Position numbers and translations under genes: made by a program. From assembly GCA_014377705.1 (NCBI GenBank), contig JACMPC010000003.1, positions 1 through 64,000 of the forward strand: a stretch of DNA of 64,000 nt. The letters run 5' to 3'. The notes below the pieces were generated by a model. The model searched no databases, had not been told where the DNA came from, and saw only the letters and a list, made by a program, of their open reading frames with translations. The DNA comes from Dermatophilaceae bacterium (GTDB lineage Bacteria; Actinomycetota; Actinomycetes; Actinomycetales; Dermatophilaceae). Positions 1 to 64,000 of the stretch are shown here, piece after piece; positions within the stretch are counted from its first letter, which is position 1; each line of letters opens with the position of its first letter.

Positions 1-125
1 ACCCGACCAAGCTGGCGACGATCGTGGCGAACCCCACCATCATCGACGGCCGCAACACCCTCGACCCCACCGGATGGCGCGCAGCGGGGTGGACCTACCG
101 CGCCCTTGGCCGGCCCGCGGTCTGA
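1..125 (+). CDS. UDP-glucose 6-dehydrogenase, C-terminal end (partial)
   Basis: Only the last 40 codons lie in the window, read from base 3 and closed by TGA at 123-125. The peptide contains VIDGRN-like IIDGRNTLDP followed by WRAAGWTYRALGRP. This is the conserved tail of the UDP-glucose/GDP-mannose dehydrogenase family, in which the C-terminal UDP-binding domain ends with a DGRN motif and an aromatic G-x-x-Y-x-x-x-G motif. The family oxidises UDP-glucose to UDP-glucuronate with two NAD for surface polysaccharide synthesis. The catalytic cysteine and the Rossmann domain lie outside the window, so substrate preference cannot be judged. Confidence 0.8.
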   Translation, partial: PTKLATIVANPTIIDGRNTLDPTGWRAAGWTYRALGRPAV

Positions 126-308
126 CCGCGATACGACTCCGACCACTGCGGCCAGACTGCGAAGAGCAACCTTCGACCTGCACCGCTCGCCGGGAGACCT
201 CCGGGGGCCTGCCTGATGGGGAGTTCTCCCCATGTCGCTGAGGACCCCCGACCCGTAGCGTCTGCAGCACGGCAGACGTCGTGCGCAGGCACCGGACGAG
301 GGGGGAGC

Positions 309-1772
309 GTGAGCGAACTACTGGGAGCGAATACCGATGTCCTGGAACGCAAAGCCGAGTCGCTGATCAGTGACGCACGCAGGGTCCAGGACATTCGCGC
401 CCTGGCCCAGCGCGCGCTCGGCGAGCTGCAGGCCAGCTGGAACGGCTCCGACCTGGCGTACCTGACCCAGCAGTGGGACCAGCGGGCGTCGCCGCTGCTG
501 GCCGGCGCGTCCGCGTCTTTGGACACCTGCGCCGCCCGGCTGCGCGCCCAGTCCGCGGCCCAACGGGTGAGCAGCAGCGGCGACGGTGGCACCAGCCACA
601 CCGCCTCGGTGTTCGTCAAGGCTCCTGCGTCGCCACCGCGGCACGGGTCGCCGGCCGACAACGCGACCTGGTGGACGTCGATGACCGCACTGCAGCAGCA
701 GCAGGTGCTCCGGCAACATCCCGGCTGGATCGGCAATCGTGACGGCGTGGACTTCACTGCCAGGGACCTGGCCAACCAGGCGCTGCTCCCGCTGGAACGG
801 GCTCGCCTCATTGCCGAACGCGACAGACTCAGGGCAGACCTGGCCGACAACTGGTTCGGCGGCGATCTCACCAACGACGACGCAGCCCTGGATCTCGTGA
901 ACGACAAGCTGACCTCCCTCGATGCGATCGAGGCCACGATGCGCCTGCCGGGCGAGCGCCAGCTGCTCCTGCTGGACCTGGGAGAAGAACGTCCCCAGGC
1001 GGCCATCGCCAACGGCAACGTGCAGACCGCCACCAACGTGGCGGTGTTTGTCCCAGGCCTGGGCAGCGTATTGACCCACTCCTTGAAGGGCTACGACATC
1101 GAGATGAACCACCTTCAGAAGAGAGCCGAGTCCGAGAGCGTGCGAGCTCATCCGACCCTGGCCGAAACCACTGCGACGGTCACGTGGATCGGCTACCAGG
1201 CCCCGCTGCTGGGTGACACCCTCACCCTTGGCAAGTCGGTGGCTGGCATCGAGGTAGCCAGGAAGGGCGCCGCGCAGTTGACGCCCTTCCTCCAGGGGGT
1301 CGGCGCCGCCCGTGACCACGATGCCCACCTGACCCTGCTTTCTCACTCATACGGCTCGACCACCGCGGGTCTGGCGCTGCAGCAGGACACCGGAGTGGAC
1401 GACGCCGTGTTTTTTGGCTCTCCTGGGGTTGGCACGAATCACGTCCGGGACCTCAACGTGGCCCCGGGGCGCAGCGACTACATCGAGGCTCGAGGCGATG
1501 TCGTTGGCGACCTGGGCCGTTTTGGTGTCGACCCGTCACACCTGAGCGGGATGGGACACGCCTCGGCACGGGAGGCAACCGTCGTTGATCTTCTGAGCGG
1601 CGAGGTTCGCCATTTCACGGAATCGACGGGTCACAGCGAGTATCTGCTCGACGACAGCACCAGCCAGTACAACATGTCCGTGGTGGCGGCCGGGGTGCCG
1701 GACAGACAGGTCTGCGACCCCGGCAAAGGCCTCGGAGATGTCCTCAGCTTTCCCATCCCGGGGACGTACTGA
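309..1772 (+). CDS. WXG100-like domain fused to DUF1023 alpha/beta hydrolase
   Basis: The 487-residue protein starts best at GTG 309, because the N-terminus then opens directly with a helical region of about 90 residues that carries a WNG turn near residue 44, as in WXG100/ESX-type helical hairpins. An upstream ATG at 216 adds low-complexity sequence only. The C-terminal half is a DUF1023 alpha/beta hydrolase. The nucleophile elbow reads SHSYGS with Ser347, and a GMGH segment could supply the catalytic His. No signal peptide is visible, which fits type VII secretion of WXG-like proteins, although no ESX genes are in the window. The stop overlaps the ATG of the next lipoprotein gene (TGATG), so the two are probably translated together. 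Lipase or esterase activity is inferred from the fold. Confidence 0.85.
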   Translation: MSELLGANTDVLERKAESLISDARRVQDIRALAQRALGELQASWNGSDLAYLTQQWDQRASPLLAGASASLDTCAARLRAQSAAQRVSSSGDGGTSHTASVFVKAPASPPRHGSPADNATWWTSMTALQQQQVLRQHPGWIGNRDGVDFTARDLANQALLPLERARLIAERDRLRADLADNWFGGDLTNDDAALDLVNDKLTSLDAIEATMRLPGERQLLLLDLGEERPQAAIANGNVQTATNVAVFVPGLGSVLTHSLKGYDIEMNHLQKRAESESVRAHPTLAETTATVTWIGYQAPLLGDTLTLGKSVAGIEVARKGAAQLTPFLQGVGAARDHDAHLTLLSHSYGSTTAGLALQQDTGVDDAVFFGSPGVGTNHVRDLNVAPGRSDYIEARGDVVGDLGRFGVDPSHLSGMGHASAREATVVDLLSGEVRHFTESTGHSEYLLDDSTSQYNMSVVAAGVPDRQVCDPGKGLGDVLSFPIPGTY

Positions 1773-2356
1773 TGACGAGGGCCTTCAGATTGAGTCCCAG
1801 GACTGCCGGCGAAGTTATTGCCGGCGTCATGATGATGTTGATCGTTGCCGGATGCAGTTACGCAACCAGGGAGACTGACGAGTTGAAAGATGGCTTCGAC
1901 GAGCTGATGAAGCGCCCGAACCTCACTCAGGTGGAGACCGACTACGAGGCGATGCTCCAGACCATCCGGGAACGCCTGGTCGCCGAGGTCGGCATATGCG
2001 GGTTCCGGCCCGCTGATGAACCCATGAGCGGGACCTTCTGCGGCGACGATCTCACCAACGTCGATGGGGCCCAGGAGCGCTATTTCAACGCGGGCGTCTC
2101 ATATGGGAACCTCCCAGACGCCAAATGGGACCAGGCGGTCGCTATCGTGACCGAGGAGACCAGACAGCACGGATTCGGCGAGCCCAAGGCGCTCATCGAC
2201 GGTCCCGGCGATCACGAGGTCTCGTTCCGCGGCAGATACGGTGGGAGCCTGCTGTTCGGCACCGGTGGCGGCACGATCCTCACCGTGTGGACCGGGTGTC
2301 ATCTCACCGAGGAGGCACACAGGCACGGCACCTTCCGGCCACCCAAGGAGTACTAG
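1772..2356 (+). CDS. LppA-like lipoprotein
   Basis: The 194-residue product has a basic start, a hydrophobic stretch and a lipobox LIVAGC, with lipidated Cys28 expected after signal peptidase II cleavage. The mature part has several cysteines (CGFRP, FCGDD, TGCH) and a glycine-rich end. It resembles the LppA family of actinobacterial lipoproteins often found next to DUF1023 hydrolases. Its ATG overlaps the hydrolase stop by one base, so the pair is one transcription unit. By analogy with secreted lipase effectors guarded by lipoproteins, it could be an immunity partner or chaperone. That role is inference. Confidence 0.8.
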   Translation: MTRAFRLSPRTAGEVIAGVMMMLIVAGCSYATRETDELKDGFDELMKRPNLTQVETDYEAMLQTIRERLVAEVGICGFRPADEPMSGTFCGDDLTNVDGAQERYFNAGVSYGNLPDAKWDQAVAIVTEETRQHGFGEPKALIDGPGDHEVSFRGRYGGSLLFGTGGGTILTVWTGCHLTEEAHRHGTFRPPKEY

Positions 2357-2403
2357 GCACGCCCCGGTCCGTCGCTCTCACACCCCGATCGGCGAGCCTA
2401 GCC

Positions 2404-3519
2404 TCAGACCTCGGGGCTGTATGCCGCCACCGGTCCCGTCACGCTCAGGCGGACCAGGCTGTCAGGCAGTGGGACGGACAGCCCCAGGACCCGGGCGGTC
2501 ACCATCCGCCCCGACGCCAGGACCTGCAGGCGCACCGCCGCATCGTGTCCGAAGTAGCTCACGTCCACCACCCGTGCTTCGACACCCTCCTGCGAGGAGC
2601 CGGTCAGCTGGATCTGCTCGGGGCGCACGAGCAGCCGAGCCGGGCCGGCGTCCACGCCGGCCATGACATACAGCGGGCCCAGGTCGGAGGATGCCGCACC
2701 ATCGGCGAGGTCGGCGTCGACCACGACTGCGGCGCCGACGAACTCGGCGACGCCGAGGTCGGCCGGGGCGCGATACACCTCGTGCGGGGTGCCCACCTGC
2801 GCGATGGCCCCGTCGCGCATCACGGCCACCTGATCGGCCAGGGACAGGGCCTCGGACTGGTCGTGGGTGACCAGCACGGCGGTGGTGGCGGTGGCCTTCA
2901 ACGCCTGGACGACGGCGCGGCCGGTGCCCTCGCGCAGCCCGGCATCCAATGACGAGAACGGCTCGTCCAGCAGGATCAGGGAAGGACCGGGGGCCAGCGC
3001 GCGAGCCAGGGCGACCCGCTGCTGCTGGCCGCCGGACAGCTGATGGGGGAAGCGCAGCCGCACAGCGGGGTCGAGCCCGACCAGCTCCAGCAGCTCCTCG
3101 ACCCGATGACCGCTGCGACGCTCACGGCCGGTCAGCCCGAAGGTGATGTTGTCGGCGACGTCCAGGTGCGGGAAGAGCGCGCCCTCCTGCGGCACGTAGC
3201 CGACCCGGCGGCGCTGCGGGGCGACGAACCGGCCACCCCCGCTGACCACCTGCCCGCCCAGCAGGATCTGGCCGGCGTCCGGGACCTCGAAGCCGGCGAT
3301 GAGGCGCAACAGGGTGGTCTTGCCACAACCCGAGGGGCCCAGGATCGCGGTCATGCTCTGCTCCGGCACAGTGAGGTCGATCCCTCGCAACACCTCGGAG
3401 GCGCCGAAGGCCTTGGTCACGGCACGGACGGTCACAGAGTTCATGAGGGGAGGGGGCATCAGGGAAGCGCTCATCTGGGAAGGAATCATAGGCGAGCTGG
3501 TCATGGGGGAGCTGGTCAT
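2404..3519 (-). CDS. fbpC: Ferric iron ABC transporter ATP-binding protein
   Basis: This 371-residue ATPase has a Walker A GPSGCGKTT at about 61-69, the signature LSGGQQQRVALARAL, a Walker B LILLDEPFSSLD and an H-loop THDQSEA. A C-terminal TOBE-like domain follows, as in the FbpC/PotA class. It energises import through the two-domain permease encoded just upstream. The start at 3519 overlaps the permease stop (ATGA). The first 25 residues are an unusual tail with MTSSPMTSSPM, from a 15-bp DNA duplication; the ABC domain itself begins at Met26 (3444), which is an alternative start without a good ribosome site. It is the third gene of the iron operon. Confidence 0.93.
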   Translation of the reverse strand: MTSSPMTSSPMIPSQMSASLMPPPLMNSVTVRAVTKAFGASEVLRGIDLTVPEQSMTAILGPSGCGKTTLLRLIAGFEVPDAGQILLGGQVVSGGGRFVAPQRRRVGYVPQEGALFPHLDVADNITFGLTGRERRSGHRVEELLELVGLDPAVRLRFPHQLSGGQQQRVALARALAPGPSLILLDEPFSSLDAGLREGTGRAVVQALKATATTAVLVTHDQSEALSLADQVAVMRDGAIAQVGTPHEVYRAPADLGVAEFVGAAVVVDADLADGAASSDLGPLYVMAGVDAGPARLLVRPEQIQLTGSSQEGVEARVVDVSYFGHDAAVRLQVLASGRMVTARVLGLSVPLPDSLVRLSVTGPVAAYSPEV

Positions 3520-5063
3520 ACCGTGATCGACCTCCAGCGGTTCCGGGTGAGGAGCAGGGTCACCGGTGCCGACAGGATGACCATGAGCGCGGCATACGGC
3601 GCGGCTGCACCGTAGGCAATGCTGCTGCTGTTGCCCCAGAACTGGGTGGCCAAAGTGCGGGTGCCGATCGGTGCGAGCAGCAGGGTGGCGGTCAGCTCGG
3701 TCACCACGGCCAGGAAGACCAGGGCCGTGCCGGCGCCCAGACCCGGGGCGACCAGCGGCAGGGTCACCCGTCGCAGCGTCTCCAGCGGGCCCGAGCCGAG
3801 CGCCCGGGCGACCTCGTCGAACACCGGCGGCGCCTGGTCAAGTGCCGCACGGATGCTCACCATGGCCCGCGGCAGGAACATGATCGCGTAGGCCAGCACC
3901 AGCAGCACCAGGGTCTGGTAGACCGCCGGGGCGAACCGGATGGACACCGTGACCAGAGCCAGGGCCACCACGATGCCGGGGACCGCGTTGCCGAAGTAGG
4001 TGAGACGTTCCATCAGGATGGTCAGCCGTCCTCGCCGCCGGACACACAGCCAGGCGATCGGGAACGCCAGCGCCATGGCCAGGATCGCGCCGGCCACCCC
4101 GAGTCCGAGCGAGGTTGCGGTGGTGCGGGCCAGGTCACCGATCGGGAAGCTCGTGGACGAGCCGGTCGCCAGCCAGTACGTCAGGCTGCCGAGCGGTACG
4201 CCGAGAGCCAGTGCCGTCAGCCCGCCGACCGCGAGCAGGCAAGGAGCCGTCGCGCGACCCAGGCGCCTGCGCGGGATGGTCCGGGCGCTGCCCCCACCCA
4301 GACGCGAGTACCGGTGATGGCCGCGCAGGCGCAGCTCCAGGGTGAGCAGCAACAGGCAGGAGAGCAGCAGGACACCGGCGAGCATGTTCGCGGCGGGCCC
4401 GTTGAACGACGAGCGGTACAGGTCGTAGATGGCCGTGGTGAAGGTGGGGAAGCGCAGCAGCTGCAGGGCGCCGAACTCGGCCAGGACGTGCAGCGCCACG
4501 ATCAGGGTGCCGCCCAGCAGGGCCGGGCGGAGCTGGGGCAGCACGACGCGGATGAAGGTGCGCCAAGGGCTGTGGCCGAGGGCGGCCGCCGTCTCCTCCA
4601 GGGCGGGGTCCAGGCCGCGCAACATCGCCGCGACCGGCAGGAAGACCAGGGGGTAGTAGGAGAGGCTGACGATCAGCAGGGCCCCGGCATACCCCTCGAC
4701 CCTGGCCGTCAGGGAGACCCAGCCGAAGCTGTTGACGAACGCCGGCACGGCCAGCGGCGCGACGAGCAGGACGTTCCAGACGCGCCGTCCGGGCAGCGTG
4801 GTGCGCTCGACCAACCAGGCCGCACCCGTGCCGAGAACGGCTGTCAGCCCGACGCAGCCGGTGACGAGCAGGCCGGTGTTGCGGAACAGCTCGCCGACCC
4901 GGGGCCGCCAGATGAGGGTCACCGCCTCATCCCATCCGGTCGAGACCACATAGCCGACGACGAAGAAGAGCGGGATCATCGCGACGAGGACGATCGCGGC
5001 GGACAGCAACAGCAGCAGGCGCGGGTAGGTGGCGCGCGACCCACCCACCCCCGCTCTGTGCAA
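3516..5063 (-). CDS. fbpB: Ferric iron ABC transporter permease, two-domain
   Basis: The 515-residue membrane protein holds two copies of the binding-protein-dependent permease domain, about twelve helices in all. Each copy carries an EAA loop: EETAAALGHSPWRTF in the first half and DEVARALGSGPLETL in the second. This fused layout is typical of FbpB/AfuB-type ferric iron permeases. The annotated start is TTG at 5063, with GTG 5048 as an alternative; both have weak ribosome sites, and the gene lies 14 bp behind the binding-protein gene. It forms the membrane channel for iron passed on by the lipoprotein and powered by the downstream ATPase. Confidence 0.92.
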   Translation of the reverse strand: MHRAGVGGSRATYPRLLLLLSAAIVLVAMIPLFFVVGYVVSTGWDEAVTLIWRPRVGELFRNTGLLVTGCVGLTAVLGTGAAWLVERTTLPGRRVWNVLLVAPLAVPAFVNSFGWVSLTARVEGYAGALLIVSLSYYPLVFLPVAAMLRGLDPALEETAAALGHSPWRTFIRVVLPQLRPALLGGTLIVALHVLAEFGALQLLRFPTFTTAIYDLYRSSFNGPAANMLAGVLLLSCLLLLTLELRLRGHHRYSRLGGGSARTIPRRRLGRATAPCLLAVGGLTALALGVPLGSLTYWLATGSSTSFPIGDLARTTATSLGLGVAGAILAMALAFPIAWLCVRRRGRLTILMERLTYFGNAVPGIVVALALVTVSIRFAPAVYQTLVLLVLAYAIMFLPRAMVSIRAALDQAPPVFDEVARALGSGPLETLRRVTLPLVAPGLGAGTALVFLAVVTELTATLLLAPIGTRTLATQFWGNSSSIAYGAAAPYAALMVILSAPVTLLLTRNRWRSITV

Positions 5064-5077
5064 AGAGTCCAGCAGTG

Positions 5078-6133
5078 TCAGAGCAGACCCGCCTGCTGCA
5101 TCAGCTCGACGACGTTGGGGCCGTTGAGCGAGTCCACGTTCACGATCGGCGGGCTGAGCTCGGTCAGGGGCTTGAGCGCCTTGTTGGCCTTGGCGCCGTT
5201 GCCGATCGGGTACTCCAGCGCCTTGCTGTCGGCCAGGACCTTCTGCCCGGCGGCGCCGTTGAGGTACTTGACCAGCTGCTGGGCCTCCGACTGGTGCTTG
5301 CTCGACTTGAGCACGCCGGCGCCGGAGGTGCTGAGGAAAGCACCGGGGTCCTTGTCACCGAAGTACATCTGCTTGACGTTCCTGGAGTTGGCACCGGACT
5401 CGGCCTGGTCCTTCAACCAGTAGTAGTGGTAGATCACGCCGCTGTGCACCTCGCCGGCGTTGACGGCCTTCAGGACGGCGCTGTTGCCCGCGTACACCTT
5501 GGCGTTCGTCTTCAGGCCCTTGAGCCAGGCAACTGTCGCCGGCTCACCCTTGAGCGCGAGCACCGCGCTGACGATGGCCTGGAAGTCCGCTCCGGCCGGG
5601 GAGATCCCCACCTTGCCCTTCCAGGCCGGCTTGGCCAGATCCATGATGGAGGCCGGCAGGTCGGCCGCCTTGAGCTGCGAAGGGTTGTATGCGAACACGG
5701 TCGAGCGCGCCGCGAAACCCACCCAGTCCTTGTCGGCAGGGGCGAACTGGGCCGGGACCTGTGCCAGCGTGGCGTTGTCGACCTTGGCGAACAAGCGCTT
5801 GCTGTCGACCAGGGTCATCGCCGGGGAGTTCTCGGTCACGAATACGTCCGCAGGTGAGGCCTTGCCCTCCTGGACGATCTGGTTGCCGAGCTCGAAGTCC
5901 TCGCCGTTGCGCATGTTGACCTTGATGCCGGTCGTCTTGGTGAAGTCGGCAACCATCAGCGCCATGAGATCCTCGTGCTGAGCGTTGTACAGCGTTAACG
6001 TGGCCTTGTCCCCCGCCCCCTTCCCCTCGTCAGCCGAGCCGGTCGCTGAGCCGCAGGCTGCGACCACCACCGACAAAGCCACCAGTGCGGCAGCCAGTCC
6101 GGCCTTCGAGCGTGCAGGTGCAGTGAACCGCAT
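5078..6133 (-). CDS. fbpA: Ferric iron-binding lipoprotein
   Basis: The 351-residue protein has a lipoprotein signal ending VVAACGS with Cys27, then a periplasmic-type binding fold beginning TLTLYNAQHEDL. The features match FutA/FbpA ferric-binding proteins: the YNAQHE start, a DVFVTENSPAM segment, and tyrosines in VIYHYYW that commonly ligate iron in this family. A clear GGAGG lies 7 nt ahead of the ATG. It is the first gene of a three-gene operon and lies directly behind an IdeR/DtxR-type operator, so repression by iron is likely. Thiamine or polyamine binding is a less likely alternative because of that box and the YHYY segment. Confidence 0.93.
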   Translation of the reverse strand: MRFTAPARSKAGLAAALVALSVVVAACGSATGSADEGKGAGDKATLTLYNAQHEDLMALMVADFTKTTGIKVNMRNGEDFELGNQIVQEGKASPADVFVTENSPAMTLVDSKRLFAKVDNATLAQVPAQFAPADKDWVGFAARSTVFAYNPSQLKAADLPASIMDLAKPAWKGKVGISPAGADFQAIVSAVLALKGEPATVAWLKGLKTNAKVYAGNSAVLKAVNAGEVHSGVIYHYYWLKDQAESGANSRNVKQMYFGDKDPGAFLSTSGAGVLKSSKHQSEAQQLVKYLNGAAGQKVLADSKALEYPIGNGAKANKALKPLTELSPPIVNVDSLNGPNVVELMQQAGLL

Positions 6134-6155
6134 TTCGTTCCTCCGTTGTCAAACA

Positions 6156-6174
6156 TTAGGTAAGGCTTACCTTA
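6156..6174 (-). promoter_or_regulatory. IdeR/DtxR-type iron box
   Basis: The sequence TTAGGTAAGGCTTACCTTA matches the 19-bp DtxR/IdeR consensus (TTAGGTTAGGCTAACCTAA) at 16 of 19 positions and is a near-perfect palindrome. It overlaps a -10 hexamer TAATGT read on the minus strand at 6158-6153. Bound repressor would therefore block transcription of the binding-protein gene whose ATG is at 6133. This supports iron as the substrate of the ABC transporter. Confidence 0.85.
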
Positions 6175-6488
6175 CCAGCACCAGGAGGGCGGTCTCACCG
6201 GCGTGTCCAGGCGCTGGACGCACCGGAAAAGGCAGCTCAAAGGCCCACCCCGGCGGCCTTGCGCCGAAGTTTACCGGGTGCGGCAGGCGTCCCAGCACGC
6301 CAGAGCGGCCGGCCTCCGGGGCCGGCCGCACTCGTCGTGTGGTTGTCAGCCGGCGTCGACCGCCGTGATCGTCACCGGGACGTTCGCCCCGGTGTAGAGC
6401 TGGTTCAGCACCTATGTCGTCCCGCCCGGGAGGACCCCTGACTCGTCCCCTGCCGCCGTGGCTGCGCCACCCTTAGGCCACGGGGGTC
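6175..6488. other. Intergenic region with GC-rich hairpin
   Basis: No convincing gene lies here. A perfect 10-bp stem with a 5-nt loop spans 6305-6329 (GCGGCCGGCC / GGCCGGCCGC) and lacks a T-run. On the minus strand it follows a short frame of 21 codons ending in TVxVDAG-like TAVDAG near 6353, which may be the tail of a lost gene. An in-frame TAG at 6474 separates this region from the next gene. Confidence 0.5.
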
Positions 6489-6920
6489 ATGGTGACGTCG
6501 CTGGTCATCTGGCGGGCAGCCGAGCACCGCCGCGTCCTGGCCGGCAACCAGGTGGTGGCAGCGTCCGCCGGCCGGGCCATCACCGCGAAGATGCTGGGTT
6601 ACAGCTACAAAAGCTTCGACCAGCACACCGCAGAGGTCAGCGCCCTGCTGACCGGGAGCTTCCGCAACAAGTCCGTCAAGGCGGCGATCACGGTGGTCAA
6701 ACCCCTTGCCATCGAGAACCAGGCGGTGGTGGTCGCCAAGGTCAGCGAGGTCTCAGTGATGAGCCCGGGCGACCATCCCGGCGTCAGGATCCTCGCCTTC
6801 GTCGACCAGCAGACGACCTCGGCCAAGCTCATACGCGCCCAGGTCGACCAGAACCGCGTCATCCTGACCATGTCCGAGGTTGACGGTCGCTGGCTGGTCT
6901 CCCAGGTCGAGGCGTTCTAG
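6489..6920 (+). CDS. Mce-associated-like NTF2-fold protein, no membrane anchor
   Basis: The 143-residue protein resembles the soluble domain of Mce-associated membrane proteins. It shows the usual pattern of a helix with GRAITAKMLGYSYKSFDQHTAE, then alternating strands and the ending DGRWLVSQVEAF. These partners of Mce lipid importers normally carry an N-terminal transmembrane helix of 20-25 residues. Here only a short MVTSLVIW precedes the domain, and an in-frame stop at 6474 blocks any extension. The gene may be 5'-truncated or the anchor may have been lost. No mce genes are in the window. The exact role is unknown. Confidence 0.65.
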   Translation: MVTSLVIWRAAEHRRVLAGNQVVAASAGRAITAKMLGYSYKSFDQHTAEVSALLTGSFRNKSVKAAITVVKPLAIENQAVVVAKVSEVSVMSPGDHPGVRILAFVDQQTTSAKLIRAQVDQNRVILTMSEVDGRWLVSQVEAF

Positions 6921-6990
6921 ATCCGACGGCCAGGTGTCGAAATCGTTACGCGCACATCGTGGGTTCGTCAAATCGGAGGCTTGCGCATTG

Positions 6991-7029
6991 TTACCTGTCG
7001 GTAGCATCATGGATGTTACCCGCCAGTAA
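6991..7029 (+). promoter_or_regulatory. Two palindromic operators upstream of fadE5
   Basis: Two related 14-bp sites, TTACCTGTCGGTAG (6991-7004) and TTACCCGCCAGTAA (7016-7029), lie 25 bp apart. Each has TTACC/GGTAA-like arms of the type bound by TetR-family fatty-acid regulators in actinobacteria. A -10-like TAGCAT at 7002-7007 overlaps the first site. The ribosome site GGAGG at 7070-7074 and ATG 7083 follow. The regulator itself is not in the window. Confidence 0.55.
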
Positions 7030-7082
7030 TGGCGGGGCCAGGCGGCCGCTAAGGCCTCAACCCGAGCACGGAGGACCCCTCA

Positions 7083-8963
7083 ATGGGCCACTACAAGAGC
7101 AACGTCCGCGACCTCGAGTTCAACTTGTTCGAGGTCTTCAACCGCCAGGAGATCCTAGGCAAAGGTCCCTACTCCGAGGTGGACCCGGACACCGCCCGCG
7201 AGATCCTGCACGAGGTCGCCCGGCTTGCCGAGAACGAGCTGGCCGAGAGCCTGCTCGACTCCGACCGCAACCCGCCGGTGTTCGACCCGGCGACGAGCTC
7301 GGTCGCCATCCCCGCCTCCTTCACCAAGTCGTACAAGGCGTACCTCGACGCCGGGTGGTGGCGCCTCGACGTCCCCACCGAGCTCGGCGGCACGGTCATC
7401 CCACCGTCGCTGCGCTGGGCCGTCGCGGAGCTCGTCCTGGGGTCCAACCCGGCCGTGCACATGTACTCCGCCGGCTTCGGCTTCTCCAAAATCCTCTACC
7501 ACATGGGCAACGACGACCAGAAGAAGATGGCGCACCACATCGTCGACAACCAGTGGGGCGCCACCATGGTGCTGACCGAGCCCGACGCGGGCTCGGATGT
7601 GGGCGCCGGCCGCACCAAGGCCGTCCAGCAGCCCGACGGCACCTGGCACATCACCGGGGTCAAGCGCTTCATCACCTCGGCCGAGGCTGACTTCTACGAC
7701 AATGTCGTCCACTTCGTGCTGGCTCGCCCCGAGGGCGGCGGCGCCGGTACCAAGGGCCTGTCCCTGTTCGTGGTGCCCAAGTGGCACGTCGACCTGGAGA
7801 CCGGCGAGCTCGGCGAGCGCAACGGCGCCTATGTCACGAACGTCGAGCACAAGATGGGTCTGAAGGCCTCGACCACCTGCGAGATCACCTTCGGCGACAA
7901 GCAACCCGCGGTGGGCACCTTGGTCGGCGACGCCCACGACGGCATCGCACAGATGTTCAAGATCATCGAGTTCGCCCGGATGATGGTCGGCACCAAGGCG
8001 ATCGCCACCTTGTCGACTGGCTATCTCAACGCTCTGGACTATGCCAAGCAGCGGGTCCAGGGCGCCGACCTGACCCAGATGACCGACAAGGCCGCACCCC
8101 GGGTCACCATCACCAAGCACCCCGACATCCGGCGTTCCCTGATGCTGCAGAAGGCATATGCCGAGGGCTTGCGTTCCCTGGTCATCTACACCGCCACCCA
8201 GCAGGACGTCGTCGACCAGGCGCAGCTTGCCAGTGGCTCCGACGAGCTGGAGAAGGGCTCGGATGCCGCGATGGCCAGCCGGGTCAACGACCTGCTGCTG
8301 CCCATCGTCAAGGGTGTCGGCTCCGAACGTGCCTGGGTGCTGCTCGGCACCGAGTCGCTGCAGACCTTCGGCGGCTCGGGCTTCCTCCAGGACTACCCGA
8401 TCGAGCAGTACGTCCGGGACGCCAAGATCGACACGCTCTACGAGGGCACCACAGCCATCCAGGGCCTGGACTTCTTCTTCCGCAAGATCATTCGCGACAA
8501 GGGCAAGGCGGTGACACACCTGTCCACCCAGATCCAGGAGTTCGTCAAGGGCGCGGATGGCGCCGGCGAGTCCCTGGTCGTGGAACGTGAGCTGCTCGGC
8601 AAGGGTCTGGAAGACCTGCAGGGCATCCTTGGCTTCATGGTCGGCGAGCTGATGAACTCCGACCCGCGTGCGGGAGACGGCAGCTCGGTGACCAACCTCT
8701 ACAAGGTCGGTCAGAACACCTCCCGTCTCCTGCTGTGCGCCGGAGACCTGGTGGTGGGGTGGCTGCTGCTGCGTCAGGCGGAGATCGCCCAGGCCGCCCT
8801 CGACTCCGGCACCGCCTCGGCCAGGGACCAGAAGTTCTACGAGGGCAAGATCGCGGCCGCGTCCTTCTTCGCCCGCACGGTCCTGCCCAAGATCGCCGCC
8901 GAACGCCAGATCGCCGAGGCAACCGACAACTCGCTCATGGACGTCTCCGAAGACTCCTTCTAG
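7083..8963 (+). CDS. fadE5: FadE5-type acyl-CoA dehydrogenase
   Basis: The 626-residue enzyme closely follows mycobacterial FadE5, from the start GHYKSNVRD and the conserved NPPVFDP to the C-terminal acyl-CoA dehydrogenase extension. The FAD and substrate signature [18 protein letters not shown] is intact, as is the C-terminal catalytic region with YEGTTAIQG, where the glutamate acts as base. The enzyme introduces the alpha-beta double bond into acyl-CoAs in the first step of beta-oxidation; FadE5 accepts a wide range of chain lengths. Length matches the family (about 610 residues). It has a good GGAGG site and lies behind two palindromic operators, so control by acyl-CoA through a TetR-type repressor is likely. 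Confidence 0.95.
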
Positions 8964-8973
8964 AAGGCCCGCT

Positions 8974-9047
8974 CGACCTAGCGCAGGTCCGTCTTTGATA
9001 GAGCATGAGCGCAGGCGCTCGATCAGTGACGGACCTGCGCTAAGTCG
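8974..9047. terminator. Long interrupted palindrome between convergent genes
   Basis: Two 20-bp arms at 8974-8993 and 9028-9047 are inverted copies with a single G/A change, which still pairs as G-U. The 34-nt loop holds its own small hairpin (GAGCG...CGCTC). It sits 10 bp after fadE5 and 34 bp before the end of the convergent nitrilase gene. A bidirectional terminator is the simplest reading, although there is no T-run. Confidence 0.6.
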
Positions 9048-9080
9048 ACGGCGGCGGCCGGTGACGGCACGCTGCTTTGG

Positions 9081-9902
9081 TCAGAGCGGCAGGCGGCGGT
9101 CGCGCAGTACCGGGAAGGTGGCGCGATAGTCGGTGACCGTGCTCATGTCTACCTCGACGGTGAGCACCTGCTCGTCGCTGCCGGCCATCGCCGCGACGTC
9201 CCCGGTCGGCAGGACGACCTGGCTGTGCCCGCCCATCTCCACCCCGGCGTGGGTGCCGGCCGTGTTGCATGCCACCACGACGCACTGGTTCTCGATCGCC
9301 CGGGCGCGGGCGAGCAACGTCCAGTGCCCCACCCGGCCTGCAGGCCAAGCCGCCGGTATGACGAAGAGCGTTGCCCCGGCGTCGAGCTGAGCCCGGTACA
9401 GCTCTGGGAAGCGCAGGTCGTAGCATGTGGACAGCCCGGCCCGGGCAGCTCCGGCAGACGGCGAGGAGTCGGGCACGTCCACCAGCGACAGGGCTTCCCC
9501 CGCCTCCATCAGCAGCGGCTCACCCTGGCCGAAGCCGAACCGGTGGATCTTACGGTAGGTCGCCGCCAGGGACCCGTCAGCGGCGAAGACCAGCGAGGTG
9601 TTCCACAGCTCCTTGCCGTCGGGCCCGCGCACCCCGGCGCCCGGACGCTCGACGATCGACCCCGCGTGCAGCATGACCCCGGTGTCCCGGGCGGCCGCTG
9701 ACATAGCCTGGGCAACCGGGCCGTCCACGGGCTCGGCGCGCTCGTCCCACCGCTTGTACGAGAACCCGCCGGCGGCCCAGAGCTCCGGGAGCACGACGAG
9801 GTCGACCCCTGCCTGCCCGCGAACGAGACCGGCGGCCCGGGCGACCCGGTCGGAGACAGGCTCCGCGTCGTCATACCCGAGCTGGATCACGGCGATGCGC
9901 AT
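9081..9902 (-). CDS. Carbon-nitrogen hydrolase (nitrilase superfamily)
   Basis: The 273-residue enzyme has the complete Glu-Lys-Cys triad of the nitrilase superfamily: Glu40 in LPELW, Lys118 in YRKIHRFG and Cys160 in STCYDLRFPELYR. The layout and length fit the omega-amidase/Nit branch, which hydrolyses amides such as deaminated glutathione or alpha-keto amides. The exact substrate cannot be told from sequence. It starts one base after the stop of the CopD-CtaG gene and is probably co-transcribed with it, although no functional link is obvious. The gene ends at a long palindrome shared with fadE5. Confidence 0.9.
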   Translation of the reverse strand: MRIAVIQLGYDDAEPVSDRVARAAGLVRGQAGVDLVVLPELWAAGGFSYKRWDERAEPVDGPVAQAMSAAARDTGVMLHAGSIVERPGAGVRGPDGKELWNTSLVFAADGSLAATYRKIHRFGFGQGEPLLMEAGEALSLVDVPDSSPSAGAARAGLSTCYDLRFPELYRAQLDAGATLFVIPAAWPAGRVGHWTLLARARAIENQCVVVACNTAGTHAGVEMGGHSQVVLPTGDVAAMAGSDEQVLTVEVDMSTVTDYRATFPVLRDRRLPL

Positions 9903-9903
9903 G

Positions 9904-11946
9904 TCAGTCTCCTGGTGTCGTCGAGCGGGACAGCGGCGGTGGGGTGGGCCGGCCGTCGCCCGGCCGCTGCGACATCGAGGCCAGATGGGCGTTGTAGGCC
10001 TTCAGGTCGGCGTCGTCGTCGCGATCGGCCTGGCGGTCCAGCCGTCTGGACTCGGCACTGTCCGAACGCACCCAGGCCAGGGTGACCAGCAGGGCCAGGA
10101 TCAACGTGGGGAGCTCGCCGATCCCCCAGGCGACTGCGCCCCCGGTGCGTTGGTCGGCGAGCAGGTCCACCGCCCAGGGCAGGTGGAGGCCCTGGAAGAA
10201 GGCGGGCGCCAGCAGCGAGGTGCCGCTGGTCAGAGCGACCCCGAAGAAGGCGTGGAACGAGATCGTGCCGAAGAGGATGACGAGCAGGAGCGGTGGGGTC
10301 CAGCGCCTGGGTCCCGGGTCGATGCCCACCAGCGCCCATGCGAACAGGTACCCGGCCAGCAGGAAGTGGACGATCATCAGGACGTGCCCGGTGTGCGTGC
10401 GCAGGGCGAGCTCGAACAACGGCGAGTAGTAGAACACGATCAGGGTGCTGAAGAAGATGGCAGCAGCGACGACCGGGTTGCCAATGACCTTCATGTACCG
10501 GGAGTGCACGATAGCGAGCAGCAGCTCACGCGGGCCCAGGGTGTTGTCGGGCCGCGGCTTCAGTGTGCGCAGGGCGAGGGTGACCGGGGCCGCGAGCACC
10601 AGCAGGATGGGAACCGTCATGGCGACCGTCATGTGCATGACCATGTGCACCGAGAACAGAAGTCGTCCGTAGACTCCTGGCGCCCCGCTGGTCGCCCACA
10701 CGAGGATCGCCCAGCCAAGCAACCAGCCCACGGTCCTGCGCACCGGCCACGTGTTGCCCCGGTCGTGCATCGCATTGACGCCGACCAGATACAAGGTCAC
10801 CGCGAGCACGGCCACCCCGAGCCACAGCCAGTCGATGCGCCAGACGGTGAACCAGTCGCTGCTGGTCATCGCGAAGGCGGGTGCGGCAAAGCCGGTCAGG
10901 TCGTATGCCGGGCCCGCGCCGCCCGCCGGGAGGTTGCCACCCGCCGGCTCGCTGCGTGACAGAGCCGCCCCCAGCGCGAAGGCAGCGCCCATGACGGCCA
11001 CCTCCATCAGGGCCAGCCGCGCGAAGAGCCGGCCTGCCAGCGGATCGTCGGTGATCCGGTCCAGCCCGCGTGAGCGCTGGAGCCAGCCGGCGAGCCCGAG
11101 CACGACCAGCGCGACGACCTTAAGGATCACCAGCACGCCGTAGCGCGTCCGCAGGTTGTCCAGGGAACCTACCCGGATCCAGGCATTGGCCACACCGGAG
11201 AGGGCGACGGCGACGAAGCACCAGCCGGCCAGGGTGGAGTAACGCCGGATGCTGACCGCCAGATCTCTGCCGAGCAGGGGTCGCAACATCGCCAGGGCGA
11301 GCAGGCCCCCGACCCAGACGAGCGCTGCAACCAGATGCAGAGCAAGGGAGTTGACCGCCATCTCGTGGCTGGCCTCCCCCGAGGCATGCCCCGCCAGGGA
11401 CAGCGGGAGTATCGCCAGGATGCCGAGAAGGGCCAGGGCCACCATGCCGGCGCGTCGCCGGACGAGCGCCGCGCCGATGGTCACCACCAGGGCTGTCGCG
11501 GAGCTGATCGCGGCGACGCGCAGGAACTCGAACTGGAAGACGAAGGTCTGGAGCTGGGCGCCGAACCCCCGATCCTGCAGTGAGGTGCCTGAGATATCGG
11601 CGAACGAGAAGACGAGGCCGACGAGGCCGGCCAGCACCCACACAACACCGCAGGCGCAGGCGTATCGGGCGGCGGTGATCCGCCGGGAGGTGTCGTGCGA
11701 CTCCGGGATGATCATCCCGGCCACCAGCAGCAGGCCCACGGTGCCCGCCGCGGCGAGGTCGTGAGTGCCGCGCACGATCGGTATCCCCCAGCGGATGAGC
11801 GCACCGGCATCCGGCAGCCCGGCGGCCGGTGCGGCGGACGCGCCTCCGAGCAGAGAGGCGGGGATGACCACGCCGACGACCGCCACCAGGGCGAGGATCG
11901 GGGGCAGCTTCTCAGTCTGCGGGGCTGCGCCCTGTGCCGTGGTCAT
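9904..11946 (-). CDS. CopD-CtaG fusion membrane protein
   Basis: The 680-residue protein has many membrane helices. The N-terminal half resembles the copper-resistance CopD family, with HLVAALVWVGGLLAL and conserved histidines. The C-terminal half is a CtaG/caa3-oxidase assembly domain, with HMVMHMTVAM, HTGHVLMIVHF and FHAFFGVAL, all rich in potential copper ligands. Such fusions are common in actinobacteria and are thought to supply copper to cytochrome c oxidase. ATG 11946 is preferred over GTG 11952, since a TAGGCT hexamer lies exactly 6 nt before it (11958-11953), predicting a leaderless mRNA. The promoter lies back to back with that of the divergent gene at 11973. Confidence 0.88.
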   Translation of the reverse strand: MTTAQGAAPQTEKLPPILALVAVVGVVIPASLLGGASAAPAAGLPDAGALIRWGIPIVRGTHDLAAAGTVGLLLVAGMIIPESHDTSRRITAARYACACGVVWVLAGLVGLVFSFADISGTSLQDRGFGAQLQTFVFQFEFLRVAAISSATALVVTIGAALVRRRAGMVALALLGILAILPLSLAGHASGEASHEMAVNSLALHLVAALVWVGGLLALAMLRPLLGRDLAVSIRRYSTLAGWCFVAVALSGVANAWIRVGSLDNLRTRYGVLVILKVVALVVLGLAGWLQRSRGLDRITDDPLAGRLFARLALMEVAVMGAAFALGAALSRSEPAGGNLPAGGAGPAYDLTGFAAPAFAMTSSDWFTVWRIDWLWLGVAVLAVTLYLVGVNAMHDRGNTWPVRRTVGWLLGWAILVWATSGAPGVYGRLLFSVHMVMHMTVAMTVPILLVLAAPVTLALRTLKPRPDNTLGPRELLLAIVHSRYMKVIGNPVVAAAIFFSTLIVFYYSPLFELALRTHTGHVLMIVHFLLAGYLFAWALVGIDPGPRRWTPPLLLVILFGTISFHAFFGVALTSGTSLLAPAFFQGLHLPWAVDLLADQRTGGAVAWGIGELPTLILALLVTLAWVRSDSAESRRLDRQADRDDDADLKAYNAHLASMSQRPGDGRPTPPPLSRSTTPGD

Positions 11947-11952
11947 GCCCAC

Positions 11953-11966
11953 AGCCTAGGTAGGCT
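11953..11966. promoter_or_regulatory. Back-to-back leaderless promoters
   Basis: The two divergent genes start at 11946 (minus) and 11973 (plus), leaving only 26 bp between them. That gap contains AGCCTAGGTAGGCT, a palindrome made of two TAGGCT -10 hexamers, one on each strand, separated by 2 bp. Each hexamer ends 6 nt before its own ATG. The -35 regions must therefore lie inside the neighbouring coding sequences. Confidence 0.65.
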
Positions 11967-11972
11967 CACCAC

Positions 11973-12881
11973 ATGTCTCCAGATCTGGCAGCACCACTGC
12001 GATTGCACGACCTCGTCGAAGCCTTCGCCGGCACTGCCCAGGCCATCGTGGATCTTGCCCATGCCTGCAGCGATGACGACCTGGCGCGACCCACCGACTG
12101 TCCCGGGTGGTCGGTGCACGACCAGATCTCGCATGTCGTCGGCGTCGAGGCCTGGCTGGCCGGGCACCGGGACCCGCGGGTCGAGATCCCGCCCTACGAG
12201 CACATCAGGAACAGCCTCGGCAAGAAGGTCGAGTATGCCGTGGAGGTGCGTCGTGGGCGCACCGGTGCAGAGGTCCTGGCCGAGCTCGAAAGCGTTCTGG
12301 CCCAACGACTCTCCACCCTGGCCGACCCGGCCCTGACGGACACCAGCGTCATCGACGGGCCGTTCGGTCCGGATCAGGCGGCGACCGTCGTGCTCCTGCG
12401 CACCTTCGACGTCTGGATCCATGAGCAGGACATCCGCTGCGCGCTCGGGCGCCCCGGCAACCTGGACTCTCCGGCGGCGGCGGTGTGCGTGAGCTCGATC
12501 ATGCGCCAGCTACCCAAGCTGATTGCGAGGGGCGCCGCGATCGAGCCGGGGACGACGGTGGTCATCGACGTCACCGGCCCGGGATCGGTGACTGCCCGCC
12601 AGGGCGTCCGGGTCGAGCTGGACGAGCAGGGCCAGGCCCGCGGCCACGTGGTGCCCACTGTGCCCACTGTGCCCAAGGTGCCCACGGGCGAAGCCAACGT
12701 GACCGGCGACCATGCGGTGGCATCCAGCCGGCTGGATCCTCAGGTGACCATCAGCCTGTCCGCCGAGGCCTTCACCCGCCGCGCCGCCGGACGGCGACCG
12801 GTGAGCGACACGGCATACGGCGTGGTCGGCGACGCGGACATCGCGCGGGGCGTTCTGGAGGCGATGGTCGTCACCCACTGA
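11973..12881 (+). CDS. Maleylpyruvate isomerase family (mycothiol-dependent type) protein
   Basis: The 302-residue protein has the N-terminal DinB-like four-helix domain of the MDMPI family: CPGWSVHDQISHVVGVEAWL with the first metal-ligand His, and FDVWIHEQDIRCALGRP with a further His. A C-terminal SCP2-like domain follows. Members use a divalent metal and often mycothiol, but most have unknown substrates. A tract VPTVPTVPKVPTG near residue 230 comes from repeated 9-bp units and looks like a recent linker expansion. A TAGGCT hexamer at 11961-11966 lies 6 nt ahead of ATG, so the transcript is probably leaderless. Confidence 0.85.
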   Translation: MSPDLAAPLRLHDLVEAFAGTAQAIVDLAHACSDDDLARPTDCPGWSVHDQISHVVGVEAWLAGHRDPRVEIPPYEHIRNSLGKKVEYAVEVRRGRTGAEVLAELESVLAQRLSTLADPALTDTSVIDGPFGPDQAATVVLLRTFDVWIHEQDIRCALGRPGNLDSPAAAVCVSSIMRQLPKLIARGAAIEPGTTVVIDVTGPGSVTARQGVRVELDEQGQARGHVVPTVPTVPKVPTGEANVTGDHAVASSRLDPQVTISLSAEAFTRRAAGRRPVSDTAYGVVGDADIARGVLEAMVVTH

Positions 12882-12937
12882 GACCCGCTGAGACCCGCCC
12901 AGACCCGCCCAGACACGCCAGACACGCCAGACACGCC
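12880..12937. repeat. Short tandem repeats after the isomerase-like gene
   Basis: Beginning at the stop codon, the sequence runs through two copies of TGAGACCCGC, two of CAGACCCGCC and three of AGACACGCC, that is, 9-10 bp units diverging from one another. The block lies between the isomerase-like gene and the promoter of the MarR gene. It has no dyad symmetry and looks like slippage-generated sequence. Confidence 0.6.
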
Positions 12938-12964
12938 TCCAGGCAAACTGTTCCAGACAATTGG

Positions 12965-13005
12965 TTGCGTCACGCAAGTAGTGTGTGATACTTGCATGGT
13001 GCAAG
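12965..13005 (+). promoter_or_regulatory. Promoter and candidate operator of the MarR gene
   Basis: A -35-like TTGCGT (12965-12970) and a -10-like GATACT (12987-12992) are separated by 16 bp. Immediately overlapping the -10 is an inverted repeat CTTGCA-TGG-TGCAAG (12991-13005). MarR proteins usually bind such short palindromes in their own promoters. The GGTGGAGG ribosome site and ATG 13034 follow, so autorepression of the regulator-pump operon is likely. Confidence 0.55.
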
Positions 13006-13033
13006 CAAGTTCATGGGTAACGGTGGAGGCACG

Positions 13034-13585
13034 ATGACGATCAGCCTGGAGAGCGCGACCCGGCTCAATATCGAGCTGGTGCGTGTGATGAAGCTCTTCG
13101 CCTCCATGCGGCAGCACGCTCCCAGGGTGCACCCGGGCGTCGAGCCCGCGTCGTACCCGATCCTGTTCAACCTCATCGCCGGGTCTCAACGCGTGTCGCT
13201 GCTGGCCGAGCACGTCTACTCGGACGTCTCCACGGTGAGCCGCCAGGTGACGACGCTGGTCTCGCACGGGCTCCTGGAAAAAGTGACGGACCCCCACGAC
13301 GGCCGGGCCTGCATGGTCTCTCTCAGCACCGAGGGGAGGGCACTCGTGGAGCGACTCAAGGCCATCCGCGGCCAGTGGTTCCGCCACCTGCTGCAGGACT
13401 GGGAGCCGGTCGACGCTGAGGCGTTCGGGGAGTATCTCGAGCGGTTCGCCACGTCCGTCGAGGCGTCCAAGGCCACCCCCTACGAGGTGCCTGCCAGCCT
13501 GCCCGAAGGGCACGCGAACCCGCCCGAAGGGCACGCGAACCCGTCCGGGGCGCCTGCCATATCGTCCGCGCAGGTCTCGGCGTGA
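13034..13585 (+). CDS. MarR-family transcriptional regulator
   Basis: The 183-residue protein has a winged helix-turn-helix with VSLLAEHVYSDVSTVSRQVTTLVSHGLLEK and the wing DPHDGRACMVSLSTEG, as in MarR repressors. ATG 13034 is chosen because a GGAGG lies 5-6 nt before it; a TTG 14 codons upstream has no such site. The tail contains a tandem PEGHANPPEGHAN encoded by a 21-bp direct repeat. The stop overlaps the GTG of the downstream multidrug transporter (GTGA), so the repressor probably controls that pump and responds to its substrates. Confidence 0.92.
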   Translation: MTISLESATRLNIELVRVMKLFASMRQHAPRVHPGVEPASYPILFNLIAGSQRVSLLAEHVYSDVSTVSRQVTTLVSHGLLEKVTDPHDGRACMVSLSTEGRALVERLKAIRGQWFRHLLQDWEPVDAEAFGEYLERFATSVEASKATPYEVPASLPEGHANPPEGHANPSGAPAISSAQVSA

Positions 13586-15315
13586 AGGCCACCGCAACAG
13601 CCCCCGCGGCGGTCACCGGCGGAGGGCTCACGCACCGGCAGATCCTGACCATCATGGCCGGGCTGATGATGGGGATGTTCCTGGCCTCCCTGGACCAGAC
13701 CATCGTCTCCTCGGCCATGCGAGTCATCGCCGACGACCTGCACAACCTCTCCGGCCAGGCCTGGGTCATCACCGCCTACCTGATCACCTCGACCATCGTG
13801 ACGCCGCTGTACGGCAAGCTCTCGGACATCTACGGCCGCAAGCCCTTCTTCACCGCGGCCATCGTCATCTTCCTCGTCGGCTCAGTCCTGTGCTCGTTCG
13901 CCACGTCGATGCCGATGCTGGCCGGCTTCCGCGCAGTCCAGGGTCTGGGCGCCGGCGGCCTCTTCTCCCTGGCCCTGGCTATCATCGGCGACATCGTGCC
14001 TCCCCGTGAGCGCGCCAAGTACCAGGGCTACTTCCTGGCGGTCTTCGGCACCTCGAGCGTCCTCGGCCCGGTCGTCGGCGGCTTCTTCGCCGGACAGGCG
14101 ACCATCCTGGGGATCACCGGCTGGCGCTGGGTCTTCCTGGTCAACATCCCGATCGGTATCATTGCTCTCTTCGTGGTCAACCACACCCTGCGCCTGCGAC
14201 ACACCCGCCTGGACCACCGGATCGACTTCGGCGGCGCCGCGGCGCTGGCCATCGGGCTCGTCCCGCTGCTCTTGGTGGCCGAGCAGGGTCGCGAGTGGGG
14301 CTGGGGCTCCGGCCCGGCCCTGCTCTGCTACGGCATCGGGCTAGCAGGCGCCATCGCGTTCTTCTTCGTCGAACGTGCGATGGGCGCGGAGGCGCTGCTC
14401 CCGCTGCGCCTGTTCACCAACAGGACGGTGGGCGTGGCCTCCATCGCCTCGGTCGTCTTGGGCATGGGCATGTTCGGCGGGCTGGCCTGCCTGCCGCTCT
14501 ACCTGCAGATCGTCAAGGGCGCGACCCCCACCAGCGCCGGCCTGATGCTCCTGCCGATGACCCTGGGCATGATGAGCGGCTCGATCATCTCGGGTCAGAT
14601 CATCTCCAGGACGGGCCAGTACCGCCAGTTCCCGATCATCGGCTCCGGCCTGCTCGTCGTCTCGCTCTTCGGGTTCCACTACGTCGGAGCCGACACCCCG
14701 CTGTGGCAGACGATGATCCTGATGCTGTTCTTCGGTCTCGGCCTCGGCGGAAACATGCAGCCACTGACCCTGGCCGTGCAGAATGCCGTCTCCCCCCGCG
14801 ACATCGGGGTGGCGACCTCCTCGGCGACGTTCACCCGTCAGATCGGCGGCACCCTGGGCACCGCCGTCTTCCTGTCCATCCTGTTCACCGCGGTGCCGAA
14901 CCGGATCCAGACCGCCTTCGCGAAGATCGCACCGACCCCCGAGTTCCAGGAGGCCCTGAAGAACCCCGTGTCCCCCACGGGCAACCCGAAGGCCAACAGC
15001 GACCTCATCACGAGCCTGCAGCAGGCCCGGTCTGGCAGCGGAGGCGGCGCGATCAACCCGTTGAGCGACTCCTCGTTCATCCAGCAGCTCGACCCCCGAC
15101 TGGCCAAGCCGTTCCTGGTCGGCTTCTCCCAGTCGATGGACCTGGTGTTCCTGATCGGCTCCGCAGTCATGGTCCTCGCGTTCGTCGTCGTGTGGTTCCT
15201 GCCCCACGTAGAGCTCCGCAGCGGTTCGTCCTACGAGCACCGCGGCAAGCAAGACGCCGCCGACGCCGCATTGATCCCTGAGGGAGAGGGCGCGTTGCCC
15301 AGCCCCTCCCGCTGA
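13582..15315 (+). CDS. DHA2-family MFS multidrug transporter
   Basis: The 577-residue protein has about fourteen membrane helices. It carries the DHA2 hallmarks LASLDQTIVSSAM in helix 1, motif A GKLSDIYGRKP between helices 2 and 3, and motif C with GPVVGGFF in helix 5. EmrB/QacA-type members export lipophilic drugs and dyes by proton antiport. A loop of about 80 residues before the last helix is typical of the actinobacterial branch. It is translationally coupled to the MarR gene, which gives a self-contained inducible efflux unit. The actual substrates are unknown. Confidence 0.93.
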   Translation: MKATATAPAAVTGGGLTHRQILTIMAGLMMGMFLASLDQTIVSSAMRVIADDLHNLSGQAWVITAYLITSTIVTPLYGKLSDIYGRKPFFTAAIVIFLVGSVLCSFATSMPMLAGFRAVQGLGAGGLFSLALAIIGDIVPPRERAKYQGYFLAVFGTSSVLGPVVGGFFAGQATILGITGWRWVFLVNIPIGIIALFVVNHTLRLRHTRLDHRIDFGGAAALAIGLVPLLLVAEQGREWGWGSGPALLCYGIGLAGAIAFFFVERAMGAEALLPLRLFTNRTVGVASIASVVLGMGMFGGLACLPLYLQIVKGATPTSAGLMLLPMTLGMMSGSIISGQIISRTGQYRQFPIIGSGLLVVSLFGFHYVGADTPLWQTMILMLFFGLGLGGNMQPLTLAVQNAVSPRDIGVATSSATFTRQIGGTLGTAVFLSILFTAVPNRIQTAFAKIAPTPEFQEALKNPVSPTGNPKANSDLITSLQQARSGSGGGAINPLSDSSFIQQLDPRLAKPFLVGFSQSMDLVFLIGSAVMVLAFVVVWFLPHVELRSGSSYEHRGKQDAADAALIPEGEGALPSPSR

Positions 15316-15694
15316 GGTTGGACTGGCACGTGGTCGCCGCGCCTCTGCCGGTGCCGGTGGTCCGTCCCAGGGACGGTCCGAGGATCTGTCAGAGATGGCG
15401 AGCCTGGCTGAGCTCGTACGGCCTCGGGCTCAGGACGGTCGTCTTGCCGTGGTCGCCGTCGTTCTCATCGGGTCGGCGTTGTCGGGCTGGTCCCATCTGT
15501 GAGCCATCATCCCTCGAAGCCGGCTCCGCTGACGTACTACCCTTCTTCTAGGATGCTGTCAGGGGCTGCGGGTGCCGCCGCGACGCTTCCCGCCAACGGA
15601 GGGGACTTCTGAAGATGAGCACCACGGCAGGACCAGTCGTACCCGGGGCCGCGATGAGTCCCTTCGTTTTCCCGTGTCTCGGGGGAAGACCCGA
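15316..15694. other. Intergenic region with possible gene remnants
   Basis: No full gene is seen. A frame at 15395-15502 encodes 35 residues (MASLAELVRPR..., then a hydrophobic AVVAVVLIGSALSG) that resembles the N-terminal start of an ABC exporter membrane domain and stops abruptly. A second frame at 15615-15698 encodes 27 residues after a GGAGGGG site and ends in ATGA overlap with the dehydrogenase start. Both may be relics of a deleted gene; neither is a firm coding call. Confidence 0.35.
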
Positions 15695-16678
15695 ATGATG
15701 GGCGGACCGGAGCTGATCGATGCCACCCTGGAGGGGCTGGTCGTCCCAAGCTTCACGCGGATCGGGTTCGAGGCTCGACGCCGGCTCTTCGGCTGGCAGA
15801 ACCTCGACTCGTACCGGCTCGGGGGCAGGGTGGTTGCCATCACCGGTGCGACCTCCGGGCTCGGGCGCGCCGCTGCGGAACGGCTCGCTGGTAACGGCGC
15901 AACCGTGATCGCTGTCGGCAGGAATCCCGACAAGACCGCACGGGTCGCCGCCGAGATCCGTGAGCTGACCGGCAGTCCCGATGTCTCGGCAACGGTGGCC
16001 GACATGGGGGATCTCAGCTCGGTCCGGCGGGCCGCCGAGCAGATACTGCGCGAACATCAACGGCTCGACGTGTTGATCCACAACGCCGGCGCGCTCACCC
16101 CAACGCGCGTCGAGGCACCGGATGGGACCGAGACGACGATCGCCAGCCAGGTCGTCGGCCCGTTCCTTCTCACCAGCCTGCTACTGGACCGTCTCCAGGA
16201 GTCGGCGCCGGCACGGGTCATCACGATGTCCTCAGGGGGCATGTACGGCGCCGAGCTGACCATAGAACACCTTGAGATGAGCTCCGACCTGTACAACGGC
16301 ACCAAGCAGTACGCCCTGGCCAAACGCGCTCAGGTCACCCTCAATGAGATGTGGGCCCAACGGGTCGGGAAGCAGTCCGTGGTGTTCCAGGCGGTGCATC
16401 CCGGCTGGGCCGACACCCCCGGGGTCCAGGAGTCTCTGCCCACGTTCCGCAGGATCGTCGGACCCTTGCTGCGCGACACTGAAGCGGGTGCCGACACCAT
16501 GGTGTGGCTCGCCTCCGACGACAATGAACCCCTGTCCTGCACCGGCCGGTTCTGGCTCGATCGTCGAGTGCGCTCGATCCACCGCCTCCGAAGCACGAGA
16601 CGATCAGACACCCCCGCACGACGAGAGGACCTGTGGAGCTGGGTCACTGAACGCGCAGGCTGCAACCCACGGACCTGA
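15695..16678 (+). CDS. Short-chain dehydrogenase/reductase
   Basis: The 327-residue enzyme has the NAD(P) motif TGATSGLG, the HNAG motif, a serine in VITMSSGGMYG, and the catalytic YALAK. Together they form a complete SDR active site. The sequence before the Rossmann fold (ELIDATLEGLVVPSFTRIGFEARRRLF) resembles DHRS12-type members. ATG 15695 follows a GGGGGAAG site by 6-7 nt. Substrate is unknown. The unusual C-terminal end is rich in Arg, Ser and Thr. Confidence 0.88.
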   Translation: MMGGPELIDATLEGLVVPSFTRIGFEARRRLFGWQNLDSYRLGGRVVAITGATSGLGRAAAERLAGNGATVIAVGRNPDKTARVAAEIRELTGSPDVSATVADMGDLSSVRRAAEQILREHQRLDVLIHNAGALTPTRVEAPDGTETTIASQVVGPFLLTSLLLDRLQESAPARVITMSSGGMYGAELTIEHLEMSSDLYNGTKQYALAKRAQVTLNEMWAQRVGKQSVVFQAVHPGWADTPGVQESLPTFRRIVGPLLRDTEAGADTMVWLASDDNEPLSCTGRFWLDRRVRSIHRLRSTRRSDTPARREDLWSWVTERAGCNPRT

Positions 16679-16719
16679 CCGCGGGGTGATCGTCGGCTGG
16701 TCAGTCGCGGATGCCGGGC

Positions 16720-18237
16720 TCAGCCCCAGACCAGGGCCTGGCCCGGGTCGTGCAGAATCGCCGCGACATCGGCCAGGAACCGTGAGCCCAGATCGCCGTT
16801 GACAAGCCGGTGGTCGAACGAGAGGCCCAGCTGGGTGACCCAACGGGGCTTGATCTTGCCCTTGACCACCCACGGCATCTGCCGGACCGCGCCGAAGCAC
16901 AGGATCGCGGCCTCGCCGGCGTTCAGGATCGGCGTGCCGCTGTCCACACCGAAGACCCCGACGTTGGTGATCGTGATGGAGCCACCCGACATGTCGGCTG
17001 GCTGGGTCTTGCCGTCACGGGCCGTCGAGATCAGGTTGGCCATTGCGTCGGCCAGCTGTCGCAGCGACATCTGGTCGGCATCCTTGATGTTGGGCACCAT
17101 CAGCCCGCGGGGGGTCGCCGCGGCGATACCGAGGTTGACGTAGTTCTTGACCACGATCTCCTGTGCCGCCTCATCCCAGGCGGCGTTGATCCCGGGGTGT
17201 CGACGACTGGCGATGACAAGCGCCTTGGCCACTACCAGCAGCGGGCTCACCTTGACGTCCCGGAGCTCGCGGTCCTGCCTGAGCCGGTCCACGAGCTTCA
17301 TCATCCTGGTGACGTCGACGGTGATGAACTCCGTGACGTGGGGCGCGGTGAAGGCCGAGGTGACCATGGCCTGCGCGGTGACCTTGCGGACGCCCTTGAT
17401 CGGGATGCGCGTCTCACGCTCTCCGGTTGCTGCGAACACCGGTTCCGCATATGACGTGGAGCCGGCTCCGTTGGCCAGGAGGTCGCTCGGGCCGGTCGCG
17501 GTCGCGCGGCCACCCGCGGCATACGCCTCGACGTCGGCCCGGGTGACGATGCCACCCTGACCGGACCCGGCGACCAGCGACAGGTCGATGCCCAGGTCCT
17601 TGGCGGCCTTGCGCACCGGGGGCTTGGACAGGACCTTGCCACCGCCGGGCACAGGAACCGTGACCAGCTGCGCCGCGGGGGACTCGGGTGGGCCGGGGGA
17701 CTCGGGTGGGGCGGGGGAGTCGGGTGGGGCGGCGACGGGAGAGAAGGCCTGATTGACCTGTGAGGTCGTCGTGGCAGCGAGGCTCTCACTCTTGCGGGCC
17801 CGACGCTTGCCCGAGGTGACTCGCGGGCCGTAGCCGACCAGGTTGGCGACCCGCGCCTCACCGGCCGCCTCACCGGTCGTATCACCGGTCGCGCCTGGCT
17901 CGATCCCCTCCGGAGACGTCGCCGGGGTCGCCGTACCCGCTGTCCCGGCGGCCTTGCCGGTGGGCGGGCCCGTCACCGGGGCCACATCACCGCCGAGCCC
18001 GTCGTCGACGGAGATGATCGGGGTGCCGACCTCCACGGTGTCGCCCTCGGCGGCAAACAGCCCGGCGACCGTGCCGGCATACGGCACGGGGAGCTCGACC
18101 AGGGACTTCGCCGTCTCGATCTCGACGATGATGTCGTTGACTTTGACAACATCCCCGACCTTGACCTTCCAGGTCACGATCTCCGCCTCGACAAGGCCTT
18201 CGCCCGGGTCGGGGAGGTTGAAGTGCTTAACAGCCAT
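16720..18237 (-). CDS. bkdC: Branched-chain 2-oxoacid dehydrogenase E2 (dihydrolipoamide acyltransferase)
   Basis: The 505-residue E2 has a single lipoyl domain with Lys44 in IETAKSLVE as the lipoylation site. A long Pro/Ser/Gly linker follows, then a peripheral subunit-binding domain (VLSKPPVRKAAKDLGIDL) and a catalytic domain. The catalytic motif reads DHRLVNGD, where most E2 enzymes have HRxxDG; the catalytic His is present but Asp is replaced by Asn. The linker contains SPGPPESPAxP-like repeats from 15-18 bp DNA duplications. The gene is last in the E1 alpha-E1 beta-E2 operon with a 21-bp gap. E3 is not encoded here and is probably shared. Confidence 0.93.
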   Translation of the reverse strand: MAVKHFNLPDPGEGLVEAEIVTWKVKVGDVVKVNDIIVEIETAKSLVELPVPYAGTVAGLFAAEGDTVEVGTPIISVDDGLGGDVAPVTGPPTGKAAGTAGTATPATSPEGIEPGATGDTTGEAAGEARVANLVGYGPRVTSGKRRARKSESLAATTTSQVNQAFSPVAAPPDSPAPPESPGPPESPAAQLVTVPVPGGGKVLSKPPVRKAAKDLGIDLSLVAGSGQGGIVTRADVEAYAAGGRATATGPSDLLANGAGSTSYAEPVFAATGERETRIPIKGVRKVTAQAMVTSAFTAPHVTEFITVDVTRMMKLVDRLRQDRELRDVKVSPLLVVAKALVIASRRHPGINAAWDEAAQEIVVKNYVNLGIAAATPRGLMVPNIKDADQMSLRQLADAMANLISTARDGKTQPADMSGGSITITNVGVFGVDSGTPILNAGEAAILCFGAVRQMPWVVKGKIKPRWVTQLGLSFDHRLVNGDLGSRFLADVAAILHDPGQALVWG

Positions 18238-18258
18238 GGCTTGTGGTCCCGTTCCGTA

Positions 18259-19239
18259 TCAGTAGGCGAGCGCGCGGTCGACGCCGTCGAGCACGCGGTC
18301 GAGGTCGGGCAGGAACTCTTCCTCGAGCCTGCTGGGCGGGTAGGGCAGGTTGTATCCGCCCACCCGGATCACCGGTGACTCCAGGTGGTGGAAGCAACGC
18401 TGCTGGATGGCAGCGGCGATCTCGGCGCCCATGCCCAGGAAGGTCGAGGCCTCATGGGCAACGACCAGCCGGCCGGTCTTCTCCACCGAGGTCGCCAGGG
18501 CATCGAGATCCAGCGGGGACAGCGAGCGAAGGTCGATGACCTCGACCGACTTGCCCTCCTCGGCGGCCGCTGCGGCAGCCTGCAGGCAGACCTTGAGCAT
18601 GGGGCCGTACGACGCCAGGGTCACCTGCTCACCAGGTCGCGCGATGGTCGCCGTGAAGAGGGGCCGGGGCGCCGCGGTGGCGGTCAGGTCGAGCTCCCCC
18701 TTCTCGTGGTAGCGACGCTTGGGCTCGTAGAAGATGATCGGGTCGTCGGACTCGACGGCCTGCTGGATCATCCAGTAGGCGTCCTCGGGGTTCGAGCAGG
18801 CAACCACCCGCAGGCCGGCTGTGTGCGCGAAGTAGGCCTCGTTGGACTCACTGTGGTGCTCGACCGCGCCGATGCCGCCACCGACCGGGATGCGGATCAC
18901 CATGGGAAGCCTGATCTTGCCCAGCGAACGCGCGTGCATCTTGGCGACCTGGCAGGTGATCTGGCTGAACGCGGGGTAGACGAACCCGTCGAACTGGATC
19001 TCCACGACCGGGCGGTAGCCGCGCAGTGCCATGCCGATGGCCGTCCCCACGATGCCGGACTCGGCCAGCGGGGTGTCGATGATCCGGTCCTCGCCGAAGT
19101 CCTTCTGCAGGTTCTCGGTGACCCGGAACACCCCACCTAGCTTGCCGATGTCCTCACCCATGACCACGACCTTGGGATCGCGCTCCATGGCACGTCGCAG
19201 ACCGGCGTTGATGGCCTTGCCGATAGTGATCTTCGCCAT
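18259..19239 (-). CDS. bkdB: 2-oxoacid dehydrogenase E1 beta subunit
   Basis: The 326-residue subunit has the family start KITIGKAINAGL and the conserved VVVMGEDIGKLGGVFRVTENL. It also has the transketolase C-terminal domain, with LVVAHEASTFLGMGAEI. It pairs with E1 alpha to form the thiamine-diphosphate heterotetramer that decarboxylates branched-chain 2-oxoacids. ATG 19239 lies one base after the E1 alpha stop (TGACATG) and has GGGAG upstream; a frame extension to 19287 would overlap E1 alpha and is not used. Confidence 0.94.
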   Translation of the reverse strand: MAKITIGKAINAGLRRAMERDPKVVVMGEDIGKLGGVFRVTENLQKDFGEDRIIDTPLAESGIVGTAIGMALRGYRPVVEIQFDGFVYPAFSQITCQVAKMHARSLGKIRLPMVIRIPVGGGIGAVEHHSESNEAYFAHTAGLRVVACSNPEDAYWMIQQAVESDDPIIFYEPKRRYHEKGELDLTATAAPRPLFTATIARPGEQVTLASYGPMLKVCLQAAAAAAEEGKSVEVIDLRSLSPLDLDALATSVEKTGRLVVAHEASTFLGMGAEIAAAIQQRCFHHLESPVIRVGGYNLPYPPSRLEEEFLPDLDRVLDGVDRALAY

Positions 19240-19240
19240 G

Positions 19241-20428
19241 TCAGTGCTCTCCCTCAAAGCTCGCGGTGTATGCCGCGAACCCGGCACGCTCGGCCTCGAT
19301 CAGCGGGTGGTCCTCGACGTAGATGTTGTCGAACATCGACATCAGCTCCGGGTCGGGCATCGACAGGCAGCCGTCGCGGATGGTCACCGCCAGCTCGTCG
19401 GCCTCGACCTCGACGGCGTCGAAGAACGCCGGGTCAGCCTTGCGGCTGGAGGTCAGATAGGCCTTGAGCCGGGCGATCGGGTCGCGCAGCTTCCAGACCT
19501 CGACCTCTGCGGAGATGCGGTACTTCGTCGGGTCGTCGGAGGTGGTGTGAGCCCCCATCCGGTAGGTGTAGGCCTCTATCAGCATCGGTCCCTGCCCGCT
19601 GCGGGCCGCGTTCATGGCGGCCTTCGTCACGGCATACACGGCGAGGACGTCGTTGCCGTCCACCCGCACCCCGGGGAAGCCGAAGCCGCGGGCGCGCTGG
19701 TAGAGCGGGATCCGGGTCTGTCGCTCGACCGGCTGGGAGATGGCCCACTGGTTGTTCTGGCAGAAGAAGACGACCGGCGCGTTCGTCGAGGCCGCGTAGA
19801 CGAAGGACTCGTTCACGTCGCCCTGGGCACTGGCTCCGTCGCCGAAGTAGGCGATGACGGCCGCGTCCCGGTCGGGGTCGCCGGTGCCCACGGCATGGTC
19901 GTGCTGGATGCCCATCGCGTAGCCGACGGCGTGCAGCGTCTGGGCGCCGATGACGACGGTGTAGAGGTGGAAGTTGTTCTCGTTCGGGTCCCAGCCGCCG
20001 TGGTTGACGCCGCGGAACATGCCGAGCAGGTTGAGCGGGTTGACCCCGCGACACCAGGCAACGCCGTGCTCGCGGTAGGTCGGGAAGGCATAGTCCTGGG
20101 AACGCATCGCGCGGGCGGAGCCGACCTGCGCTGCCTCCTGGCCGAGCAGGCTGGCCCACAGGCCCAGCTCTCCCTGACGCTGAAGGGCGGTGGCCTCTGC
20201 GTCGAACCGGCGAATCAGGACCTGGTCGCGGTAGAAGCCACGCAGGTCATCGTCGGTGAGATCAGCGATGTACCGCGAGTACTCGGGGTGTTCGACGCGT
20301 TCACCTTCGGGGGTGAGCAGCTGGACGAACTCCGCCCCGCCGATGATCTCGGGGACCGGCGCAATCAGCGCTGCGACGGCAGCGGCATGATCCGCTTCCG
20401 GCGGCACTGCGACTTCTTTGTCGCTCAC
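19241..20428 (-). CDS. bkdA: 2-oxoacid dehydrogenase E1 alpha subunit
   Basis: The 395-residue subunit has the thiamine-diphosphate motif GDGASAQGDVNESF ending in NNQWAIS, and the phosphorylation-loop-like region YRMGAHTTSDDPTKYR typical of branched-chain E1 alpha. Together with the E1 beta and E2 genes behind it, this indicates the complex that oxidises the 2-oxoacids of valine, leucine and isoleucine, supplying branched starter units for fatty acids. GTG 20428 is chosen because an AAGGAG lies 5 nt before it; GTG 20434 would overlap that site. A pyruvate-specific complex is less likely. Confidence 0.93.
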   Translation of the reverse strand: MSDKEVAVPPEADHAAAVAALIAPVPEIIGGAEFVQLLTPEGERVEHPEYSRYIADLTDDDLRGFYRDQVLIRRFDAEATALQRQGELGLWASLLGQEAAQVGSARAMRSQDYAFPTYREHGVAWCRGVNPLNLLGMFRGVNHGGWDPNENNFHLYTVVIGAQTLHAVGYAMGIQHDHAVGTGDPDRDAAVIAYFGDGASAQGDVNESFVYAASTNAPVVFFCQNNQWAISQPVERQTRIPLYQRARGFGFPGVRVDGNDVLAVYAVTKAAMNAARSGQGPMLIEAYTYRMGAHTTSDDPTKYRISAEVEVWKLRDPIARLKAYLTSSRKADPAFFDAVEVEADELAVTIRDGCLSMPDPELMSMFDNIYVEDHPLIEAERAGFAAYTASFEGEH

Positions 20429-20512
20429 AGGCACTCCTTCTTCGCGAAGGCGGGATCACCGCCAAGTCGCCTCGGGCCATGAACGCGGGGCGGGGTGTCC
20501 GCCTGTTGAAGC

Positions 20513-20589
20513 GCTCCTGGCAGGGACCAACGCGCACGCGCGTCGCGGCGCTCACGTTCCTTTGCCAGCACACGTTACCTGCCAGGAGC
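20513..20589. repeat. 12-bp inverted repeat between hisC and bkdA
   Basis: GCTCCTGGCAGG (20513-20524) and its exact complement CCTGCCAGGAGC (20578-20589) enclose a 53-nt loop. The structure lies in the 217-bp gap between the aminotransferase gene and bkdA, both on the minus strand. It could end hisC transcription or form part of a regulatory leader for the bkd operon. Two CACGTT copies (20552 and 20572 region) sit in the loop. Confidence 0.5.
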
Positions 20590-20645
20590 GGATACCGGAT
20601 GATTCGGGGGTCCCGCCCGTGCTCGCACCTGCGGGTGGATGGGCC

Positions 20646-21746
20646 TCAGAACGTCCGGGCCACGACGAAGTCGCGGGCGACGTGGAGCAACAGGTCATTG
20701 GCCTCAGCCTCGGCGATGGTGCAGCGGGCGCCTTCTCCGGGGAAGGCCCTGACAACCAGACCCGCCTCGTCTGCCGCCGCGGCGAAGGCCAGGGTGTCGG
20801 CGCCCAGCGGCAGCCAGACGAAGTTGGCCTGGGTCTCGGGCAGGTGCCATCCCTGCCGGCAGAGCCCGCCCACCACCCGGACGCGTTCGGCGACGAGCGC
20901 GTCGACCCGCTCCTGCAGCTCGTCGAACGCCGCGAGGCTGGCGATGGCAGCCGCCTGGGCGATGGTGCTCACCCCGAAGGGCACCGCGGTCTTACGCAGT
21001 GCCTGGGCGACGGGCTCATGCGCCACGGCATACCCCACCCGCAGTCCCGCCAGACCGTAGGCCTTGCTGAAGGTGCGCAGGACCACCACGTTCGGCCGGC
21101 CGGCATACGCGGCGAGCGAGTCGGGGGCCCGGTCGTCGGTGACGAACTCGAGGTAGGCCTCGTCGATGACCACCAGGATGTCGCCGGGGACCGTGTCCAG
21201 GAAGGCGTCGAGCTCGCTCTGGTGCACGACCGGGCCGGTGGGGTTGTTGGGAGTGCAGACCAGGATCACCCGGGTGCGAGGGGTGATCGCTGCTGCCATC
21301 GCCACGAGATCGTGCCGGGCGTTGACGTCGAGCGGGACCTGCACCGAGACGGCGCCGGCGATCGCCACGACGATCGGGTAGGCCTCGAACGAGCGCCAGG
21401 AGTAGATGACCTCATCGCCCGGGTCGCAGGTGGCGGCGATGATCTGACCGAGCAAGCCCACGCTGCCGGTGCCGGTGGCGATACGCTCCCGAGGCATGCC
21501 CAGGCGTTCTGCAAGCGCTTCCGTCAGCGCGGTGACAGCCAGGTCCGGGTAGCGGTTCATCTCCCGGGCCGCGTCCGCCACGACTTTCAGGACGCCGGGC
21601 AACGGTGGGTACGGGTTCTCGTTGCTGCTGATCTTGTAGGTCGTGAGCCCCTCGCGGACCACGGCGGGCTTTCCGGGCTTGTACGCCGGGACGGCAGCCA
21701 GGGCTTCGCGGAGATGGACGGTCTGGCTCATGTCGGCACTGCTCAT
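20646..21746 (-). CDS. hisC: Histidinol-phosphate / aromatic aminotransferase
   Basis: The 366-residue class-II aminotransferase carries [29 protein letters not shown] and the PLP-lysine site [17 protein letters not shown]. It lies far from any histidine operon and near the origin side, like mycobacterial hisC2/pat. Aromatic amino acid transamination (phenylpyruvate, hydroxyphenylpyruvate) is therefore as likely as the histidine step, and pheA is 22 kb away. ATG 21746 is chosen because TACAGT lies exactly 6 nt ahead of it (21758-21753) and no ribosome site is present, predicting a leaderless mRNA. ATG 21731 is an alternative. Confidence 0.9.
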
Positions 21747-21822
21747 GCCAGCACTGTATGGCCCGGCGGTGCAGCCCCGCACCCTGGTCGGTGGACCGCT
21801 GCTCACCTGCCACCATGAGTCC

Positions 21823-22209
21823 ATGAAGTCATTCGCTGTCAAGGTCCTGGTCAACGGCATCGCCATCTGGGTGACCGCCCTCCTGGTGAAGGGCGTTCAC
21901 CTCGGAAGCCCCGGCGCCTCGACCACCAGTCAGCTCGTGACGCTGCTGTGGGTGGCCGTGATCTTCGGCGTGATCAATGCCCTGATCAAGCCGGTGATGA
22001 CCATCCTGTCGCTGCCGGTCATCGTCCTGACGCTGGGTCTGTTCATCCTGATCGTCAATGCGGCGATGCTGGAGCTGACCTCGTGGTTCGCCGACCAGTT
22101 CAACCTCGCGTTCCACGTCGACCAGTTCTTCTGGGACGCGGTGTTCGGCGCGATCATCATCACCATCGTGTCCATGGTCGTGAACCTCTTCGTCCCCGAC
22201 CGCGACTGA
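21823..22209 (+). CDS. Phage-holin-IV-like small membrane protein
   Basis: The 128-residue protein has four predicted membrane helices and the conserved [27 protein letters not shown] region of the superfamily IV holin-like (PF04020 type) proteins. These are widespread in bacterial chromosomes outside phages, and their function is unclear. The start MKSFAVKV at 21823 follows a CACCAT hexamer by 6 nt. The gene diverges from hisC with a 76-bp gap. No other phage gene is near. Confidence 0.85.
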
Positions 22210-22235
22210 CCCAAACCAAGAGACCCCGCCCAAAA

Positions 22236-22328
22236 CCCCACAAACCTAGGGAGTGTGCCGCAATAAGGCCCCAAATCTAGGGATTGTGCGGTAAAAAACC
22301 CACAAGTCTAGGGATTGTGCGGCCAAGC
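22236..22328. repeat. Three tandem 31-bp repeats upstream of qor
   Basis: Three adjacent units (22236-22266, 22267-22297, 22298-22328) share CCACAA-N2-CTAGGGATTGTGCGG with few changes. CTAG occurs at 22246, 22277 and 22308, exactly 31 bp apart, or three helical turns. Each unit has a partial dyad ACAA...TTGT around CTAG. A further CTAGGG at 22368 lies 60 bp on, just before the quinone oxidoreductase start. A multi-site operator is one explanation. Confidence 0.7.
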
Positions 22329-22416
22329 CCCAGCCACATCGGCCGCACGTCATAGGCTGCTCGCCATCTAGGGCGACGCAGGCAGCGCCGCCAACCCATC
22401 CGAGCAGGAGGCGCGC

Positions 22417-23391
22417 ATGCGTGCAGTAGTCGTCCAGGAGACCGGCGGTCCCGAGGTACTGATGACCGTGGAAAAGCCCTCCCCCCGCCCTGACCCGGGT
22501 GAGCTTCTCGTCGACGTGGCAGCGGCAGGGGTCAACTTCATCGACGTCTACTACCGCACAGGGGTCTACCCGCTCCAGACCCCGTTCGTCGTGGGGTCCG
22601 AGGGCGCCGGCGTCGTCAGCGCCGTCGGCAGCGGGGTCACCGGCTTCCAGGAGGGCGACCACGTCGCGTGGGCGATGGTTCCCCAGGCCGGATACGCCGA
22701 GCAGGTCATCGTGCCGGCCGTCCGCGCGGTCCCGGTGCCTGCGAGCATCGACGACGAGACCGCCGGCGCAGTGCTCCTCCAGGGCATGACCGCTCACTAC
22801 CTGACCCGGTCGACCTATCCCGCGAAGGCCGGTGACACGGCGCTGGTGCACGCGGCGGCCGGCGGGGTCGGACTTCTGCTCACCCAGGTGCTCAGCGCCC
22901 GTGGGGTACGCGTGATCGCGACAACCTCGACCGAGAGCAAGGCAGCCCTGGCCCTCGGAGCCGGCGCCACCGAGGTGATCCGGTACGACAAGGACGACGT
23001 CGCGGCGGAGGTCGCGCGGCTCACCGACACGCAAGGCGTTGACGTGGTCTACGACGGCGTGGGAGCGTCAACCTTCGACAGCAGCATCGACAGCCTGCGC
23101 CCACGCGGAATGTTCGTCCTGTACGGGGCTGCCAGCGGCAAGGTGGCTCCCGTGGATCCGCTGCTGCTGCTGGCCAAGGGCTCCCTTTTCTTCACCCGAC
23201 CGTCGCTGGCGCACTATGTCGCCGCGCAGGAGGAACTGCTCGAACGCGCCAACGACGTCTTCGGGTGGGTCGCCTCCGGCGAGATGTCGGTCCGGGTCGG
23301 CGCCCGCTACTCCCTGGACCAGGCGCAACAGGCCCACCAGGACCTGGAGAGCCGCCTCACCACCGGGAAGTCCCTGATCATCCCCCGGTGA
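22417..23391 (+). CDS. qor: NADPH:quinone oxidoreductase, zinc-free MDR type
   Basis: The 324-residue protein is a medium-chain dehydrogenase/reductase of the quinone oxidoreductase branch: GVNFIDVYYRTGVYP, VVGSEGAGVV, the AAAGGVG nucleotide-binding loop and the DVVYDGVG segment. The structural and catalytic zinc cysteines of alcohol dehydrogenases are absent, as expected. It reduces quinones or enones with NADPH. ATG 22417 follows an AGGAGG site by about 6 nt. The gene is flanked by 31-bp-period repeats on both sides and ends at a hairpin shared with the convergent gene. Confidence 0.92.
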   Translation: MRAVVVQETGGPEVLMTVEKPSPRPDPGELLVDVAAAGVNFIDVYYRTGVYPLQTPFVVGSEGAGVVSAVGSGVTGFQEGDHVAWAMVPQAGYAEQVIVPAVRAVPVPASIDDETAGAVLLQGMTAHYLTRSTYPAKAGDTALVHAAAGGVGLLLTQVLSARGVRVIATTSTESKAALALGAGATEVIRYDKDDVAAEVARLTDTQGVDVVYDGVGASTFDSSIDSLRPRGMFVLYGAASGKVAPVDPLLLLAKGSLFFTRPSLAHYVAAQEELLERANDVFGWVASGEMSVRVGARYSLDQAQQAHQDLESRLTTGKSLIIPR

Positions 23392-23409
23392 CCCAAGGCG
23401 CAAACTGAG

Positions 23410-23453
23410 CGACCGTGCGACCCGATAGACCAGACACCTACGACCGTGCGACC
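23410..23453. repeat. Paired 13-bp repeat with 31-bp period downstream of qor
   Basis: CGACCGTGCGACC occurs at 23410-23422 and 23441-23453, again exactly 31 bp apart. The second copy is preceded by CTA and contains GTGCG, as in the array upstream of qor, but with one base less between them. The pair lies just after the qor stop and before the terminator hairpin. Confidence 0.55.
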
Positions 23454-23459
23454 ACGAAG

Positions 23460-23486
23460 ACCCGCGTCCTTGATCCGGACGCAGGT
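23460..23486. terminator. Bidirectional hairpin terminator
   Basis: ACCCGCGTCC and GGACGCAGGT pair as a 10-bp stem with one mismatch around a 7-nt loop. It lies between the convergent qor and MBL-fold genes and is followed by TTTGG on the plus strand. Confidence 0.65.
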
Positions 23487-23506
23487 TTGGCGAGGGGATG
23501 ATCGGC

Positions 23507-24103
23507 TCAGCTCCAGAAACGGGGGTCCCAGCGCTGGGTGCCGATACGCGTGTCGACGCCTCGGCCAGGGTGCACCACCGTCTGTGACGAAAGGGTGAAC
23601 AACCCCCTCCGGATCGAGGCCATCAGCCTCGACCGGTCGGACAGGGGAAGACCCAGACCGCCCAGACCGTGGACGCCGAGAGTCTCGCCCGTGAAGACGG
23701 CGGACAAGGCGGGCACGTGCCAGCATATGGCTCCCGGCGAGATACCCGGGGTATGGATCGACTCGAATCTGACGCCTCCGATGTTGAGCACCAGACCGTT
23801 CGGCACCGAGCTCTGCGGCCGCATCTCCGGCTCTGCCTGCCGCCAGAGGACGAGGTCATCGGTATGGAGGTACGTCACAGCCCCTGTATGGGCAGCCAAA
23901 GAGATCGCGGTCCCGACGAACTCGGGCCGCAGAGTCGTCCAGAGGATGGCGCGCAGCCGACGAGCATCGCAATGACCCAGAAGATCCCCTACCGCACCAG
24001 CCGGGTCGATCACCGCGCACTCGGAGTCGTCACCGATGAACCAGACATTGTGCTCACCATCAGAGGTCACCACGCACTCGACCGTGACCTGCGCCGGTTG
24101 CAC
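23507..24103 (-). CDS. Metallo-beta-lactamase-fold protein lacking metal ligands
   Basis: The 198-residue protein aligns along its length with glyoxalase-II-like MBL hydrolases, but every metal-binding position is changed. The THxHxDH loop reads TTLRPEFV. The usual TPGHTPGS is TPGISPGA, so its His is lost. The bridging Asp in FTGDTL is Glu in FTGETL. The last His in PGHG is Arg in PGRG. The structural glycines and the DTRIGTQR end are kept and the frame is open, so this is probably a folded non-catalytic protein, not a pseudogene. GTG 24103 has GGAG 10 nt upstream; GTG 24112 is an alternative. It diverges from galE. Confidence 0.8.
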   Translation of the reverse strand: MQPAQVTVECVVTSDGEHNVWFIGDDSECAVIDPAGAVGDLLGHCDARRLRAILWTTLRPEFVGTAISLAAHTGAVTYLHTDDLVLWRQAEPEMRPQSSVPNGLVLNIGGVRFESIHTPGISPGAICWHVPALSAVFTGETLGVHGLGGLGLPLSDRSRLMASIRRGLFTLSSQTVVHPGRGVDTRIGTQRWDPRFWS

Positions 24104-24178
24104 CCTGTTCACACTCCATGAGAGCACGTGATCGGGGCGCCGACAACAGGTGCCCCCGGTGCGGCATACGGTGTGGGT

Positions 24179-25198
24179 ATGCGCGTTCTCGTCACCGGTG
24201 GCGCCGGGTTCATCGGCTCCCACACCGTTATCCAGCTCATTGCCGCGGGCCACGATGTCCTGATCGTGGACAACTTCGCCAATTCCAAGCCGACGGTGAT
24301 CAACCGGCTTGAGGCGATCACCAGCAAGCACCTGCCGGTACACGAGTTCGACCTCCGTGACACCGAGCGGACCGAACGCCTCTTCGCGCACGAGCAGATC
24401 GACGCGGTCATCCACTTCGCAGGCCACAAGGCCGTCGGCCAGAGCAGTCAGGAGCCTCTGGATTACTACCAGAACAACCTCGGCTCGACGTTCTCGCTGG
24501 TCCGCGCGATGACCCTGCACGGCGTCGCAAAGCTCGTGTTCTCGTCATCCGCAACGGTGTACGGCGCGAACGCCGCCGTCCCGATGAACGAGGACTTCCC
24601 CACGTCGGCGACCAACCCCTACGGCTGGACCAAGGTGATGATCGAGCAGATCCTGCGCGACGTCGCGGTGGCGCAGCCGGAGATGCGAATCGCCCTGATG
24701 CGCTACTTCAACCCCGTCGGCGCCCACCCGTCCGGTGACCTCGGCGAGGACCCCTCGGGGGAACCGAACAACCTGCTCCCCTACATCTGCCAGGTCGCCG
24801 TGGGTCGCCTGGAGAAGCTTCGCATCTTCGGCGATGACTACGACACCCCGGACGGCACCCCGCTTCGCGACTACATCCACGTGGAGGACCTCGCGGCCGG
24901 GCACATCGCCGCCCTCGTCCGGCTGGACTCGACCGACCGGGCCGTCAGCACCTGGAACCTCGGCACCGGCAAGGGCACCAGTGTCTTCGAGATGCTGCAT
25001 GCCTTTGAACGCGCCGTCGGCCGGACCCTGCCCTATGAGGTCGTCGGGCGCCGCGCCGGGGACATCGCGGCCTCTTACGCCGACCCCGGTCGCGCCAACA
25101 CTGAGCTCGGCTGGAGCGCCACCCACTCGATTGACGACATGTGCACGGACTCCTGGCGTTGGCAGTCGCGGCACCCGAACGGCTATCCGGACGCGTGA
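24179..25198 (+). CDS. galE: UDP-glucose 4-epimerase
   Basis: The 339-residue extended SDR has the NAD motif GGAGFIGS, the serine SSSATVYG, the catalytic YGWTK and the FNPVGAHPSG, GEDP and NNLLPYI segments typical of GalE. It interconverts UDP-glucose and UDP-galactose. ATG 24179 lies exactly 6 nt after TACGGT (24167-24172), so the mRNA is probably leaderless; a frame extension to 24128 would add a low-complexity tail. Its 3' end overlaps the convergent DUF1023 gene by 16 bp. Confidence 0.95.
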   Translation: MRVLVTGGAGFIGSHTVIQLIAAGHDVLIVDNFANSKPTVINRLEAITSKHLPVHEFDLRDTERTERLFAHEQIDAVIHFAGHKAVGQSSQEPLDYYQNNLGSTFSLVRAMTLHGVAKLVFSSSATVYGANAAVPMNEDFPTSATNPYGWTKVMIEQILRDVAVAQPEMRIALMRYFNPVGAHPSGDLGEDPSGEPNNLLPYICQVAVGRLEKLRIFGDDYDTPDGTPLRDYIHVEDLAAGHIAALVRLDSTDRAVSTWNLGTGKGTSVFEMLHAFERAVGRTLPYEVVGRRAGDIAASYADPGRANTELGWSATHSIDDMCTDSWRWQSRHPNGYPDA

Positions 25199-26166
25199 AC
25201 GATCAGGGCCGGGAGGCTGGGCCTGGTGACCGAGGAGTCGAGTCCAAGGACGATGTCGACGATGTTGCCCAGGGACTGCGTGCCCGGCGCCAGGTAGTGG
25301 TCATGGTCGATAGCTCCGTTGGTGCCGAACACCCGGCCGCCGAAACCGGAGGTGGTCGGCAGGGGACCGTGGCCGGCGCCCCACACCCGGAACGCTGGGA
25401 CCCAGTCGATCCAGTCCTGGGCTGACTGGCCCGCCCAGACTCGCGCCGAGGTGTGCAGGTCAGCGGCACGCGAGACGCCCATGCCAGGGCTGCCGACCGC
25501 GACCAGGTCTGTCACCTGTGATGGCAGGCCGGCGGCGGCCAGACCCGTTACCACGGAGCCGTAGCTATGTCCGATCAGCGTGACTGCCGCCTTCGGGCGT
25601 AGGATCGCGAGGTTCGCCGCGAACCTGTCCAGGGCGCTCGCGCCGGCTCGCGCGAGCTCCTCACGGGCGGCAGTGCGCCCCACACCCTGTGGGGCGTCAT
25701 ACCCGAGCCAGGCGATCACTGCCACGTGCTGACCCGGGGCCGCCGCCTGGGTGGCGTCGTACAGGGCCCGCGCCTGCACGGCCGGGGCACGATCGCGAAC
25801 ATCATCCAGGCCGGTGTTGAAGTTGACGGCCGTGGTGGAGACCCCGGGCACCAGCACGGCAATACGGTCGGCAGCCCCCAGATCGCCGAGGACCTCGACA
25901 ACGCGGCCATTGCCCCGCGAGTCGAAAGCAAGGAACTGACGGCCCTGACCGGTCCACCTCGCAAAGGGCACACCGGCAGTCTTCATCGCACGCTCATTGA
26001 CGCCATAGGTGCGGGCCAGCGCTGTCGGGTCGCCCGGGTGCGGATGCCAGACGCCCTGGAACGGGCCCGCGATCGCCGGCCCGGGAGTGAACAACAACAT
26101 GGCAAGGGCAACGACGAGGACGGCGGCCACGGAAGCAGCACTGAGTGCTCTCCAGCACCACCGCAT
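25183..26166 (-). CDS. DUF1023 alpha/beta hydrolase with signal anchor
   Basis: The 327-residue protein has an N-terminal hydrophobic segment (ALSAASVAAVLVVALAMLLF) followed by AIAGP, a signal peptide or anchor. It then has the DUF1023 fold with nucleophile elbow GHSYGS, the VGSPGMG strand and DHDHYL near the end, a likely catalytic Asp/His region. It is probably an extracytoplasmic esterase or lipase of unknown substrate. ATG 26166 is chosen for its GGAG 5 nt upstream; ATG 26181 and GTG 26199 lie in frame upstream. It is a paralogue of the hydrolase at 309-1772 but lacks the WXG-like domain. Confidence 0.85.
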   Translation of the reverse strand: MRWCWRALSAASVAAVLVVALAMLLFTPGPAIAGPFQGVWHPHPGDPTALARTYGVNERAMKTAGVPFARWTGQGRQFLAFDSRGNGRVVEVLGDLGAADRIAVLVPGVSTTAVNFNTGLDDVRDRAPAVQARALYDATQAAAPGQHVAVIAWLGYDAPQGVGRTAAREELARAGASALDRFAANLAILRPKAAVTLIGHSYGSVVTGLAAAGLPSQVTDLVAVGSPGMGVSRAADLHTSARVWAGQSAQDWIDWVPAFRVWGAGHGPLPTTSGFGGRVFGTNGAIDHDHYLAPGTQSLGNIVDIVLGLDSSVTRPSLPALIVHASG

Positions 26167-26328
26167 GAGTTCTCCATCCATGTCCTGCCTGGTTCCCACC
26201 TAGCCAGGCGGACCCTTTACAGAGTACCTGCTCAACCTGTCGACGGTTCTCAGATTGGGGGGATGGACCCGTGTGTGTGGGGTGCACCACATCCGGGCAG
26301 ACTCCAGGGAAGGTCACCGGTCGGGACT

Positions 26329-26344
26329 TGTAAGATGTGTTACA
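26329..26344 (+). promoter_or_regulatory. Rex-like operator at the cydA promoter
   Basis: TGTAA-N6-TTACA is a 16-bp perfect dyad (5-bp arms) resembling the Rex site TGTGA-N6-TCACA known upstream of Streptomyces cydABCD. A -10-like TAAGAT (26331-26336) lies inside it, 40 bp ahead of the cydA ATG. Binding would block transcription and be released at high NADH. Confidence 0.6.
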
Positions 26345-26376
26345 GCACGCAGGGATCAGCGGATCGAAGGAGCCTC

Positions 26377-27813
26377 ATGAACGCCGTGGACATCGCCAGA
26401 TGGCAGTTCGCCATCGTGACCGTCTACCACTATTTCTTCGTCCCGCTGACGATCGGCCTCTCCTTGGTCGTCGCGGGCTTCGAGACCGCGTGGCTGCGTC
26501 ACCGCAACCCCGAGATGCTGAGGCTCACCAAGTTCTTCGGCAAGCTCTTCACGATCAACTTCGCCCTGGGCCTGGTCACCGGCATCGTCCAGGAGTTCCA
26601 GTTCGGGATGAACTGGAGCGACTACTCGCGTTTCGTCGGTGACATCTTCGGCGCGCCGCTGGCCATCGAGGCGTTGCTGGCGTTCTTCCTCGAGTCGACC
26701 TTCCTCGGCCTGTGGATCTTCGGATGGGACAAGCTCTCGCCCAGGCTGCACGCGGGCTGCATGTGGCTCGTCTCGATCGGGACCCTGCTGTCGGCCTACT
26801 TCATCCTTGCCGCCAACTCCTGGATGCAGAACCCTGTCGGCTTCAAGTACAACCCGACCACCGGGCGCGCCGAGCTGACCGACTTCGTCGCGGTCCTCAC
26901 CAACAAGGTCCAGCTGGTGACCTTCCCGCACACCATCACCAGCGCCTGGATGGTGGGTGGCGCTTTCGTCATGGCCGTTGGCCTGTGGCACCTGCGCAAG
27001 CCGGACGTCGGCAAGAACGCCAGCATGTACCGCAAGGCCACTCGTATCGGCGCCTGGTTCACCCTCGTCTCGGCTCTTGGCGTCGTCGCCACGGGTGACT
27101 TCCAGGGCAAGGTGATGACCGAGGTCCAGCCGATGAAGATGGCCGCGGCAGAGGCGCTCTACGACTCCGAAGCCAGCAACGCACCGTTCTCCCTGTTCAC
27201 GGTCGGATCGCTGGACGGAACCCAGGAGAAGTTCTCCGTCAAGGTGCCGGGCCTGCTCAGCTTCCTGGCCACCGGACGCTTCGACGGTCCGGTCGAGGGC
27301 ATCAACGAGATCAAGGCCGCCTACGAGAAGCAGTACGGCGCGGACGCCACGTCTCGCGTGTTCAGCGAGAGCTACACCCCGACCATCCCGCTCACCTACT
27401 GGTCGTTCCGGATCATGATCGGGCTCGGCATGCTGGGTGCGCTGATCGCCATCGCCGTGCTGTGGACGACCAGGCGCGACCGGATCCCGCAACACCGGCG
27501 GTGGCTCTGGGTGGTCGTGGCCATGCCACTGCTTCCGTTGTTCGCCAACAGCTTTGGTTGGATCTTCACCGAGGCCGGCCGGCAGCCGTGGAGCGTCTTC
27601 GGAGTGATGACCACCACCAGTGGCGTCTCCCCGAACGTGTCCGCCGGCGAGGTCTGGACCTCGCTGCTCACCCTGACCCTCCTGTATGCCGCCCTGGCCG
27701 TCATCGAGATCAAGCTGCTGCTGCGGTTCATCGCGGTCGGTGCTCCGGAGTTCGAAGAGCCCGTTGACCCAGCCGATCAGGACGAGAGCGCCCCCCTCGT
27801 CTTCGCCTACTGA
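26377..27813 (+). CDS. cydA: Cytochrome bd ubiquinol/menaquinol oxidase subunit I
   Basis: The 478-residue subunit has the N-terminal RWQFAIVTVYHYFFVPLTIG with heme-ligand His, the conserved FQFGMNWSDYSRFVGDIFGAPLA, the quinol-binding loop, and the FGWIFTEAGRQPW motif. It carries the hemes of the high-affinity terminal oxidase used at low oxygen. ATG 26377 follows GAAGGAG by 4-5 nt. An open frame continues far upstream, but its sequence is the complement of the DUF1023 gene. First gene of cydABDC, behind a Rex-like site. Confidence 0.96.
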   Translation: MNAVDIARWQFAIVTVYHYFFVPLTIGLSLVVAGFETAWLRHRNPEMLRLTKFFGKLFTINFALGLVTGIVQEFQFGMNWSDYSRFVGDIFGAPLAIEALLAFFLESTFLGLWIFGWDKLSPRLHAGCMWLVSIGTLLSAYFILAANSWMQNPVGFKYNPTTGRAELTDFVAVLTNKVQLVTFPHTITSAWMVGGAFVMAVGLWHLRKPDVGKNASMYRKATRIGAWFTLVSALGVVATGDFQGKVMTEVQPMKMAAAEALYDSEASNAPFSLFTVGSLDGTQEKFSVKVPGLLSFLATGRFDGPVEGINEIKAAYEKQYGADATSRVFSESYTPTIPLTYWSFRIMIGLGMLGALIAIAVLWTTRRDRIPQHRRWLWVVVAMPLLPLFANSFGWIFTEAGRQPWSVFGVMTTTSGVSPNVSAGEVWTSLLTLTLLYAALAVIEIKLLLRFIAVGAPEFEEPVDPADQDESAPLVFAY

Positions 27814-27877
27814 CACTCATCACCAGCGACCGCAGACCGAACAACGCTGACCATCACAGAAGACACAGAGGGACATC

Positions 27878-28912
27878 ATGGAGCTCACCACCGTCTGGTT
27901 CATCCTGATCGCCGTCTTGTGGACCGGCTACTTCGTGCTGGAGGGCTTCGACTTCGGGGTCGGCATGCTCATGCCGGTCCTCGGCCGGGGCGCGGACGGC
28001 GAAGTCCGAAAGCGCGTGATGCTGAACACGATCGGACCGGTCTGGGACGGCAACGAGGTGTGGCTGCTGACAGCCGGCGGCGCGACCTTCGCGGCCTTCC
28101 CAGAGTGGTACGCCACGATGTTCAGCGGCCTTTACCTGCCACTGCTGATCATCCTGGTCGCGCTGATCGTTCGGGCGCTCGGCTTCGACTACCGGGGCAA
28201 GTCGGACGACCCGACCTGGCGCAAACGCTGGGACTACGCGATCTTCTTCGGCTCCGCCATCCCGGCCCTGCTCTGGGGTGTCGCACTGACCAATGTCGTG
28301 ATGGGCCTGCCGATCAACGCGCAGTTGGAGTACACCGGCAACCTCTTCACCCTGCTCAACCCGATCGGGCTGATCGGCGGCCTGACGACGGTGGCGCTCT
28401 TCCTCACCCACGGGGCGATCTTCATCGCGCTCAAGACCGAGGGTGACATCCGGCGCGAAGCACGCGCGGTGGCGCTGAAGTCCGGTGCCGTGGCAGCACT
28501 GCTCGCAGTTGTCCTGCTCGTCTCCATCAACGTCTCGACAGGCTCATTCGCCTCCTGGATCACCGCGATCGTGGCCGCAGTCGCCTTGCTCGCGGGGCTG
28601 TTCGCCATCTCCCGGGGCCGCGAGGGCTGGGCCTTCACCGGTACGTTCGTCTCGATCGGAGCCGCGGTGGCCACCCTGTTCCTGGCGCTCTTCCCCGACG
28701 TGATGCCGTCCTCGACCAACGCGGCCTTCTCCCTCACCACGACCAATGCGAGCAGCACGCAGCTGACCCTGACGATCATGACCTGGGTGGCTGCGATCTT
28801 CACGCCGATCGTCCTGCTCTACACCTCGTGGACCTATTGGACGTTCCGCAGGAGGATCGGCACCCAGCACATCCCTGCGGTCAGTGTGAGCACTGCAGGC
28901 ACCAAGCCTTGA
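27878..28912 (+). CDS. cydB: Cytochrome bd oxidase subunit II
   Basis: The 344-residue membrane protein starts with TTVWFILIAVLWTGYFVLEGFDFGVGML, the strongly conserved CydB opening, and has WDGNEVWLLTAGGATFAAFPEWYATMFSG. About eight helices are predicted. It completes the bd oxidase with CydA. AGAGGG lies ahead of the ATG and the gene is 64 bp after cydA. Its stop overlaps the TTG start of the following exporter gene. Confidence 0.96.
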   Translation: MELTTVWFILIAVLWTGYFVLEGFDFGVGMLMPVLGRGADGEVRKRVMLNTIGPVWDGNEVWLLTAGGATFAAFPEWYATMFSGLYLPLLIILVALIVRALGFDYRGKSDDPTWRKRWDYAIFFGSAIPALLWGVALTNVVMGLPINAQLEYTGNLFTLLNPIGLIGGLTTVALFLTHGAIFIALKTEGDIRREARAVALKSGAVAALLAVVLLVSINVSTGSFASWITAIVAAVALLAGLFAISRGREGWAFTGTFVSIGAAVATLFLALFPDVMPSSTNAAFSLTTTNASSTQLTLTIMTWVAAIFTPIVLLYTSWTYWTFRRRIGTQHIPAVSVSTAGTKP

Positions 28913-30543
28913 GCCGCCCGTTCGACCCCCGACTGCTCAGCCAGGTCCCCGCGACGCGGTGGCCGGTGCTGGCCCTCGGGGCGATCGGTGTCGTCCAGGG
29001 TCTCGCGACGATCGCCCTCGCCTTCGCCGTGACCGACCTGGTCGTCTCTGTGGTCGAGTCACGGGCGGTCTTGACCCCCGGCGTGTGGCTCGCCGGCCTG
29101 TTCGCCCTCCGCGCGTTGCTTGCGGCCGCCAGTGAGCTGGTCGGGTCGTGGGCCGGGCTGCGGGTGTCAACAGTCCTGCGGGAGCGCCTGCTCGGGTCCT
29201 GGCTGACTCGGGACGCGGACTCGCGCCCAGAGGCAGGACGCGCGCAAGCCCTGGCAACCCAGGGAACGACAAGCATCGAGCCGTATGTCGCGCGCTACCT
29301 CCCAGCGCTCGTCTCCGGCGCCTTCCTGCCCCTGCTCGCCATCGTCACCCTGGCCTTCATCGACTGGCCCAGCGCCCTGATCGTCACGCTCACGGTCCCG
29401 CTGCTGCCCGTCTTCGCGGCTCTGATCGGCCGGACCACGCAGGATTCGACCCAGCGCCGCTGGAGGTCTCTGTCGGCGTTGTCCGGCCACTTCCTGGACG
29501 TGATGCGCGGACTGCCCACGCTAGCGTCATACGGGCGGGCAGAAGCCCAGGTGGACTCGATCGCCACGGTGAGCCAGCGGCACCAACTCGCCACGATGAA
29601 GACCCTGCGGCTGGCTTTCATGAGCTCGGCGGCGCTCGAGCTGCTGGCCACGATCTCGGTTGCGCTCGTGGCGGTGACTGTCGGCCTCCGCCTGGCATAC
29701 GGCATCATGCCTCTGTCCACTGCGATGCTGGCGATTCTCCTTGCGCCGGAGGCCTTCTGGCCGATCCGCCGGGTCGGCACCGAGTTCCACTCCGCCGCCG
29801 ACGGGGCCGAGGCTCTCAATGACGTTCTGGCCGAGATCGACCACACCGTTGCCCGACCGAACTTCGCCGGCGCCACGGTGTCCGCACCCGACGACGACCA
29901 GACGGGCGTCGAGCCGAGCCCGGTGGTGGGAAAGGGGATCGGGTACGGCTTCCCGGGGGCCGGCACCCAGGTGCTGGACGACGTGTCGTTCGACCTCCCG
30001 ATCGGGCTCACCGTGATCACCGGCCCGTCGGGGGTGGGCAAGTCGACCCTGCTGGAGCTGCTGGCCGGGCTCCGTCGCCCGAGCGAGGGCACGCTGACCG
30101 CACCTCGCTCGCATCTGGTCAGCCAGCGGCCGTTCCTCACGCCCGGGACGGTTCGGGACAACCTCACCCTCGGCAATGACTGTGACGACGACGAGGTCTG
30201 GCAGAGTCTGCGCCTGGTCGGGCTGGACGACATGGTCATCGCCCTGCCCGACGGGCTCGAGACCCGTCTCGGCGACGACGGGTTCGGTCTGTCAGCCGGC
30301 CAGCGAGCCCGCCTCACCTTGGCCAGGGCCGCGCTCTCGAGTGCCCCGCTGCTGCTGCTGGATGAGCCCACCGCCCATCTGGACGACGAGTCTGCATATC
30401 TGGCCCACCAGCTGATCCAGAAGCTGGCCGAGCTTCGCACCGTCGTGGCCGTCACCCACCGGCCGGAGCTGTTGTCACTGGCCGACGAGCACATCCACCT
30501 GACCCTGCGTCCCGCCGTCAACCTAGCCGGGGTGCCGTCATGA
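28909..30543 (+). CDS. cydD: Thiol/heme ABC exporter subunit CydD
   Basis: The 544-residue protein has an ABC exporter membrane domain of six helices and an ATPase domain with Walker A GPSGVGKST, signature LSAGQRARL and Walker B LLLLDEPTAHLD. CydDC exports glutathione or cysteine-like thiols (other thiols in actinobacteria) and is needed for bd oxidase assembly. TTG 28909 overlaps the cydB stop (TTGA) and is the only start consistent with the start of the conserved region; no strong ribosome site is seen, so coupling is assumed. Confidence 0.92.
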   Translation: MSRPFDPRLLSQVPATRWPVLALGAIGVVQGLATIALAFAVTDLVVSVVESRAVLTPGVWLAGLFALRALLAAASELVGSWAGLRVSTVLRERLLGSWLTRDADSRPEAGRAQALATQGTTSIEPYVARYLPALVSGAFLPLLAIVTLAFIDWPSALIVTLTVPLLPVFAALIGRTTQDSTQRRWRSLSALSGHFLDVMRGLPTLASYGRAEAQVDSIATVSQRHQLATMKTLRLAFMSSAALELLATISVALVAVTVGLRLAYGIMPLSTAMLAILLAPEAFWPIRRVGTEFHSAADGAEALNDVLAEIDHTVARPNFAGATVSAPDDDQTGVEPSPVVGKGIGYGFPGAGTQVLDDVSFDLPIGLTVITGPSGVGKSTLLELLAGLRRPSEGTLTAPRSHLVSQRPFLTPGTVRDNLTLGNDCDDDEVWQSLRLVGLDDMVIALPDGLETRLGDDGFGLSAGQRARLTLARAALSSAPLLLLDEPTAHLDDESAYLAHQLIQKLAELRTVVAVTHRPELLSLADEHIHLTLRPAVNLAGVPS

Positions 30544-32210
30544 CAATCCCTGACGCCCTGACGACAGAGGCCGGCCCCGGGCTGAGGATCCGCACGTCCC
30601 GGGCGGTCTTCGGCGCCGGGCTGCTCGGCGGCATCGCGACCACCTCGGGCATCGCCCTGACAGCCACCTCCGGCTGGCTGATCGTCCGTGCCAGTGAGCG
30701 CCCGCCCATCCTGCTGCTGCTGACCGCCATCGTGGCCGTGCGCGCGTTCGGCATGGCCCGGCCGGTCTTCCGCTACTGGGAGCGACTGCGTTCCCACGAC
30801 GCCGCCCTGGGCGACCTCGCCGCACGGCGCACCACGGCATACCGCCGGCTCATCCCGCTCACGCCGGCGCGGCTGGGCCGCCGCGGCCGGGCCGACCTGC
30901 TGACCGGCGTCGTCGACGACCTGACCGACGTGGTGGACGCGCAGGTCAGGGTCACCGTGCCGATCATCTCCGCCCTGGTAGCCACCGTCGTAGCCACCAT
31001 CGTGCTGGCTCTGATCTCTCCGGTCGCAGGCCTGATCATTGCCGCCATGGCGACCCTGATCGTGCCCGTCCTCGCGCTCGGATGGTGGCTTGAGACGGGG
31101 TCCCAGCAGACCCTGCTTCGAGCCAGGGCCGAGGTCGCCCGGGTCACCGCCCTGGTGTCCGGCAACGCCGGTGAGCTTCAGGCCATCGGGGCCGGCGACC
31201 GGGCCCAGAGCTGGCTGGCCGCCGCTCATGCGGAGCTGTGCCGGGCGGCCAGGCGGCAGAGCCACGGCCGGGCCGCGGCCACCGGCCTCCTGCTCCTGCT
31301 GACTGCTGCAGGCACGATCGCGATGGCCGTCGCAGTGCTCCCGGACGTCGGCTCGACGATCTCGACGCCGGTCGCCGCGCTCCTGGTCCTGACCCCGATC
31401 GCGCTTGGTGACGCCGTCTCCACCCTGCCGGATGTCGCCCGGGCCCTCGCCCGATCCCAGGCCAGCGCGGTCCGGTTGCGCACCCTGCTCGGACAGCCAT
31501 CCGCGGTCAGTGCCACCGGGACCCTGTCAGCGCAGGCCACTGCCGGTATTCCGCCGGACCTGTCCGTGCGCGCGCTCACGGCGGCGTGGTCCGGCAGCAC
31601 GCCGCAGGTCGGTCCGCTGGACCTGAACGTCCCGGGGCGAACCAGGCTGGCCATCACCGGCCCCAACGGCTGCGGGAAGTCCACCCTCCTAGCCGTGCTG
31701 GCGCGAGCCCTCGACCCATCGAGCGGCCGCTACCAGCTGGATGACCAGGACGCGCTGGCCATCGAGCTCGGCCAGGCGCGCCGGACGTTCGCCGTGCTGG
31801 ATGACGAGCCTCACCTTTTCGCCTCCACCCTGCGAGCCAACCTCGGGCTGGCCCGGCCGGGCTCCCAGGACGCCGACGTCCTCGACGCCCTGGATCGCGC
31901 GGGTCTGACGCAGTGGTTTGCTGAGCTCAAAAATGGCCTGGACACCATTATCGGAGAAGGTGGCCGCGGGGTGTCCGGCGGCGAGCGAGCGAGACTGGGG
32001 CTGGCCCGGGCCCTGCTGTCCCGGCGACCAGTGCTACTGCTCGACGAGCCGGTGGCTCACCTGGACCACGCCACCGCGGATGCGGTCCTGGGGGACCTCA
32101 CCCGTTCCGCGACAGAACAGTCGGTGATCATGGTCAGCCATCGTCGGGACGGTCTGGCCGGCTTCGACCGGGTCATCGACCTCTCGCAGCAGACCGTCGA
32201 CCCCCACTGA
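30540..32210 (+). CDS. cydC: Thiol/heme ABC exporter subunit CydC
   Basis: The 556-residue protein has the exporter membrane domain, then Walker A GPNGCGKST, signature VSGGERARLGLARAL and Walker B VLLLDEPVAHLD, followed by SHRRDG. It pairs with CydD as a heterodimer. ATG overlaps the cydD stop (ATGA). In some actinobacteria CydD and CydC are a single fused protein; here they are separate. The operon ends here, ahead of a decayed locus. Confidence 0.94.
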   Translation: MTIPDALTTEAGPGLRIRTSRAVFGAGLLGGIATTSGIALTATSGWLIVRASERPPILLLLTAIVAVRAFGMARPVFRYWERLRSHDAALGDLAARRTTAYRRLIPLTPARLGRRGRADLLTGVVDDLTDVVDAQVRVTVPIISALVATVVATIVLALISPVAGLIIAAMATLIVPVLALGWWLETGSQQTLLRARAEVARVTALVSGNAGELQAIGAGDRAQSWLAAAHAELCRAARRQSHGRAAATGLLLLLTAAGTIAMAVAVLPDVGSTISTPVAALLVLTPIALGDAVSTLPDVARALARSQASAVRLRTLLGQPSAVSATGTLSAQATAGIPPDLSVRALTAAWSGSTPQVGPLDLNVPGRTRLAITGPNGCGKSTLLAVLARALDPSSGRYQLDDQDALAIELGQARRTFAVLDDEPHLFASTLRANLGLARPGSQDADVLDALDRAGLTQWFAELKNGLDTIIGEGGRGVSGGERARLGLARALLSRRPVLLLDEPVAHLDHATADAVLGDLTRSATEQSVIMVSHRRDGLAGFDRVIDLSQQTVDPH

Positions 32211-32219
32211 CGTTGCGAG

Positions 32220-32865
32220 TTATCCAGTCACCTTCGCCCAGCCGCTCAGGCTCACCTGAAGAGCCGAGACAAGCCGTTCGAAGGACTGCCCGACGTCATG
32301 CAACGCCCCAAGCCGCCGTCGATCTCGAGGCTGACGAAGCCATGCAGCGAGCTCCGCGCCACCCTGGTGGCGTCGACCGCCTCATCGCCGTCCAGCCCGT
32401 AGCCGCGCAGCGCCGCGAAGACGGCTTCCACCGCGTGAGCGGCTGCCGCCAGGTGCTCGGGCAAGTGACCCACGCCGTCGATCAGCTCGAGCCGTGCCTC
32501 GGTGTGCTGGCCGATGAGGGCCTCACCGTCCCGGGCCGCGACCTCAACGTCGCGGAAGTCCGGGGCCTTGGTGCCCATGACGATGAGCACCGGGCAGCGG
32601 AGCTCGGAATACGTGCTTGGCACCGCTGCTGATCGGCGGCCACGCCCCGCCGGGCCGCCATCCGGCCCGGCTCGCGCAAGGACGCCCTCATGGCCTCCAG
32701 GTAGTCGCTGAAGTCGGCGGGCCTGGCAGCCCTGTGCAGGGACGGGTAGTAGAGCCGGCTCCAGATCAGGTGGCTGCCGGTGACGTTGTGGGCCAACCGG
32801 CCTCCGGGTGCAAGGGACCGGACGTTATCCCTCTGGCTGATGTTTATGGCCCAGAGGCTCCTAAT
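32220..32865 (-). pseudogene. Composite remnant: alpha/beta hydrolase joined to TetR C-terminal domain
   Basis: Read on the minus strand, frame one carries hydrolase sequence (SLAPGGRLAHNVTG, LYYPSLHRAARPADFSDYLEAMRASLREPGRMAA). After a frameshift near 32640 the next frame continues LRCPVLIVMGTKAPDF and LIDGVGHLPEHL, the C-terminal half of an alpha/beta hydrolase. It then runs directly into GYGLDGDEAVDATRVARSSLHGFVSLE, which matches the WHG-type C-terminal domain of TetR regulators. A second shift near 32320 is needed to reach the expected QSFERLVSAL end. Two frameshifts and the lack of either N-terminus show decay, probably after deletion between a hydrolase gene and its TetR regulator. Confidence 0.7.
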
Positions 32866-32949
32866 GCGTCAAAGGCGCGCTGCGCGGCTCACGATGGTCG
32901 CAGAGGCACCAACGTGTATCAGCCACTCACCACGAGCTCGCGCTCACGC

Positions 32950-33711
32950 TCACGAGGCGTGGCTGACACCATGGCGGGCGGCCACGAACGCCTCCAGCAC
33001 CTCCCTGGACAGTGGCAGCTGCGACAGCAGGTCCATGTTGACCCGGTCATCGACGACGCCCCGATCGGTGCCCAGCTTGACGACCCGCTCGTGCAGCCGC
33101 TCCATCTTCACGTCGAGACGGCTCGCGACATCGGCCGCCTGAGTCAGGTCCACGAGGAGATCCTCCGGGACGCTGCCGCCATACTTGTAGTGGATCTTGT
33201 GTTCGAGGCTGGCCCAGAAATCCATCGCGATCGTCCGGATCTGGATCTCGACCGTGACCGGCTGAACCCGGTCGGACATGAACACCGGGACGGCGACGAG
33301 CAGGTGCAGGCTCCGGTAGCCGTTGGGTTTCGGCGTGGCGATGTAGTCCTTGATCTTCAGCACGGTGACGTCCTGCTGGCTGGTCAGCATGTCGCAGACC
33401 CGGTACGTGTCCGAGACGAAGCTGCAGGTGATCCGGATGCCGGCGATGTCCTGGATGTGGTCGCGGATCTCGCCCAGCTCGATCGGGCAGCCCGTGCGCA
33501 CTGCCTTCTGCAGGATGCCCTCTGGCGACTTCAACCTGGAGCTGACGTGCTCGATCGGGCTGTAGTCGTGGATCGAGCTGAACTCTTCCTTCAAGATGTT
33601 GATCTTCGTCATCATCTCGTCCGTGGCGAACTTGTACGACATCATGAACCGCGTGAGCTGGGTCTTGAGCTCCCGCAGTGCAGTTCGCTCATCGACGGTC
33701 AGGTCGGTCAC
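32950..33711 (-). CDS. Small alarmone synthetase (RelA/SpoT synthetase domain)
   Basis: The 253-residue protein consists of a single (p)ppGpp synthetase domain: DIAGIRITCSFVSD, KPNGYRSLHLLV and the EIQIRTIAMDFWASLEHKIHYKY motif, where the Glu-x-Gln-x-Arg positions bind the acceptor nucleotide. No hydrolase, TGS or ACT domain is present, so it is a stand-alone RelQ/RelP-type synthetase transferring pyrophosphate from ATP to GDP or GTP. GTG 33711 is chosen because GGGAG lies 6 nt upstream; the in-frame GTG at 33768 lacks such a site. Confidence 0.92.
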   Translation of the reverse strand: MTDLTVDERTALRELKTQLTRFMMSYKFATDEMMTKINILKEEFSSIHDYSPIEHVSSRLKSPEGILQKAVRTGCPIELGEIRDHIQDIAGIRITCSFVSDTYRVCDMLTSQQDVTVLKIKDYIATPKPNGYRSLHLLVAVPVFMSDRVQPVTVEIQIRTIAMDFWASLEHKIHYKYGGSVPEDLLVDLTQAADVASRLDVKMERLHERVVKLGTDRGVVDDRVNMDLLSQLPLSREVLEAFVAARHGVSHAS

Positions 33712-33954
33712 GACTGGCTCCCTGTGCGCACTGGTGGACGTGTCTGGCGCTCCTGAGTCTGCCACCACTGGTGCAAGCCCGCTCCAGATCTCTCAACCCG
33801 GCAGCTACCGCAGGGCTGGCAGGGCTGGCAGGGCCCGGAACAGTGCATGCGGCGCGTCCTGCCCCCGTACGGTTCAATGGGCCCATGCGTTCCGACTCCA
33901 GTGGATCCGTTGCAGAGGCCTGACCGTGGCAGCCGAACGCACAGACAGTCCCTG

Positions 33955-34956
33955 GTGACGAAGCCGTCGCACATCTCGTCCGGTGTGCTCCTGGCAGTCG
34001 CGGCGGCGGTGCTGTTCGCGGTCAACGGCATCATCAGCAAGGTCGCGCTCCAGCACGGCATCTCCTCCCTCGAGCTCGTCTCCGCGCGCAGCGCCGGGAC
34101 CGCGGTGATCTTGCTCGGCATCACCGCCCTGAAGGACCCGGCGACGCTGCGGGTCAGCCGCCGCGAGCTGGGATTCATGGCGCTCTACGGGCTCACCGGC
34201 ATTGCCATGGTCCAGTGGCTCTACTTCGTGGCCATCCAGCGGATGCCCGTCGGCATCGCCCTCCTGTTCGAGTACACCGCGCCTCTGATGGTGGCGCTGT
34301 GGGTACGCTTTGTGCAGAAGCAGCCGGTGAAGTCCCGGCTGTGGCTCGGCCTGGCCTGCGCGCTGGGGGGACTGGCCCTGGTGGCTCAGTTCTGGAAGGG
34401 GATGACTCTGGACCCCGTCGGCCTGATCAGCGCGCTGGGCGCCGGGGCTGCGCTGGCGAGCTACTACCTGATGGGCGAGCACGGCCAGCGGGAACGCGAC
34501 CCGATCTCGCTGATGGGCTTCTCTTTCGGCTTCTCGGCCATGCTCTGGGCGATCGTCTCACCGTGGCCGGCATTCCCCTTCACCCGGCTCCCGCGGGCGG
34601 TCGACCTGCCCGGCATCCTGCCCGGCAGCGTCCCACTGTGGCTGTTGGTCCTGTGGATCATCGTGCTCGGCACCGTCGCGCCGTTCCTGCTCGTGCTCTT
34701 CGCCGTCGCGCGACTCGGCCCCGCCCGGGTGGGTCTGATCGGCATGCTCGAGCCTGTCGGCGCCGGCATCATCGCCTGGATCCTGCTCGGGGAGTCCCTT
34801 CGGGCGATCCAGATCGTCGGAACGGTGATCGTGCTGGTGGGGATCGTGCTTGCCGAGACCGCGCGCCAGGCTGGGGAGCACCTGCCCGACCAGGACGAGA
34901 CGAGCACCCGAGACATCGAAAGGACCTCTCCCCTGCCCAAGGGCATGGCGCCCTAG
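33955..34956 (+). CDS. EamA/DMT-family transporter
   Basis: The 333-residue membrane protein has ten predicted helices in two EamA repeats, with the conserved VNGIISKVAL and FEYTAPLMVALWVRF in the first and GLIGMLEPVGAGIIAWILLGE in the second. DMT proteins export amino acids or metabolites by antiport. GTG 33955 is used because it begins just before the first helix, but no ribosome site is clear. A TACGGT at 33868-33873 may be the promoter. Substrate is unknown. The gene runs toward purB with an 80-bp gap. Confidence 0.88.
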   Translation: MTKPSHISSGVLLAVAAAVLFAVNGIISKVALQHGISSLELVSARSAGTAVILLGITALKDPATLRVSRRELGFMALYGLTGIAMVQWLYFVAIQRMPVGIALLFEYTAPLMVALWVRFVQKQPVKSRLWLGLACALGGLALVAQFWKGMTLDPVGLISALGAGAALASYYLMGEHGQRERDPISLMGFSFGFSAMLWAIVSPWPAFPFTRLPRAVDLPGILPGSVPLWLLVLWIIVLGTVAPFLLVLFAVARLGPARVGLIGMLEPVGAGIIAWILLGESLRAIQIVGTVIVLVGIVLAETARQAGEHLPDQDETSTRDIERTSPLPKGMAP

Positions 34957-35036
34957 CGGCTCCCTCACCCGCAGGCAGCGCCCCCGCACCCGGCTGGGAC
35001 AGCCAGGACGGTCCGGACTCTGGGAGGATGGCGGGC

Positions 35037-36461
35037 ATGATCTCGCTTGCTGACGCATCCCCCCCCATCGCCCTTGGCGCTCTCGACGGCCGCTATCGCA
35101 GCACCGTCGCCCCGCTGGTCGACCACCTCTCCGAGGCGGCCCTGAACCGTGAGCGGGTCCGGGTCGAGGTCCAGTGGCTGGTCCACCTGACCACCGGCCA
35201 GATCGTCCCGAACGTTCGAGCTCTCACCGGCGGAGAACAGGCCAGCCTGCTCTCCGCCGTCGAGGACTTCGGCACCAGCGACATCGCCGAGCTCGCCGAG
35301 CTCGAGCGTCAGACGGTCCATGACGTCAAAGCCGTCGAGTACTACGTCAAACGTCGCCTCGCCGCGATGGGTGACGACGGCGCGACCGGCCTGGCGGCAG
35401 TCGCTGGGATCGCTGAGCTCATCCACTTCGGCTGCACCAGCGAGGATGTCAACAACCTCTCCTACGCGCTGATGGTCAAGGGCGCCGTCGAACAGGTCTG
35501 GCTGCCCCGGGCCACCGCCCTGGTGGAGGCCGTCGCTACCCTGGCCAGGGACCTGCGCGACGTCCCCCTCCTGGCCCGCACGCACGGTCAGCCCGCCACC
35601 CCCACCACCATGGGCAAGGAGATCGCGGTGCTCGCGTACCGGCTGCAGCGCCAGCTCGCCCGCATCGGTCGTGCGGAGTACCTGGGCAAGCTCAACGGGG
35701 CCACCGGCACGTATGGCGCCCACGTCGCCGCCCTGCCCGAGGCGGACTGGCCCGCGATCAGCAAGGCGTTCGTAGAGTCCCTGGGCCTGACCTGGAACCC
35801 GCTGACCACCCAGATCGAGAGCCACGACTGGCAGGCCGAGCTCTACAGTGACATGGCCCGCTTCAACCGGATCCTGCACAACCTCTGCACCGACTTCTGG
35901 ACCTACATCTCCATGGGCTACTTTGCCCAGGTGCGCGGCCAGGGCACCATCGGCTCATCGACGATGCCGCACAAGGTCAACCCGATCCGGTTTGAGAACG
36001 CCGAGGCCAACCTCGAGGTCTCCAACGCCCTGCTCGACGTGCTGGCCTCGACCCTGGTGCAGTCCCGGATGCAGCGCGATCTGACCGACTCGAGCATGCA
36101 ACGCAACATCGGCACCGCCTTCGGCCACTCACTGCTCGCGATCGACAACGCCGGTCGCGGCCTGGCCGGCCTGGACGCCGTGCCCGCCGCCATGGCCGCC
36201 GACCTCGAGTCCAACTGGGAGGTGCTCGGCGAGCCGATCCAGTCCGCGATGCGCGCGCTCGGTGCCCAGGGAGTCGAGGGCATGGAGAACCCCTATGAAC
36301 GCCTCAAGGAGCTCACCCGCGGCCGCCGGATCAGCGGCGACGACCTGCGCGAGTTCGTCAGCGGCCTGGGCCTGCCGCCCGACGTCGAGCTGCGCTTCCT
36401 GGAGATGACGCCGCAGACCTACATCGGTCTGGCCCCGCGACTGGTCGACTACCTGGGCTGA
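35037..36461 (+). CDS. purB: Adenylosuccinate lyase
   Basis: The 474-residue enzyme has the fumarase-superfamily signature GSSTMPHKVNPIRFEN, the catalytic His region ARTHGQPATPTTMGKE, and HFGCTSEDVNN. The long form, resembling E. coli PurB, is used by many actinobacteria. It acts twice in purine synthesis, splitting SAICAR and adenylosuccinate to release fumarate. GGGAGG (35022-35027) lies 9 nt ahead of ATG 35037; the ATG at 35028 abuts that site. Confidence 0.96.
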   Translation: MISLADASPPIALGALDGRYRSTVAPLVDHLSEAALNRERVRVEVQWLVHLTTGQIVPNVRALTGGEQASLLSAVEDFGTSDIAELAELERQTVHDVKAVEYYVKRRLAAMGDDGATGLAAVAGIAELIHFGCTSEDVNNLSYALMVKGAVEQVWLPRATALVEAVATLARDLRDVPLLARTHGQPATPTTMGKEIAVLAYRLQRQLARIGRAEYLGKLNGATGTYGAHVAALPEADWPAISKAFVESLGLTWNPLTTQIESHDWQAELYSDMARFNRILHNLCTDFWTYISMGYFAQVRGQGTIGSSTMPHKVNPIRFENAEANLEVSNALLDVLASTLVQSRMQRDLTDSSMQRNIGTAFGHSLLAIDNAGRGLAGLDAVPAAMAADLESNWEVLGEPIQSAMRALGAQGVEGMENPYERLKELTRGRRISGDDLREFVSGLGLPPDVELRFLEMTPQTYIGLAPRLVDYLG

Positions 36462-36556
36462 CCCTGGCGACCCCGCAAGATGAGCAGGCCTGTCCGAGAG
36501 CCGGTGCGGGGCGCGTGGACCTTGGTGCCATTGCCGGGCACTCGTGTGAGCGGCGG

Positions 36557-36988
36557 TCAGCGCGGCGGGTCCAGAAGCACCAACGGGATCACCCGGGTGG
36601 TCTTGGTCTGATAGCCGGCGTAGTTCTGGTGGTCGGCAATGACCAGTGGCCACAACCTCTCTCGCTCAGCAGGGGTGGCGATCCGGGCGCGCATCGGCTG
36701 GCTGGGTCCCCCCTGGAGCCTCACCCTGACGTCGGGGTTGTCCCGGAGGTTGAGGTACCACGCTGGTGGTTGGTCGTCGCCGCCTCGGGATGCCACCACG
36801 ACGAGAGCCGCACCCTCCTGCAGTGGTGAGGTGAGCATGACCGACCGGGGTTGACCGCTCTTTCGGCCGGTGGTGGTGAGCTCGAGCACGGGCATATCCT
36901 GCGCCGTCCAGCCGACTCGGCCGCCACTGATCTTGAGCAGAATTCGATGAGTTGCGTTCATGGCCTTGAAGCCGACGTCCGTGAGCAT
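36557..36988 (-). CDS. Deazaflavin-dependent (F420) nitroreductase-family oxidoreductase
   Basis: The 143-residue split beta-barrel protein has VLELTTTGRKSGQPRSVML and a WYLNLRDNPDVRV motif, marks of the Ddn/DUF385 family that uses cofactor F420H2. Members reduce nitroimidazoles, quinones or other electrophiles; the native substrate is unknown. TAGGTT (37000-36995) lies exactly 6 nt ahead of ATG 36988, so the message is probably leaderless even though the VOC gene precedes it on the same strand by 72 bp. Confidence 0.88.
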   Translation of the reverse strand: MLTDVGFKAMNATHRILLKISGGRVGWTAQDMPVLELTTTGRKSGQPRSVMLTSPLQEGAALVVVASRGGDDQPPAWYLNLRDNPDVRVRLQGGPSQPMRARIATPAERERLWPLVIADHQNYAGYQTKTTRVIPLVLLDPPR

Positions 36989-37060
36989 GCAAAGAACCTA
37001 TCGGCTGCGGGCCCCCAGGGTTGCCGGTCCGGCTCAAAGATGACGCGTGCGCGGTCCGGC

Positions 37061-37696
37061 TCAGATGGTGACGGGGCCTTCGGGCGTGTCAAAGGTGACG
37101 GCCTGCAGATGCGGGGTGCCCTCAGGCGGGACCCAGGTGAAGTCGATGACCGTCGAAGTCTGGTCAGCCGGAAGGCCGAGCCACTGGCAGACCCGCCCCG
37201 GTTCGCCGGCGATCTGCAGTCCGCTGATGGTGACCGTGGTCACGGCCCCCACGGAGGGGTGCACGCCCATGTCTTCCCACTGGATGTAGAACGGCAGCTC
37301 TGGGTCCGCGATGAGTCCCTTGACACCGAGCTGACGCCACCTGAGCTCGACGCCATCGGGGCGGTGCCGGTTGCCCGTAACGGCCTCGCGGCCCAGTCGT
37401 TGCTCCGCCTCGGACATGTCGTCGACGCAGACGACCCAGCCCAGCCAGCCGCCACCGGCCTCTGAACGCGCGCGGACAGCCTGGCCGAACGGGGCCTTGT
37501 CCGAGGCAGGGTGATCAAGCACCGAAACGACCTCGACGTAACGCTCATGGGCCAGCGGAATGATGATGTTGCGAGTGCCGAAACGAGGGTGGATGCCACC
37601 ATCGACCGCTGCTACGCCGAGCTTCTCGGCAAGACGCCGAGCCGTCGCCTTCAGCTCGTCAGGCCGGGCAGCATAGGAAACGTGGTCAACTCGCAT
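37061..37696 (-). CDS. VOC-family (glyoxalase-like) protein
   Basis: The 211-residue protein begins RVDHVSYAARPDELKATARRLAEKLGV and carries HPRFGTRNIIIPL and ERYVEVVSVLDHPA, as in glyoxalase-like domain proteins of the DUF/VOC group common in actinobacteria. His4 and Glu in YVEVV could bind a metal. Enzyme activity is not known. CACGAT lies 6 nt ahead of ATG, so its own leaderless promoter is possible. It lies between the TrmH gene's repeat and the F420 enzyme on the same strand. Confidence 0.82.
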   Translation of the reverse strand: MRVDHVSYAARPDELKATARRLAEKLGVAAVDGGIHPRFGTRNIIIPLAHERYVEVVSVLDHPASDKAPFGQAVRARSEAGGGWLGWVVCVDDMSEAEQRLGREAVTGNRHRPDGVELRWRQLGVKGLIADPELPFYIQWEDMGVHPSVGAVTTVTISGLQIAGEPGRVCQWLGLPADQTSTVIDFTWVPPEGTPHLQAVTFDTPEGPVTI

Positions 37697-37750
37697 AGGG
37701 ATATCGTGACACTTCGGGGGGCAAGGTTCCGCATCGGGGTCATTTGTACC

Positions 37751-37810
37751 CGGCCATCACCGGCCATCACCGGCCATCACCGGCCATCACCGGCCATCAC
37801 CGGCCATCAC
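37751..37810. repeat. Six perfect copies of a 10-bp repeat at the end of the TrmH gene
   Basis: CGGCCATCAC is repeated six times without change and a partial seventh copy follows. The block contains the stop codon (37797-37799) of the methyltransferase gene. As ten is not a multiple of three, copy number changes alter the frame and the C-terminal residues, but TGA recurs in the unit and would end translation within about three units. Confidence 0.85.
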
Positions 37811-38615
37811 CGGCACGGCGCTGCCGTACCGCCTCGTAGATCACCACGGCTGCCGACGTCGCCACGTTCAGTGAGTTGGCCCGGCCGGCCATCGGGATCC
37901 GGATCCGGAACGCCGCGGCCGCCAGCACCTCCTCGGTCAGCCCGTACTTCTCGGCCCCGACGGCGATCGCGATCGGCCCGGTGTAGTCCACCTCTGTGTA
38001 GTACAGGTCCGTGTCCGGCGTGGTGGCCGCAAGCGCGATGCCGTGCTCCGACAGCCACGCCAGCGCCTCAGTCGTGCTGGCCGACGCCACCGGCACCGAG
38101 AACACCGTGCCCTTGCTGGCCCGCACCAGGTTGGGATTGCTCCAGTCGGTGATCGGATCGACGGCCACCACGGCCTCGACCCCCGCGGCATCAGCGGTGC
38201 GCAGCATCGCGCCGAGATTGCCCGGCTTCTCCACCCCCTGGCAGAGCAGCGCCAGCGGCGCCGGTCCGACAGTGAGCTCGTCACAGGAACGCCCCACCGA
38301 GTCCACCACCGCCAGGAAACCGTCGGGGCCCTCCCGGTAGGCGACCTTCTCGAACGCCACCCGCCCCAGCTGCTGGGTGTCCGAACCCAGCACCTGCACC
38401 CGCCTGACAACGTCCTGCTGCGCGTCAGGGTCGAGCATGAGCTCGGGGCAGTGGTAGACGGTGCGCGGCACGACGCCGGCGTCCAGCGCCAGGGAAAGCT
38501 CGTCATACCCCTCGATGAGGGTGAGTCCGACCTCCTCGCGGGCACGCCGACGACGCAGGGACACCAGCGACTTCAGGCGGGCATTGGCCGGGGAGGTGAT
38601 GATGAGCTCGGACAT
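37797..38615 (-). CDS. TrmH/SpoU-family RNA 2'-O-methyltransferase
   Basis: The 272-residue enzyme has the SPOUT knot motifs 1 to 3: EKPGNLGAMLRTADAAG, AVGAEKYGLTEE and IPMAGRANSLNVATSAAVVIYEA. An N-terminal substrate-binding domain (LIITSPANARLKSLVSLRRRRAR) precedes them. It methylates ribose in tRNA or rRNA with S-adenosylmethionine; TrmH, RlmB and thiostrepton-resistance-like roles cannot be told apart. The last residues AGDGR are encoded by the 10-bp repeat block. Confidence 0.9.
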   Translation of the reverse strand: MSELIITSPANARLKSLVSLRRRRAREEVGLTLIEGYDELSLALDAGVVPRTVYHCPELMLDPDAQQDVVRRVQVLGSDTQQLGRVAFEKVAYREGPDGFLAVVDSVGRSCDELTVGPAPLALLCQGVEKPGNLGAMLRTADAAGVEAVVAVDPITDWSNPNLVRASKGTVFSVPVASASTTEALAWLSEHGIALAATTPDTDLYYTEVDYTGPIAIAVGAEKYGLTEEVLAAAAFRIRIPMAGRANSLNVATSAAVVIYEAVRQRRAGDGR

Positions 38616-38660
38616 AACCCGCCCAGCATGCCATCAACGGGCCTGTAGCAGAATGCCGAC

Positions 38661-39269
38661 ATGACCAATGCCGCGGGCTACGAACGATTCACGATCCAGC
38701 AGAGGGTCACGATGATGGTCAACCGCTACGAGATCCGGTCGGTGGAGGTCGATGGGGGCACGGGCGAGCTGATCGCCGTGGCACAGCAGAAGCGGATGGC
38801 GTTCAAGGAGCAGGTGATGTTCTACGCGGACGAGGCGCGAGCCCAGCCGGTGTTCGGCTTCAAGGCACGCCAGCGGATGGACCTGAACGCGACCTATGAC
38901 GTGACGGACCCGGCCGGAACGCCGATCGGCAGCTTTCGCAAGGAGTTCCGCGAGTCACTGCTGCGCTCCACCTGGCAGCTGGCCGCCGCCGACGGGCTCC
39001 AGGCCAGGGGCACGGAGCGCAACCAGGGCGTAGCCATCGGACGGCGCCTCTGGGAGTTCCTGCCCCTCATCGGCGACTTCCCCTCGCCGTTCCTGTTCCA
39101 CTTCGACTTCACCGCCCCGGATGGCTCGATCGTGCTGAGCTCAGTGCGTCGTCGGAGCCTGCGTGACCGGTATGACGTGGAGCTGCCCGCGATGCCCAGC
39201 GGCTGGCGGCTGGACTGGCGGGTTGGCGCCGCGATGGCTGTCGCCCTCGACGCCCTCCAGTCCCGCTGA
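38661..39269 (+). CDS. LURP-one/Tubby-C-like protein
   Basis: The 202-residue protein has the pattern of LURP-one-related proteins: RFTIQQRVTMMVNRYEI at the start, the repeated strands with FKEQVMFYADE, then FDFTAPDG and a C-terminal helix GAAMAVALDALQS. The Tubby/scramblase-like barrel may bind lipids. The bacterial role is unknown. CAGAAT lies 6 nt ahead of ATG 38661, consistent with a leaderless message. It diverges from the TrmH gene by 45 bp. Confidence 0.8.
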   Translation: MTNAAGYERFTIQQRVTMMVNRYEIRSVEVDGGTGELIAVAQQKRMAFKEQVMFYADEARAQPVFGFKARQRMDLNATYDVTDPAGTPIGSFRKEFRESLLRSTWQLAAADGLQARGTERNQGVAIGRRLWEFLPLIGDFPSPFLFHFDFTAPDGSIVLSSVRRRSLRDRYDVELPAMPSGWRLDWRVGAAMAVALDALQSR

Positions 39270-39312
39270 GACGCAGCCCCGCTGGAGAGCAACCAGGCCA
39301 ACGCCCGCGAGG

Positions 39313-40107
39313 TCAGCGCAGAAGTGACTTCAGGACGGGGACCAGGCCATCCTGGTCTACATCCAGGGTGACCTCGTCCGCGATGACCTTGACCTCATCG
39401 GGGGCATTGCCCATCGCAACGCTTCGAGCAGCCCAGTGGAGCATCTCGAGGTCGTTGCGCTGGTCGCCCACCGCGGTCGTCTGGGCGGGCTCGACCCCCA
39501 GCCGCCGTCGCACGATCTCCAGAGCCGAGGCCTTAGAAACCCCTTCGGGGTTGATGTCCAGCCACGCGGTGAACCCGACGGAGTAGTTCACCGAGTGAAG
39601 GCCGATCCGCTCCACCAGCGCCAGGAAGTCCTCGGCGGTCCCGGTCGGGCTGCGGAAGGTCACCCGGGTCGAGGGTGAGGACAACAGCTCAGCCCAGGGA
39701 ACGACGCGCACCTCACCCATCAGCTCGCCGTCAGGGAACGGCGCGCTCACCTTGAAACCGCCGCCGACCTCCTCCACGGCGACGACGGCGTCAGGCCAGG
39801 ACCCGCGCAGCATCTCCAGTGCCGGCGCCGGGTCGAAGGTCACGACCTCCAGGATCTGGTACCCGCCCGGCTCATCCGGGTCCAGCCTGAGGCTCACCGC
39901 GCCGTTGGAGCAGACCGCGAAGCCGTACTCCAGCCCCAGGTAGGAGGCGATCGGCATGGTGGAACCCACCGCGCGACCGGTAGCGATGACGACGTGCACG
40001 CCAGAGGCGGCAACCTCACGCACGGCCTGGCGAACCGTCGCCGACATCGAGCCGTCGCGCCGCAGCATCGTGCCGTCGAGATCGAGGGCGATCAGCCTCT
40101 TCTCCAT
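39313..40107 (-). CDS. Cof-type HAD-superfamily phosphatase
   Basis: The 264-residue enzyme opens with LIALDLDGTMLRRDG (nucleophile and acid aspartates in DLDGT), then VVIATGRAV and the C-terminal AVGDQRNDLEMLHWA. The large C2-type cap marks the Cof/IIB group, which acts on sugar phosphates, FMN or PLP. ATG 40107 lies 14 bp after the serS stop, so both are in one operon, an arrangement also known in mycobacteria. A frame extension upstream overlaps serS and is not coding. Confidence 0.91.
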   Translation of the reverse strand: MEKRLIALDLDGTMLRRDGSMSATVRQAVREVAASGVHVVIATGRAVGSTMPIASYLGLEYGFAVCSNGAVSLRLDPDEPGGYQILEVVTFDPAPALEMLRGSWPDAVVAVEEVGGGFKVSAPFPDGELMGEVRVVPWAELLSSPSTRVTFRSPTGTAEDFLALVERIGLHSVNYSVGFTAWLDINPEGVSKASALEIVRRRLGVEPAQTTAVGDQRNDLEMLHWAARSVAMGNAPDEVKVIADEVTLDVDQDGLVPVLKSLLR

Positions 40108-40121
40108 GCCCGCAGCCAGGT

Positions 40122-41402
40122 TCAGGGCGTCGGGGTCAGGACGTCGATTCCGAGGAACGGACGCAATGCGGCGGGGATGACGACGGAGCCGTCGGCCTGC
40201 TGGTGGTTCTCCAGAATCGCGACCAGCCAGCGAGTCGTGCCCAGCGTGCCGTTGACCGTCGCCACGTGGCGGGTGCCGTTGCCCTCGGACTGCGGGTCGC
40301 GTTCGCGGGTGTTCAGCCGGCGGGCCTGGTAGGTGGTGCAGTTCGAGGTCGAGGTGAGCTCGCGGTAACGGCCCTGGGTCGGCACCCAGGCCTCGCAGTC
40401 GAACTTGCGCGCGGCAGGACCGCCAAGGTCTCCGGCCGCGGTGTCGATGATCCGGTAAGGCACCTCGATCTTGGCCAGCATCTGACGCTCGCAGTCGAGC
40501 AGCCGCTGGTGCTCGGCCTCGGCATCCTCGGGCCGGCAGTAGCTGAACATCTCGACCTTCTGGAACTGGTGCACCCGGATGATGCCGCGGGTGTCCTTGC
40601 CATAGGACCCGGCCTCTCGGCGATAGCAGGCCGACCACCCGGCATACCGCTTCGGGCCGCCGGAGAGGTCCAGGATCTCGTCGGCGTGATAGCCCGCCAG
40701 GGCCACCTCGGAGGTCCCGGTGAGATAGAGGTCGTCTGCCTCGAGGCGATAGACCTCTTCCGCGTGGGAGTCCAGGAATCCCGCACCGGCCATGATGTCG
40801 GCCTTGACCAGCGTCGGGGTGATCATCGGGATGAACCCGGTCTCGACCGCCTGGGCGACGGCCATGTTGAGCAGCGCCAGCTCAAGGCGTGCGCCGACGC
40901 CCTTGAGGAAGTAGAAGCGCGACCCGCCGACCTTGGCTCCGCGCTCCATGTCAAGGGCGTCCAGCCCCTCGGCAAGCTCTAGGTGGTCCTTGGGATCGAA
41001 GCCCTCCGCGACGAAGTCCCGGGCCGTGCCAACAGTCTCCAGGACCGTGTAGTCATCCTCGCCACCGCTGGGGACGGCCTCGATGACGACGTTGGGGACC
41101 CGGCGGATCAGGGTCCCGAGCTCAACCTCAGCGGCGGCAACCGCGGCCTGAAGCTCCTTGACCCGGTCTGAGGTGGACTTGGCACTTGCGACCAGCGCGG
41201 CCTTCTGCTCGCCCTTCGCGGCGGCCACCTTCTTGCCGAACGACTTCTGCTCGGCCCGCAGCGCCTCGGACTCGGAGATGGTTGAGCGCCGTCGTTCGTC
41301 TGCCGTCAGGATCTCGTCGACCAGACCCTCGTCCTCTCCGCGGGCACGTTGTGAAGCACGGACAGCGTCGGGCTGGTCACGCAGAAACTTGATGTCGATC
41401 AC
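40122..41402 (-). CDS. serS: Seryl-tRNA synthetase
   Basis: The 426-residue class-II synthetase has the N-terminal coiled-coil arm, motif 2 ([28 protein letters not shown]) and motif 3 ([20 protein letters not shown]). It charges tRNA-Ser, and tRNA-Sec where present. GTG 41402 gives the family start [20 protein letters not shown] lies 7 nt upstream (41415-41410), so the mRNA may be leaderless; ATG 41414 is the alternative and would add MLGV. First gene of the serS-HAD pair. Confidence 0.96.
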
Positions 41403-41479
41403 GACCCCGAGCATATCTTCGCCGCCACGCACGCCCGAACCCGATGACGGTCGCACGCCGGTTGCGTCGGCTACCGGGG

Positions 41480-42046
41480 TCAGCCGCGCACGTCGTGGAG
41501 ATGATGGATCAGGTCATGCAAGAAGTACCGGCCGAGGGTCTCGATCGTGAACCTCGAGCCGTCGGAACGCCTTCCGGTGCGTTGCCAGTCATCCGGGCCG
41601 ACGGACTCGAAGGCCTCGGCAGCCGCCTCGGCAGCTGCCCAGACCTCGACACCGACCGCCACCGGTTCCTGCTCGCCGTAGGCGTCAGCCAGCGCCGCGG
41701 CGTCCTGGTCCCAGTTCTCGAAGGCCGGGTCGACCTCGGAGAGCATGAGATAGACCCGCGCCTCGAACACCCGGCATACGTCCCGTACGTGGCAGGCATA
41801 CTCCAGCGGCGACCACACCCCTGGAGCCGGCCTGGCCCTGACCGCGGCTCGTTCACAGACGGCGGGCCAGCAGGCGGCCTTCTCCCGCAGCCACACCGGA
41901 ACACGCGGGCCGGGCACATCGCCGGCCTCGAACCCGCATTCGGGACAGGCCCTGTGCAGGACCCAGGCCCAGTCCTTGTCATCGGGGAGGATGGTGGTCA
42001 CATCGGTGTCGAGCGGGCCGTCGCCACGATCAGTGAAGGAGGTCAT
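41480..42046 (-). CDS. DinB-family protein with CxxC motif
   Basis: The 188-residue protein has a DinB four-helix bundle with the metal-site histidines in YACHVRDV and [12 protein letters not shown]. An N-terminal CPECGF could bind zinc. DinB-like proteins bind divalent metal and often use a thiol cofactor; the substrate is unknown. CAAGAT lies 6 nt ahead of ATG 42046, so a leaderless transcript is possible. It diverges from the diacylglycerol kinase gene with a 93-bp gap. Confidence 0.85.
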
Positions 42047-42139
42047 GGCAACATCTTGTCGGAAGTCCGGAGATCGCGCAGGTCATCCCGCTCGCAGGTC
42101 GCAGGAAAGTCCTCTCACCGCCTCCGGTAATCTCGCCTC

Positions 42140-43240
42140 GTGCTGACAGTGAACGCAGGAACGATCGCCATCGCAGTCTTCGTCCTGCTGTTGCTGCTCG
42201 CCTGGCTGCTCTACGCCACCTCGGGGGACACCATCGCCCAGGTGGTCGGCTCCCGCCGATTCGGTCGTCGGCGCCCGCCACGCGAGCATTTCCGCCCGCT
42301 GGGGGCCGGCACACCCGAGGCCCCCCGGAAGGTGGCCGCGATCATCGTCAACCCGACCAAGTTCGACAACCTCGCAGCGGTCCGGGAACAGGTCACCAGC
42401 GGATGTATGGCGGCCGGTTGGGCACAACCGCTGTGGGTGGAGACGACCGCGCAGGATCCGGGCACCGGCCAGGCCCGACAGGCCGTTCTGGACGGTGCTG
42501 CGGTGGTCTGCCCCCTGGGCGGGGACGGGACCGTCCGCGCGGTGGCGGCGGCGCTGGTCGGGACCGAGACCCCTCTCGGGCTGCTGCCTGGCGGGACCGG
42601 AAACCTGCTCGCACGCAACCTCAGCCTGCCGGTGGACTCCCTGGACGGCGCGCTCAAGGTGGCGCTAACCGGCCAGAACAAGCGGATCGATGTGGGCCGC
42701 CTGACCATGGACCGCTCCGGGGAGGATGAGCGTCCGGAGGAGCAGATCTTCTTGATCATGGCCGGCCTCGGCTTCGACGCGGCGATCATGGCTGACGCAC
42801 CCGAGCGTTTGAAGAAGACGGTCGGTCCGCTGGCCTACACTTTTTCCGGCGCCAAGAACCTGCGCGGCCCGCAGTTCAAGGTCCGGATCAAGATCGACGG
42901 CGAGCCCGAGCTCAGCCGCCGCACCCGCAGCGTGGTCATCGGGAACTGCGGCAAGATCACCGGCGGCCTGGTGCTCATGCCCCGGGCCGAGATTGACGAC
43001 GGCTGGCTGGATGCGGTGATCCTGTCCCCCGTGGGGGTGGTGGGCTGGGTCGCCCTGGCCGGACGGGTCATCTCCCGCAGGCGAAAGGGCCACGAGCGGG
43101 TGGACCACCACCGTCTGAGGTCGGTGGCCGTCGACTGCGACCGCCCCCAGGCCATCCAGATCGACGGCGACACCTTCGGTAGTGCCCGCGCACTGTCAGC
43201 CACGGTGGACCCCCTGGCGCTCGTCGTCCGGGTGGGCTGA
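42140..43240 (+). CDS. Diacylglycerol/lipid kinase family protein with N-terminal membrane helix
   Basis: The 366-residue protein starts with one membrane helix (IAIAVFVLLLLLAWLLY) and continues with the DAGK catalytic domain: VNPTK, the nucleotide loop LGGDGTVRAVA and LPGGTGNLLARNL. The C-terminal part has the QIDGD motif. It phosphorylates diacylglycerol, sphingosine-like or related lipids; the precise substrate is unknown. TAATCT (42128-42133) lies exactly 6 nt ahead of GTG 42140, so the mRNA is predicted to be leaderless. Confidence 0.9.
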   Translation: MLTVNAGTIAIAVFVLLLLLAWLLYATSGDTIAQVVGSRRFGRRRPPREHFRPLGAGTPEAPRKVAAIIVNPTKFDNLAAVREQVTSGCMAAGWAQPLWVETTAQDPGTGQARQAVLDGAAVVCPLGGDGTVRAVAAALVGTETPLGLLPGGTGNLLARNLSLPVDSLDGALKVALTGQNKRIDVGRLTMDRSGEDERPEEQIFLIMAGLGFDAAIMADAPERLKKTVGPLAYTFSGAKNLRGPQFKVRIKIDGEPELSRRTRSVVIGNCGKITGGLVLMPRAEIDDGWLDAVILSPVGVVGWVALAGRVISRRRKGHERVDHHRLRSVAVDCDRPQAIQIDGDTFGSARALSATVDPLALVVRVG

Positions 43241-43250
43241 ACCCAGCAGG

Positions 43251-43290
43251 CTCGAGCGAGTCAGGTCAAGCTCGAGCGAGTCAGGTCAAG
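43251..43290. repeat. Perfect 20-bp tandem duplication over the pheA stop
   Basis: CTCGAGCGAGTCAGGTCAAG is present twice in direct succession (43251-43270 and 43271-43290). The second copy contains the pheA stop codon (43281-43283) and the first supplies an identical stop 20 bp further on. Perfect identity points to a recent event. Confidence 0.8.
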
Positions 43291-44222
43291 GGGTTGCGAA
43301 GGCTGGTCAGCCAGGCCCGGGCCTGGGTGAAGTCTGGGTCGCCGGTGCCACGCAGCACCTGAGCCTCGGCGCCGTCGGCCCGCGGATAGGAACCCAGGAA
43401 GCGAACGCGGGCGCAGACTCGTTGCAGGCCCATCAGCGTCTCACCGACCCGCTCGTCGTGGATGTGGCCCTCGCAGTCGATCGAGAAGCAGTAGTCCCCC
43501 AGTCGGGCTCCGTCGGGGCGGGACTCGATCCGGGTCAGGTTGATGCCACGCACGGCGAACTGCTCGAGCAGCGCGAGCAGGCCACCGGGGTGGTCCTCAT
43601 TCTGGAACAGCACGACGGAGGTCTTGTCGGCGCCGGTCGGCGCGGGCAGCTGACCGGGACGGGCCACCAGCACAAACCGGGTCACCGCCCCGCTGTTGTC
43701 CCCAATGTCCTCCTGCAGGACTGTGAGGCCGTGGTTGGCGGCTGCCACAGGTGCGCAGACCGCCCCCTGGTATGGCGCACTCTCACCTGCCAGCCCCGCC
43801 AGCCCCGCCGCTGCAGCCGCAGTGGAAGCCCCCGGCAGGTACTGCACCTCGGGCAGATGGGCCCCCATCCAGGAGCGTACCTGGGCCCACGCGTGCGGGT
43901 GGGTGGACACGGTGCGGATGTCGGCGAGTGCGATACCGGCGGGCGCGGCCAGGACGAAGGTGATCGGGACGACCTGTTCGGCGACCACGACGAGCGGGTC
44001 CCCGCTGGCCAGCGCGTCAAGGGTGGCGCTGACCCCACCCTCCACGGAGTTCTCGATCGGCACCATCGCGGCGTCGAGGTCGCCCGCGCGCAGAGCCGCG
44101 AGCGCGGCGTCGACGGAGACGAAGGGGATGCGTTCACCGTCGTCGGCGAGCTGGGTGCATTGACGCAGCGCCATCTCGGTGAAGGTGCCCGTGGGGCCCA
44201 GGTATCCGTACTGCGTGCTCAC
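43281..44222 (-). CDS. pheA: Prephenate dehydratase
   Basis: The 313-residue enzyme has the catalytic domain start YGYLGPTGTFTEMAL, VPIENSVEGGVSATLD and the TRF motif in AVTRFVLV. An ACT domain follows with GGLLALLEQFAVRGINLTRIESRP, where phenylalanine binds and inhibits. It converts prephenate to phenylpyruvate for phenylalanine synthesis. GTG overlaps the DUF4446 gene stop (GTGA), so the two are co-translated. Internal AGLAGLAGE comes from short repeats. Confidence 0.95.
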   Translation of the reverse strand: MSTQYGYLGPTGTFTEMALRQCTQLADDGERIPFVSVDAALAALRAGDLDAAMVPIENSVEGGVSATLDALASGDPLVVVAEQVVPITFVLAAPAGIALADIRTVSTHPHAWAQVRSWMGAHLPEVQYLPGASTAAAAAGLAGLAGESAPYQGAVCAPVAAANHGLTVLQEDIGDNSGAVTRFVLVARPGQLPAPTGADKTSVVLFQNEDHPGGLLALLEQFAVRGINLTRIESRPDGARLGDYCFSIDCEGHIHDERVGETLMGLQRVCARVRFLGSYPRADGAEAQVLRGTGDPDFTQARAWLTSLRNPLT

Positions 44223-44710
44223 AACAGGACCTTTCCGGCGCAGGCAGCGGCGAGCGCCTGCCGTTCTTCGTGTGTCAAGGTGGTGTGGCAGAGGCCCTCG
44301 ATGACCCCTTTGGCGTAGGTACGGGACTCACCCAGAGCATGGACCGAGCTGATCACCAGGCCATCTCCGTGATCGTCCAGGATCGCAGCGGAGAAGGAGA
44401 GCTGGCCGCTGAGGTCGCCGAACGCGTCGTACCGGACGAGGGCGACGTGGCGCAGGGTCTGCTCGACGTCGAGAGCCGTCAGGGAGAGCTGCACCCCAAC
44501 CTCTCGCACGTCGTCCTGCAGTCTGGTGATCTTGCTGGTCTGGTGCGAGACGACAGCGACAAGGTCCCGTTCGCGAGCATCCCACAGGTCGCGATACCGG
44601 GCGTGAACTGCCGAAATGCGCTGGTGGGCGCGGACGGCGACCACGAGCGCGATGACCGCAAGCCCCAGCGCGACGACTGGCATCGAAGCGAGGATGGGTC
44701 CCAGGTTCAC
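44219..44710 (-). CDS. DUF4446 membrane protein
   Basis: The 163-residue protein has an N-terminal membrane helix (VVALGLAVIALVVAV), a coiled-coil-like region, and the DUF4446 core VRYDAFGDLSGQLSFSAAILDDHGDGLVISSVH with ESRTYAKGV. Function is unknown. TACCCT (44722-44717) lies exactly 6 nt ahead of GTG 44710, so it probably heads a leaderless DUF4446-pheA operon. The same pairing is frequent in related genomes, by recollection of family context. Confidence 0.88.
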   Translation of the reverse strand: MNLGPILASMPVVALGLAVIALVVAVRAHQRISAVHARYRDLWDARERDLVAVVSHQTSKITRLQDDVREVGVQLSLTALDVEQTLRHVALVRYDAFGDLSGQLSFSAAILDDHGDGLVISSVHALGESRTYAKGVIEGLCHTTLTHEERQALAAACAGKVLL

Positions 44711-44870
44711 AGCAACAGGGTATTGCCGTTGATGGCCTCGGCGCGCATTGGCCCGAACATGGCTCGGCTACCCCCTGCGGGAGCGTGCGCCCGGACGGAA
44801 CCTGACCCGTCCTTCACACGGATAAGCGCTCGCCGCCAGCACCTCGCAGGCTCGCTAGGCTGTGCTGGAA

Positions 44871-45005
44871 ATGAGCCATGTCGTTGCCCCCGCCGCGCCG
44901 ATCCTGATCCCGCCGATCGGGCTGTCAGCTCGCGAGCGTGACAATCCTGCAGGTGGGCGACGTGTCCATCCGGTGCTGAACCGCGCCGTAGCCTTGAACT
45001 CGTGA
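44871..45005 (+). CDS. Putative 44-residue ORF coupled to the downstream membrane protein
   Basis: ATG 44871 opens a frame (MSHVVAPAAPILIPPIGLS...) that ends in TGA overlapping the GTG start of the next gene (GTGA at 45002-45005). A TAGGCT at 44856-44861 could be its promoter. It has no ribosome site and no recognised domain, and codon bias cannot settle it in so few codons. The alternative is that the downstream gene has its own leaderless promoter, TAGCCT at 44989-44994. Confidence 0.35.
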   Translation: MSHVVAPAAPILIPPIGLSARERDNPAGGRRVHPVLNRAVALNS

Positions 45006-47218
45006 CCCGACGCCAGCTGCTCGCCGCCGCCCTGGCCGCCGGGGTGCTGGCTGCCGTGGTGATCGGCTCCCTGTCCATGGCGTCATCAAAGGGCGCGTCG
45101 AGCACAGCCACGGACAAGCAGGCCACCTGGCCCATCGTGGTCATCGGCGCCGGGGGGCTGTCCTGGAGTGACATCTCGCCGCGCACGACACCCACCCTGT
45201 GGTCGTTGCTGCGCAACGGCGCGACCGCCGCATTGACGGTCCACTCGGTGCACGCCAACACCTGTCCGGTGGACGGCTGGCTGACCCTCTCCGCCGGGGA
45301 GCAAGCCGGGGACGCTTCCGGTTCAGCCGCTGAAGGCGGGCTGGGCCAGGATGCAAACAGGCCCCCGTGCAGGGCATTCCCGCCCCTGGAGACGGCGGGC
45401 AAGGTCCCTCGATGGAGCGAGTACCGGGCGGCGGCAGGTGCCACCAGGTTCGATGCCTCGCTCGGTCTGCTCGGCGATCAGATCGCCAGCCGTGGCCTCT
45501 GCCTTCAGGCTATCGGTCCCGGTGCTGCCCTGGGCGCCGCCCGATCCAGCGGGATGGTGGTCCGCTACCAGCAGTACGACGACTCGACTCTGCCCACGGC
45601 CCTGTCCAGCTGCCCCGCGACCCTGGTCGACGTCGGTGCTGTCCGCGATCCGGCCGACGCGAACCCCCAGGACGAGGCACGTCCCAACGCCACCCGAGCC
45701 CGGCAGGTCGGGGCGGTCGACGCCCGCGTCACCGCGGTGCTCAAGGCCGCGCCCGCCGGCACCGACGTCGCGTTGCTCAGCCTCGCGGATGCCGGAGTCA
45801 CCGAACGCCTGCGAATGATCGCGGTCACCGGGCCTCACTTCGGAGCAGGGACCCTGGAGTCGAGCTCGACCCGGCAGCCAGGGCTGGTGCAGCTCACCGA
45901 CCTGACCCCGACCATCCTGGCGCATCTGGGCATCTCGCGGCCGCCGGCCCTGGGTGGCACCCCGCTGCGGTTCACACCCGCCCGCGACAGCTCCGACCGG
46001 TCAGCCGACGAGCGTCTGCAGGCCCTGCTCGACCTTGACCAGGCCTCGCACGAGGTCCACGGCCTGGTCGAGCCATTCTTCTACGGATTCGTCCTGCTCC
46101 AGCTGGCGTTCTTCCTGGCCGTGGGCCTGCTCTGGAGGCGTGGCTGGGGCCTTCCCGCCCAGCGCTGCCGGCTGTTGCGGATCACCCGCCGGATGGCCGT
46201 CATCGCGGCGGCCGTCCCGGTGTCGACGTTTCTGGCCAACCTCCTGCCGTGGTGGCGCTTCTCTGCCCCCCTGGTGAGCATCGTGGCCTCCGTAACGCTC
46301 TTCACCACGGCAATTTCGGCGCTGGCTCTCCTGGGGCCCTGGAGCCGGCGGCTGTTCGGGCCGCTGGGCATGATCTGCGCCACGACCATGACCGTCCTGG
46401 CCCTCGACGTGATGTCCGGGTCGCGACTTCAGCTCTCCTCCCTGATGGGCCTGCAACCGGTCATCGGCGGCAGGTTCTACGGGATGGGCAACGTGACCTT
46501 CGCGTTGTTCGGCACGGCAACGCTGATGCTCTGCACCGCCGTGGGCAATCACCTGGTGACCGTCGGGCAACCCCGCCACGCGGCCGTGGCGGTGGGTGCG
46601 ATCGGGCTGGGTGCCGTCATCATCGACGCCTCGCCATCGTGGGGCAGCGACCTGGGCGGCCCCACGGGGCTGCTGCCGGCCGTGATCTTCCTGGTCCTGG
46701 CGATTCTGCAGATCGCGCTGACCTGGCGCCGGCTGCTGGCCATCGGGGCCGCGATCGGCGGGTTCCTCTTCGTTCTGGGGCTGCTGGACTGGCTGCGTCC
46801 GGCTGAGTCCCGCTCACATCTGGGCAAGTTCGTCCAGACCACCCTGGCCGGTGGCGCCTGGGACATCGTCGTGCGCAAGCTCGAGCAGAACATCACCCTG
46901 TTCTTCAACAACCCCCTCTCGCTGCTCATCCCGGTCGCGCTCGTGCTGTTCGCCTACATCCTGACCCGGCCCGATTCGGCAGCCGCTGCGCCGATGCGCC
47001 GGTCCTTCACGTCCATCCCCCTGCTGCGACCGGGGCTGATCGCCGTCCTGGTCATGTGGGTGATCGGCTTCGCCCTCAACGACTCCGGGGCCGCGATCCC
47101 CGCGGTGGGGGCAACCCTGGCCCTTCCCCTGGTGATCGCGACCGCGGTCAGGACGCTGGCGGAGGCGAGGGTGGCTGCGAGACCCGCGACCACCCGCGCC
47201 TCGCGACTGCGGCGATAG
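45002..47218 (+). CDS. Conserved actinobacterial membrane protein with phosphatase-like ectodomain
   Basis: The 738-residue protein has an N-terminal signal anchor (LLAAALAAGVLAAVVIGSL). An exported domain of about 300 residues follows, beginning IVVIGAGGLSWSDISPRTTPTLWSLLRNGA, which recalls the metal-site start of alkaline-phosphatase/sulfatase-like proteins. The second half has about ten membrane helices with a conserved LQLSSLMGLQPVIGGRFYGMGN. No characterised homologue is recognised. It ends in a 71-bp antisense overlap with a membrane mannosyltransferase-like gene, and a second glycosyltransferase is nearby, so a role in envelope glycan or lipid handling is possible. This role is inference. 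Confidence 0.85.
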   Translation: MTRRQLLAAALAAGVLAAVVIGSLSMASSKGASSTATDKQATWPIVVIGAGGLSWSDISPRTTPTLWSLLRNGATAALTVHSVHANTCPVDGWLTLSAGEQAGDASGSAAEGGLGQDANRPPCRAFPPLETAGKVPRWSEYRAAAGATRFDASLGLLGDQIASRGLCLQAIGPGAALGAARSSGMVVRYQQYDDSTLPTALSSCPATLVDVGAVRDPADANPQDEARPNATRARQVGAVDARVTAVLKAAPAGTDVALLSLADAGVTERLRMIAVTGPHFGAGTLESSSTRQPGLVQLTDLTPTILAHLGISRPPALGGTPLRFTPARDSSDRSADERLQALLDLDQASHEVHGLVEPFFYGFVLLQLAFFLAVGLLWRRGWGLPAQRCRLLRITRRMAVIAAAVPVSTFLANLLPWWRFSAPLVSIVASVTLFTTAISALALLGPWSRRLFGPLGMICATTMTVLALDVMSGSRLQLSSLMGLQPVIGGRFYGMGNVTFALFGTATLMLCTAVGNHLVTVGQPRHAAVAVGAIGLGAVIIDASPSWGSDLGGPTGLLPAVIFLVLAILQIALTWRRLLAIGAAIGGFLFVLGLLDWLRPAESRSHLGKFVQTTLAGGAWDIVVRKLEQNITLFFNNPLSLLIPVALVLFAYILTRPDSAAAAPMRRSFTSIPLLRPGLIAVLVMWVIGFALNDSGAAIPAVGATLALPLVIATAVRTLAEARVAARPATTRASRLRR

Positions 47219-48650
47219 CCAGCCACACCAGCCACGCGGACAGCGGGCCCGCGATCTTGCGGAACCCCAGGGTGAGCGACTCGACCTCAGAGCTCATCGC
47301 AACCACCCGCCCAGGGACATAGGCCATGGCCATCACCGACAGACGAGCCAGCAGGATCCCGTCCAGGGCGGTGCCCAGCATCAGCGGCAGCGTGGCCCAG
47401 GTGAGGCTGTCGTACCAGGGCAGGGCATAGGGAGCGCCCAGGGCGTATGCCGCGGCCAGCACGAACGTCGCGGTCAGCGCGGAGTGCGCCAGCTCGGCCG
47501 CCGAGCCCGGTCGGGCCGGCGGGGTCTGCTCCGTGGTTGGGTGCGAACGGACCAGATGCAACAACACCCAGGCCAGAACGACGATCACGACGACCGAGGC
47601 CACGGACACCACCGTCCGGGCCGTGTCCAGCGGCATCACCGCCGACAGCAGGTTGACCACGGGGCGCCAGGCCGTGGCCAGGGAGATGCCCTTGCCTGCC
47701 TTCTGCAGCTGCTCGAAGACGTGCGGTCCCGCCCACAGGTGCAGCGCGGCGAATACCGACAGGGACGACACGGCAAGGGCGGTCAGCCTGCCCACCAGGA
47801 TGGTGCGGGACAGGGAACGCCAGGACCACAGGATCGCCAGCCCGGCGATGCCGTAGGTGATCTTGGTGCTGACCGTCGCCCCGAGCACCAGGCCCGCGAC
47901 CCAGGGCCGGCGGGCGGCAAGCAGGACTGCGGCCAGAGCCAACGCCGTCGCGATCAGGTCAACGTGCGCCCCGAGGACCACCACACCGAACACGACGGGG
48001 TTAGCCGTCCACAACAGGTCGACCCGACCCCGGGCGGTGTCATCGGCAGCCGCCCTGCGCAGCAGAAGCCGCACCGTCAGCCAGGCGGCCACGATCAGCA
48101 CCTGCCAGACCCATACGGTCTGACGAAGGTTGTCCTGGCCGATCAGGGAGCTCCACGTCTGCAGCCCCGTCCCGAACGGACCGTAGACGCTGGGCGTCAT
48201 CGTCCACGGGGGCTCGACGGCGCTGGTGACCGGGTCCAGCCCACCCGCCCAGGTGACCGGCGCCACGAGGTACGGATCGCCCCCCTGCGCGGCGATCCGG
48301 CCGTACGCTGCGTAGTTCGTGTGGTCGGCCGAGCCGATCGGCGCGGTCAGCAGCGCCAGAGCGCCCAACCCCACCGGCCAGAGCCTCTGAAGAGCATGAG
48401 CCCCGGGCCAGGATGGGGGCTCGCGGCTGCCCACCCCTAGCCACAGACCCAAGCCCACCGCCAGTGCCCCCAGCAGGTATGCCGCCCACAGGGCCGCCGT
48501 CACCGCGGCCGACGACATCGACAGGGGCAGATCCCCCGGAGCCCACCCCCGTGGCCCAAGACCGGGCTTCGCCGCCGAAGGCCTGGCCGCCGCCACCACC
48601 AGCAGCAACGCGAAAGCGACGACGAGCGCCGCGACGCGCACCCCTCCCAC
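47148..48650 (-). CDS. Polyprenol-phosphate-mannose-dependent mannosyltransferase-like membrane protein
   Basis: The 500-residue protein has about twelve helices and resembles actinobacterial GT-C/GT87 mannosyltransferases: SADHTNYAAYGRIAAQGGDPY, the PWTMTPSVYGPF loop and KITYGIAGLAIL. These extend lipoarabinomannan or similar glycans on the outer face of the membrane. The start is uncertain. GTG 48650 begins just before the first helix; the frame runs open to 49067 but overlaps the GT2 gene and is low in complexity, with a 15-bp duplication (CGGCCCACCACAACT) at about 48680-48712. Its 3' end overlaps the convergent gene by 71 bp. Confidence 0.8.
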   Translation of the reverse strand: MGGVRVAALVVAFALLLVVAAARPSAAKPGLGPRGWAPGDLPLSMSSAAVTAALWAAYLLGALAVGLGLWLGVGSREPPSWPGAHALQRLWPVGLGALALLTAPIGSADHTNYAAYGRIAAQGGDPYLVAPVTWAGGLDPVTSAVEPPWTMTPSVYGPFGTGLQTWSSLIGQDNLRQTVWVWQVLIVAAWLTVRLLLRRAAADDTARGRVDLLWTANPVVFGVVVLGAHVDLIATALALAAVLLAARRPWVAGLVLGATVSTKITYGIAGLAILWSWRSLSRTILVGRLTALAVSSLSVFAALHLWAGPHVFEQLQKAGKGISLATAWRPVVNLLSAVMPLDTARTVVSVASVVVIVVLAWVLLHLVRSHPTTEQTPPARPGSAAELAHSALTATFVLAAAYALGAPYALPWYDSLTWATLPLMLGTALDGILLARLSVMAMAYVPGRVVAMSSEVESLTLGFRKIAGPLSAWLVWLAIAAVARRGWSRVSQPPSPPPAS

Positions 48651-48789
48651 GCACCTGGCAGACCCGGCCCTACCAGAACCCGGCCCACCACAACTCGGCC
48701 CACCACAACTCCTGGCGATATCCCCGGGCCCTCCTTCTGGCAGCCCCCCTGGTCCTGAGGCGTCCCCGGGCGTGTCAGAAGACAGGGCG

Positions 48790-49611
48790 CTAATTGCGGC
48801 CTCTGATTCTGACAAGTCGGCGGAGTCCGCGGAGCGGAGCGCGGAGTCCGCGAGCCATGGGGCGGAGACGGCGGACGGCGAGTGCCAGCCAGACATCGCG
48901 ATACTGTCTGGCGCGATGGAACTGCCCTCTCCAGTCGGAGCCAGAGACACGGTGCTGGAGGTCGCAGGGGACCTCCAGCACTCGCAGACCGGCGCCGAGA
49001 ACATCGATGGTGAGCCCGACCTCGACCCCCCAGCCGCGCGCCAGTGGCAGGGCGGCCTCGAACGCACCCCGCGACAGGCACCGCATGCCCGACAGGGGCT
49101 GGGCCGGTGTCAGGCCGGTGAGTCGCTCGATACCCTTGCGCGCCAGTCGGACCACAAACCCATGGCCGCCGCCGGAGGTCGCCTGGGGCGGAAGAACCGC
49201 GATGGTCATGTCCGCCCGGCCTGAGGCGACCGGCCCGGTCAGGACGGCCAGGTTGAGCGCGCTGGCCCCCAGATCGGCGTCGACGAACAACAGGTCACGA
49301 GGGCGTCCGGAGACCGCCGGCTCGCGCAGGTCCAGGTCGGCGACCGCCTGCGCGCCGGTGGCCATGGCGGCGGCCTTGCCCCGGTTGCGTGGATGCACGA
49401 CCACGATCGCCCCTGCCCCACCTGCCAGAGCAGCTGTGCCATCTGAGCTGCCGTCATCGACCACGACCACCAGATCGACCCCGTCGATCCCGCGCACCGC
49501 GGAGATCGTCGACACGATCCGTGCCGCCTCGTCCTTGGCCGCGATGACCGCGGTGACCGCCGTGACCGGGGTGCGCGGGGTGAGCGGGGTGCGCGTCGTC
49601 GTGGGCGCCAT
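48790..49611 (-). CDS. Family 2 glycosyltransferase
   Basis: The 273-residue GT-A protein has VTAVIAAKDEAARI, the VVVVDDGSSDGT motif, NRGKAAAMATG and FVDADLG, which serves as the DxD metal site. It resembles the glucosyl-3-phosphoglycerate synthase and dolichol-phosphate-mannose synthase groups but lacks a membrane tail. The product probably feeds the membrane mannosyltransferase directly downstream. An 11-bp gap separates it from the DUF5926 gene. The sugar donor is not known. Confidence 0.87.
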   Translation of the reverse strand: MAPTTTRTPLTPRTPVTAVTAVIAAKDEAARIVSTISAVRGIDGVDLVVVVDDGSSDGTAALAGGAGAIVVVHPRNRGKAAAMATGAQAVADLDLREPAVSGRPRDLLFVDADLGASALNLAVLTGPVASGRADMTIAVLPPQATSGGGHGFVVRLARKGIERLTGLTPAQPLSGMRCLSRGAFEAALPLARGWGVEVGLTIDVLGAGLRVLEVPCDLQHRVSGSDWRGQFHRARQYRDVWLALAVRRLRPMARGLRAPLRGLRRLVRIRGRN

Positions 49612-49622
49612 GGGGTCCGGCC

Positions 49623-50531
49623 TCAGCGCAGGGTGACCTGGCGACTCAGCAGGCCCGAGCGAGCCCGCCGTTCCTCGCCGCTCAGGGCGCCGGCGTGACC
49701 GAGTGCCTCATCGAGGCGGACCACCATCTCCGCCACGGCCTCCTCGTAGTCGGCGCCTTCCAGTCCCGGGTCAAGGTCCCAGACTGGCACCAGCAGACCG
49801 CACGCCCGGAAGGCTCCCAGCAGCCGGGTGCCCACACCCAGGGAGGTGGCCGACCCAGCGAGCAGCCGGGCGAGCGCGTCGGTTGCTGCGTCCTCGTCGT
49901 GCGGCAGCACCCAACGAAGGTAGGCGCGTTCACCGACCCGGCACCAGTATGCCGCTGGAGCGGACCCCAGCTTGGTCGTCGGGATCGCCGCGGCGTTGGC
50001 CTGCTCCAGCGACTGCTGGCCGGCCTCGTCGAGCTCGCCGGTGTCCGGCACCCAGAAGTCGAACCCCTCGTGAACAGTGACCTCGAAGGGCGCAGCCCGG
50101 TCCAGGACATCCTGCAGCCGGGGGGTGGCCGCGGTGGCCAATGGCGTGGACGGCAGCGGCGTGCCCGCCTGAGCGGCCGCGGTGGCCAGCAGGACCTGGG
50201 CAACATCGCGACTGGCATCACCGGTGGTCGACCCGGACTGGAGGGCGACCATCACCGCGCCATCGGTGCGTCGCAGACCGGACCAGGTGTACGGCAACAC
50301 CGTTGCCACCGTGGCGATCTGGGGGCTCTCTGCGGCAACGGCGCCATCGGCGAAAGTCACGGTCGCGGTCGCCGCGGGCACGACCTCGCGGATCGCGACC
50401 CAGTCGGCCTCGCCGGTGAGCCCCTCAAATGGTCTGGCCACAAACGGGGCCGGTGCCACCGGGAGATCCCTGCCGCGGGTCTCGTGAACGTTGTCACTGC
50501 CGGTCCTGCGCCGCCTGGATGCTTTGCCCAT
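49623..50531 (-). CDS. DUF5926 family protein
   Basis: The 302-residue protein starts MGKASRRRR and has FVARPFEGLTGEADWVAIREVVPAATATV, matching the DUF5926 family found only in actinobacteria. It is soluble and has no recognised catalytic motif. Function is unknown. TAGGGT lies 8 nt ahead of ATG 50531, close to the leaderless spacing seen elsewhere in this window. A longer frame to 50657 lacks coding character. It heads a run with two glycosyltransferases. Confidence 0.82.
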   Translation of the reverse strand: MGKASRRRRTGSDNVHETRGRDLPVAPAPFVARPFEGLTGEADWVAIREVVPAATATVTFADGAVAAESPQIATVATVLPYTWSGLRRTDGAVMVALQSGSTTGDASRDVAQVLLATAAAQAGTPLPSTPLATAATPRLQDVLDRAAPFEVTVHEGFDFWVPDTGELDEAGQQSLEQANAAAIPTTKLGSAPAAYWCRVGERAYLRWVLPHDEDAATDALARLLAGSATSLGVGTRLLGAFRACGLLVPVWDLDPGLEGADYEEAVAEMVVRLDEALGHAGALSGEERRARSGLLSRQVTLR

Positions 50532-50578
50532 GGTCGCCAACCCTAGTGCGCCATCGGGCGGACGAGCCGCAGCGGGGA

Positions 50579-50986
50579 TCACTGGCTCCGGCGACGAGAC
50601 GGACCACCGAGCGAGACCCAGACCGTTCGGCCCGCGCGATCCTCGTGAACACCCCACTCATGGGCGTAGCCGCGCACGATCCGCAGCCCCCGGCCCTGTA
50701 CAGCCAGCAGCGAGCGCGGCGCCGGGCGTGGAACGGTCGGTCCCCCGCCATCGGTCACCTCGACCTCGACAACGCCGGCCCGGACCGTCCATCCCAACCG
50801 GATCGTGCCATCCGCAAGGGGCTTGGCATGGCGAACCGAGTTGGACACCAGCTCGGAGATCACCACCTCAGCCTCGTCGACAACGGTCGCGTCCACATCA
50901 AGTTCACGGAGCGAGGAGACCAGGGCGCGACGTGCTTCACGCCCGGAGCTCTGCTTCCATGCCACGCGCAGAGTCTGCCCTGCCAT
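50579..50986 (-). CDS. ATP-binding anti-sigma-type regulator (HATPase_c_2)
   Basis: The 135-residue protein has a GHKL ATPase domain with the N box ELVSNSVRHA, the G1 box EVTDGGG and the G2-like GRGLRIVRGY. Single-domain proteins of this SpoIIAB/RsbW-like type act as anti-sigma kinases or switch proteins in actinobacteria. No partner sigma factor or anti-anti-sigma gene is next to it. ATG 50986 follows a GGGGAGAG site by 3-4 nt; the longer frame to 51121 overlaps the GDPD gene. Confidence 0.88.
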   Translation of the reverse strand: MAGQTLRVAWKQSSGREARRALVSSLRELDVDATVVDEAEVVISELVSNSVRHAKPLADGTIRLGWTVRAGVVEVEVTDGGGPTVPRPAPRSLLAVQGRGLRIVRGYAHEWGVHEDRAGRTVWVSLGGPSRRRSQ

Positions 50987-51042
50987 GCTCTCTCCCCGCT
51001 CTCCCCGCTCAACACGCTCGTCGCGCCCGGCCTCTCCTGACG

Positions 51043-51870
51043 TTAGTCCCTGCCGCTGAGATAGTCGCGGACAAAAGCCGGCCGGTTCGAGATGATCCCG
51101 TCCACGCCGAGCTCCAGGCACCTGTCAATGTCGTGCTCGTCGTCAACAGTCCACACATAGACCTGGTGGCCGCGGTCGTGCTGTCTGCGCACCGTCTTGG
51201 GCCAGCGCCGGATGATCGCCTTGTCCAGCCCCGCGATCCGCGCCCCCTTGGGCAGGCCCCCGTCACGGAAACGAAGCGGCACGGAATCCTTGATGAGGAA
51301 GACCAGCGGCACCTCCGGGCAGAGCTGTCGCATCCGGGCGATCGCCACCTGTGACATGGACATCACGCACACGTGGGGTCGCCCGGCCACGTAGGCACGA
51401 TCCAGCCCGAACTCGGCAAGCACCTTCGCGAGCTCCCGCTCGACCTGACCGGCATACCGGGTCGGGTGCTTGGTCTCGATGGCGAGACCGACCTCCCGGC
51501 CACAGCTCAGAACGGTGTCGATCAGGTGGCGCAGCGTGAGAAGCATGTCCCGCTCGCGGTCCACGTCGGGCATCTCGGCGTCAGAGCGATGGGCTTGTTT
51601 CCAGGAACCGAAGTCCAGGCCCTGAAGCGTGGCCAGCTCCAGCGTGGAGACCGGCCCCCTGCCGTTCGAGGTCCGGTCCACCCGGCGGTCGTGGACGCAG
51701 ACCAGGTAGGAGTCGGCAGTGAGTCGTACGTCACACTCAAGGGCATCAGCACCCTCGGCGATCGCGCACACGTAGGCCTTCAGCGTCTGCTCGGGCAAGT
51801 GCTCGCTGGACCCCCGGTGCGCAATGATCCGTGGAGTCCTGGTGGCCGTGAGCCGAACAGCTTCCTGCAC
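51043..51870 (-). CDS. Glycerophosphodiester phosphodiesterase
   Basis: The 275-residue TIM-barrel enzyme has IIAHRGSSEHLPEQTLKAY, with catalytic His and the HRG motif. It also has ALECDVRLTADSYLVCVHD with metal-binding Glu and Asp and the second His. The C-terminal VYVWTVDDEHDIDRCLELGVDGIISNRP is typical. It hydrolyses glycerophosphodiesters to glycerol-3-phosphate. No signal peptide is seen, so it acts in the cytoplasm. CAGGAT (51882-51877) lies exactly 6 nt ahead of GTG 51870. It diverges from the hydratase-family gene with an 86-bp gap that has the same hexamer on the other strand. Confidence 0.93.
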   Translation of the reverse strand: MQEAVRLTATRTPRIIAHRGSSEHLPEQTLKAYVCAIAEGADALECDVRLTADSYLVCVHDRRVDRTSNGRGPVSTLELATLQGLDFGSWKQAHRSDAEMPDVDRERDMLLTLRHLIDTVLSCGREVGLAIETKHPTRYAGQVERELAKVLAEFGLDRAYVAGRPHVCVMSMSQVAIARMRQLCPEVPLVFLIKDSVPLRFRDGGLPKGARIAGLDKAIIRRWPKTVRRQHDRGHQVYVWTVDDEHDIDRCLELGVDGIISNRPAFVRDYLSGRD

Positions 51871-51956
51871 AAATCCATCCTGTCACCCACAGCCCGGATC
51901 GGCCGGGCCGGGATGCGGCGGCACGACAGCCCACCGGTATCTGACAGGATCGCGCG

Positions 51957-53006
51957 GTGAGTGAATCGGAGTTTGCGGCCAGGCCGGGGATGACAGAAGA
52001 GGTGCTGTATGCGCGGCAGGGGCGCCTCGGGCGGATCCTACTGAACCGGCCAAGGACCATTAACGTGCTGAACGATGTCATGGTGACCTCGATCCTTGAA
52101 CAGCTGGGGGACTGGGCACGAGATGACGCCGTGCTTGCCGTCTCGATCCAGGGGGCGGGCGAACGAGGTCTGTGCGCCGGCGGGGATGTTCGTGCGCTAC
52201 GCACGGTCGTGATGGCCGGGTCCGGCGAGGCGGTGCGGTTCTGGGCCGCCGAGTACCGGATGAACGCCGCTATTGCCAGCTATCCGAAGCCCTACGTGGC
52301 CTTCATGGACGGCGTCGTCATGGGAGGAGGGGTCGGCCTCTCGGCCCACGGCAGTCTGCGCCTGGTCACCGAACGTTCGCGGGTCGCCATGCCCGAGACC
52401 ACGATCGGCTTCTCCCCGGACGTCGGGTCGCTGTTCCTGCTGTCACGCGCGCCCGGCGAGACCGGAACGCACCTGGCCATGACCGGGCTCCCGATGGGCG
52501 GGGCGGACGCCGTCGGCTGCGGCCTGGCCGACGCCCTGATCGACAGCGAGAAGATCCCCACGATCATCGACCAGCTGGCGGCCGGCGAGTCACTGAACTC
52601 GAGCGTCGGCGACACAAACCCCGTGGGCGACCTTGCCGTGCAGAGGGACTGGATCGACTCCTGTTACACGGGCAACGACGCCGGCACCATTCTCCGGGCT
52701 CTCCTGGCACATCCGGCGCCCGGTGCCCAGGAGGCAGGAGCGGTTCTGGCAACCCGCTCGCCGATGGCCGTCAGTATCGCCCTGGAGGCCATCCGCCGTG
52801 CCGGCCAGATGGACACTCTGGCCAAGGTGCTGGAGCAGGACCTGATGCTGGGCACCGCGATGGCTGACTCGGCCGATTTCGTCGAGGGCGTGCGCGCCCT
52901 GCTGGTGGACCGTGACAACACACCCCGCTGGCAGCAGCCGTCGCTGGCCTACGTCGACCCGTCAGGGGTCGCCCGGGCGTTCACCGGGCAACCCCTGACG
53001 GCCTAG
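51957..53006 (+). CDS. 3-hydroxyisobutyryl-CoA hydrolase-like (enoyl-CoA hydratase superfamily)
   Basis: The 349-residue protein has the crotonase fold with GLCAGGDVRAL, YPKPYVAFMDGVVMGGGVGLSAHGSLRLVTERSRVAMPETTIGFSPDVG, and the C-terminal region SPMAVSIALEAIRR. It also has a PRWQQPSLAYV-like end, typical of HIBYL-CoA hydrolases. This enzyme frees 3-hydroxyisobutyrate in valine breakdown, which fits the branched-chain dehydrogenase operon elsewhere in the window. CAGGAT (51945-51950) lies exactly 6 nt ahead of GTG 51957, predicting a leaderless message. Confidence 0.9.
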   Translation: MSESEFAARPGMTEEVLYARQGRLGRILLNRPRTINVLNDVMVTSILEQLGDWARDDAVLAVSIQGAGERGLCAGGDVRALRTVVMAGSGEAVRFWAAEYRMNAAIASYPKPYVAFMDGVVMGGGVGLSAHGSLRLVTERSRVAMPETTIGFSPDVGSLFLLSRAPGETGTHLAMTGLPMGGADAVGCGLADALIDSEKIPTIIDQLAAGESLNSSVGDTNPVGDLAVQRDWIDSCYTGNDAGTILRALLAHPAPGAQEAGAVLATRSPMAVSIALEAIRRAGQMDTLAKVLEQDLMLGTAMADSADFVEGVRALLVDRDNTPRWQQPSLAYVDPSGVARAFTGQPLTA

Positions 53007-53021
53007 ACAACTCCGCGAAGG

Positions 53022-54560
53022 TCAGCGACCGCCAATGCTGGACCCGGAGGAGAAGGCCGCAGCGCCACCACGTGAGGAGGACGTCGAGTAGACCGAGGAC
53101 GAACCGCCCTGACCGCCGGAGCGGCCCCCGCCCTGCGAGGACGAGCGTTTGGCGCCCGAAGAGCGCTGGCTGGTGCCACCGGCAGCGCCGCCCCGCGACG
53201 AACCACCCGTTGCTGCCGGTTTGCGCCCAGAGCCGTTGCGCGCCGGGCCACCTCGGCCGTCGGAGGCCCCGCCACCAGAACGCGCACCCCCGGAGCGCCC
53301 GCCGGCGTTGCGACCGCCGCCGTTGCGGCGGGGCGCGTTGCTCTCCTCCGCCACCAGGACGAGAGGCTCGGTGAGGGTCCGCGTGCCCGGGGCGAGCTGC
53401 TTGAGAAGGGGGTGAGTGACGTCGACACGTGTCGTGGTCGCCTTGATGCCCGCCCGGCGGGTGAGGTCGCGAACGTCCGACACCTGGTCGTCGGTCATCA
53501 GGGTGATGACGATGCCCTCCGCACCGGCTCGCGCGGTGCGACCCGAACGGTGCAGGTACGCCTTGTGCTCGACCGGCGGATCGGCGTGAATGACCAGGTT
53601 GACGTCGTCGACGTGGATGCCGCGAGCCGCGATGTCCGTGGCCACCAAGGTGCTCGCCGCGCCGGCCTGGAACGCGTCCATGTTGCGGGTGCGCGCGTTC
53701 TGGGACAGGTTGCCGTGCAGCTCGACGGTCGGGATTCCCGAGGCGTTGAGCTGCTTGGAGAGCTTCTTGGCGCCGTGCTTGGTGCGGGTGAAGATCATCG
53801 TGCGGCCGGGGGCGGAGGTGAGGTCGACCAGCACCGGAAGACGGGCGTCCGCGCGCACGTGGAAGATGTGGTGATGCATCGTCGAGATCTGCGAGGTCGC
53901 CGAGTCTGCCTGATGCGTCACCGGGTTGGACAGGAAACGCTTGACGATCACATCGACACCGGCGTCCAGGGTGGCCGAGAACAGCATCCGCTGACCGGAC
54001 CTGGGGGTGCGGTCCATGATTCGGCGCACGCCGGGCAGGAAGCCCATGTCTGCCATGTGGTCGGCCTCGTCCAGGATGGTGATCTCGACGGCGTCCAGGG
54101 TCAGTGCTCCCTGGCCCAGGAGATCCTCAAGCCGTCCGGGGCAGGCGACCACGACGTCAACACCCCCGCGCAGGGCGCTCACCTGGGGGTTCTGGCCGAC
54201 ACCGCCGAAGATGGTCAGGCTGGTGATGCCCAGTGGCTTGGCCAGCGGGGTCATCGCGGCCTGGATCTGGTTCGCCAGCTCGCGGGTCGGGGCCAGGATG
54301 AGCGCCCGCGGCTTGCGGGACTGGCGCGAGGTCTTGCTGGCGACCAGCCGGGTGAGCAGCGGAAGCAGGAAGGCGTAGGTCTTGCCCGAGCCGGTACGGC
54401 CACGGCCGAGGACGTCGCGACCCGCGAGGGAGTCGGGCAGCGTAGCGGCCTGGATCGGGGTCGGGATGGTGATTCCTGAGGCCGCAAGAACGGTGGTCAG
54501 GGAAGTGGGCACGCCAAGGCTGGCGAAAGTGGTGTCAGAAGACACAGGGGTGTACTCCAT
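53022..54560 (-). CDS. RhlE-type DEAD-box RNA helicase
   Basis: The 512-residue protein has all helicase motifs: GRGRTGSGKTYAF (I), APTRELA (Ia), DEAD (II), SAT (III), and HRSGRTARAG (VI). A C-terminal tail of about 100 residues rich in Gly, Ser and Arg (GGRSGGARSGGG) binds RNA. It probably remodels rRNA or mRNA, often in the cold. ATG 54560 lies 3 nt after the stop of a 19-codon basic ORF and may be coupled to it; GTG 54545 with GGAG 9 nt upstream is the alternative. Confidence 0.93.
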   Translation of the reverse strand: MEYTPVSSDTTFASLGVPTSLTTVLAASGITIPTPIQAATLPDSLAGRDVLGRGRTGSGKTYAFLLPLLTRLVASKTSRQSRKPRALILAPTRELANQIQAAMTPLAKPLGITSLTIFGGVGQNPQVSALRGGVDVVVACPGRLEDLLGQGALTLDAVEITILDEADHMADMGFLPGVRRIMDRTPRSGQRMLFSATLDAGVDVIVKRFLSNPVTHQADSATSQISTMHHHIFHVRADARLPVLVDLTSAPGRTMIFTRTKHGAKKLSKQLNASGIPTVELHGNLSQNARTRNMDAFQAGAASTLVATDIAARGIHVDDVNLVIHADPPVEHKAYLHRSGRTARAGAEGIVITLMTDDQVSDVRDLTRRAGIKATTTRVDVTHPLLKQLAPGTRTLTEPLVLVAEESNAPRRNGGGRNAGGRSGGARSGGGASDGRGGPARNGSGRKPAATGGSSRGGAAGGTSQRSSGAKRSSSQGGGRSGGQGGSSSVYSTSSSRGGAAAFSSGSSIGGR

Positions 54561-54563
54561 ACG

Positions 54564-54623
54564 TTAAGTGAGTCGTTCTGCCCGGCGCAGACCCATGCGG
54601 TTGCGGCGCGTGGCTATCGACAT
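54564..54623 (-). CDS. Putative 19-residue Arg-rich leader ORF of the helicase gene
   Basis: The frame encodes MSIATRRNRMGLRRAERLT and stops in TAA just 3 nt before the helicase ATG. Six of 19 residues are Arg. A possible -10 TAGACT lies at 54672-54667, and the leader between them can form a GGTCCG/CGGACC hairpin (54657-54633). No strong ribosome site precedes the ATG. Tight spacing to the helicase suggests coupling or attenuation, which is inference. Confidence 0.4.
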   Translation of the reverse strand: MSIATRRNRMGLRRAERLT

Positions 54624-54740
54624 GAAGAAGCAGGTCCGAGGCAGAACAGTGCGGACCGCTGTTCGTAGTCTAGCGGGTCAGGCCGACACCTGGGGCACAT
54701 AGGCGTCCCGGTAGCCATGTCTCAGACAACTGATCCGTGC

Positions 54741-55256
54741 TCAGTCCTGGCCGCCGATGTCCACGGAATAGCCCTCGTACATGAGGTCTGAACCACGCTG
54801 GCGGTGTCGAGCCAAGGCACTGAGCAGGGCGGTGCCGCGCTCGCGCACCTCATCCACATCGCTGCGCATCGAATCACCGCGGGCGAAAGACACGGCGGCC
54901 CTGCCGACGAGGGTGAGCAGGTCTGAGATGAGCCCGGTCAGGGTCTTGTGATCCTGGATGAGCCTGTCGACCTGGTGGGAGAGCCTCGGCGACGCACTGT
55001 TGACCCGGGCATACAGACCAGCGGGTCCCTCGGTGAGCTCGACGTGCTCACGGAAGTCGCCGGACAGCTCCATCAACGCAGAGGAAACGTTCTGAACCCA
55101 GCGGATCGGCCCGCTCGCCACCGGCGCCGCGAGCGCATGCCCGAGGAAGTTGATCGACTCGAGCAGCTCAGCACGACGGCGACTCAGCTCAAGGAGATGC
55201 TGAGCCTCACTCTCGACCGCAGGCTCCGCCTGTCTGCCGCCATCTGTTGTGGTCAT
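54741..55256 (-). CDS. Hypothetical all-helical protein
   Basis: The 171-residue protein is predicted to be helical. Central sequence FREHVELTEGPAGLYARVN, then RLSHQVDRLIQDHKTLTGLISDLLTLVG, recalls a hemerythrin-like bundle with His and Glu positions, but the full ligand set cannot be confirmed. No family is firmly recognised. CAAAAT (55268-55263) lies exactly 6 nt ahead of ATG 55256, supporting this start over the frame extension to 55292. Confidence 0.7.
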   Translation of the reverse strand: MTTTDGGRQAEPAVESEAQHLLELSRRRAELLESINFLGHALAAPVASGPIRWVQNVSSALMELSGDFREHVELTEGPAGLYARVNSASPRLSHQVDRLIQDHKTLTGLISDLLTLVGRAAVSFARGDSMRSDVDEVRERGTALLSALARHRQRGSDLMYEGYSVDIGGQD

Positions 55257-55358
55257 GACTGCATTTTGTAGCTGGGCCGCACCGATGTCCAATCCGTACG
55301 GCTGAGTGGACGCATGCAGGTGACCGAAGGGCCCAAATCGCCCAAACCCGCCTCATGC

Positions 55359-56576
55359 TCACCCGGTGGCGCGCAGATACCGGCCGAAGTGCGGGACGGT
55401 GAAGGCGATCCGCCCGCGCTCGGCGCTGTAGATCAGCCCCTTCTTGAGCAAGGCGTCGCGAGCCACCGACAACGACTGCGGCTTGCGGTCGAGAACGGCT
55501 GCCACCGAAGCGGTCGTCACCGACTCGCTGTCGTCCAGGTCAGGTCCGTGTGCGTCCTGGTCAACGATCTGGGCTGCGTCGGCCATGGCGCGCAGGTACT
55601 CCCGCTCGCCGGGCGTGGCTCGCTCGTACCGCGACCCGAAGAAACCCACGGCAAGCTCCGCCTCGGCCTCCGGTGCGGCCACCCGGATGTCGCCGGCGGT
55701 GATCGGCGAGCCGGGCGCGCTGTCCCAGGCGACCTTCCCGTAGGCCTGGATGAAGTACGGGTAGCCCCCGGTCGCGACATACATCGCCTCGAGAGCATCC
55801 TCGTGGAACTCCGCACCCTCGTCCTTGGCCGGGGACTGAAGCGCGAGGTCGGCCGATGAGCGGTCAAGCCTGTCTATACGTGAGTACTTGAAGAGACGCT
55901 CGCTGTAGGACTTACTGGCGCTCAGAACCGCCGGCAGATGGGGCAGCCCGGCCCCGACGACGATGACCGGCAGTCCGCTCTGGCTGATCTCGTGGCAGGC
56001 AGCACACAGGGCGGAGATGTCCTCCGGGTCCAGGTCCTGCATCTCGTCGATGAAGATGGCCACGCCGCGGCCGACGTCCGCAGCCAGACCGCCGACATCC
56101 GACAGCAGCTCGACCAGGTCGATCTCGATGTCCCCGGAGTCGGCCCGCCCGGTCACCGCCGCCACGTCGATCCCCGGGTTCCAGCGATCGCGAAGCCTCG
56201 CGTTGTTCGCCGCCTCGCGCTGGGCGAACGCCTTGATGACGCCGAGAACGTAGTCGACGTCATCGCTCTTGGGATGGCCCAGCTCGCGGACTGCGACATG
56301 CAGGGCGGCGCTGATAGGCCGTCGAAGCCGTTGGTCGGGACGGGCCTCGAGCTTGCCGGTGCCCCAGTTCGCCCGGACGGCCGCTGACCGCAGGGCATTG
56401 AGCAAGACGGTCTTGCCCACCCCGCGCAGTCCGGTCAGGACGATGGAGCGCTCCGGCTTGGATCTGGCAACGCGCTCGAGCACCACGGTGAACGCTCGCA
56501 GCTGGTCATCGCGACCGGCGAGCTCGGGCGGGCGCTGGCCCGCACCTGGGGCATAGGGGTTCCGTATGGGGTCCAC
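55359..56576 (-). CDS. AAA-family ATPase (ORC/AAA_16-like)
   Basis: The 405-residue protein starts DPIRNPYAPGAGQRPPELAGRDDQL, then has Walker A LTGLRGVGKTVLLNAL, Walker B VAIFIDEMQDL and a C-terminal winged-helix region (TTASVAAVLDRKPQSLSVARDALLKKGLI). It resembles the archaeal ATPase/ORC-like group of stand-alone ATP-binding proteins common in actinobacteria; the role is unknown. TAGCCT (56588-56583) lies exactly 6 nt ahead of GTG 56576, so the mRNA is probably leaderless. Confidence 0.87.
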   Translation of the reverse strand: MDPIRNPYAPGAGQRPPELAGRDDQLRAFTVVLERVARSKPERSIVLTGLRGVGKTVLLNALRSAAVRANWGTGKLEARPDQRLRRPISAALHVAVRELGHPKSDDVDYVLGVIKAFAQREAANNARLRDRWNPGIDVAAVTGRADSGDIEIDLVELLSDVGGLAADVGRGVAIFIDEMQDLDPEDISALCAACHEISQSGLPVIVVGAGLPHLPAVLSASKSYSERLFKYSRIDRLDRSSADLALQSPAKDEGAEFHEDALEAMYVATGGYPYFIQAYGKVAWDSAPGSPITAGDIRVAAPEAEAELAVGFFGSRYERATPGEREYLRAMADAAQIVDQDAHGPDLDDSESVTTASVAAVLDRKPQSLSVARDALLKKGLIYSAERGRIAFTVPHFGRYLRATG

Positions 56577-56910
56577 GATCGCAGGCTATCGGTGTGTATC
56601 GCGTTTTCCTGAGACATACCCAGACACGCCAATCGTGTCGCATCCCACCGACAGTCCCCACCCCCACCTTCACCCCCCAGCCCCCCGAGCCCGCCCTCGC
56701 CCAGCTCGTCCGCCCAGCTCGCCCGCCCTCGCCCGCCCTCGCCCGCCCTCGCCCGCCCTCGCCCGCCCTCGCCCGCACAGCCGAGCTTCTTGCCCCCAAA
56801 CCACCGAATCGGCACCTCACAGAACCCGAAACGGTGGTTTCGGGGCAACAAGCGGAGTGTGGATGGGGGACGGGGGTGGCGGGGGACGGGGGTGGCGGGG
56901 TGGGGTGGGG
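56577..56910. repeat. Repeat-rich intergenic region between the AAA ATPase and Nei/Fpg genes
   Basis: Five perfect copies of GCCCGCCCTC fill 56721-56770, with partial copies around them. A 17-bp inverted repeat (56790-56806 and 56832-56848, one mismatch) spans a 25-nt loop, and an alternative hairpin CCCGAAAC-GGTG-GTTTCGGG lies at 56825-56844. Further on, GGGGACGGGGGTGGC-type units repeat up to the Nei/Fpg stop. The inverted repeat may end transcription of the Nei/Fpg gene. No gene is seen. Confidence 0.65.
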
Positions 56911-57771
56911 CTATTTGAGGAGACGGGACATACGACGGTCGGCTAGGGGTTTGCCGGCGGTCTGGCAGGTGGCGCAGTACTGGAGGGACGAGTCGGCGAA
57001 GGACACCTCGCGCACGACGTCGCCGCAGAGCGGGCAGGCCTCGCCCGTGCGCCCGTGCACCCGCATCCCAGCTCTCTTCGCATCCTTCAGCTCCTTGGCC
57101 GGCTTGCCCGACGCAGCCCGGACCGCACCGGCCAGCGTGCCGCGCAGCGCGGCATACAGCCTCTGGACCTCTGCCACGTCCAGGCTGGAGGCCAGTGCGA
57201 AAGGTGAGAGCCGCGCGACGTGGAGCACCTCATCGGAATAGGCGTTGCCGACGCCGGCGAGGAACCCCTGGTCCTTCAGCAGCCCCTTGACCTGGGTCCG
57301 GCGGCCGGCGAGCAGGGCCGCGAAGTCGGTGGCTGTGAAGTCCTCAGCCATCGGGTCAGGCCCCAGGCGGGCGATGCCCGGCACCTCCATCGGGTTGCTG
57401 ACGATGTATGCCGCGAGGCGCTTGCGGGTCCCGGCCTCGGTCAGGTCGAAACCGCTGCCGTCGGAGAGCCGGCAACGCAGGGCGATCGGCGACTTGCCCG
57501 GCCGGATCATGGTGGCGGGCAGGGCATCTGACCATCGCAACCAGCCGGCCCGGGCAAGGTGGAACACCAGGTGCAGGCCCTGCGCCTCGATATCGATGAA
57601 CTTGCCGTGCCGGGCGACGGTGCCGATCGGCATTCCGTCCAGCGCCGTGGGGGCGGGCTGATAAGTCTTCAGTACGCTGATCGACCCGAGCTCGAGCCTG
57701 ACGACAGCCAGCCCGCTGGTGCGCTCGCCCAGAAAGTCGACGAGCGCCTGAACCTCGGGAAGCTCGGGCAC
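56911..57771 (-). CDS. Fpg/Nei-family DNA glycosylase
   Basis: The 286-residue enzyme starts PELPEVQAL, giving the N-terminal Pro nucleophile and catalytic Glu after Met removal. It has the helix-two-turn-helix with LLKDQGFLAGVGNAYSDEVL and a C-terminal zinc finger with four cysteines (CPLC...CATC). It excises oxidised bases and nicks the DNA. The linker and finger resemble the actinobacterial Nei-like branch rather than classical MutM. GAGAAT (57783-57778) lies exactly 6 nt ahead of GTG 57771, which also yields the required PELPE N-terminus. Confidence 0.93.
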   Translation of the reverse strand: MPELPEVQALVDFLGERTSGLAVVRLELGSISVLKTYQPAPTALDGMPIGTVARHGKFIDIEAQGLHLVFHLARAGWLRWSDALPATMIRPGKSPIALRCRLSDGSGFDLTEAGTRKRLAAYIVSNPMEVPGIARLGPDPMAEDFTATDFAALLAGRRTQVKGLLKDQGFLAGVGNAYSDEVLHVARLSPFALASSLDVAEVQRLYAALRGTLAGAVRAASGKPAKELKDAKRAGMRVHGRTGEACPLCGDVVREVSFADSSLQYCATCQTAGKPLADRRMSRLLK

Positions 57772-57843
57772 TGGCCCATTCTCGCTCAGCGGCCGCCAAA
57801 GCAGAACCCACCCACACAAGTCCACCGCGCTGCGAGCGACGGG

Positions 57844-58893
57844 CTAGCCGCGAACGGCCTTCAGCTGGCGCAGGAGGCTGTAGCCGTCGGGTGCCCGGCA
57901 CACCGGCACGTCCCGGCGCACCCGGGGCGCGAACTCCTCGTTGGACACCGGGATGCCGTGTGAGAGCACCTGCTCTGCCGGGCTCAGCTCCCGGATCGCA
58001 ATCGCCTCAACGCAATCGGGGCGATCCCGGGCGAAGTCACCGTAGATCTTCGGGTCGTGCTGCCCGTCGTCGCCGATGAGGACCCAGCGGATCTTCGGGA
58101 ACTCACGAGCCAGCCGGTGCAAGGCCTCGGTCTTGTGCTCCTGACCGCTGCGGAACCAACCGGTGTTGGTCGGACCCCAGTCGGTCATCAGCATCGGGCC
58201 GGCCGGGTAGCCGTGACGTCTGAGGAAACGGGTCAGGGTCGGCGCGGCGTTCCAGGCGCCGGTGGACAGATAGAAGGTCGGCGCGCCGGGGTGCTCACCG
58301 ATCAGCGTGCGGAACAGCGGGGCCATGCCGGGCACCAGGTGACGGGTGGTCTCCTGGCGCACGAAGGTGTTCCAGGCGGCGATCAGCGGACGGGGCAGGG
58401 AGGTCGAGATGACCGTGTCATCGATGTCGCTGACCAGGCCGAAGCGGGTCTCGCGGTCGATGATCAGCACAGCGGCGTGGGCCAGGGTCCCGCCCTCCGG
58501 CTCGATCGTGACCGCATGCCAGCCCGGCTCCAGGCCCGGGTCCGGTATCACCACGTCGATGTAGCCGCTGCGATCCGAGAACGTCTCCGTCGTGCGGCCG
58601 CCCACGATGACCCGGACCGGAACGTTCATGGCCCCCGCCGTGATGAAGGCGCGCCAGCCGCGCTGCTCACCTCCGGCACCCCGCAGGTCGCGGATGCTTC
58701 CGTGTGTCTCGCTGGTCGGCGGCCTGTCCCTCAGGCGGCTCAGCAGCACCCGGCTCAGGACCCGCACGAAGTCCTGACTGCCATAGCCCGTGTGGCTGAT
58801 CGTGCGGGTGCCCCATCCGCGTCCAAGCAGCAGGGCATTGGAGCGGCGATGGAAGGCATCCTCGATCAGCGATGCGGCGTGGGGTCTGGCCAT
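57844..58893 (-). CDS. APP1-like (DUF2183) HAD phosphatase
   Basis: The 349-residue protein contains the DUF2183 catalytic domain with DIDDTVIS (DxDxT nucleophile motif), FYLSTGAWN and VLIGDDGQHDPKIY. It resembles yeast App1 phosphatidate phosphatase. An N-terminal region of about 150 residues with VRVIVGGRTTETFSDRSGYIDVVI may be a beta-rich binding domain. Substrate in bacteria is unproven. TACGTT (58905-58900) lies exactly 6 nt ahead of ATG 58893, predicting a leaderless mRNA and excluding the longer frame. Confidence 0.88.
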   Translation of the reverse strand: MARPHAASLIEDAFHRRSNALLLGRGWGTRTISHTGYGSQDFVRVLSRVLLSRLRDRPPTSETHGSIRDLRGAGGEQRGWRAFITAGAMNVPVRVIVGGRTTETFSDRSGYIDVVIPDPGLEPGWHAVTIEPEGGTLAHAAVLIIDRETRFGLVSDIDDTVISTSLPRPLIAAWNTFVRQETTRHLVPGMAPLFRTLIGEHPGAPTFYLSTGAWNAAPTLTRFLRRHGYPAGPMLMTDWGPTNTGWFRSGQEHKTEALHRLAREFPKIRWVLIGDDGQHDPKIYGDFARDRPDCVEAIAIRELSPAEQVLSHGIPVSNEEFAPRVRRDVPVCRAPDGYSLLRQLKAVRG

Positions 58894-58949
58894 GCGCAAA
58901 ACGTATCGCGACAACCGGCGCAGCCGGCTATCTGGCCCGACCGGACCGA

Positions 58950-61900
58950 TCAGCCGAGGTAGGTCATCCCGTTCCACCCGCTACCGATCGCACGCCGGGT
59001 GGCCAGGCCTCCGGCATTGTTGCCCGGGTAGAGCCACAGGGCTCCCGCCGCATCCCGCGCGATCAGGTCGTTCCCGCCGGCGCGGTCCCAGTTGCCGGGC
59101 GTGACCAGGGCAGTCATCCCGGTCCACCCTGCTGACACCGCGGTTCTGGCGGCGACACCACCGATGAGGCCACCGGTGCCGTTACCCCGGTACAGCATCA
59201 GTATTCCGCCCCCGTCGCGACCCAGGATGTCGGCCCGCCCGTCCCCGGAGAAGTCGCCCGGTCCCCTGATGGCAGTAGCCGACCCCCAGCCGGAGCTGTT
59301 CAGGCGCCGTGTCTGGAAGACTGCGTTACCTGCCAGCGGGTAGACCCACAGGTTGCCGCTCGAGTCACGGGCGAGCACGTCGCCTCGGCCATCCCCGGTC
59401 ATGTCGCCGGCATTGGTGACCGTGAGGCTCTGCCACCCAGCGCCGATCTGGCGCCTGGCGCCCAGGCCACCGGCGCCGTTGCCCGGGTAGAGCCAGAGAG
59501 CACCAGCGGCGTCCCGCGCCAGGACGTCCGCGATGCCGTCGCCGTTCACGTCGCCGGGCGTGATGAGCGCGGTCATGATGTTCCACCCACCACCCATCTG
59601 GTACCGGGCCTTGAAGCTGCCGGCACCGTCGCCGGGGTAGAGCCACAGGAGGCCCGCGCCGTCACGGGCGATCAGGTCGGCGAACCCGTCCCTGTTGAAG
59701 TCGCTCAACCGGGTCACCGGAACAGTCACCACGGGCGCGACAGGCGTCACGCTGTTGGACATCACCGAGTAGGGACCCGGCCCCACCGCGTTCGTGGCCA
59801 GCACCTGGAACGTGTACGCCGTCCCGTTGGTCAGGCCTGCGACTGTCAAACTGACCGCGCCTGCGGCCGCGGCCCGCAGGGTCCCCACCTGAACGCTCGT
59901 GGCGAGGTTGACCACCCGCACGGAGTACCCGGTGATCGGCGGGCCCCCGTTGCTGGCCGGCACCGTCCACGACACCGCTGCCTGGGAGTTCCCGGGAGTC
60001 CCCGTGACGGCCGTCGGCGCGCCCGGCGCGACGGCCAGGTAGGGGGTGGTGGTCAGCGAAAGGTCATCGAGAACGAACGAGGTTGCCGCAGACGCGTCCT
60101 CTGCTCCGGAGAAGGAGAGGGAGATCGTCTGGCCCGCGTAGGCCGACAGGTTCACCGTCTTGGGCACGTAGCCGTCGGCCGCGTCGACGTTCGACAACGT
60201 CTGCAACGCTGTCGAGCCCACCCGGACCGTCATCGTGTCGTACACCGTGCTGCCTGCTGCCTCAAAGGTGTCTACGTGCACGTCGTAGGAGAGGGTGGCG
60301 CTGCTGCTCGCGGGGATGGTCACGAGCTGCGAGATCGAGTCGTCGTGGGCCGATCCCACGCCGCCCAGCCAGGTGGACCAGGTGCCTGTGTGGGCGGGCT
60401 GGCCCGAACCGCCCCACTGGGCGATGACATCGGCGGTCGAGGACCAGAGGGTGTCTCCGGACTCGAAGCCGGGGTTGCTCAGCAGGTTGCTGCCCGGCGG
60501 GGGCGGTGAGGCAACCGCACAGGTCTGTGCACCGGCCGGAACGGCGATCGCCGAGAACGCGGCCGCAACGCCCAGGCACTGCGCAGAGCCGGCGCCGTAC
60601 AGGTCCTTGGCGGACTGGATGGCTCCCTCGCGAGCCGCGTCATAGGAGTTGCTCGAGGTGAGGTACGTCGTCAGCGTGCGGTACCAGATCCGGGCAGCCA
60701 CGTCGCGGCCGATCGGCGTCACCGTCGAGGCGTTGCAGGTCGGGCTGTTGTAGGAGACACCGTTGACGGTCTTGGCCCCGGAGCCCTCGGAGGCCAGGTA
60801 GAACCAGTGGTCCAGGGGACCGGCGGAGTAGTGCACGTCCAGGGTGCCCAGGGTCGGCGACCAGCAGTCCGGCGAGACGCCGTCGCGGGAGGGGCGGTCC
60901 ATGTAGCGCAGCGGGCTCCCGTCACCGTTGATGTTGATCAGCTCACCGATGAAGTAGTCCGGGTTGTCAGCGGCGTTTGCCGCATACCACTCGACGGACG
61001 TGCCGAAGATGTCCGAGGTGGCCTCGTTCAGGCCACCGGCCTCGCCAGTCCCGACCAGGCCCGCGGTGTTCTCAGTGACGCCATGGGTCATCTCGTGACC
61101 GGCCACGTCGAGCTCGACGAGGGGGTGGGTGTTTCCCGCTCCGTCTCCGTAGGTCATCTGGGTACCGTCCCAGAAGGCGTTGACGTAGTTAGTGCCGTAG
61201 TGGACCCGTGAACGCGCCCCGGCCCCGGTGTTCCAGATGCCGTTGCGGCCCTGGATGTTCTTGAAGTAGTCGAACGTCTTCTCGGCACCGTACTGGGCGT
61301 CGACCCCGGCCGAGGCCCGGTCGGTCACTGCGCCATTGCCCCAGCTGTCATCGGCGTCGTTGAAGGTCGTCCCGGCTGCGGTGGAGGTCGCCCCGTTCAG
61401 GTCTGTCACATAGTTGCCCGCCGCGTCGCGCATCGTCCAGGGGGGGCCGGCTGTGGTGCCGATAGTCACCCGGCCCGAGTAGATGCCGTTGCCCGTGCCT
61501 CTCTCGATCTCATCCCAGGACGAGAGCGTGACACCGGTGCTGGCATCGACAATGGTGTGGACGCGGCTGGGCGTCTGATCAGCCCGGACACCAGTGGTAA
61601 GCACGTCGTAGGCCAGCTGTGGCTTGGCTTTGCTTGAGGCGCCTCCCGAGTAGACGACCAGTTCGCCCTTGGTCGCGGCGGTGGTCTTCTGCACCAGTGA
61701 AGCCTTCCGGCTGCCGGCAGCCTGGGCCGACGAGAGGCTGAGCTTGGGCTTCGTCGAGGCCACCACGACCTCGGGTGAGCCGTTCCAGTTGACTCCTTTG
61801 ATCTTGCCGGACCTGGCCCGGTGGCTCACGAAGTCGCCACCGATGACGCGCAGGCCGGCATACGTCCGGTTGTAGCGCACATGGGTCGTGCCGTCAGGAT

Positions 61901-62132
61901 CGGTGATGACGTCCTTAACCACGAGCTTCTCGCCACTGTCCAGGCCCAGAGCGTGCTTGGTGGAGTCCGCGCGGGACTGCTCGACCGCCATCTTCTGAGC
62001 CTTACTGGGCGCTGGGGACGGAGAGGACGGTACTGGCGTTGGAGCGCCGGAAGCCGATACCCCCTGCGCAGTCGCCGTGACCATGGCCAGAAGAACGACG
62101 AGCGTCACGCGCGCTCTGAGATGAACCAGCAT
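58950..62132 (-). CDS. Secreted M4 (thermolysin-family) metallopeptidase with FG-GAP repeats
   Basis: The 1060-residue protein has a signal peptide (VTLVVLLAMVTATAQGVSASG), a propeptide (FTP/PepSY-like), and the M4 domain with HEMTH (His346, Glu347, His350) and third ligand Glu370 in GGLNEATSD. The M4 C-terminal domain follows, then a beta-sandwich (LLSNPGFESGD), an Fn3-like domain (AAVSWTVPASNGGPPITGYSVRV) and about five FG-GAP/VCBS repeats such as DVNGDGIADVLARDAAGALWLYPGN. It degrades extracellular protein. ATG 62132 has GGAG 5 nt upstream. The repeat end may bind calcium or surfaces. Confidence 0.94.
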   Translation of the reverse strand: MLVHLRARVTLVVLLAMVTATAQGVSASGAPTPVPSSPSPAPSKAQKMAVEQSRADSTKHALGLDSGEKLVVKDVITDPDGTTHVRYNRTYAGLRVIGGDFVSHRARSGKIKGVNWNGSPEVVVASTKPKLSLSSAQAAGSRKASLVQKTTAATKGELVVYSGGASSKAKPQLAYDVLTTGVRADQTPSRVHTIVDASTGVTLSSWDEIERGTGNGIYSGRVTIGTTAGPPWTMRDAAGNYVTDLNGATSTAAGTTFNDADDSWGNGAVTDRASAGVDAQYGAEKTFDYFKNIQGRNGIWNTGAGARSRVHYGTNYVNAFWDGTQMTYGDGAGNTHPLVELDVAGHEMTHGVTENTAGLVGTGEAGGLNEATSDIFGTSVEWYAANAADNPDYFIGELININGDGSPLRYMDRPSRDGVSPDCWSPTLGTLDVHYSAGPLDHWFYLASEGSGAKTVNGVSYNSPTCNASTVTPIGRDVAARIWYRTLTTYLTSSNSYDAAREGAIQSAKDLYGAGSAQCLGVAAAFSAIAVPAGAQTCAVASPPPPGSNLLSNPGFESGDTLWSSTADVIAQWGGSGQPAHTGTWSTWLGGVGSAHDDSISQLVTIPASSSATLSYDVHVDTFEAAGSTVYDTMTVRVGSTALQTLSNVDAADGYVPKTVNLSAYAGQTISLSFSGAEDASAATSFVLDDLSLTTTPYLAVAPGAPTAVTGTPGNSQAAVSWTVPASNGGPPITGYSVRVVNLATSVQVGTLRAAAAGAVSLTVAGLTNGTAYTFQVLATNAVGPGPYSVMSNSVTPVAPVVTVPVTRLSDFNRDGFADLIARDGAGLLWLYPGDGAGSFKARYQMGGGWNIMTALITPGDVNGDGIADVLARDAAGALWLYPGNGAGGLGARRQIGAGWQSLTVTNAGDMTGDGRGDVLARDSSGNLWVYPLAGNAVFQTRRLNSSGWGSATAIRGPGDFSGDGRADILGRDGGGILMLYRGNGTGGLIGGVAARTAVSAGWTGMTALVTPGNWDRAGGNDLIARDAAGALWLYPGNNAGGLATRRAIGSGWNGMTYLG

Positions 62133-62560
62133 GACAACTCCAAGCCTGCCCCAGGCGGCATGGGTGCCACCCTCCAGACTCCGATGCTTCCACCCCTCTG
62201 GCCAGCCCGTCGGCAACTTCCAGCCCAACCGCCCCTATGGCTGGGCAACCTGTCCGTATTCCCGATCGACCTGGCCGAAAGCACGATTCACACATCTCAA
62301 CGGCTGTCTCTGCTGTTGGATGTGAGTCCACCCACCACGTCGCCACGACGCGTTACTTCACCTCGGTTCGGTGGCTCCGCTGCCGGGGGTCCTCGTTCTT
62401 ACGTCTTGTACAGATTGTTTTCCTAACCTCTAATATTTGTGACTGAGGTCACCTCTGAGCACCTGTGAAGTGGGCCAGAGAACGTGTGTGCAGTTGCTGG
62501 ACGTTGCGCCCGATATCCACCAAAGACCACCAGACCATCGGCCACACTCAAACACGGCGA
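62133..62560. other. Long upstream region of the metallopeptidase gene
   Basis: About 430 bp lie between the peptidase ATG and the tRNA terminator. The part at 62405-62445 is AT-rich and is the likely promoter for the peptidase, which would give a leader of about 270 nt. A hairpin CACC-GAACCGA-GGTG lies near 62360. I recognise no riboswitch and no gene here. Confidence 0.4.
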
Positions 62561-62588
62561 AACCCCCGAACCTGAGGGTCCGGGGGTT
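62561..62588 (-). terminator. Terminator of tRNA-Leu
   Basis: Read on the minus strand, AACCCCCGGACC pairs with GGTTCGGGGGTT around a CTCA loop, a 12-bp stem with one G-U, followed by TT. It starts 26 bp after the tRNA 3' end. Confidence 0.8.
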
Positions 62589-62613
62589 CCTGTGTCCTGA
62601 GATCGGACGGTTG

Positions 62614-62696
62614 TGCGCGAGGGGGGATTTGAACCCCCACGCCCTTTCGGACACTGGCACCTGAAGCCAGCGCGTCTGCCATTCCGCCACTCGCGC
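62614..62696 (-). tRNA. tRNA-Leu (anticodon CAG)
   Basis: The 83-nt gene folds as a type II tRNA. The acceptor GCGCGAG pairs with CTCGCGC, the anticodon arm CTGGC-TTCAGGT-GCCAG gives anticodon CAG, a long variable arm TGTCCGAAAGGGCG follows, and the T arm is GGGGG-TTCAAAT-CCCCC. The discriminator is A and CCA is not encoded. It reads CUG, the main leucine codon in this GC-rich genome. Confidence 0.95.
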
Positions 62697-62843
62697 GCGC
62701 TCACACAGTGTGAGGGACGACCACCTGAAATCCAAACCGGCCGGGCAGCGCACGCAGGGAAAGCCGACTCAAGGGCTACAGCATTCGGGTTGACCCAGCT
62801 TGGCCGGATACGATCGAAAGGCCAACTTGTGAAAGGAGTAGCT

Positions 62844-63635
62844 GTGGGAGTGTTCGATCGCGTCGAGCGCGGGCTCGAACGCGCGGTTCATGGTGTCTTC
62901 GCCAAAGCCTTCAAGTCCGAGGTCCAGCCGGTGGAGATCGCCTCAGCCATGCGCCGTGCCATGGATGACCGGGCCACCACGATCGGCCACGGGCGCACCT
63001 TCGTCCCCAACCTGTTCACCATCGAGCTGGCACCCACCGACTACGAGCGGCTGACGAGCTTCTCGGACATGCTGACCGATGAGCTGGTCGCCTCGGCGCA
63101 GGAGCACGCAGAGTCCCAGCGCTACCAGCCCGGCGGCCCGATCCAGGTGGGCTTCCTGTCCATCGAAGACCTCGAGACCGGTGTATTCCGGGTGCGTCCG
63201 GCCACGGCCAAGGCACAGGCAGCTGGCTCGGCGTCTCCCGAGCCCTCACCTGACGGAGCAGCGGCCTCATCAACGGCCAAGCCGCCATCACCGGTGACCC
63301 GCCACGAGCCGCCAGCGATGCACCCGCTGACCCACCCCGCCCGGCGCCCCTGGCTCGACGTCGACGGTGACCACTATCCCCTGCTCGCCGCCATCACCGT
63401 CCTGGGTCGCGACAACTCCGCCGACGTCATCCTCGACGATCCCGGGATCTCCAGGCAGCACACGGAGATTCGGGTCACCAGCGACGGACCTCACCTGGTC
63501 ACCAACATCCGCGACCTCGGCTCCACGAACGGCACCTTCGTGAACGGAGAGCGCATCACCAGCCAGCGCCTGGCCGATGGTGACCGGGTCAGTGTTGGCC
63601 GCACCAAACTCATCTTCCGAGCAGAACGTCGGTGA
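62844..63635 (+). CDS. fhaA: FhaA-like FHA-domain protein
   Basis: The 263-residue protein has the N-terminal DUF3662 domain (VFDRVERGLERAVHGVFAKAFKSEVQPVEIASAMRR), a Pro/Ser linker and a C-terminal FHA domain with LGRDNSADVILDDPGISRQHTEI and DLGSTNGTFVNG. In mycobacteria FhaA binds phosphorylated MviN and other cell-wall factors under PknB control. GTG 62844 is set by AAAGGAG 5 nt upstream; the longer frame overlaps the tRNA. It precedes fhaB by 10 bp. Confidence 0.95.
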   Translation: MGVFDRVERGLERAVHGVFAKAFKSEVQPVEIASAMRRAMDDRATTIGHGRTFVPNLFTIELAPTDYERLTSFSDMLTDELVASAQEHAESQRYQPGGPIQVGFLSIEDLETGVFRVRPATAKAQAAGSASPEPSPDGAAASSTAKPPSPVTRHEPPAMHPLTHPARRPWLDVDGDHYPLLAAITVLGRDNSADVILDDPGISRQHTEIRVTSDGPHLVTNIRDLGSTNGTFVNGERITSQRLADGDRVSVGRTKLIFRAERR

Positions 63636-63645
63636 TTCCCTAACC

Positions 63646-64000
63646 ATGAGTGAGCTAACCCTGACGGTGATCCGCCTCGGCCTCCTTGCCCTGCTCTGGA
63701 TCTTCGTCTTCAGCGTTGTCGGCGTCCTGCGCGGCGACCTCTATGGCACCCGGGTCCTGAGCCGGGTCAAGCCCAAGCCCCCGGGCCGGCCGGCGCGACC
63801 GGCGGTTGCGGCATCCACGGTCACCGAGCCTGTCGTCCCCAAGATGTCGCGCTCTGCCAGCAAGCGCATCCCGAACACGCTGACCGTCACCGAAGGCTCT
63901 CTGGCGGGCACGACGTTGACCTTGATGGAGACCGGTGTGCTGCTCGGCCGCAACCCCGAGTGCACCCTGGTTCTGAACGACGACTTCGCCTCCGGCCGCC
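63646..64000 (+). CDS. fhaB: FhaB/FipA-like FHA-domain protein (partial)
   Basis: The first 118 codons are in the window. A membrane helix (LTVIRLGLLALLWIFVFSVVGVL) is followed by RGDLYG and a Pro-rich linker. The FHA domain then begins with LMETGVLLGRNPECTLVLNDDFASGR, which includes the phosphothreonine-binding Arg and Ser region. In mycobacteria FipA acts with PknA/PknB at division sites. No ribosome site precedes ATG 63646, so coupling to fhaA is likely. Confidence 0.93.
   Translation, partial: MSELTLTVIRLGLLALLWIFVFSVVGVLRGDLYGTRVLSRVKPKPPGRPARPAVAASTVTEPVVPKMSRSASKRIPNTLTVTEGSLAGTTLTLMETGVLLGRNPECTLVLNDDFASGR

Follow-up and report, generated by a model that had tools for sequence, protein, structure and literature searches.

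CPSF100 is without metal ligands, and the MBL pseudoenzymes known to us (INTS9 and CPSF100) all belong to eukaryotic RNA processing. INTS9 is an MBL/beta-CASP pseudoenzyme in which the inactive nuclease subunit mediates interactions for the active one, as described in the accessible part of PMC7980224. The protein reported here, encoded in a 64,000-nucleotide stretch of DNA from a Dermatophilaceae bacterium (the whole stretch analysed, termed the window), resembles INTS9 as presented there: in both, an MBL-type fold has no means of binding the catalytic ions, yet the protein is conserved. INTS9 and CPSF100 are large eukaryotic RNA-processing subunits with a beta-CASP domain, whereas the window protein is a small, single-domain bacterial protein nearest to another MBL branch. 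The literature searched, most subscription papers aside and including the accessible parts of PMC7980224, PMC3219644, PMC12914118, and PMC10662689, contained no bacterial MBL pseudoenzyme of such kind.

Among enzymes, the profile likeness to glyoxalase II (GloB) was weak, as the window protein scored 31 bits with the equivalog model TIGR03413, far below its cutoff of 200.8, and is without the ligands. The nearest intact relatives among those searched were dehydrogenase-linked MBL proteins of the type of L002, a paralogue with 43% identity to the window protein that lies on a different contig of the same genome. In the window genome, where this linkage was looked at, L002 is located directly behind a gene that matches S-(hydroxymethyl)mycothiol dehydrogenase (TIGR03451) with 671.5 bits, the cutoff being 512.9. 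Comparison with the L002-type family by hhalign gave a probability of 100 over 179 columns, with different branching points in the quick and careful trees. The L002-type enzyme is probably a thioester hydrolase, and S-formylmycothiol may be its substrate. S-formylmycothiol is hydrolyzed to formate according to a passage that names no enzyme, in the accessible text of PMC12914118; the literature searched, most subscription papers aside, held no paper naming an MBL enzyme for this hydrolysis and none on Rv2260 with mycothiol.

Reading frame and metal-ligand positions

The frame at 23507..24103 on the minus strand comprises 198 codons and is open throughout, in agreement with the earlier note. 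Its extent stood as regards the frame, while the start codon at 24103 is probably to be replaced by an in-frame GTG at 24112-24110, 9 bases upstream (added segment 24104..24112, minus strand), which the upstream strings show to be common to four orthologues and which is the likelier start because G002 has GCG where the 24103 codon falls. Residues 16-152 matched Pfam PF00753 (Lactamase_B) at 38.1 bits, above the curated cutoff of 22.7. A five-row profile, consisting of the window protein and its four closest relatives, had matches at E 0.001 or better to 28 distinct solved-structure sequences, led by the MBL proteins 7ev5 (E 3.2e-21 over profile positions 17-189 of 197) and 2zwr. Judged from these matches, the window protein is a member of the MBL family along nearly its whole length. 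The intact fold claimed beforehand was backed by the profile matches to solved MBL structures and not by an AlphaFold2 model, which was made from three sequences only and had a mean pLDDT of 38.1.

In the homologue alignment, the window protein retained none of the seven MBL metal ligands, with T57, R59, E61, F62, I121, E140, and R181 at the positions of the canonical H, H, D, H, H, D, and H (TREFIER vs. HHDHHDH). Four ligands are gone from the THxHxDH site, which now reads T-T-L-R-P-E-F-V (residues 56-63; 23915..23938, minus strand), and the histidine of TPGH is now Ile121 (23741..23743, minus strand), with Ile likewise in each of the other three orthologues. The bridging Asp of GDTLF is now Glu140 (23684..23686, minus strand; Glu, Glu, and Lys in the other three) and the last His is now Arg181 (23561..23563, minus strand; Arg, Arg, and His in the other three). 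The earlier note had claimed that every ligand was replaced, and each residue it named (TTLRPEFV, Ile, Glu, and Arg) proved right. The alignment contained 97 rows, 13 from the galE-linked clade and 84 from outside it, that are the best-scoring loci among the matches listed, including repeats of one locus, and not a random sample. Among these best-scoring loci, HHDHHDH was found in all 83 out-of-clade rows covering the seven positions, such that the replacement in the window protein is, on this alignment, far from chance. The remaining out-of-clade row, an intact-type MBL homologue (L016, G029:C1), is ended by an in-frame TGA after the TPGH motif and was canonical at all five positions covered; this gene may be broken at the TGA or a base may have been misread.

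All three other genus genomes examined carried an orthologue with an open frame, 71-79% identity, and a divergent orientation from galE. Their ligand sets were NRESIER (G003), NWESIER (G001), and NWESIKH (G002), the last with one ligand His left at the final position. Alignment with close homologues, proposed as a check on the pseudoenzyme claim, thus gave genus-wide ligand loss with zero or one ligand remaining in 4/4 genomes, the near-complete or complete loss being a feature of four species only that are all represented by draft assemblies, including two with a completeness of 68% and 79%. A partial second copy of the gene in G001, interrupted by runs of N, had R and Q at the last two ligand positions. 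It lies beside a second galE of that genome (L038, G001:C212) that is closer to G002 (89%) than to the other G001 copy (84%), and this second locus perhaps reflects a strain mixture. The viral contigs scanned yielded no relative, and a plasmid protein search gave at least 34 records that were all below 60% identity, the best among the matches listed being 43.7%.

Changes outside the metal site and the copy in another genus

The loss of ligands was accompanied by changes elsewhere in the protein. A set of 77 distinct intact rows has 63 positions with at least 93% conservation; 31 of these were retained throughout the four orthologues, a likeness shared with the dehydrogenase-linked L002 type, and 32 were not. 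Most of the FxGGPGATGRS stretch, invariant in the 77 intact rows, was among the changed positions, as was a portion of the N-terminal GTFSLDGG segment that the window protein is missing. None of the eight GGPGATGRS-loop positions invariant in 77/77 intact rows was kept in all four orthologues. The window protein further differs from the L002 type by an added RWDxxFW motif and by linkage to galE and not to the dehydrogenase. This motif is part of a C-terminal DTRIGxxRWDxxFW common to all five galE-linked copies, with its residues R186, W192, and F196 present in less than 5% of the 77 intact rows. The loop is not strictly required, as a second copy with intact ligands in G173 that lies outside the 77 rows (L100) reads GGPGATRH. 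Such second MBL copies with intact ligands were observed in genus g32 at L100 (G173:C1:3506200-3508200) and L102 (G179:C6:65300-67100), with the N-terminal segment changed in both and the GGPGATGRS loop also altered in L100, and possibly represent a separate duplication.

The fifth galE-linked copy was found in another genus, represented by one genome (G196, a draft of 760 contigs). The family search covered 186 genomes, at least 175 of which had matches at E 1e-18, and five genomes (the four of the genus plus G196) scored 181 bits or more while the next genome scored 141.5. The G196 copy (L041) had 181 bits and 49% identity to the window protein; a profile built from just the genus's four rows gave it 203.8 bits against 166.5 for the best other fetched row, and the five-row profile gave it 330.3 bits against 199.6 for the best other row. 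Widening the search to samples of the order (396 genomes) and the class (394 genomes), which overlap and had at most eight candidates scored per genome, gave only the window gene above 200.2 bits among the matches listed, and hence no further G196-like copy in those samples. The five galE-linked copies formed one group with support of 100/99 in the careful tree, which is unrooted, has bootstrap support that had not fully converged, and contains 64 rows (the 80 of the quick tree minus L003 and 15 near-alike or more distant rows). In it, the stem branch of the four genus members measures 1.32 changes per site. In the quick tree, the galE-linked group joins six same-family rows at 97, a branching point that differs in the careful tree.

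The G196 copy shares with the window gene the orientation divergent from galE, the DTRIGxxRWDxxFW tail, and a changed loop (G and P retained; A, T, G, R, and S lost). It differs in its ligands, HHAHHDH, of which six are kept and only the Asp of HxHxDH is replaced, by Ala, such that a one-metal site is possible. In addition, the next same-strand gene is an arginyl-tRNA-synthetase-like frame (named by eye) and not qor. Since only one ligand is lost in G196, ligand loss looks stepwise, with most of it apparently on the long stem branch of the genus; on the simplest reading of these sequences, changes in other parts of the protein preceded the loss of most of the metal site.

Selection and rival explanations

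The dN/dS values of the gene in six pairs were 0.11-0.20 by NG86 and 0.11-0.22 by LWL85, with YN00 values for two of the six pairs (0.07 and 0.12), all of these being approximate in view of the high dS of 0.8-1.4 (1.6-2.4 times that of galE). Comparable NG86 values were obtained for galE (0.13-0.21, 10 pairs), qor (0.15-0.21, three pairs), and the intact MBL paralogue (0.10-0.18, three pairs); an alpha/beta hydrolase beyond galE gave 0.14-0.30 and a holin-like protein 0.35-0.65 (six pairs each). Differences in one orthologue pair fell mostly at the third codon position (0.15, 0.12, and 0.53 by position). The nearness of the values to those of galE, qor, and the intact paralogue indicates that this is not a decaying pseudogene. 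The earlier note would have taken intact ligands in relatives together with relaxed selection as signs of an early pseudogene; the former was found in part, in the G196 copy from another genus, and the latter was not seen. The dN of the gene was higher than that of the intact paralogue in 3/3 pairs, by 1.3-1.4 times in two and by 11 times in the third (G001-G003), where the paralogues are anomalously alike. These paralogues, L039 (G001:C103) and L040 (G003:C403), are 97% identical with a dS of 0.15 although the galE dS is 0.50, consistent with either transfer or mixing of assemblies. The gene is under purifying selection and is not decaying; the constraint may be a little weaker than that acting on the paralogue. 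In all four genomes it had a low GC3 (0.76-0.78) and a low codon adaptation, the latter against a rough reference set containing qor, galE, and a frame unmatched in Pfam; both would fit weak expression. Frame error and assembly error were rejected, given the open frames in four assemblies and substitutions that track the minus-strand codon frame.

The best reading of these sequences is a genus-wide, selectively maintained MBL pseudoenzyme, as both the loss of catalytic residues within an enzyme family and conservation under selection are present, and the pseudoenzyme assignment of the earlier note is thereby supported by the ligand loss in 4/4 genus genomes. A pseudogene in early decay might be read from the GC3 in the window genome (0.78 vs. 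0.87 for qor and 0.90 for galE), the low codon adaptation, and the raised dN; it is contradicted by the genus genomes, in which frames stayed open at that dS with low dN/dS and 118/188 columns are invariant, and we regard it as highly improbable. Equally hard to credit, since the window protein has none of the ligands, is the idea that some members remain hydrolases by way of a relict site, for which the last-position His of G002 and the six ligands of G196 may be cited. A dinuclear metal centre cannot be held by one His.

Two further explanations appear unlikely and deserve more weight. The protein could still be catalytic, using a new site that is either metal-free or metallated in a different way, for example at H44, C45, E61, H117, or H178, all of which are invariant in the four orthologues, with H44, C45, and E61 new relative to the 77 intact rows. 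However, the orthologues disagree with one another at five of the seven former ligand positions, and most of the loop common to all the intact rows has changed. Only E61 and I121 are invariant, 2/7 against the proportion of columns overall (P 0.07, weak), which speaks against a replacement active site at those positions. Alternatively, the protein may pair with a catalytically active MBL enzyme as its partner subunit, in the way that INTS9 serves INTS11; the intact paralogue of the window genome would be a candidate for the active member. The precedent of an inactive subunit mediating interactions for an active nuclease (accessible part of PMC7980224) and the presence of L002 favor such a partnership, while the location of the two genes on different contigs argues against it; we consider it improbable to a similar degree.

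A metal-free MBL-fold pseudoenzyme that is kept by selection and acts by binding without hydrolysis is accordingly the explanation we consider likely. Its ancestor would have been a copy of an MBL gene of the kind adjoining S-(hydroxymethyl)mycothiol dehydrogenase in the window genome, which would have been set divergently upstream of galE before the split of genus g1 and the G196 lineage, a placement that we infer from the shared position and the tree. The GGPGATGRS loop would then have been largely lost, the C-terminal DTRIGxxRWDxxFW gained, and one ligand lost, as is the state in G196, followed by loss of the remaining ligands on the genus stem. The gene now persists under purifying selection, and most likely the remodeled pocket face would serve for binding, either of a small molecule or of a protein partner, with no hydrolysis involved. 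A binding or regulatory role, as well as its ligand and any effect on galE, is what we infer for this protein. More speculatively, and with rather little confidence, the galE-linked lineage may be midway in turning a two-metal hydrolase into a binding protein without metals, which would serve UDP-galactose or thiol metabolism as a sensor or partner, with a one-ligand-lost intermediate alive in another genus. A small bacterial case, an extant intermediate, and an intact paralogue in the window genome could together provide a tractable series for metal-site loss in a useful fold, and they caution that a profile match alone is insufficient to annotate such genes as metallo-hydrolases.

Genomic neighbours

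The divergent neighbour is a galE-like NAD-dependent epimerase (24179..25198, plus strand, with ATG 24179 as the chosen start), recognized by Pfam PF01370 and synteny and named from the Pfam family together with the label of the earlier note. The two genes share a short divergent intergenic region (24113..24178) with conserved blocks in the four-genome alignment. The convergent neighbour is a qor-like protein of the zinc-binding-dehydrogenase family (22417..23391, plus strand; Pfam and synteny). Both arrangements were as first described in the window, but only the former is conserved: the galE-divergent order was present in 5/5 genomes carrying the gene, while qor adjoins it in the window genome and G003 only, lies about 9 kb off in G001, and was absent from the stretches read around the gene in G002 (a 7.2 kb contig) and G196. 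From gene order, the link to galE is a positional one.

Rfam at the gathering threshold gave nothing but one tRNA in the window. Other observations in the window included a 738-codon frame with GC3 0.88 and without a Pfam match at E 1e-5 (45002-47218, part of the codon-adaptation reference set), a frame (g19031) that is probably not a gene as the opposite strand carries Pfam E1_dh and transketolase genes, and a 1092-residue thermolysin-family (M4) metallopeptidase with fibronectin III and FG-GAP repeats (58950-62228).
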